This document shows positions 1 to 22,804 of a stretch of DNA of 22,804 bases, piece after piece. The stretch is from a virus. The notes below the pieces were generated by a model that saw only the letters and a program-made list of their open reading frames with translations, did not search any database and was not told the origin of the DNA. The stretch spans positions 1 to 22,804 of IMG/VR virus record IMGVR_UViG_3300021077_000157; one strand, written 5' to 3'. Every line of letters starts with the position of its first letter. The stretch's first letter is position 1. The translations under genes were made by a program, and so were the position numbers.

Positions 1-1297
1 GGCCATTCTGGCAGCCTCGTCGCTCGTACAGCTCATAGGCCCGTTTCGCAATCTGTGGTGTTAGGTCATCTTCCTGATGCCGGGAATCTGGGCTGAACTC
101 ACCGCTCCTCAGGCGTCCACACGTTCTCGTTATGCTACGCAGCCTTTGCGCGAGCTCCTGGGTCAGCGCACCATCCTTCAGGCGCCATTGCCAGTTACCT
201 TTCGCAATTCCGGGAGAATTCATTCGCGCCTCCGACCCCAGCTCCAGGAGGTCTTGCGCCGGAACGATGGCTGTGTCGGACTGCGATGTCAGCGCCTCTC
301 GGATCATGGCCCAGATAACTTCCCGGTCCGTTGCTCCGAGTTGTTTTTGTAACGCTCCGCGTTGCGCGCCTGGCAACTTTCGATACCAGCCTTTCGTTGT
401 GTCGTTGTCATGGGTCACTTCGACGCCTGCGTCATGTAACACCTTGACCATCTCCTTAAACTCCAGCCTTTGCTCGCCGCGAAGCCCTCCCACGCTGCTG
501 TAAGAAGCCTTGGGCGCAAAGAAGGCCACAGGATCGTAGCCCCAGTAATTCCGAGATGGCTGGGCGGTATGCGGATTGATGCCAGTGACCTGCCTTTCAT
601 TGAACTCTTGCACGGGCATCAGTTCCACGGCGGTCACCCCCAATTCTTGGAGATAGGGGATCTTCTCCATCAACCCCCGGTACGTGCCGGGATGCTTCAC
701 GCCAGAGTTGGTTTGGATGGTAAAGCCACGAACATGTGTTTCATAGATGATGGTTTTTGACCAGGGATGTCGCAGCGGCTGGTCGTCCTCCCATTGAAAG
801 TCCTCGTTAGTGAACAGACACTTCGGCGTGGTTCCAGCATCGTCCACCGAAGAACATGCCAAATCCCGCTCTGGCGCCGACGGATCATATCCAAGGGCCA
901 ACCCAAAATCCCAGTTGGGCACCTGCGAGATCGCGGTCGCAAAAGGGTCCAGTAGTAGCTTGTGGAAGTTGAAACGATGTCCTTCCCGGGGTTGGTACGG
1001 GCCATCCATCCGATAGGCATAGAGTTGACCGGGACAAAGCGATTCAACCCAGACGTGCCACAGGTCACCGGTGCGGTTGCGCACGGGATCGAGATCGATC
1101 ACTCTGGCGGGCGTTGCGTCCGCCGGGAGATTAAACAACTCCAGCCTAACACGGCTGGCGTGACGGCTGAAGATGGCGAAGTTGACTCCCCCCTCGTATT
1201 CATGGGTTCCGATGGGTAACGGAACACCCGCTCGAACGTCAGTGCGCGCGAAGACTTCTGCCACGAAAGTGTGCAGCGGGCGTTCAACCATATTCAT
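1..1297 (-). CDS. Chimeric partial CDS: GlgX-type debranching enzyme start fused to MalQ-type glucanotransferase end
   Basis: Translation is open from ATG 1297 (a second ATG lies at 1291) to the window edge. The first 294 codons read as the N-terminus of a GH13 glycogen debranching enzyme (GlgX/isoamylase): GVNFAIFSRHA near residue 36, RMDGPYQPREGHRFN, YETHVRGFT and NYWGYDPVAFFAPK. It stops matching at GVEV, just where GlgX should continue into its catalytic region I (DVVYNH). From codon 295 the text is THDNDTTKGW and then LGSEARMN and GNWQWRL, the conserved C-terminus of GH77 MalQ. The last 25 or so visible residues (IAKRAYELYERRG) resemble a DUF2934 helix. The start lies 12 nt after the phosphorylase stop, as in a glg operon. 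As written, the product lacks the GH13 catalytic residues and would be an inactive debranching enzyme. Family assignments are from motifs I recognise. Confidence 0.8.
   Translation of the reverse strand, partial: MNMVERPLHTFVAEVFARTDVRAGVPLPIGTHEYEGGVNFAIFSRHASRVRLELFNLPADATPARVIDLDPVRNRTGDLWHVWVESLCPGQLYAYRMDGPYQPREGHRFNFHKLLLDPFATAISQVPNWDFGLALGYDPSAPERDLACSSVDDAGTTPKCLFTNEDFQWEDDQPLRHPWSKTIIYETHVRGFTIQTNSGVKHPGTYRGLMEKIPYLQELGVTAVELMPVQEFNERQVTGINPHTAQPSRNYWGYDPVAFFAPKASYSSVGGLRGEQRLEFKEMVKVLHDAGVEVTHDNDTTKGWYRKLPGAQRGALQKQLGATDREVIWAMIREALTSQSDTAIVPAQDLLELGSEARMNSPGIAKGNWQWRLKDGALTQELAQRLRSITRTCGRLRSGEFSPDSRHQEDDLTPQIAKRAYELYERRGCQNG
405..425 (-). other. In-frame joint between glgX and malQ sequence
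   Basis: GlgX-like sequence ends at GVEV (codon GTG 418-416) and MalQ-like sequence starts at THDND (codon ACC 415-413) without a stop or frame change. Neither family normally has the other's sequence here. The missing parts are most of GlgX and the first two thirds or more of MalQ, as a deletion between neighbouring genes in one operon would give. Assembly or amplification error is equally possible. Confidence 0.7.
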
Positions 1298-1309
1298 GTT
1301 CGTTTTGAA

Positions 1310-4060
1310 TCATCGCTGCCAGAGGATACGCGCGTCCTCCAGTGGGATCGCCACGCCGTTGCAGTGCGGGATCACTCGGGCCGTATAGTCCGACGGCGAG
1401 CGGTCCGCAGAAACAACGGCGCTGTAAACGTAGCTACCCGACGCGTCGGCCAGTTGGCGAACGCGCTTCATCTCCTGCTGCACGGGAGCACTGCCCATGA
1501 CCCCGTCGGCGTAAAGCTCGACCCGTACTCCCTTCGGGTCGAGGTCATTGAGATGGAGCTGGACCTCAAACACGTGTTGTTTGTCTTTGGTCTCCAACTT
1601 CACTTCGCCGAAGCGTAGCGTAGTCCATTTCTGTTCCAGACCGTGCTGCCAATCGACCACTTGCTTGCCGATTGCGCCCTTATTGGCGATGCGCGAATGG
1701 TAGGTGGTAGCAGCCGGGAGGTAGTGTTGTTCGGTGTATTCGCGCACCGTACGGGTGGCGGAGAAGCGCGGGGTCAGCCGCGCCATGCTTTCCCGCATCC
1801 GCGCGACCCAAGCGGTGGGAATGCCCTTATCGTCGCGGGCATAAAACTCAGGGATCACCTCCCGTTCGAGCCGCTCGTATAGCGCCTCGGCTTCCGCCGC
1901 GTCCCAGGCCGGATCATCGCCATGCTCCTGACCATCCCCCAACGCCCATCCCACCTCCGGGGCGTACGCCTCCGCCCACCAGCCGTCCAATTCCGATAAA
2001 TTGATGCCTCCGTTAACCAGCACCTTCATGCCGCTCGTTCCACACGCCTCCCAGGGCCGCCGGGGTGTGTTCAACCAGACATCGACACCCTGCACCAGGT
2101 GCTCTGTCAGGAGCATATCGTAATCACTGAGGAAGATCGCATGAGGACGGGCCTCGGTTTGACGAATGAAGTGTATCCATTCCTGAATCAATGCCTGTCC
2201 CGCCGCGTCTGCGGGATGGGCCTTGCCTGCAAGGATAAGTTGCACCGGTCTCTGCGGGTTGGTTAGCAGCCGAATCAGTCGCTTCGGGTCGTGCAACAGC
2301 AGATTCGGTCGTTTGTAGGTGGCGAAGCGGCGCGCAAAGCCCAGTGTCAAAGCATTGGGATCGAAGAGATGCCTCGCCTCCTCCACCGACTCGGGCGACG
2401 CGCCGGCTGCGGCGTAGTGATGGGCCAGGCGCTGGCGAGCATAGTCAATGAGCGACTTGCTGGCGGCCGTGCGAAATTGCCAGAGCTTGGCGTCAGAGAC
2501 GCGGCGAATGTCCTGCTCCAGGGTTTGCGTCGTCCCCAGCCAGCGGTCCTTGCCACAGGCTTCCGTCCAAAGATCGTCGGCCGCCGCCGAGTCCCAGGTT
2601 GGCACGTGAACTCCGTTAGTCACGTGTCCGATGGGAACTTCGTCCGCCGGCCAGTTTGGGAAGAGAGGCTCGAAGAGATGCCGGCTGACTTTCCCATGCA
2701 AGCGACTCACGCCATTCACCGCCCCGCTCCCCCGGATCGCCAGATAGGCCATGTTGAAACTTTCCGACGAGTCTTTCGGATTCTGGCGGCCCAGGGCCAG
2801 CAAATCGTGGACGGTAATGCCAAGCTTATCCTGCGCATACCGGCCGAGGTATTGCTCGATAAGAGCCGGCGCGAAACGGTCAAAGCCCGCGGCGACGGCC
2901 GTGTGGGTCGTGAAGAGGTTCCCCGCTCGCGTGGCGGCCAGCGCGACTTCAAAGGGCTGCGCGGTCTCTTGCATGAAACTGCGGGCGCGTTCCAACACCG
3001 CGAAGGCGGCATGCCCTTCATTCAGGTGACAGACTTCCGGCCGGAGGCCGAGCGCGGCCAGCAGCCGCCAGCCGCCAATCCCGAGCACCAGCTCTTGCTT
3101 GAGGCGCAACTCCGGCCCGCCCCCGTAGAGCTCGCTGGTGATGCCTCGATGAATGGGAGAGTTCGCAGCGTCATTGCTGTCAAGCAGATAAAGTTTAATT
3201 CTGCCTACCTGAACCTGCCATACACGAAGCCAAACTGAATATCCCAAGGTTGTGAGATCTGTATCGGATAAAAGGCCGGGCAAGCGTGGTGAATACCACA
3301 TTCTAATCTGTTGGTTGCCGGCTGGTGTAGGGATAATATTAATATTATTACCCATAAGCCGATAACGCATATTATAGACGCCGTAGATAGTCGATGTGGA
3401 GTTGGGATAGACATATTTGTTTCTCTCAATGAAATCAAATTTCAAAAGAGTTACCCAAGCGTTATTGCTTGTATTTATACCCAAATCCATCCCGGCTAGC
3501 TTATAGAACGCCTGAGAAGGTGCACCAGTGCTATTAGGATAAGTACCACCGAGATAGTTGTCATAGCCATTTGGCACCGGATAGTTTTGCGTCGTTCCGT
3601 TAGTATTGATAAAGACATACTGCTGAGCAAAATAGTCTTCATATGCTGTAATCAGAATATCGTAAAGCTCATACATGGATAAGCGGATCATCGAATTCCA
3701 TTCAGTTGTCAAAACAAACTGGGAATTGACGCGGTCGGCTGTCTGTTGGGCTCTAAGTCTTAGTTCAAATAGGGACATCTCAGATGGCGGGGCCGCTACC
3801 ATCTGAGTTACCGACGAATAAACAGATGTCCCGTCGGAATTTGTTCCCGCTACCTGGTAGTAGTACATAATACCCACACCAGGCAGCGAATCTATATAGC
3901 TGGAAACAAGTCCCAAAGTAGCGACAGTGTTGAAATTCACACCATCCGTCGATCTTTGAACCAAGTATCCAGTAGCATTTAAAGCCCCGTTCCACGTCAG
4001 CAAAATATTACCGTCGCTTTGCTCAGAGCTTAAATTCTGCGGCTGATATGGAACGGCCAT
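1310..4060 (-). CDS. Phage virion protein N-terminus fused in frame to alpha-glucan phosphorylase C-terminus
   Basis: This 916-residue open frame has two unrelated halves. Residues 1-275 look phage-like: a fibronectin type III-like domain (about 5-90, with LTWNGALNATGYLVQRS), then an alpha/beta region ending in MWYSPRLPGLLSDTDLTTLGYS, a pattern I associate with head-tail or tail adaptor proteins. The start ATG follows AGGGGG by 6 nt and lies 10 nt from the upstream structural gene. Residues 276-916 are a GT35 alpha-glucan phosphorylase of the DUF3417-bearing kind: GITSELYGGGPE, CHLNEGHAAFAVLE, FARRFATYKRPNL, and EACGTSGMK with the probable PLP-binding lysine K679, ending at a native-looking PLEDARILWQR. 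About 200 N-terminal phosphorylase residues are absent. GC content and codon use change near residue 290. Phosphorylases release glucose-1-phosphate from glycogen; this hybrid probably does not exist as one protein. Confidence 0.8.
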   Translation of the reverse strand: MAVPYQPQNLSSEQSDGNILLTWNGALNATGYLVQRSTDGVNFNTVATLGLVSSYIDSLPGVGIMYYYQVAGTNSDGTSVYSSVTQMVAAPPSEMSLFELRLRAQQTADRVNSQFVLTTEWNSMIRLSMYELYDILITAYEDYFAQQYVFINTNGTTQNYPVPNGYDNYLGGTYPNSTGAPSQAFYKLAGMDLGINTSNNAWVTLLKFDFIERNKYVYPNSTSTIYGVYNMRYRLMGNNINIIPTPAGNQQIRMWYSPRLPGLLSDTDLTTLGYSVWLRVWQVQVGRIKLYLLDSNDAANSPIHRGITSELYGGGPELRLKQELVLGIGGWRLLAALGLRPEVCHLNEGHAAFAVLERARSFMQETAQPFEVALAATRAGNLFTTHTAVAAGFDRFAPALIEQYLGRYAQDKLGITVHDLLALGRQNPKDSSESFNMAYLAIRGSGAVNGVSRLHGKVSRHLFEPLFPNWPADEVPIGHVTNGVHVPTWDSAAADDLWTEACGKDRWLGTTQTLEQDIRRVSDAKLWQFRTAASKSLIDYARQRLAHHYAAAGASPESVEEARHLFDPNALTLGFARRFATYKRPNLLLHDPKRLIRLLTNPQRPVQLILAGKAHPADAAGQALIQEWIHFIRQTEARPHAIFLSDYDMLLTEHLVQGVDVWLNTPRRPWEACGTSGMKVLVNGGINLSELDGWWAEAYAPEVGWALGDGQEHGDDPAWDAAEAEALYERLEREVIPEFYARDDKGIPTAWVARMRESMARLTPRFSATRTVREYTEQHYLPAATTYHSRIANKGAIGKQVVDWQHGLEQKWTTLRFGEVKLETKDKQHVFEVQLHLNDLDPKGVRVELYADGVMGSAPVQQEMKRVRQLADASGSYVYSAVVSADRSPSDYTARVIPHCNGVAIPLEDARILWQR
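3228..3245 (-). other. Joint between phage and bacterial DNA
   Basis: The phage-like text ends around LTTLGYS (residue 275, near 3236) and phosphorylase text starts at VWLRVWQVQVGRIKLYLLD. Left of it the DNA is GC-rich and has long open antisense frames, typical of high-GC coding DNA; right of it the DNA is AT-rich. The position is set by protein similarity and could be off by about ten codons. No transposase, att site or long repeat is visible at the joint. Confidence 0.75.
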
Positions 4061-4070
4061 CTATTACCCC

Positions 4071-4961
4071 CTAGATGCCGTCGATTGTTACACTTGATCC
4101 GTCAAAGCTGAATTTCATATTGATAACTGTACCTGTTGCTGGAGCCGCAACACCTAAAGCCAAGGTACCAGCTGGTGTGCCAGCACTTACTGCTACAATC
4201 CCGCCATTTGCACCACTACCTGTAACAGTTATATCACTGCCTGTATTGGCGCCTAAAAGGTTAGCACCGGCATTTACCCTTGTCGTGGCTCCGTCCGCTA
4301 CAGCAGCATTCTTTAGAAGTAAGTTATGAGTATGAGTTCCCAATGCTGAGCCGGTAAATGTTGGAACTAGGAACTGGAGACTCAACCAAGCACCGCCATT
4401 GGATGCGATATTGCTTGTGCCAAGCATCGTGCTAGGTGTTCCAATTACTTCCACTCCATAGATACCTGATGTGCTTGGGAGCATTACGCGAGATGTTAGA
4501 GTATTGCTACCAGCGCCCACTGTTAAAGCTACAAAAGAAACACCAACGGCTGGAGTGATGCCATCCGGCACACCGATTGCGGTCCATACTGCTGCCGACG
4601 CATTGCCAAGAGTAGTAATCACATAAACCTGACCGACGGTTAATGCGCTATTGTCGATACTCGTTGAAGTAGTATTAGGCGCTTGAAATTGCGCTATACC
4701 GTTCAAATAATAGTTAAAATTGTTTTTAAATTGCACTATCGCATAACCAGCTAATGGATTTGGGTTGGTATATCCATCATTGGCGGTAGGGGTGGTTGAT
4801 GTATGCATGAAAACGTTGCGCACATAGCCATTGCTCTTTACCGATGTAACACCCAAGCCATTTGTTGGGGTAACCGTGAATTGCAAATTCACATCTCTTG
4901 GACCTGCTACGTTTGTATAATAGGATTTACCGTTTAGGCCGAAGCCGCGAGCTACAGACAT
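4071..4961 (-). CDS. Phage structural protein, probably capsid decoration or minor tail protein
   Basis: This 296-residue protein is rich in Gly, Ala, Thr, Ser, Asn and Val with few charges, as expected for beta-rich virion surface proteins. Residues 104-150 (LTVGQVYVITTLGNASAAVW to VGVSFVAL) form a domain I have seen repeated in phage structural proteins. Residues 180-296 are a second beta-rich part containing GTHTHNLLLKNAAV. No catalytic motif or signal peptide is seen. SD GGAG (4972-4969) precedes ATG 4961 by 7 nt. The gene follows the capsid gene and a small zinc-finger gene and precedes the fused virion gene. Its leader holds a likely promoter, a palindrome and a pseudoknot (separate entries), so it may be expressed apart from the capsid gene. 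The exact role is unknown. Confidence 0.75.
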   Translation of the reverse strand: MSVARGFGLNGKSYYTNVAGPRDVNLQFTVTPTNGLGVTSVKSNGYVRNVFMHTSTTPTANDGYTNPNPLAGYAIVQFKNNFNYYLNGIAQFQAPNTTSTSIDNSALTVGQVYVITTLGNASAAVWTAIGVPDGITPAVGVSFVALTVGAGSNTLTSRVMLPSTSGIYGVEVIGTPSTMLGTSNIASNGGAWLSLQFLVPTFTGSALGTHTHNLLLKNAAVADGATTRVNAGANLLGANTGSDITVTGSGANGGIVAVSAGTPAGTLALGVAAPATGTVINMKFSFDGSSVTIDGI

Positions 4962-4979
4962 TGGCTATCTCCAAAGATG

Positions 4980-5021
4980 ATAGGGGATTTCTCTCCGCGT
5001 AGCCCCTATTCACTTACGCGG
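4980..5021 (-). promoter_or_regulatory. Predicted H-type RNA pseudoknot in mRNA leader
   Basis: In the minus-strand transcript, CCGCGTA (5021-5015) pairs with TACGCGG (5001-4995), and ATAGGGG (5009-5003), which lies in that loop, pairs with CCCCTAT (4986-4980). Both stems are 7 bp and perfect. Connecting loops are 5, 1 and 8 nt, sizes that suit an H-type pseudoknot. It ends 7 nt before SD GGAG (4972-4969) of the 296-codon structural gene. I infer translational control; binding partner unknown. Confidence 0.6.
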
Positions 5022-5029
5022 CAGTATGA

Positions 5030-5043
5030 CAAAGACGTCTTTG
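5030..5043. promoter_or_regulatory. 14-bp perfect palindrome, possible operator
   Basis: CAAAGACGTCTTTG is perfectly self-complementary and falls about 5-18 nt downstream of the start expected from the -10 at 5060-5055. A dimeric repressor site is the obvious guess. As RNA it would lack a loop, so a DNA role is more likely. Confidence 0.4.
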
Positions 5044-5054
5044 CCTTCGCCTAT

Positions 5055-5063
5055 ATTATAGCA
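5055..5063 (-). promoter_or_regulatory. Extended -10 promoter, TGCTATAAT
   Basis: This is an exact match to the extended -10 consensus TG-N-TATAAT on the minus strand, in the gap between the zinc-finger gene (ends 5098) and the 296-codon structural gene (starts 4961). No good -35 lies 16-18 nt upstream, which extended -10 promoters do not need. Expected transcript start is near 5048, giving a leader of about 87 nt. Confidence 0.5.
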
Positions 5064-5097
5064 GACGAATATTGATTTAGATAGACGATTGCTTTTT

Positions 5098-5256
5098 TTA
5101 GGAATTCTGGATTTTGTTTTTGGCCCGATAATCGGCCGTGTCGCTTTTACAACAAGCTTTACACCGACATCGAATGCCAATGGATCGTCTATTGTCTTTG
5201 AAATACTGAGAATGCGGTTTTTCAATTTTACATTTTGAACAAATTTTAGTTTGCAT
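5098..5256 (-). CDS. Small CxxC zinc-finger phage protein
   Basis: A 52-residue protein starting at ATG 5256, 4 nt after a full AGGAGG (5266-5261). It begins MQTKICSKCKIEKPHSQYF and contains IRCRCKACCK, giving two cysteine pairs (C6/C9 and C32/C35, with C30 and C36 nearby). This matches the short zinc-binding unit common in phage genomes and at the N-terminus of some HNH endonucleases, but no HNH motif follows. It sits between the capsid gene and the next structural gene, an unusual place for such a protein. Residues after 45 (KIQNS) are plain. A longer frame on the same strand (5010-5225) is the wrong frame: it lacks this ribosome site and the cysteine motif. Nucleic-acid binding is the family expectation; the target is unknown. 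Confidence 0.7.
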   Translation of the reverse strand: MQTKICSKCKIEKPHSQYFKDNRRSIGIRCRCKACCKSDTADYRAKNKIQNS

Positions 5257-5302
5257 ACATCCTCCTATTTGGTGTTTATAACCTAATAAGCGATGTATGC
5301 AA
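5251..5302 (-). promoter_or_regulatory. 11-bp inverted repeat burying a start codon
   Basis: TTGCATACATC (5302-5292) and GATGTATGCAA (5261-5251) are perfect reverse complements separated by 30 nt. In the transcript the downstream arm contains the ATG (5256-5254) of the zinc-finger gene, and AGGAGG lies at the edge of the loop. The hairpin starts 14 nt after the capsid stop and has no U-run, so it is not a standard terminator. I infer it damps translation or marks an RNA-processing site between the genes. Confidence 0.5.
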
Positions 5303-5315
5303 TCTAAATAAAAAT

Positions 5316-6623
5316 CTACGCAGATAGTGCTACTTGCATATTGTAACCTGGAGCTGAGCAGATTAGGTTGCCATAATATGCGATACGAATTTCAAGTGCA
5401 TCCGCATTACCTACACGCAAACCTTCCAAGCCTTCCATCCCATATGTCAGGATGTGCGGTGCTTTCCCAAGGGTACGTAGTTTCCACGTATCCATCGTTA
5501 GACACCACGCTGTTTGAGCCTGGCAGCTTCTATCCGCTAAAACCGGGATTTTCCCATAAGCCGAATGAAAGTGAATAGCTTCGAAAGCTACTTCGACTTC
5601 ATCGTGCTCAAGTTGTACATATTGAACCTTAGCACCGAGTTCGTTGATCAGCGTCGAGTAGCTGACAAAGTCGATGATGATAAGGTCAAAGGCCGCGCCT
5701 TCACGGTTTCCAAAAGCCAAAGCATTGGTAAGACCTTCAGAGATTGACTGAAGTGATGCATTGTAGCGCAAACCGCCCAAACGGGTAGGATCTGCAGAAC
5801 GGTTTACACCCCAGAAGTTATCATTACTCGGAGGATCAGATGCCGGGACCCAAGCCGCGAAGCCTGAAAGACCGAGCATACCAGCGATGGTAGAAGATCC
5901 GCCGATACCGATATCACCAAGTACCTGTAGATAGCTAGCAGCAACCCAAGACGATTGGGGAGCACCTTGAACAACTGTACCGCTGATCGCGCCAGTACCA
6001 CGGTTTACAGCTGTAACCTGGATAGCATCAATGGTACCCGGGGTGTTCTGTAGAGCAGCGCCGCCATCAGTAGCCGATGCCTGAAGAGTCATCCCTACTT
6101 CGAATTGAACAACTGTCTGAGGATTGTTCAACGTAAAGCTAAGAGTAGGAGCCGAATAGCTTACGCCAGCAGCGCTAATAGAGCCCCTAGAGGCTGTACC
6201 GCCGTAAAATAGCTCAAATGCCATGTTGTTAGAGATGTTGCGGAAGCCGTTATCGAGAGTACGAGAGGCTTCATCAACGAATGCACCGGCATTGCTCTTG
6301 GTTTGTTCCATCAATAGGTTAGTGATGGTGACCAATTGGTAATCTTGAACGGCATAGACGAAGTAAGAAACCACGTCAGATGCTGTTTGCTGATTTTGAG
6401 CGTTAGCAAATGTATGAGCACGGCCCTGTGGATTCCCGTGTTCTAAAGGAACGGGGATATACTTACCGGCAAAGCCATCTGGAGACTCATTTTTTGGAAC
6501 TAAAGCAAGCGCTGGATTTTTGGCATAGACAATATTTTTCATATAGTCTTTGTCATCAGCATACAATTCTTTAAGAGCCGCGAGCTGGTTAGAGCTATTG
6601 GCATAAATCGGAGAAATGGCCAT
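5316..6623 (-). CDS. Major capsid protein
   Basis: A 435-residue protein placed directly after portal and scaffold genes, the usual position of an HK97-fold major capsid protein. It opens with an N-arm of about 40 residues and then a helical stretch (VVSYFVYAVQDYQLVTITNLLMEQTKSNAGAFVDE) like the capsid spine helix. A beta-rich, Gly/Ala/Thr-rich insertion covers about 150-250. The C-terminal part includes FDLIIIDFVSYSTLINELG and ILTYGMEGLEGLRVGNADALEIRIAYYGNLICSAPG, which I read as the A-domain and final strand. SD AAGG lies about 9 nt before ATG 6623, itself 6 nt after the scaffold stop. Assignment rests on position, size and composition, not on a sequence search. Confidence 0.82.
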   Translation of the reverse strand: MAISPIYANSSNQLAALKELYADDKDYMKNIVYAKNPALALVPKNESPDGFAGKYIPVPLEHGNPQGRAHTFANAQNQQTASDVVSYFVYAVQDYQLVTITNLLMEQTKSNAGAFVDEASRTLDNGFRNISNNMAFELFYGGTASRGSISAAGVSYSAPTLSFTLNNPQTVVQFEVGMTLQASATDGGAALQNTPGTIDAIQVTAVNRGTGAISGTVVQGAPQSSWVAASYLQVLGDIGIGGSSTIAGMLGLSGFAAWVPASDPPSNDNFWGVNRSADPTRLGGLRYNASLQSISEGLTNALAFGNREGAAFDLIIIDFVSYSTLINELGAKVQYVQLEHDEVEVAFEAIHFHSAYGKIPVLADRSCQAQTAWCLTMDTWKLRTLGKAPHILTYGMEGLEGLRVGNADALEIRIAYYGNLICSAPGYNMQVALSA

Positions 6624-6629
6624 TTTATG

Positions 6630-7514
6630 TTACCTTTTTAAGGTCCCATGGAAGGCAGCTAAAGCCCTTTGCTTGGCTGACATCGGCATGGAAGCAGTAT
6701 CTCTATTTGTTAAAGTACGCATTCCCTGATGTCGCTGCATCTGCGGAGCTTGTGGAATAAATTGGCTCCGCACTTTATTGTAACCAGTTATCTTCTGGAT
6801 ATCGGCGAAGAGTTCATCTTCGACCAGCTTAAGCGCCTCTTTTACATCTAGGACTTCTCCTGATGCTCGATAGGTCTTCTCTATAAGCTGCATCACTTCG
6901 GGTATTTTACCCATGCCTCTTACTAATTCAAAATCTTCGCCTTGGGCAGCTAGCTGTTCAGCTTCTCTTTTCATTTCTGATAAGACTTGCCGTTCTGCCT
7001 GAGCATCTCTATCCGAAAGCTTTTGATCTACACCCTGTTCGAGAGCATTAATCTTAGCCTTAAGATCATTAATCTCAGAGTTGCCCTGATTCGCGAGAAT
7101 CTCATTAGTAAGTTGCTCATAAGTGACACCGTTTTCCAATAACACCTTCAGCGGCTCAGACGTCAATCGGGCTAACGGTATCGCACCCCCATCTGCAGAT
7201 TGGGTGGATAAAGCCTTCTCTCTTTCTAATAGCTCCCTCTCTTTAACCTGGAGGGCCCGCCTTTGCTTAGCAATAGCGGCAAACTGAGGACTAATCGGTG
7301 CGGTTTCTTCCGACGGATTAGCTTGGTTATTCTCTGATTCTATATTCGCAGATCTTTGAATTCCCGGCAATTCCTGGACCTGCGCTTGTGTCTGCTCCAT
7401 ATAGCTAGGATTGGCATTAGTGTTCATCCTAAAGCTTCTGAGTGGCTGAGCAGGCATTTCCCCTACTGGGGAGGGCGCCATATTGGCGCCTGATGGCATC
7501 GGGCTTATCTTCAT
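6630..7514 (-). CDS. Scaffolding protein
   Basis: A 294-residue, Gln/Glu/Lys-rich protein between portal and capsid genes, as expected of the internal scaffold that guides procapsid assembly and is then lost. The first 80 residues are disordered-looking (Pro, Asn, Gln, Met). Residues about 85-200 form charged helices likely to coil (AIAKQRRALQVKERELLEREKAL, then INALEQGVDQKLSDRDAQAERQ). A more compact helical stretch follows (EVMQLIEKTYRASGEVLDVKEALKLVEDELFADI), and the end is basic (SAKQRALAAFHGTLKR), a common capsid-binding feature of scaffolds. SD AGGAT precedes ATG 7514. No protease motif is seen, so a fused maturation protease is unlikely. Confidence 0.78.
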   Translation of the reverse strand: MKISPMPSGANMAPSPVGEMPAQPLRSFRMNTNANPSYMEQTQAQVQELPGIQRSANIESENNQANPSEETAPISPQFAAIAKQRRALQVKERELLEREKALSTQSADGGAIPLARLTSEPLKVLLENGVTYEQLTNEILANQGNSEINDLKAKINALEQGVDQKLSDRDAQAERQVLSEMKREAEQLAAQGEDFELVRGMGKIPEVMQLIEKTYRASGEVLDVKEALKLVEDELFADIQKITGYNKVRSQFIPQAPQMQRHQGMRTLTNRDTASMPMSAKQRALAAFHGTLKR

Positions 7515-7525
7515 AAATATCCTAG

Positions 7526-9454
7526 TTAGGCCGCTACCGGCGGCGCATTAGTATTTGGAACAAGTGGCGATGTCGGAGCCGCTTCCGGACTAGCCGGAGG
7601 AGGCGTAACTGGAACAGGAGGCGCCACTGGTTGAGACCCTTGTATCAAGGCTTGAACTTGAACGAAGAACTTGCGCAACATATCTGCCTTTTCTTCTTCC
7701 AATTTCGCTGCCAAATAAAGATTGATATACTGAACCGTCAAAGTAGTTGCCAACTGAAGATCTAAATATGGATCTGGTGGCGTATATTTTCCATCTTCAA
7801 CGATCATATCCAATATTTGGAATATTCTCTCTTCAGAAGCATTGTCAAGCTTTTCATTCTGTTCAAGATCAGGGAATTTCATCAGTCGACGGCCTTCTTT
7901 GAGCGACAACATCCCCGCTTGTACTTGTTCTGTAACAGTTGCAATGCGTCCACCTGGCTCTCTGGGTAGCGATGACTCAGAGAAGCATTGAATGACGAAT
8001 GGATTTTTTAGAAATCCCATTTGAGGGAGACTAATCTCTTTTGTACCATCCTTATTAGGATAGACGGTCTGATACTTGCCAGTTTCCTCAGCGATGTCCA
8101 TGGCTGTTTCTGTAATCAAATAAGCCAATTCGATGTACATGTTTTCATATTTCTTAGCGACGGAAGTGAATCTATCGCTGAAGATATCGTCTGCTGTGCG
8201 GATCGCTTCGCCCGAATTGAGGCCAACCGCCTTTTGGCCAGTCGCTTGCATATTCGAGACACCGCACTGCCTGAATCCATAATCGATAAGTTTGTCACGC
8301 TCTGCATAAAGCTCCGGCGCATTACATGGGGCTACTTCATAACTAGGCTTCGTCCCATGATATGTAATAATCACGCCAATTTCATTATTGTTATGCGCTT
8401 TTACTACTTTCGAGGACTGATCAACAAATACGCGAGGTACCCCAACCAGAGTGATTGCGCGAGTAATGGTGTACATGATTCGATTAATAGACAACTGAGT
8501 ACCAAAAAGCTGAGTTCCAAGACCGTTGCCCCAATAGCCAAGAAAGGAATCCGAATAATTGAAGAATACAAACGGGAATTTTGTTTTATGATATTCTTCA
8601 TCGAAAATCACCCCAGCTTGAGTGGCTAACGTGTGGCGCCCCGGAATATAGCCTGGAGCATCTGGATCTGGGCCTGATGCTAATTTCCAACCTTCAACCA
8701 CCATCACTTGATCAGCTGTTGTGCGGCCCGAATCTGGGGAATTATCTGGATAGGACTGCGGAGCTTCTCCGATTACCTTCTTGGATTCTGGATTTTGAGA
8801 GAGGAGCTTATCTCTATCCACGAGCTTCAGCTGAATCATCTGCTGAGGATCGCCGTTGAGGCTGTCATTATCATCCACAAACAGGTCCGTGATCATGACT
8901 CTATCAACACAAACCTTGTCGTCGTCGCCGCGATAGACCTTGAGGGCACCAGCGCCCATCACGATCCCATCTCGTAGCATTTTGGCACCCTTGGCATAGG
9001 CCTTGGTCTGATAGAATTCCCCGAGGACGAATTTATTCAGCTCTTGGGCTAAATGCCTCTGCTTATAATCCGCGCCATCTGTAAGAAACCTTGGCTGGGG
9101 CTGAGCCTGTGTAAGACGAGATACCAAGGTATCCGTACAGGCTTGGATCAAATTGAATGTCGGGCGATCATCGGGGAGCGCCCTAGTGCGGTCCATCTTA
9201 GAAACGTTGCTGCCAGCATAGGAATAGATAGAAAGGCCACAGTAAAGTCTGATATCTACCGCTAGCTGTCTCATCCTATAGGTCTGATTGGTCTTAAGAT
9301 AAGCCCCAGTACCGCACAACTCGGCGGCCAACTGCTCATCTGAGTCAGCTTTCCACCACTCGGCAAGCATTCCAGAGCCATTAGTACCATCCGAAGCCGC
9401 TTTCGTTTTGAATTTGATCTTCGCTGGAGTTGTTTTGGCCTTGGTTATCTTCAT
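7526..9454 (-). CDS. Portal protein
   Basis: At 642 residues this is the size of podovirus portal proteins, which form the ring through which DNA enters the head. The body carries typical features: ALPDDRPTFNLIQACTDTLVSRLTQAQPQPRFLTDG near residue 90, then FVLGEFYQTKAYAKGAKMLRDGIVMGAGALKVY, and RVMITDLFVDDND. The middle (NGLGTQLFGTQLSINRIMYTITRAI) fits the stem and clip. The last 40 residues are Pro/Ala/Val-rich and probably disordered. The start codon shares one base with the previous stop (TAATG at 9456-9452), so translation is probably coupled to the small upstream gene. Terminase, scaffold and capsid genes on the same strand support the call. Confidence 0.87.
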   Translation of the reverse strand: MKITKAKTTPAKIKFKTKAASDGTNGSGMLAEWWKADSDEQLAAELCGTGAYLKTNQTYRMRQLAVDIRLYCGLSIYSYAGSNVSKMDRTRALPDDRPTFNLIQACTDTLVSRLTQAQPQPRFLTDGADYKQRHLAQELNKFVLGEFYQTKAYAKGAKMLRDGIVMGAGALKVYRGDDDKVCVDRVMITDLFVDDNDSLNGDPQQMIQLKLVDRDKLLSQNPESKKVIGEAPQSYPDNSPDSGRTTADQVMVVEGWKLASGPDPDAPGYIPGRHTLATQAGVIFDEEYHKTKFPFVFFNYSDSFLGYWGNGLGTQLFGTQLSINRIMYTITRAITLVGVPRVFVDQSSKVVKAHNNNEIGVIITYHGTKPSYEVAPCNAPELYAERDKLIDYGFRQCGVSNMQATGQKAVGLNSGEAIRTADDIFSDRFTSVAKKYENMYIELAYLITETAMDIAEETGKYQTVYPNKDGTKEISLPQMGFLKNPFVIQCFSESSLPREPGGRIATVTEQVQAGMLSLKEGRRLMKFPDLEQNEKLDNASEERIFQILDMIVEDGKYTPPDPYLDLQLATTLTVQYINLYLAAKLEEEKADMLRKFFVQVQALIQGSQPVAPPVPVTPPPASPEAAPTSPLVPNTNAPPVAA

Positions 9455-9657
9455 TATCTGCCTTCTACTATATGGGCGAACATCAGTTGCTCGTCAGATA
9501 TGCCACCTTCTAACTGGCTCTCTTCTATTTCCTCTATTGAGGACGAACCCTTTTTTGGCATATCTCCAAACTTGACAGACAGTTCTTCATAAACAATCTC
9601 CGTCACACCCTGTTTGCGGCATAATTTTAGGAATTTATCCAGTTCCTTAAGTTCCAT
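9454..9657 (-). CDS. Small acidic phage protein upstream of portal
   Basis: A 67-residue protein beginning MELKELDKFLKLCRKQGVTEIVY. The reading frame extends upstream to GTG 9669 and ATG 9666, but ATG 9657 has an AGGTG at 9671-9667 with 9-nt spacing and is preferred. The N-terminal half reads as a helix followed by a strand (EELSVKFGDMP), then a Lys-Gly-Ser turn and an acidic tail. I recall similar short proteins (LCRKQG, VKFGDMP) beside portal genes in environmental phages, but no function is known to me. The stop overlaps the portal start by one base. Confidence 0.65.
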   Translation of the reverse strand: MELKELDKFLKLCRKQGVTEIVYEELSVKFGDMPKKGSSSIEEIEESQLEGGISDEQLMFAHIVEGR

Positions 9658-9673
9658 TAGTATCATCACCTAT

Positions 9674-10126
9674 TTATTTATCTCGTCCATAGCTTGAGCC
9701 ATAGCCAGCTATAGGCATTCTATCCTTAAGCTTCCTACTCTTCATGATTCTAGAGACAATATCGTCTCGGTCTTCATCCTCTTGCTCATCGCCAATCAGG
9801 TCGCCGCTGTTCTTTCCCGTATAACTGGATTCTAGATCATCCTTTAAGGATAGATCATCAAACTCATTTGGAGAGAAATCGGCTAAACGATCATCATCTG
9901 GACCATGATCTTCGTTGGCAACTCGGCCACCTTCGGAATACATGCCGCGCTTCTTCATGATTCGTTCGACGAGATCGCCATCGTCTCGAGCCATTCCACC
10001 GTCAGCCATCTTTGATTGACTGTGCTTCATACATGAACCAGATGAGCAGTCGGGGCAATCCATAGCCATGCCGCCTTCAGCCATCTTTCGCTTCTTCATA
10101 TTGTAGGCAATCGCCATATTAGACAT
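9674..10126 (-). CDS. Low-complexity phage protein with GG repeats and a cysteine cluster
   Basis: A 150-residue hydrophilic protein. Two copies of KMA(E/D)GGMA (15-21 and 39-45) flank CPDCSSGSCMKH, where C24, C27, C32 and H35 could bind a metal (C-X2-C-X4-C-X2-H). A third related unit, MYSEGGRVA, is at 62-70. The motif (L/I)V-x-RIMK occurs twice, in LVERIMKKRG (52-61) and IVSRIMKSRK (about 124-133). The rest is Asp-rich and probably disordered. SD GGGAG precedes ATG 10126. Met/Gly-rich proteins of this style sit between terminase and portal genes in many environmental phages, without known function. Confidence 0.7.
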   Translation of the reverse strand: MSNMAIAYNMKKRKMAEGGMAMDCPDCSSGSCMKHSQSKMADGGMARDDGDLVERIMKKRGMYSEGGRVANEDHGPDDDRLADFSPNEFDDLSLKDDLESSYTGKNSGDLIGDEQEDEDRDDIVSRIMKSRKLKDRMPIAGYGSSYGRDK

Positions 10127-10128
10127 GC

Positions 10129-10875
10129 TTACTCTCCCTGATACAGGTTAACAATCGACTTGACGGCATTTAGACCGGCATCTGCCGTGGAAAGTGAGCT
10201 AAATACGATAGTAAGCACATCAGCAGCGGCGGCCTGGATTCTTACACTTCCACCCACGATAGGTTGAGTAGGAGATGGCCAGCCAAATCTTGCTAGTACT
10301 GTGCTTCCTTGGCTGATTACAACATCAAGGCCGGAGATAGCAGGAGCGCCATAGCTACCTGCTGCCGTAACAGAAAAAGAAGCGCCGGCTGATGCTGTAC
10401 CATTGGCGGCGGCGGTTAATGTACCTGGGGAGTTCTGGGTAAGAATTACATGAGAGGTAGCACCGGTAACGGTAACTCCAGTAACAGCGGCAGCCACTGC
10501 TGTTCTAGTAGCGCCTGCTAAAGTGTTAGCACTTGCATCCGTTGCGCCCGCTACCGCAATGCCAATCAAGCCAGCCGGAGCTGGGTCAACGCCCGCGCTG
10601 TTGATATTATACCAAACATAATAACCATAGAGATCGCCAGCGGTATGGAATGTCCAATATGTGCTATTTCTGCTGCCTGAGGAATCCGCTGCGCATGTTA
10701 CATCAGTAACATTTGGGCTTGGATTTGTCGTAACCGCAGGGCTACCAGCGGCTAGATATGGAATAAACGATTTAAACTCTAGCGTATAGAGACCTGCTGT
10801 CACGACATTGAATGTCTGAGTGCCAAGGCCGCCAACCACAGTACTCTGATTTACCTGCAAAGAATTGATCGTCAT
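10129..10875 (-). CDS. Phage structural protein, beta-rich
   Basis: This 248-residue protein is dominated by Ala, Thr, Val, Ser and Gly with hardly any charged residues, like decoration or fibre-associated proteins. Residues about 70-155 (TYWTFHTAGDLYGYYVWYN, then VDPAPAGLIGIAVAG and HVILTQNSPG) form a domain I recognise as recurrent in phage virion proteins. The C-terminal 70 residues (GLDVVISQGSTVLARFGWPSPTQP) look like another beta-sandwich. It ends 2 nt before the next start and follows a small acidic gene. A role on the virion surface is inferred from composition and position. Confidence 0.7.
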   Translation of the reverse strand: MTINSLQVNQSTVVGGLGTQTFNVVTAGLYTLEFKSFIPYLAAGSPAVTTNPSPNVTDVTCAADSSGSRNSTYWTFHTAGDLYGYYVWYNINSAGVDPAPAGLIGIAVAGATDASANTLAGATRTAVAAAVTGVTVTGATSHVILTQNSPGTLTAAANGTASAGASFSVTAAGSYGAPAISGLDVVISQGSTVLARFGWPSPTQPIVGGSVRIQAAAADVLTIVFSSLSTADAGLNAVKSIVNLYQGE

Positions 10876-10898
10876 TACTGTTTCCTTTGGTTTATTTG

Positions 10899-11126
10899 TT
10901 ACATTCCCAGATCTTGTTCTTCATCTTCTTCACGCACATATTCGCACAAAGCTTCCAATGCTGACTTTAGCATCCCTTTATCTTTCTTTTCAAAAGCAGA
11001 CAAAAGATCTTCGGCTATTGCATCAAGCATCCCAAATTCTTCTTCGTTGTCAGGTTTTCTTTTTTTTGTCGGCTCGTCTTCGGAGCCCATGGAGGCATCG
11101 TCTTTATTTTTTAAAAAAGGCAACAT
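10899..11126 (-). CDS. Small acidic helical phage protein
   Basis: A 75-residue protein beginning MLPFLKNKDD, with a charged, disordered first 30 residues and then a helical part (LDAIAEDLLSAFEKKDKGMLKSALEALCEYV) and an acidic tail. Small proteins with this build (a PFLK start, an amphipathic pair of helices, a poly-Glu/Asp end) often follow the large terminase gene in phages. SD AAAGG lies 8 nt before ATG 11126. The 61-nt gap from the terminase stop is T-rich but has no clear stem, so I do not call a terminator there. Function unknown. Confidence 0.65.
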   Translation of the reverse strand: MLPFLKNKDDASMGSEDEPTKKRKPDNEEEFGMLDAIAEDLLSAFEKKDKGMLKSALEALCEYVREEDEEQDLGM

Positions 11127-11187
11127 TGTTTATCCTTTTGTCTTAAGATGCATATATTTTAGACTAAAACTAATAAAAAACCTAGAG

Positions 11188-12675
11188 CTATCCCAAATCC
11201 CCTAGAGTGCCTTCAGACGGCCATTGACTACCGTCATGCATCTCCAGGAGTCTATCCCTTTCAGATTCCCAAAGAGCTTGAGTATCTTCGGATTGCTTCT
11301 GATGCCACTCCCTAGATCCTACTGCTATCTTTTTCTCGGCTTTGACTGAGGCATAGTGATAACCGCACCGCCAAGCATAGAGGAAAGCATCACAAAGGTG
11401 ATTGGAGAGAGATGGATTTTCCTTTTTTGGATATTTTATCACATCACCATCGGTCACCCAGATCAGCGATGCCATCTCTTCCCATAGAGGCCTATTATCC
11501 TCCGAATCGACGACTAGGATTCTGCCCTGGATAAGATCCGAATTGCATAGCTCGATGAATGTTACCTTGTCTTGTTTGTCAGCATATTCGAAAGGAATAG
11601 CGGATCTAAAGCGCATCGACTCCACGCCTTGCTTGTTAGCGCCATCGATTATGACTCGGTGCGGAGCACAGCTAGAATCACTCATAAATTCTTGGATCTT
11701 CCCGGCTACTTCGTCAAAAGTCATCTTAGGTTTGGAAAAGCTCTTAAGAATATAGAGATAGGGATTATTCACATGATAGGCAGTAAGGACGAAAGCTGAA
11801 TCATCTTCCCAGCCAGTATCTACACCTAGAGTATATGTCCATCCGTCATGTGGTAGGTGCGGTACAGTCTTTGTCAGATTCTTGGCGGTATCGAACTTAT
11901 AGACTATCTTCTCTTCATCTACCACCCACTGATTGAGATACCATTGCTTATATTGCGGCGTCTGCATATATAAGGGACGTTCCGCCTTGATCTTCTCAAG
12001 TGCCATAGCCCATTGCTTAGCCACAAATGGGTTATCATGCGCCGTCCACTCAAATAGCTTCCACCCACGTTCTCTCCCTGTCGTAATATCGTAGAATAGA
12101 CCCCTAGGAAAGTTGGAAGCAGTCCCCATTAAACATATTGTACCTGACTCAGCTCCATCATTAGGATCGACCATCGCCGGACCGAGGACCCCATAGACTA
12201 GATTGCTGACATTGATCGTATACATGGAAGCTTCATCGATACAGACAAGGCGGTATTTCCTACCCAACAGCTTGTTCATCTCTGATTCATCGACATCCAC
12301 CCCAGTAACCGCGATAACTGAACCATTGGGGAATGTCATTGTCAGTTCAGTCTGATTGAAGCTGGCACCCAATGAATACTTGGTGTTGATGATGTTAAGG
12401 ATGTCTTTCCAGATGATCGCCTTAGCAGACGCGCGAGTAAGACCTAGAAAGAGACAGTTGCATCCTGGATTTTGAAGAGCTTGTTGGACCAGATATAGAC
12501 CAGCCGTGAATGACTTGGCACTTCGCCGTGTGCAGAACAGAACCTTTTGCGTAGATGGATCACGAATAAAGTCCACTTGATTAGAAAAGGCATGCGCTAG
12601 AACGTTGGGAATATTCAACCGCGCTAGTTTTCGGCGGGCTAACTCCTCTAGGACGAGTCGTGGCTCTATTTCCAT
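11188..12675 (-). CDS. terL: Terminase large subunit
   Basis: A 495-residue DNA-packaging motor, close to the usual TerL length. The ATPase half shows a Walker A-like CTRRSAKS (48-55), Walker B LVCIDEAS (143-150) and a likely coupling motif at CLMGTAS (181-187). The nuclease half has the RNase H-like acidic set: GVDTGWEDDSAF with D286, VIIDGANKQGVE with D344, and HLCDAFLYAWR with D429. It pumps DNA through the portal and cuts genome units. Its ATG shares one base with the preceding stop (TAATG, 12677-12673). Portal lies downstream and the probable small terminase upstream. Confidence 0.95.
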   Translation of the reverse strand: MEIEPRLVLEELARRKLARLNIPNVLAHAFSNQVDFIRDPSTQKVLFCTRRSAKSFTAGLYLVQQALQNPGCNCLFLGLTRASAKAIIWKDILNIINTKYSLGASFNQTELTMTFPNGSVIAVTGVDVDESEMNKLLGRKYRLVCIDEASMYTINVSNLVYGVLGPAMVDPNDGAESGTICLMGTASNFPRGLFYDITTGRERGWKLFEWTAHDNPFVAKQWAMALEKIKAERPLYMQTPQYKQWYLNQWVVDEEKIVYKFDTAKNLTKTVPHLPHDGWTYTLGVDTGWEDDSAFVLTAYHVNNPYLYILKSFSKPKMTFDEVAGKIQEFMSDSSCAPHRVIIDGANKQGVESMRFRSAIPFEYADKQDKVTFIELCNSDLIQGRILVVDSEDNRPLWEEMASLIWVTDGDVIKYPKKENPSLSNHLCDAFLYAWRCGYHYASVKAEKKIAVGSREWHQKQSEDTQALWESERDRLLEMHDGSQWPSEGTLGDLG

Positions 12676-12887
12676 TATTTAGTCGGGACCCCCCGATTAA
12701 TCTTTATTTTTCCAAAAGCTGTATACAGATAAATATCTTCTTCGCATGAAGATGCACGATTTATTTTTTTTAAAAATATATCCCATTTATCCCATTTGAT
12801 GGTTATTGCTTCAATGATTATGGGATCAAAAAAATCTTCGTTATTCTTTTCATCCAGAGATGAAATCTCTATTAAGCTTTCACACAT
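12675..12887 (-). CDS. Hypothetical small protein before terL
   Basis: A 70-residue protein, start ATG 12887 with AAGGA 7 nt upstream, stop sharing one base with the terL start. It contains IIIEAITIKWDKWDIFLKKINRA and ends in IYLYTAFGKIKINRG. It is Ile/Lys-rich and AT-biased even for this genome. No motif recognised. The tight coupling to terL and a good ribosome site argue that it is translated; a role in packaging is only a positional guess. Confidence 0.6.
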   Translation of the reverse strand: MCESLIEISSLDEKNNEDFFDPIIIEAITIKWDKWDIFLKKINRASSCEEDIYLYTAFGKIKINRGVPTK

Positions 12888-12896
12888 TAAATATCC

Positions 12897-13253
12897 TTAG
12901 AACTTCCTGGGACTGGTTCTACCTTTTTCTGGGACATCAGACATTGCTATCTGGATTGCTTGCTTACGTGATGCTAGGGCAGCTGCTGCCGCCGGTGTCT
13001 GAGCTATTGCCTCTACTGGGACAGTAGTCTCTTGAAAGCCATTTCGTGCCATAGCGGCCAGAGTAGATGGAGTTTGTAGAGATGCGAAAGGTAACTGAGT
13101 ACTACCCGCAGATTGATATTGTGCCGGACTTGGGGCAGCCCGAGCTGTATACCGTAACTCCACCTCTTTGATCCTAGCAGCTATAAGATCCTTGGTAGCC
13201 TTTTGAAGCTTATGATTCATTAGTAGATCTAGTAGGAATGACAGCTCAGTCAT
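12897..13253 (-). CDS. Conserved phage hypothetical protein ending in GRTSPRKF
   Basis: A 118-residue protein with two parts. Residues 1-38 (MTELSFLLDLLMNHKLQKATKDLIAARIKEVE) form amphipathic helices; the rest is Ala/Gln/Pro-rich linker containing AQTPAAAAALASRKQAIQ and a basic end, GRTSPRKF. I recall the same plan, helical head, Ala-rich middle and this tail, in proteins next to terL in uncultured podoviruses, without a known function. Its start overlaps the upstream stop by 4 nt (ATGA at 13253-13250), so translation is probably coupled. Confidence 0.65.
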   Translation of the reverse strand: MTELSFLLDLLMNHKLQKATKDLIAARIKEVELRYTARAAPSPAQYQSAGSTQLPFASLQTPSTLAAMARNGFQETTVPVEAIAQTPAAAAALASRKQAIQIAMSDVPEKGRTSPRKF

Positions 13254-13579
13254 TTATCTTTACCTGTCTTACCGGCTCCTGGCCCAGCAAATACATGTGA
13301 CATTGGTGTATCCACTTGTGCGGTAATCTTCTTGAACATACTACGAGCAGGAACGGCAACAGGTTCAACCGCACCTTGCTTCTCATACGGTGTCATCGAT
13401 GAGACGTTAGTTGTAGGGACAATAGCTGTCCTCTCCAGCCAAGTTACATGGAGTTCTTTATATTCACGTGAATATTGTAATTTGAGGCCAGTTCTTTTAT
13501 TTGGATCCAGTTTCATCTGTAGATTAGTACCAGCTAGAAACAATGGATTATGGAGTTCAGCGAATTCTATATCAATCAT
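13250..13579 (-). CDS. Conserved phage hypothetical protein
   Basis: A 109-residue protein. The frame opens at TTG 13582, but ATG 13579 is the better start, with AGGAT 7 nt upstream. The first 75 residues look folded: IDIEFAELHNPLFLAGTNLQMKLDPNKRTG, then ELHVTWLERTAIVPTTNVSSMTP. A Pro/Val/Lys-rich tail follows. The end GPGAGKTGK resembles a P-loop but sits in a disordered C-terminus without any other ATPase feature. I associate this head with small proteins upstream of terL in environmental phages; role unknown. Confidence 0.65.
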   Translation of the reverse strand: MIDIEFAELHNPLFLAGTNLQMKLDPNKRTGLKLQYSREYKELHVTWLERTAIVPTTNVSSMTPYEKQGAVEPVAVPARSMFKKITAQVDTPMSHVFAGPGAGKTGKDK

Positions 13580-13588
13580 CAATGGATC

Positions 13589-14008
13589 CTAGGCGAACGG
13601 GTTAAATGTCCAATCTTTATATTTCTTCTTCCAGATCTTATCACCATCTTTAGTCAAATGAGTCACAGTCTTAATCCCTGGAGGTAGAAGCTTCTTACCT
13701 ATACCAAGGGTGCGGTGATCCCTATGTACATAGATGTAGTCTAGAATCGGGCCCCTGTGAACTGCAAACCCTAGAACCACATCGTGATCATCTGTAAGTA
13801 CAGCCAACCGCACCATAGATTCTGGCTGAGCTAATAGCGATGAGATATAGGTACTGTATTTGTCATAATATGCATTCGAATCCATGACTTTGATGAGTTC
13901 GTTGCCATAGCGATGGGATCTTAGCCATTTTGAGTAGATCAATCCCTTGTAAGTAGAGGGGATATGAGCACCCTGGACCGTTATGACTGTGTAGGTTGTT
14001 TCGGACAT
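13589..14008 (-). CDS. GNAT-fold acyltransferase-like phage protein
   Basis: A 139-residue protein with the acetyl-CoA-binding signature of the GNAT fold: ILDYIYVHRDHRTLGIGKKLL (88-108), where RTLGIG matches the R/Q-x-x-G-x-G/A loop. Upstream strands include MVRLAVLTDDHDVVLGFAVHRG (65-86). The C-terminus (KIWKKKYKDWTFNPF) is shorter than in free-standing acetyltransferases. Such proteins recur in the packaging region of podoviruses; their substrate is unknown to me. It overlaps the upstream gene by 28 nt, and AAGG lies 7 nt before ATG 14008. Fold call is good; activity is not shown. Confidence 0.72.
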   Translation of the reverse strand: MSETTYTVITVQGAHIPSTYKGLIYSKWLRSHRYGNELIKVMDSNAYYDKYSTYISSLLAQPESMVRLAVLTDDHDVVLGFAVHRGPILDYIYVHRDHRTLGIGKKLLPPGIKTVTHLTKDGDKIWKKKYKDWTFNPFA

Positions 14009-14289
14009 TCGACAACCTTATATGTGGGCCCACTACTAGTATCCTTTGTCGGGCATATTTTCCTTGATAAGATATCTTTAGCTCGACTTTTCCTGATTGC
14101 TACGAGTGTTTCTTCATTCGGTAATGCTGCCGGCTTATAATCCTTATTACGTTCAAGCAGCTCTTCGAGAGTCATTTTGGCTATAATCTGATTATGTGTC
14201 ACATATTGAACAGAGATCTCCGGTCTAATTTGTCTCTCTTCGATATGTTGAGGTCTAAGCCATTTGTCTACAAAATCAAGAAATGTCAC
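13981..14289 (-). CDS. Hypothetical phage protein
   Basis: A 102-residue protein starting at GTG 14289, supported by AAGGAGG 9 nt upstream inside the end of the previous gene (14-nt overlap). It starts MTFLDFVDKWLRPQHIEERQ, has a helical KMTLEELLERNKDY segment and a basic, Cys-containing C-terminus (two cysteines at about 83 and 94). No family recognised. Overlaps at both ends place it firmly in the late operon. Confidence 0.65.
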   Translation of the reverse strand: MTFLDFVDKWLRPQHIEERQIRPEISVQYVTHNQIIAKMTLEELLERNKDYKPAALPNEETLVAIRKSRAKDILSRKICPTKDTSSGPTYKVVECPKQPTQS

Positions 14290-14665
14290 TAGCTTCTACC
14301 TCCTTGGGTACAAGCTTGAGATCAGCTTTTTGCTCTTCTGCTTTTGCAGCTTTCTCAGCTAAGAACTCTTGGATTACAGAATGGCAAATCTGATTACTAG
14401 CCACTTTCCGGAGTGAATGAATGAAATGGGCATCAGGCTTGTGGGATTCCGTTGGCCCTAGATGCATCACCATATTGGCTACTGCATATTTTTGGGCAGC
14501 GATTAATTCTTCTTCTTGTCCAGGCTCGCATGGAATGCATGCCCCCGCTATAAGCCGGTCCGACCACTCTTCAAATTCTGATCTTCCTAAAGGTAGTGGT
14601 CTAGGCTCCAGCATCTGCCCTATAATGTCGCCAACTGGAGTTACATCATCATTCTTTATCTTCAT
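14276..14665 (-). CDS. Hypothetical phage protein, helical
   Basis: A 129-residue protein, start ATG 14665 overlapping the previous stop by 4 nt (ATGA). It contains LPLGRSEFEEWSDRLIAGACIP (about 24-45), EELIAAQKYAVANMVMHLGP and HFIHSLRKVASNQICHSVIQEFLAEKAAKAEE, which read as helices, then a Lys/Glu-rich end. I recall short proteins with EFEEWSDRLIAGA-like helices upstream of terminase genes in environmental phages, with no assigned function. Confidence 0.65.
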   Translation of the reverse strand: MKIKNDDVTPVGDIIGQMLEPRPLPLGRSEFEEWSDRLIAGACIPCEPGQEEELIAAQKYAVANMVMHLGPTESHKPDAHFIHSLRKVASNQICHSVIQEFLAEKAAKAEEQKADLKLVPKEVEASDIS

Positions 14666-15072
14666 TTCTCTATTCCTATTGTGTCTTTAGCCATATCAAC
14701 TAATTCAAGAGTAGTGAGATTCTGGATGTATTCCCGTTGGGGATCTACAGGTATCTTTGTCTGATCCCTTACCTTACCCCATAGCCTCTCAAAGAGGAGC
14801 TGACGTGCTTTATTACATACGTCTTCCTCGCCTTCCATAGCGTCCAGCAATAGACGAGAGAAAATCTTTTGGAAGACCTTAATGTCTTTCTTATTGTGCT
14901 CTTCACGTAGCTCCAATGGCGTCATAGACCCATAGTCGTGAAGCTGTGTGATAAATTCCGAATATGAGGTTTCTTTGAGCTTTGCGATATCAGGGCTTAA
15001 GCGGGGACGACCCTTCGGATTCGCAGTGGGCGCGCCCTTTTTCCATTGATGTGTCGGCTTTGGGTTAGCCAT
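14662..15072 (-). CDS. Probable terminase small subunit (DUF5681-like N-terminus)
   Basis: A 136-residue protein beginning MANPKPTHQWKKGAPTANPK followed by GRPRLS. The WKKG...NPKGRP element is typical of the DUF5681 family, often annotated near or as small terminase. A helical body follows: FITQLHDYGSMTPLELREE, IFSRLLLDAMEGEEDVCNKARQLLFERLWGK, then TLELVDMAKDTIG. Small terminases recognise the packaging site and regulate TerL. Five small genes separate it from terL, more than usual, so the role is inferred. SD GAGG precedes ATG 15072, which lies 4 nt from the previous stop. Confidence 0.6.
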   Translation of the reverse strand: MANPKPTHQWKKGAPTANPKGRPRLSPDIAKLKETSYSEFITQLHDYGSMTPLELREEHNKKDIKVFQKIFSRLLLDAMEGEEDVCNKARQLLFERLWGKVRDQTKIPVDPQREYIQNLTTLELVDMAKDTIGIEK

Positions 15073-15076
15073 GGCC

Positions 15077-15523
15077 TCACTCTAGAATAGATTGAAGTGC
15101 AAAAACTTCGAGCGGCTTGATCGCCGACATCTTTTCAATAACTGAAACCGGGATAGAGAGAATGGAGACGGTCTCTTTAGTCAAATCATCCCATGCTTTA
15201 TCATATTCTTTTCTATTCTCTTCTGTGAAAAGAAATTCTGTTTTTGCTTCATTCAACATCGGTTCGCCGGCTTCGTCTTTATCCGCAAACCTTTTAAGTA
15301 GCATCGTTCTTGCTTCGCCAAATGGTACGAGATGGTCTTTTCTCTCCTGCATAACCCGAGCAATTAAGAGGGCGGTCTTTCCATCAGGTTCTTTACTCGC
15401 TAGTGAGGTAAGAGCTGCGCCAAACTGGCCATCAAGTAGCTGACCTATTGTTATGTCCACTCTAGCGCCAGGGGTTTTCTTTTCTATTATTTTATTGATA
15501 CGTCCTACTGATGCTTTAGCCAA
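15077..15523 (-). CDS. Phage protein, DUF1617-like
   Basis: A 148-residue protein with a TTG start at 15523, supported by AGGAG six nt upstream. The region ALLIARVMQERKDHLVPFGEARTMLLKRFADKDEAG followed by FTEENRKEYDKAWDDLTKETVSI resembles the helical core of DUF1617-like phage proteins, in which a long basic helix, a 'KDE-G' turn and a second acidic helix recur. The first 45 residues, with a basic N-terminus (GRINKIIEKKTPG), are extra. Function of the family is unknown to me. It is the second gene of the late operon. Confidence 0.6.
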   Translation of the reverse strand: MAKASVGRINKIIEKKTPGARVDITIGQLLDGQFGAALTSLASKEPDGKTALLIARVMQERKDHLVPFGEARTMLLKRFADKDEAGEPMLNEAKTEFLFTEENRKEYDKAWDDLTKETVSILSIPVSVIEKMSAIKPLEVFALQSILE

Positions 15524-15553
15524 TTAACTCTCCTGCTATTATCTTATCTTCAA

Positions 15554-15817
15554 TTATTCGTCTGAGACAACCGCACGACCATGGATAAATGGATTCACAT
15601 ATCCCGGTTTTAATCCAAATTCTCCAACACATCTACAGCATGTAAGCATCGACGGAGCCATCACAGCTAAGCATCTGGGGCATTCCCATCCCATCTCTCT
15701 CTGTGCTTTTCGCTCCTTCTCCTCATCAATATCTCTCTGCCGACATTGCTCGCAAATCTGATCTGGATCCAACATAGCTTGCTTACCACCGAAACAGTTG
15801 TAACAATATCTAGTCAT
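15554..15817 (-). CDS. Zinc-ribbon-like protein, first gene of the late operon
   Basis: An 87-residue protein with four cysteine pairs: YCYNCFG (5/8), ICEQC (22/25), ECPRC (47/50) and TCCRC (59/62), consistent with two zinc ribbons joined by a charged helix (RQRDIDEEKERKAQREMG). The start ATG 15817 has AGGGA close upstream. As the promoter-proximal gene of the rightmost late transcript it could be a regulator or a nucleic-acid-binding structural helper; the sequence does not decide. The divergent neighbour is the tandem-HTH gene. Confidence 0.7.
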   Translation of the reverse strand: MTRYCYNCFGGKQAMLDPDQICEQCRQRDIDEEKERKAQREMGWECPRCLAVMAPSMLTCCRCVGEFGLKPGYVNPFIHGRAVVSDE

Positions 15818-15841
15818 TCCCTATCTCTCAAATTAAGCTAA

Positions 15842-15869
15842 AAATTATCAAATATATCAACTATTTCAA
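15842..15869 (-). promoter_or_regulatory. Likely promoter of the leftward late operon
   Basis: On the minus strand TTGAAA (15869-15864) and TAATTT (15847-15842) are separated by 16 nt, with TG at the extended -10 position (TGATAATTT). It lies 25 nt before the zinc-ribbon start. The whole divergent gap 15818-15959 is AT-rich and contains only this and the rightward promoter as clear signals. Confidence 0.4.
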
Positions 15870-15919
15870 AGCTTTTTTGCATTTAATGCTCATTTTTCGC
15901 AAAAAAGTACCGATATATA

Positions 15920-15928
15920 TGTTATAAG
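15920..15928 (+). promoter_or_regulatory. Extended -10 promoter, TGTTATAAG
   Basis: TG-T-TATAAG on the plus strand, 31 nt before the tandem-HTH start, within the 12-mer ATATATGTTATA that recurs at 21265-21276 in front of the RHH gene. No -35 match at the right distance. Confidence 0.5.
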
Positions 15929-15959
15929 AGAGGCAATATCGCCCCCCAAAGGTAGTTAG

Positions 15960-16310
15960 ATGAACACAATACAAGCAGCTGAATTTACTGGTATTCCTGA
16001 ATTCCTATTAGTCCGTATGCGAGCAAGGGAAACTACCTCGATTAAGAGCGGTCCGCCGTTCTGTAAGAAGATGGGACGCAATGGCGAGCCCCTTTATACA
16101 TATTCTATTCGAGACCTACGCCGATGGATGAAGATCCGTAAATGCCTGATTACTGCCGGGGATGCTGCTGAAATCCTTGGGATAAGTAGAGAAGATCTGA
16201 TCAATATGCATGGACTCCAAGGAGTCGATATCAATAAGAAAACACATAAAGGTCGCCTTGTTATCGATAACGGGCATGCTATTTACGTGTGGGTACCAAA
16301 GCTATCATAG
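15960..16310 (+). CDS. Tandem helix-turn-helix (excisionase/MerR-like) regulator
   Basis: A 116-residue protein with two similar DNA-binding modules. Module 1 (3-59): TIQAAEFTGIPEFLLVRMR, then GPPFCKKMG and YTYSIRDLRRWMK, the order seen in HTH_17/excisionase proteins (HTH, 'GPP' turn, 'Y' strand, final helix). Module 2 (63-113): LITAGDAAEILGISREDLIN, wing-like GRLVIDNGHAIYVW. Two modules in one chain may let a monomer span a site. AAAGG lies 8 nt before ATG 15960. It is divergent from the late operon and so placed to control it. Codons 100-113 lie inside a 41-bp sequence that recurs at 17000-17040. Confidence 0.7.
   Translation: MNTIQAAEFTGIPEFLLVRMRARETTSIKSGPPFCKKMGRNGEPLYTYSIRDLRRWMKIRKCLITAGDAAEILGISREDLINMHGLQGVDINKKTHKGRLVIDNGHAIYVWVPKLS
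16257..16297 (+). repeat. 41-bp direct repeat, copy 1
   Basis: This stretch, from CTTGTTATCGATAAC to GTGTGGGTACC, recurs at 17000-17040 in the same orientation with a single C/T difference (C at the AACGGG position here, T in the other copy). It encodes residues 100-113 of the tandem-HTH protein. Confidence 0.9.
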
Positions 16311-16326
16311 TTGGCTTCTATCATAT

Positions 16327-16503
16327 TCATCTCTCATTCTCTTTCTTCCACTTTTCCAAACTCTCTCTACTATACCTAACCCTCTTCCCCGCTAGAAAGT
16401 AGGGAGGTCCTTTATTAGCACGACGCCAGTTCCCTAGGGTCTTTGGTGCCATATGTAGGAGAGCCGCCACTTCTTTCTCTGTTAAAACATCATCTTTTTC
16501 CAT
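16327..16503 (-). CDS. Excisionase/AlpA-like helix-turn-helix protein
   Basis: A 58-residue protein, start ATG 16503. It reads MEKDDVLTEKEVAALLHMAP, then KTLGNWRRANKGPPYFLAGK, RVRYSRESLEKWKKENER: the complete HTH_17/AlpA plan with the helix-turn-helix (LTEKEVAALLHMAPKTLGNWR), the GPPYF turn and a Y-S-x-E-x-L-E-K-W final helix. Proteins of this class are recombination directionality factors or transcription regulators. A purine-rich GAGAGGCGAGAGA lies just upstream as a weak ribosome site. It is convergent with the tandem-HTH gene (17 nt apart) and lies inside the segment flanked by 41-bp repeats. No integrase gene is visible in this window. Confidence 0.8.
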   Translation of the reverse strand: MEKDDVLTEKEVAALLHMAPKTLGNWRRANKGPPYFLAGKRVRYSRESLEKWKKENER

Positions 16504-16541
16504 TCTCTCGCCTCTCTAAATATGCGCATCTGATCATTTTT

Positions 16542-16841
16542 CTATTTAGTCGCCTTAATATCAAAAACTTTATAATCAACCTGATATTGATATTTTATAA
16601 AGCTATCCCCTAACTCTTCTTTAAGAAGATCTATATCAAGGCTATTCCTCGCTCTTTCGGTTAAACTAACTATAAAACCATCCTTCATCGTTCCAATCAT
16701 AGCTATTAAATCATCACCAAGAAGAGCTTTGAAATATTCTTTAAGCTCCGCCTCTTGTTTTTCCAACTCACGGCGCAAGTTTATTACAGCCGCCAATTGG
16801 TACGCTTTTTTAAATGCCACCACATTCGTTATTTTACGCAT
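16542..16841 (-). CDS. Small phage protein with N-terminal coiled coil
   Basis: A 99-residue protein. ATG 16850 is also open but has AAGGA immediately against it; ATG 16841 has 9-nt spacing and is preferred. The first half is a helix likely to coil (LAAVINLRRELEKQEAELKEYFKALLGDD); the second half (GTMKDGFIVSLTERARNSLDIDLLKEELGD, then YQYQVDYKVFDIKA) matches a pattern I recall in short phage proteins with 'S-E-R-x-R-x-S-L-D' followed by a YxxxDVK end, of unknown function. It has its own promoter and upstream A-tract array and is followed by the excisionase-like gene 38 nt away. Confidence 0.65.
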   Translation of the reverse strand: MRKITNVVAFKKAYQLAAVINLRRELEKQEAELKEYFKALLGDDLIAMIGTMKDGFIVSLTERARNSLDIDLLKEELGDSFIKYQYQVDYKVFDIKATK

Positions 16842-16887
16842 TTGTTTCATTCCTTAACTTGTTCTTAGGCGGATTATATGATTCGCC

Positions 16888-16896
16888 TTTATAACA
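16888..16896 (-). promoter_or_regulatory. Extended -10 promoter, TGTTATAAA
   Basis: TG-T-TATAAA on the minus strand (16896-16888), 46 nt before the preferred start of the coiled-coil gene. The core TATGTTATA is the same as at 15919-15927 and 21268-21276. The phased A-tracts begin about 15 nt upstream. Confidence 0.5.
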
Positions 16897-16910
16897 TACT
16901 TATCGTCTTA

Positions 16911-16994
16911 TTATTGGGAACCTTTAGGACTATTTAGGCTTTTTTGGGTAGGTTAGCGATATCTTTGGGATATTTTTTAGGGGATTTTTTGGGG
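16911..16994 (-). repeat. Phased A-tract array, probably bent DNA
   Basis: On the minus strand, eight A-runs, mostly after CCC or CCT, are centred near 16987, 16975, 16965, 16954, 16942, 16934, 16924 and 16914, close to one per helical turn. Three are A6. The array ends just upstream of the extended -10 at 16896-16888, where curved or UP-element-like DNA stimulates transcription. It could also be a set of iterons for a DNA-binding protein. Confidence 0.55.
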
Positions 16995-16999
16995 AATAT

Positions 17000-17040
17000 C
17001 TTGTTATCGATAATGGGCATGCTATTTACGTGTGGGTACC
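17000..17040 (+). repeat. 41-bp direct repeat, copy 2
   Basis: Matches 16257-16297 at 40 of 41 positions. Here it does not belong to an HTH gene; its right 19 bp form the last six codons and the stop of the sigma-factor gene on the minus strand (VPTRK, stop). Confidence 0.9.
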
Positions 17041-17546
17041 CGCCGTATCCCGTTAACGTTATTCAGCACTCTTCTCTTCGTCTCAGTCACTATCTGACTA
17101 ATGCGTGCCTCAGTTAAGCCACACATCTCCGCTATTTCAACCAAGTTATATCCATACTTGTGATGCAGTACAAATGCGATTCTGTTAACCGGCGGGATTG
17201 TCCTAAAGTATTTATCGATGAACAGCATGTCAGCTAGATTCTCAGGATTAGGACGGTTACACCTTACCACTTTCTCACTGAGGTCAAGAGCTTTTAGCGT
17301 CATCGCTTTTTTCCCTTTTTGACTCTTTGTTCCTACCCCGGTTGGCGAGACTCTCCCATATTGGGATCTTAGAAAATCTGAATAGCGGTGCCTCAGATGA
17401 CCGACCATCTCGTCATTCTCTAGAGCATAGAGGACTACCTCTTGGGCAAAGTCGTCAGCATCGACTTGACTACCTGGCCAAGAGCCACGTTTTAGCGCAT
17501 AGAGATAAGCGCTCAGATGAATTGCTTTTGCTTTTTTGGGGTCCAT
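17022..17546 (-). CDS. Phage sigma-70-like transcription factor
   Basis: A 174-residue protein with the layout of a small sigma factor. Residues 28-60 (VDADDFAQEVVLYALENDE, then LRHRYSDFLRSQYG) resemble part of region 2. Residues 110-160 are region 4: IDKYFRTIPPVNRIAFVLHHKYGYNLVEIAEMCGLTEARISQIVTETKRRV, including the region 4.2 HTH (about 134-157) that contacts a -35 element. The linker is basic. It probably redirects host RNA polymerase to phage genes, or acts as a regulator with a sigma-like HTH. No ribosome site precedes ATG 17546; a -10-like TGCTAAACT ends 6 nt upstream, so the mRNA may be leaderless. Its last six codons lie in the 41-bp repeat. Confidence 0.8.
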   Translation of the reverse strand: MDPKKAKAIHLSAYLYALKRGSWPGSQVDADDFAQEVVLYALENDEMVGHLRHRYSDFLRSQYGRVSPTGVGTKSQKGKKAMTLKALDLSEKVVRCNRPNPENLADMLFIDKYFRTIPPVNRIAFVLHHKYGYNLVEIAEMCGLTEARISQIVTETKRRVLNNVNGIRRVPTRK

Positions 17547-17552
17547 GCAAAG

Positions 17553-17561
17553 AGTTTAGCA
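17553..17561 (-). promoter_or_regulatory. Extended -10-like element at the sigma gene start
   Basis: TG-C-TAAACT (17561-17553), four of six matches to TATAAT plus the TG. The expected transcript start falls on or next to ATG 17546. The remaining DNA to 17760 (about 200 nt) holds no gene I can support. Confidence 0.3.
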
Positions 17562-17760
17562 TGGGATTTAGGAATTTGATGATGCGGCAGTGCGCGACGC
17601 TGCTCTGACTAACCCCAAGATATCCACTCTTAGAAAGCCAACTAGTCTCCCAAGGGAAGGTCCGAAAACTACCCTAGCATTTCCCAGCCTCGCATCATTG
17701 AAGTACATGACGCCTTCATCCCTTTTATAGAAAATCCTCTGATGTCCTTCAAGGGTTATA

Positions 17761-17769
17761 TGGGATAAT
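17761..17769 (+). promoter_or_regulatory. Extended -10 promoter, TGGGATAAT
   Basis: TG-G-GATAAT on the plus strand, 20 nt before the start of the 89-codon gene. Five of six matches to TATAAT plus the TG. The expected start, near 17776, falls inside the inverted repeat 17769-17786. Confidence 0.4.
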
Positions 17770-17786
17770 TTCCCTAAAAAGGGAAA
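17769..17786 (+). promoter_or_regulatory. Inverted repeat over transcript start and ribosome site
   Basis: TTTCCCT (17769-17775) and AGGGAAA (17780-17786) are reverse complements around AAAA. The right arm holds AGGG, the only ribosome-site candidate for ATG 17790. It could be an operator for a dimeric protein; as RNA, the arm would hide the ribosome site if the transcript starts early enough. Confidence 0.4.
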
Positions 17787-17789
17787 ACC

Positions 17790-18059
17790 ATGGGATGGGA
17801 TTATCTCGACAGTAAGCAACCATCGGGAGATAGGAAGTCACACTGGGAAGGCGAGGAATGGAACAGAATAGGGGTTCAAATCGGCGGGGGGAGGGATGAC
17901 TATGTTTCCCTGTCTCGTGAGGAATGGAAGCTTCTAAATCGATTTATAGCCCGTTTCGATGGTAAAGAGATAACCCCCAAGGATTATGATGGTTTATCCA
18001 AGGGGCTACAGATTATTATTACCGACTGGCTAAAGAAGTCTAAGCAGCGGGCTTTCTAG
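17790..18059 (+). CDS. Hypothetical small phage protein
   Basis: An 89-residue protein, MGWDYLDSKQPSGDRKSHWE, then VSLSREEWKLLNRFIARFDG and LSKGLQIIITDWLKKSKQRAF. The second half looks like two helices ending basic. AGGG lies 6 nt before ATG 17790, within an inverted repeat. It converges with and overlaps the 79-codon minus gene by 20 nt. No family recognised. The dedicated promoter-like element and ribosome site support it as real. Confidence 0.6.
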   Translation: MGWDYLDSKQPSGDRKSHWEGEEWNRIGVQIGGGRDDYVSLSREEWKLLNRFIARFDGKEITPKDYDGLSKGLQIIITDWLKKSKQRAF

Positions 18060-18279
18060 TTAGGATATATTCCAAACTCCCTAGAATCCTAGCATATTGA
18101 CTCTCGTTATGCGTTTGAATTACAAGCGTATCCTCAAACCAGAGTTTTCTCTTCACCCCTAACAGGTCGACCACATCTATAGAATCATTGATCTTTTCTA
18201 GATTCTCTCCACAAGCGATATCGCATTCAGGAAATCTTACTAAAATCATTAAATTATTTGGGTTTTTATGTATTGTCAT
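18040..18279 (-). CDS. Hypothetical small phage protein
   Basis: A 79-residue protein, start ATG 18279 with a strong GGGAGG 8 nt upstream. It has strand-rich text (NNLMILVRFPECDIACG, VVDLLGVKRKLWFEDTLVIQT) and a C-terminal helix (NESQYARILGSLEYIL). I see no motif. It stands alone, convergent with the previous gene and divergent from the small membrane protein gene at 18369. Confidence 0.6.
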   Translation of the reverse strand: MTIHKNPNNLMILVRFPECDIACGENLEKINDSIDVVDLLGVKRKLWFEDTLVIQTHNESQYARILGSLEYILTRKPAA

Positions 18280-18368
18280 CTCACATACCTCCCTTTCATA
18301 ATAAGCTCTACGGCCTGGAGGCGTAAAATCTTTAATGGCGGCTATTTCCCCTTTGATTGAGGATACAT

Positions 18369-18548
18369 GTGAAACAATTCCCTAACTTAATGGCAAATGA
18401 TATTACCCCCCTTGATGAATTCTGGGCCCTCTTCGCTGACGGATATATTCGTATTTATAACGTAGTATCCAATAATCAATGGATAATATTTGGGATACTA
18501 GGTGTTTTTCTAGGCTGGTACTTAACCAAACTTCGCATTTTTAAATAG
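18369..18548 (+). CDS. Small single-pass membrane protein
   Basis: A 59-residue protein. The frame opens at TTG 18357, but GTG 18369 is preferred: GAGG (18359-18362) lies 6 nt upstream. It begins MKQFPNLMANDITPLDEFW and has one hydrophobic segment, NNQWIIFGILGVFLGWYLTK (about 36-55), with a short basic end, suggesting N-out, C-in insertion. Size and single membrane span would fit a small holin-like or superinfection protein, but no endolysin is near, so no function is assigned. The gap 18280-18368 holds only a ribosome site on each strand and weak AT-rich promoter-like DNA. Confidence 0.55.
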   Translation: MKQFPNLMANDITPLDEFWALFADGYIRIYNVVSNNQWIIFGILGVFLGWYLTKLRIFK

Positions 18549-18556
18549 ACTATCCG

Positions 18557-18763
18557 TCATTTTCCCTCTGGCTCCGGATACATCTCGTCGAACCGGGCAC
18601 AAAGCCATTTAGTGCCTTGAGCTACCGTATCGCAATAGTACTTATGTGGCCAGCCGTTGCGATTGTGGCCGATAGCAAAATGCCAACCGTCTTCCCATAC
18701 GCTCTCTATTGAGACTGGCCGGTCCATTGCGTAAAACTTCTCTAATATTTCCGCTAGTGTCAT
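18557..18763 (-). CDS. Hypothetical small phage protein
   Basis: A 68-residue protein, MTLAEILEKFYAMDRPVSIE, then SVWEDGWHFAIGHNRNGWPHKYYCD and a helical TKWLCARFDEMYPEPEG. Aromatic and Gly-rich centre; a DUF-like phage accessory protein that I cannot place. AGGAG lies 10 nt before ATG 18763. Downstream of the replication operon terminator, it is probably read from its own or a read-through transcript. Confidence 0.55.
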   Translation of the reverse strand: MTLAEILEKFYAMDRPVSIESVWEDGWHFAIGHNRNGWPHKYYCDTVAQGTKWLCARFDEMYPEPEGK

Positions 18764-18806
18764 CTCTAATTATCTCCTATTATGGAACCCTTCCTGAACA
18801 GTTGGG

Positions 18807-18840
18807 AAAAGGGAGTTAGGTTCAATCTTGACTCCCTTTT
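18807..18840. terminator. Bidirectional intrinsic terminator
   Basis: AAAAGGGAGT (18807-18816) and ACTCCCTTTT (18831-18840) form a perfect 10-bp stem with a 14-nt loop. On the plus strand it continues TCTTTT, a good U-run; on the minus strand only four U precede CCC. It lies 9 nt after the end of the leftward replication operon. Confidence 0.7.
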
Positions 18841-18848
18841 TCTTTTGC

Positions 18849-19097
18849 TCAAATGATCTCATGGGTTTCCCTATCATAATTCAATTTCCCCACTTCACTA
18901 TTACTGAGAAAGTTACTAGAGCTATTCACCCACTGCTTTCTCCTAACACTGCGCATCCATTGCTTTTCCTCAGGAGCTACATCATGTGCAGTCTTCTCCA
19001 GAGATTTCATATTCTGCACCATCCTCTCTACAAGAAGGCGGTGCTTTTGCTTCTTCGTGAGGCTGTGATCTCCGATTGTGATTAGGTCTTCTCTCAA
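18849..19097 (-). CDS. Hypothetical basic phage protein
   Basis: An 82-residue basic protein, start TTG 19097 overlapping the previous stop by 4 nt (TTGA), with AAGGAG 8 nt upstream. It contains HSLTKKQKHRLLVERMVQNMKSLEKTAHD and QWMRSVRRKQWVNSS, long helices rich in Lys/Arg that could bind nucleic acid. Last gene of the replication operon, followed at once by a terminator. No family recognised. Confidence 0.6.
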   Translation of the reverse strand: MREDLITIGDHSLTKKQKHRLLVERMVQNMKSLEKTAHDVAPEEKQWMRSVRRKQWVNSSSNFLSNSEVGKLNYDRETHEII

Positions 19098-19285
19098 AAT
19101 CCAAAACTCCTTGTCAATCTTTTGCCCTTAACCGTTACCACATGGAGAATGTTTCCATCTTTATCCTTCATAACGGGCCTGGTGCTGAAATATCGAGCCA
19201 ATTCTCTATCACATTCCTCCTCGAAAGCTTCCTCCATTTCTTTGGTAAAAGGGTGCTGCAATTCATCTTCAAACTGCTTTGGCAT
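19094..19285 (-). CDS. Hypothetical small phage protein
   Basis: A 63-residue protein. GTG 19294 and ATG 19291 are also open, but ATG 19285 has AAGGGG with 8-nt spacing. It starts MPKQFEDELQHPFTKEMEEAFEEECDRELARYF, an acidic helix, then MKDKDGNILHVVTVKGKRLTR. It overlaps the helicase-loader-like gene by 17 nt. Function unknown; position in the replication operon is the only clue. Confidence 0.6.
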   Translation of the reverse strand: MPKQFEDELQHPFTKEMEEAFEEECDRELARYFSTRPVMKDKDGNILHVVTVKGKRLTRSFGF

Positions 19286-19829
19286 CCTCATCACCCCTTG
19301 CGATGGATAGGGCTCGTTTTAAAGCGTCCGATCTATCTCCGAAGGGCAATGCTGGGGGGAGATCATATCCTCGATTGTGGAAGCGTTTAGATAGGCTCAT
19401 GGCCGTCTCTCGCCATTGCTTCATCAAAGAGGGCTGATTTTTGAAAGTTGCACCCTCACATATCGAAAACCAACCCCCATTTTGCTTGACCACTTCCCAG
19501 CCAAGTTCGCCAATTCTTTTCTGGGCAGCTATCGCATTGGGCCGACCGCAATCTACAATTGCCCCCCAAATCCTGCCTGCGATATCCGCCGCTAATTCCT
19601 CGTCATTTTGGTCTGTTCCAAGGCAAAGCCGCTTTATTGTTGCGGGAGCGGGCCATTCTGTTAAAGTGCCGACAGCTAATCCAAAAGCCTTTTGTATTTC
19701 GTCGTCCGTGTGGTCCGCTAAAACTTGCACGAAGACGTTTGCTAGGCTCCTTGTTATCTCAGGGGGCGACCATTGAGGCAAAACCTCCTTGGTTGTCCTC
19801 AAGATCCCAATCATTTGATCTAAATTCAT
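19269..19829 (-). CDS. Helicase-loader-like replication protein
   Basis: A 186-residue helical protein. Residues about 15-70 (EVLPQWSPPEITRSLANVFVQVLADHTDDEIQKAF, then LTEWPAPATIKRLC) resemble the N-terminal 'W-s-x-E-x-x-x-A... P-s-x-x-F/I' pattern of phage replication proteins of the lambda P type. The second part (IWGAIVDCGRPNAIAAQKRIGELGWEVVKQNGGWFSICE) and QWRETAMSLSKRFHNRGYDLPP continue that pattern. Lambda P-like proteins bring DnaB helicase to the origin. ATG 19829 overlaps the initiator stop by 4 nt, and GGAGGG lies 5 nt upstream. Family call is from pattern memory only; a generic unknown is possible. Confidence 0.6.
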   Translation of the reverse strand: MNLDQMIGILRTTKEVLPQWSPPEITRSLANVFVQVLADHTDDEIQKAFGLAVGTLTEWPAPATIKRLCLGTDQNDEELAADIAGRIWGAIVDCGRPNAIAAQKRIGELGWEVVKQNGGWFSICEGATFKNQPSLMKQWRETAMSLSKRFHNRGYDLPPALPFGDRSDALKRALSIARGDEDAKAV

Positions 19830-20701
19830 TTTTTCCCTCCAAATCCAAACATTTGCATCGTTTCATTATCAATTCTCTGCTTCTCTTCCTCGCTCATTGC
19901 TTCATGCTTGTCCTTCTGGCGCTCAGCTTTTGGCTTCATCTGCCTTAAAATGGTTGTGATTCTCCTTTGTTTCTCCTCGTTTAGCTTCAAAAGCCCCTTT
20001 GGAGTTGAGATAACTGTAGCCCAGAATCCCGCCTCAATGAATTTCAAGAGCGCTTTCATGCCTTCTAGGTTGATGTTCTCAAGCTTCATGACCTTATCAA
20101 GCTCTACTGCAAACGATTCCACGCTCCAGGATTTTGGCGGTTTTGTCCACTTCATTTCTCTCAGTGCGAAGTCATACCAAGTCTTGGCGAATTCAAGGAG
20201 TTCAGGAGAAAAAGAAGAAATGAGGTTTGAGTGACTATGAGTAAGACTATGAGTATAGAGAAGCGTAGGTGTCTGCTTGATACTTACCTGAGTATCATTT
20301 TGGCACTCGGTAGGTATCGATTTGTTATCTACCTTATATAGTGCCATTTTGATATTTAGCGTATCTTCGTCGATCCGATAAAAGTTTGGTTGATTGCCAC
20401 CGCCAAACTCACTTTTTCGTTTCTTCACTAAAACCCCAAGGTCGCACAAATCTTTTACATATCGCTTTATCGTAATCAGACTTAGCCAAGGTAGCCGATC
20501 CTGCCATTGCTCGTAACTATCCTGCATCCACCAATAGCCATCGAAGCAATATTTGCTCTTCTCATAGTTGTATTTCCCTTCCTTCTCTCCTATTGAATAT
20601 CGGATATATTCCAATATTATGGCTTTATCGCTACCTCCTAAGAAAAATGCTTCACTTCTAAGACCGCTAAATCCCTTTGCGCCTTTAAGATTAATAGGCA
20701 T
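19826..20701 (-). CDS. Phage replication initiator-like protein with winged-helix N-terminus
   Basis: A 291-residue protein, first gene of the leftward replication operon. Residues 18-105 read as a winged-helix domain (AFFLGGSDKAIILEYIRY, WMQDSYEQWQDRLPWLSLITIKRYVKDLCDLGVLVKKR), typical of replisome organisers and plasmid or phage Rep proteins. A low-complexity linker with THSLTHSHS follows, then a C-terminal helical domain (ELLEFAKTWYDFALREMKW, GMKALLKFIEAGFWATVISTPKGLLKLNEEK) and a charged tail. GGAG lies 5 nt before ATG 20701. The upstream non-coding region with inverted repeats is a natural candidate for its binding site. Confidence 0.7.
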   Translation of the reverse strand: MPINLKGAKGFSGLRSEAFFLGGSDKAIILEYIRYSIGEKEGKYNYEKSKYCFDGYWWMQDSYEQWQDRLPWLSLITIKRYVKDLCDLGVLVKKRKSEFGGGNQPNFYRIDEDTLNIKMALYKVDNKSIPTECQNDTQVSIKQTPTLLYTHSLTHSHSNLISSFSPELLEFAKTWYDFALREMKWTKPPKSWSVESFAVELDKVMKLENINLEGMKALLKFIEAGFWATVISTPKGLLKLNEEKQRRITTILRQMKPKAERQKDKHEAMSEEEKQRIDNETMQMFGFGGKK

Positions 20702-20944
20702 AAAATCTCCAATATTGATTGAAATAGTTGACTGATTTATTGACTTTTTCGGGGGATGTAGTGTATCTAAAGCACATCGGACACCAGTACTAGTGGTCGT
20801 TCGGTAGAGCCTCTTACAGTGGTTAGCGTCACTTAAGGGGCTCGATATTTAATACCCCCTTCTACCGCACCCGGAATAGAAACTCTACCAAAATTAGATA
20901 TTTGAACTGATTGTAAAAAGATGTGAAATAATATAAAAGTTGGT
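20702..20944. promoter_or_regulatory. Non-coding region with inverted repeats, possible origin
   Basis: No gene seen. It holds TTGACT twice (20728-20733 and 20740-20745); the second pairs with TATCTA (20764-20769) at 18 nt as a plus-strand promoter. GGTAGAG (20803-20809) mirrors CTCTACC (20883-20889), and AAGGGG (20835-20840) mirrors CCCCTT (20856-20861) with AT-rich loop sequence. ACCAGTACTAGTGGT (20783-20797) has 4-bp mirrored ends. TATAAA at 20932-20937 lies just before the structured RNA. Such clustering beside an initiator gene fits an origin. Confidence 0.4.
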
Positions 20945-21125
20945 AAACGTGATGAGCAGCACGGGAAGCAGGGTTGCCTGCGAGCAATAAACTTTGTCGG
21001 AATTAGCAAGCCGATAGCCCTAGAGACGTGCCCGGTCAACGTGACAGTGAAGCAGACAGGCCGTAAAGCCGGATAGATGCAAGATATGGCTGTAGGTAGG
21101 AGTCGCGACCTACCTCATCACGTTT
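20945..21125 (+). ncRNA. Candidate structured non-coding RNA closed by a 12-bp helix
   Basis: AAACGTGATGAG (20945-20956) and CTCATCACGTTT (21114-21125) are perfect reverse complements 157 nt apart. Inside are helices GCACG/CGTGC (20959-20963/21027-21031), GCAGG/CCTGC with a GTTG loop (20968-20981), a 6-bp TGTCGG/CCGATA stem (20995-21016), GTCA/TGAC (21035-21045), ACAGGCC/GGCTGT with a bulged G (21056-21062/21088-21093) and GGTAGG/CCTACC (21095-21114), stacked on the closing helix. A TATAAA box ends 7 nt upstream and an intrinsic terminator follows at 21212. No protein frame with a ribosome site covers it. I do not recognise an Rfam family: not tRNA, tmRNA, 6S or RNase P. Confidence 0.6.
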
Positions 21126-21211
21126 CCCCTTGCTCCCTAACTCCCCTTATTGTAAATATTCCTTCGGCTCCCTTCCTGTTCGATAGTTAGTGATCATACG
21201 TCGGAAAAAGT

Positions 21212-21245
21212 CTCTATTTTGGTGGTTCTAATAGAGGCTTTTTTT
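21212..21245 (+). terminator. Intrinsic terminator
   Basis: CTCTATT (21212-21218) pairs with AATAGAG (21230-21236) around an 11-nt loop, then GC and seven T. The other strand has the same stem followed by ACTTTTT, so it may work both ways. It would end the structured RNA transcript and insulate the RHH gene promoter. DNA between 21126 and 21211 is pyrimidine-rich with nothing recognised. Confidence 0.75.
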
Positions 21246-21268
21246 GCGTCTTGTTTTCCCTTCATATA

Positions 21269-21277
21269 TGTTATATT
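21269..21277 (+). promoter_or_regulatory. Extended -10 promoter, TGTTATATT
   Basis: TG-T-TATATT on the plus strand, 29 nt before ATG 21307. TTGTTT at 21251-21256 is a possible but close -35 (15 nt). The 12-mer ATATATGTTATA (21265-21276) is shared with the tandem-HTH promoter. Confidence 0.5.
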
Positions 21278-21306
21278 ACATACCTCTATCTAAGGAGTGC
21301 TGTAAC

Positions 21307-21477
21307 ATGAACATAGTTCCGAAAAAGAAAATAAAAACCCATCTGATTCAAGTCCGACTAACTCCCGTTCAATATAAGAAGTTCACTTCAATTGCTTCAA
21401 AAGAAGGATTCACCTATGCTGCCTCTTTAGCAAAACAGTTGTTGCTGAACTATATGACTGGATTAAATACGAAATAA
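21307..21477 (+). CDS. Small ribbon-helix-helix-like DNA-binding protein
   Basis: A 56-residue protein. The frame is open from GTG/ATG codons upstream (21244), but ATG 21307 has AAGGAG (21292-21297) at 9 nt and lies after the promoter. It reads KTHLIQVRLTPVQYKKFTSI, then ASKEGFTYAASLAKQLLLNYM: a short strand followed by two helices, as in CopG/Arc RHH proteins that bind operators as dimers. Lys-rich N-terminus. As first gene of the rightward operon it may autoregulate. Too short to place more exactly. Confidence 0.7.
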   Translation: MNIVPKKKIKTHLIQVRLTPVQYKKFTSIASKEGFTYAASLAKQLLLNYMTGLNTK

Positions 21478-21495
21478 TTAAGCTTAGGGGCCTCA

Positions 21496-21966
21496 ATGAC
21501 TTCTGTGATGGGGATCGATCCAGGCAAGCGTGGTGCGATAGCTGTCATTAATATTCAAACCCAAAAGGTGTACTTCTGGCTACTCAGTGCGGTTCAAGAG
21601 AGGCGTGATACTCCATTCAAAGACATTATCAAGCAGTATAAGGTAGTTCATGCTTATATCGAGAAAGCGCAAGCGAGGCCGAAACAAGGAGTTGCATCTA
21701 TGTTCAACTATGGGGCCGGATATGGTCGCATTATTGGAAACTGTGAAGCTTTCGACCTTAGATTCGAACTCGTTACCCCCCAAGCGTGGACGAAAGAAAT
21801 GCACAAAGGATGCTCTGGAACAGATCCCAAGCAACGATCAAAGCAGGCAGCACTACAGCTCTTCCCCGGACAAGACTTTAGAGCAACACCCAGATGTGTG
21901 ACGCTACACGATGGGTTGATTGACGCATTATTGATAGCCGAATATGGGAGAAGGAGATTTAGGTGA
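21496..21966 (+). CDS. RuvC-like Holliday junction resolvase
   Basis: A 156-residue nuclease of the RNase H fold. Catalytic acids are visible: D8 in MGIDPGKRGAIAVI, E56 in AYIEKAQARPKQG, and the pair D139/D143 in HDGLIDALLIAEYGRR. The 'ASMFNYGAGYGRIIG' turn after the second motif is typical of phage RuvC-like proteins. It should cut branched DNA during recombination or before packaging. AGGGG lies 5 nt before ATG 21496. It is grouped with an ERF annealing protein, a sensible recombination set. The GTGA overlap at its end couples it to the next gene. Confidence 0.88.
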   Translation: MTSVMGIDPGKRGAIAVINIQTQKVYFWLLSAVQERRDTPFKDIIKQYKVVHAYIEKAQARPKQGVASMFNYGAGYGRIIGNCEAFDLRFELVTPQAWTKEMHKGCSGTDPKQRSKQAALQLFPGQDFRATPRCVTLHDGLIDALLIAEYGRRRFR

Positions 21967-22145
21967 GTGAAATATTATATATCGTTATACCGATGGCGGC
22001 ATTTACGCTGGGTTATGCAGGTGGTTTGTGTCATGGATTTAAGCGAGCAAATGTCCTTTGGGTAGAAGCTCTTAAAGAATATCCATCTTTAAGCTTTATG
22101 GACCCCCTGGCAAATTTTCGAAAGAAAAATCAAAGGGAGATTTAG
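21963..22145 (+). CDS. Small membrane-anchored phage protein
   Basis: A 60-residue protein with a GTG start at 21963 that overlaps the resolvase stop by 4 nt, with GGAGAT upstream. Residues 4-26 (ILYIVIPMAAFTLGYAGGLCHGF) form a likely membrane helix with small-residue GxxxGG packing; the rest is basic and soluble (KRANVLWVEALKEYPSL). N-out, C-in by the positive-inside rule. Function unknown. It ends directly against the next start. Confidence 0.6.
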   Translation: MSEILYIVIPMAAFTLGYAGGLCHGFKRANVLWVEALKEYPSLSFMDPLANFRKKNQREI

Positions 22146-22334
22146 GTGAAGAGAACTACTTTAATTGAGGCGAAAGAATCTGATCTCTTGATAAAGAGAC
22201 TTAATATGATGATTGGCGAGATAAAAAGTGACTTTAAAGTTGATTGCGAGATTCAATATTCCGCTTATTATGATCACGATTGCGGCTCTACTTATTTCTC
22301 AGCACTTTTGATATGGGATGTCCCTGATGAATGA
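22146..22334 (+). CDS. Hypothetical small phage protein
   Basis: A 62-residue protein with a GTG start at 22146 immediately after the previous stop; GGGAG lies 6 nt upstream. It starts MKRTTLIEAKESDLLIKRLN, then EIKSDFKVDCEIQYSAYYDHDCGSTYFSALLIWDVP. The second half looks like a beta hairpin with two Cys and a YYDHD cluster. No family recognised. Operon position suggests a recombination or replication accessory role, without direct support. Confidence 0.55.
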   Translation: MKRTTLIEAKESDLLIKRLNMMIGEIKSDFKVDCEIQYSAYYDHDCGSTYFSALLIWDVPDE

Positions 22335-22410
22335 CAATGTATTTGATATCACATATCGGGAGTGGTATCTTGCCGAGATCGATAACGCTGTGGAGATGAT
22401 GGAAATATGA
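22327..22410 (+). CDS. 27-codon ORF linking two genes
   Basis: ATG 22327 lies 8 nt inside the end of the previous gene, and its TGA overlaps the ERF start (ATGA at 22407-22410). It reads MNDNVFDITYREWYLAEIDN, then AVEMMEI: an acidic helix. No clear ribosome site, so it would depend on coupling. It may serve mainly to carry ribosomes to the ERF gene, or be non-functional. Confidence 0.4.
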   Translation: MNDNVFDITYREWYLAEIDNAVEMMEI

Positions 22411-22804
22411 ATAGATCTGAACAGATAGGTGACTTAGTAGCCGCTCTTGCTCTAGCTAAATCCGATTATCTACCTCTCAAGAAAAGTAAATTCAATCCAT
22501 TCTTCAAAAGCCAATATGCCGACCTCTCGGACGTCATCGAAGCTACAGAAGGCGCTCTCGCAAAGAATGGCATAGTAATCATCCAAGGTGGGGAAGTCAA
22601 AGACAGTAGAGTCGTAGTGACTACCCTCTTAGCTCATAAGAGCGGGCAGTGGATAGAATCCCTATTGTCTCTCAAGCCTGCTAAAGATGATGCTCAGGGA
22701 GTTGGATCGACAATGACATACGGGCAACGATATAGCTGGCAAGCGATTGTGGGGATTACTGGAGAGCCGGATGATGATGGGAATGCTGCATCTCCCCCAG
22801 CTCC
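22407..22804 (+). CDS. ERF-family single-strand annealing protein, partial
   Basis: The 132 visible codons match the ERF recombination family: KSKFNPFFKSQYADLSDVIEA, then LAKNGIVIIQGG, VVVTTLLAHKSGQWIESLLSL, and DAQGVGSTMTYGQRYSWQAIVGIT, with an acidic EPDDDGNAA at the edge, where the family usually has a Pro/Ala linker. ERF proteins anneal complementary single strands in phage recombination and genome circularisation. The C-terminus is outside the window. ATGA overlap with the 27-codon ORF. The RuvC-like resolvase upstream completes a plausible recombination pathway. Confidence 0.9.
   Translation, partial: MNRSEQIGDLVAALALAKSDYLPLKKSKFNPFFKSQYADLSDVIEATEGALAKNGIVIIQGGEVKDSRVVVTTLLAHKSGQWIESLLSLKPAKDDAQGVGSTMTYGQRYSWQAIVGITGEPDDDGNAASPPA

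Follow-up and report, generated by a model that had tools for sequence, protein, structure and literature searches.

The question raised by this locus is what kind of element occupies positions 20945-21125 (+ strand) of a viral DNA of 22,804 nucleotides, the whole of which is referred to here as the window. A preliminary description, made from the letters of the window, had proposed a discrete structured RNA of no recognised family. The stretch can now be assigned, with near certainty, to a real structured RNA family, which is large, occurs in more than 100 unrelated phages and has apparently not been described before.

The RNA element in the window

The RNA is intergenic, adjoins a gene for a DnaD-like initiator and lies 8.3 kb away from the terminase. 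All of its parts are on the + strand. It is closed by P1 (20945-20956 with 21114-21125), which is a perfect 12-bp helix, as originally noted, and reaches 15 nt if one mismatch is allowed. A 2-nt linker (20957-20958), CA in the window and usually CG elsewhere, leads to P2 (GCACG at 20959-20963 with CGUGC at 21027-21031). Between P2 and P3 (AGGGUU at 20970-20975 with AGCCCU at 21016-21021) lies a conserved internal loop. The 5' side of this loop, GGAAGC (20964-20969), corresponds to the invariant columns G17-C22 of alignment A1, and its 3' side, AGAGA (21022-21026; elsewhere GGAGA), falls in conserved columns of the same alignment. The strand then runs through a variable arm, P4 (21032-21095), in which the members of the family are not alignable, and into the P5 hairpin (21096-21113), GUAGG-AGUCGCGA-CCUAC, which adjoins P1 and has an 8-nt loop with the family consensus NGUNGCGN. 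A -10-like TATAAA (20932-20937, + strand) can be read in the sequence, ending 7 nt before P1, and a terminator hairpin with a T-run (21205-21250, + strand; 14-nt arms at 21205-21218 and 21230-21243) follows downstream, both as reported in the preliminary description. The promoter of the window is poor, a -35 of good quality being absent upstream of the RNA.

By itself the 12-bp helix is weak evidence, because shuffled windows give a mean of 0.32 perfect 12-bp inverted repeats with a loop of at most 200 nt (maximum 2), and the window holds a single one. The minimum free energy (MFE) of the window RNA is -56.2, compared with -49.9 for shuffled sequences (z -1.60), and 14 of 200 shuffles fold equally well. 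The folding energy of this RNA alone is unconvincing, and it is the comparison of homologous sequences that is decisive.

Several other features of the window were observed. Contig IMGVR_UViG_3300021182_000130 matches it and is identical across the 8 kb compared. The intergenic stretch to the left of the RNA, 20740-20940, folds better on its + strand than shuffles do (z -2.83, 1/200). It also contains CACCAGTACTAGTG, which is nearly palindromic; this may be an operator or another structured element. A 41-bp direct repeat (16257-16297 and 17000-17040) is 97.6% identical within unrelated surrounding sequence. On the - strand, 1310-4060 encodes a 916-aa protein similar to carbohydrate (glycogen/starch) phosphorylase (PF00343, 1.2e-23), an unusual metabolic gene for a phage, and 17022-17546 has weak similarity to sigma-factor region 4 (PHROG, 7.9e-5).

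Relatives in phages

Searches with the Rep and RuvC proteins returned the same phage only. When the window RNA was compared with phages by BLASTN, the only matches were 33 nt long and due to chance, and a query made from the consensus core had no match in phages or plasmids. The terminase protein led to 21 loci, one of which, L007 (terminase about 71% identical), carries a divergent copy of the RNA with compensatory changes in three helices relative to the window. Pattern scans uncovered an extended family and two contigs of cellular origin. One is a MAG of Dependentiae; the other, from Peiella, is a prophage-like locus whose RNA adjoins terS/terL. The window RNA is of this extended type and matches model R1 over its full length at 92.6 bits, the window being part of the training set of that model.

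A BLAST match in Pseudomonas phage PotUPM1 revealed a compact type, which has lost P3 and whose P2 is capped by GAANGCAGA. This type was retrieved with a 19-base P2 pattern from at least 120 viral contigs, and only one or two of 80 compact loci checked do not show P1 and P5 with a full-length model match. Five cultured phages were confirmed by the model, namely Pseudomonas phages PotUPM1, Persinger, Orimi01 and vB_PaeS-D14H and Ochrobactrum phage POI1126; AUS531phi, vB_PaeS-D14P and OQ658365 have lower model scores, of 30-41 bits. Matches to the P5 pattern at L026-L033 and to the core pattern at L049, L066-L068 and L070-L077 resemble chance and were set aside, as was a match in A3Wally that lies inside a CDS and scores 7 bits. 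A P5-like hairpin, GTAGGAGTCGCGACCTAC, is found at about 465-495 of two 4.2-kb contigs (L030 and L035), without the remaining RNA, and is probably unrelated.

The covariance models of Rfam 15, which include GOLLD, ROOL, OLE, HEARO, the group I intron, C4, 6S and others, have no match in the window at either gathering or permissive thresholds, and at permissive E-values no match at the RNA was obtained for any of the loci compared with them (19 extended, 17 compact, 18 cellular). The element thus remains, as it was first called, of no recognised family. A description of it was not found in the literature searched, which comprised open-licence PMC papers, and an earlier description elsewhere is possible. 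Structured RNAs whose function is not known have been met in phages before; this family is to be regarded as new and without a known relative.

Conserved structure

In alignment A1, of 24 extended members, P1, P2, P3 and P5 covary and 91.5% of cells are paired. The covariation score is 0.610, compared with 0.180 for shuffled and at most 0.110 for slid controls, and changes on both sides occur in 20 of 23 pairs. They include 9 of the 9 aligned pairs of P1; P3 covaries in 4 of 4 modelled pairs, and P5 in 5 of 5 in A1 and 4 of 5 in A3, while P2 of the window is a double change relative to GCGUG/CACGC elsewhere. Alignment A3, of 35 compact members, has 96.5% of cells paired and a covariation score of 0.536 against 0.117 for shuffled controls; as its members were fetched by P2 alone, the covariation of P1 and P5 in A3 is an independent test. 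The wobble bias favours the RNA strand, with G-U to A-C ratios of 11:3 and 10:4. These compensatory changes bear out the proposal of a real, discrete structured RNA. Two findings had been named in advance as evidence against it: helix-breaking substitutions without compensation, in place of which the homologues show compensatory changes, and a conserved reading frame, where none is common to the members. Among the inner pairs proposed earlier, P2 and the P5 hairpin beside P1 stand, and GCAGG/CCUGC, which forms a hairpin in the MFE structure, gives way to P3 as the pairing that is conserved. Relative to the MFE, the fold of the family is about 3 kcal/mol less favourable.

The linker between P1 and P2 is 2 nt long and that between P5 and P1 is absent in alignments A1, A3 and A4. 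The loop of the P2 arm is invariant, and the P4 arm is structured but not alignable across the family. The alignments thereby define a four-way junction laid out as a tRNA cloverleaf, in the order P1, linker, P2, P4 and P5, and this layout suggests a tRNA-like scaffold with an exchangeable arm. The family shares with tRNA (RF00005) the four-way layout, a first strand followed by a linker of 2 nt, arms resembling the D and T arms, and a last arm of 5 bp that runs into the closing stem with no linker; it sometimes lies beside tRNA genes, and some P4 arms hold T-arms. Unlike tRNA, its closing stem is 9-14 bp in many members and no CCA is encoded, the T-loop (UUCRANY) is replaced by the 8-nt consensus loop of P5, and an arbitrary P4 stands in place of the anticodon arm. 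ARAGORN and cmscan gave no tRNA or tmRNA match at the RNA. The idea that a palindromic P5 loop might serve as a homodimer kissing site was dropped, because AGUAGCGA and other common loops lack such symmetry.

Pieces of tRNA are found within P4. A tRNA T-arm is present inside 4 of 113 arms, where 0.013 would be expected, and none occurs in antisense. Pieces derived from tRNA lie in the P4 arms at L161:528-675, L212:2227-2373, L213:11667-11831 and L185:4361-4490, and by eye L161 contains a degenerate tRNA-like stretch. About 8 nt separate the end of the RNA from tRNA-Asn in L046, and the copy of L158 is embedded in a tRNA array.

Cellular copies

Comparison of the genomes places the RNA family both in phages and in one bacterial clade. 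In the alphaproteobacterial family of G196, exactly one copy is detected by pattern in 28 of 75 species and by model in 29, one of them weak; elsewhere it is rare (Dependentiae 1/101, sampled Alphaproteobacteria 2/289, Pseudomonadota 2/399), the counts of the model survey being lower bounds because few candidates were scored per genome. No BLAST match was obtained in 5,426 E. coli genomes. The copies of the G196 family align with a mean column identity of 81%, P4 included, and are preceded by one conserved gene in 17 copies and by an HlyD-type gene in 6. Within this set there is almost no variation in the nested helix S1 (the structure tested had one hairpin one column off), and helix S2 (GGCCAU/AUGGCC) shows compensatory variation by eye. 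In the cellular orthologues L262-L289, a P4 pseudoknot is possible, with ACGCAC/GUGCGU interleaved with GGCCAU/AUGGCC.

Genomic context

For the 75 compact members that have a gene on either side, the orientations of the flanks are near random (++ 27, +- 18, -- 17 and -+ 13). Neighbours vary between terminases, integrases, tRNAs and lysis or recombination genes, none of them constant. No neighbour family recurs, each PHROG family matching at most 2 of 114 neighbours; PADLOC gave no enrichment of defence families beside the RNA, and no mobility gene linked to it was found among the neighbours. The specific link to replication that had been proposed earlier, as an origin RNA or primer, finds no support, the relatives being without a constant neighbour; the protein decoy, suggested at the same time, may still hold. 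Beside terL, the window and L006 have an empty gap, whereas in L034 and relatives with related terminases the corresponding gap is filled by the RNA, in antisense. Several phages carry two copies, and in L043 and L184 these have the same P1 sequence and a different P4. A phage gene for an alliinase C-terminal/aminotransferase protein (L112:10242-11219; PF04864, 1.1e-47) lies downstream of tandem copies of the RNA.

The family shows possible transcription signals of its own. -10-like hexamers occur 3-8 nt before P1 in 23 cases, compared with 8.9 expected (0/500 shuffles), and in 13 compared with 4.0 in the compact set; this promoter signal is a statistical one. Terminator-like hairpins follow in 10 of 111 members, with 0.8 expected. 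The discrete RNA suggested in the preliminary description is supported, and a start at P1 is probable. Across the genomes compared, position and orientation prove independent of the neighbouring genes, from which it follows that the RNA most likely acts in trans. Unrelated neighbours, near-random orientation and the hexamers before P1 together point to an autonomous and probably trans-acting RNA rather than a cis-leader.

Alternative explanations

A cis-acting leader, be it a riboswitch, an attenuator or a put-like antitermination element, would control the gene downstream. Of some 28 extended members, about 18 do sit directly upstream of a gene start, many of them 10-60 nt before an SD and ATG, and in some phages this may indicate a leader role; in the window the RNA is followed by the terminator and then the rightward operon, and in P. 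aeruginosa phages it precedes an exonuclease operon. As a general account, a leader is nonetheless unlikely, given that the downstream neighbour is on the opposite strand in 35 of the 75 compact members, that in the extended members L034, L041, L054, L059 and L061 the RNA runs opposite to both flanking genes, and that the downstream genes are unrelated, one copy even preceding a tRNA. The put RNA of HK022 is a cis-acting element of about 70 nt with two hairpins. The family resembles it as a phage RNA near a promoter and, in the window, upstream of a terminator, and differs from it in its near-random orientation and in the many copies with nothing co-directional downstream; no constant orientation upstream of a regulated gene was found. 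A constant core with a variable and exchangeable P4 would also suit a regulatory small RNA whose P4 pairs with host or phage mRNAs, a reading that is rather doubtful in view of the structure of P4 itself and of the closed cloverleaf, which is unusual among base-pairing small RNAs. Presence or absence at one locus, near-random orientation and second copies are what a selfish RNA cassette, kept by its spread and of no benefit to the phage, might display. Such a cassette is improbable: no target-site duplication was found at the window copy, there is no linked mobility gene, and the core is invariant over very distant phages and a cellular copy is fixed, both of which indicate a selected function.

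A packaging RNA like the pRNA of phi29 comes to mind from the size range and from the frequent nearness to terminase, roughly ten members lying within about 3.5 kb of it, but is very unlikely. In the window and many other genomes terminase is distant, the terminases are of unrelated types with no constant association with one packaging ATPase, copies also lie on bacterial chromosomes, and the family is without Rfam homology to pRNA. Least probable of all is an element that acts as DNA, such as an origin hairpin or a protein-binding or recombination site; the intergenic inverted repeat beside the DnaD-like initiator gene of the window would fit it, against which stand the one-strand G-U bias, the variable helix sequences and positions unrelated to replication genes. 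A group I intron was set aside, and its Rfam model has no match at the RNA. GOLLD and ROOL are associated with phages and, like the present family, are conserved structured RNAs without settled function. They are, however, much larger than the RNAs of this family, unrelated to them in structure and not matched by them in Rfam. Both have been described as large ornate bacterial RNAs (PMC12286853).

Proposed role and meaning

The best explanation is that the element is a small RNA gene, autonomous and probably acting in trans, and that it belongs to an RNA family widespread among phages. Transcription would start at P1 in many members. In the modelled fold, P1 would stack on P5 and P2 on P4, and the loops of P2 and P5 may meet as in the elbow of tRNA; this contact stays a model because the loops are too conserved to covary. 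The constant core may be recognised by a putative RNA-handling factor, placed in the host because the RNA has no phage gene as a constant companion, and P4 might present an exchangeable cargo. As a decoy or adaptor, the RNA could then occupy or misdirect the host factor to the benefit of the phage, and one bacterial clade would retain a fixed copy for its own use. This chain as a whole, from an autonomous trans-acting RNA gene to a core bound by a host factor and a P4 that serves as cargo, is tentative and is put forward with somewhat less than even confidence. More speculative, and on balance not likely, is that these RNAs are phage-wide tRNA-like scaffolds that engage a conserved host factor through their constant core and offer P4, exchangeable and sometimes a piece of tRNA, as bait.

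A structured RNA found in more than 100 unrelated phages, several of them cultured, is thus absent from Rfam. Its function is directly approachable, since covariance models, cultured phages and a cellular orthologue are now in hand. If the bait reading is true, the RNA would be a modular device for anti-defence or takeover, diversified by the swapping of an arm, of which one bacterial clade has its own fixed version, and a tRNA-like scaffold with a swappable arm would represent a new phage route to the manipulation of host RNA machinery.
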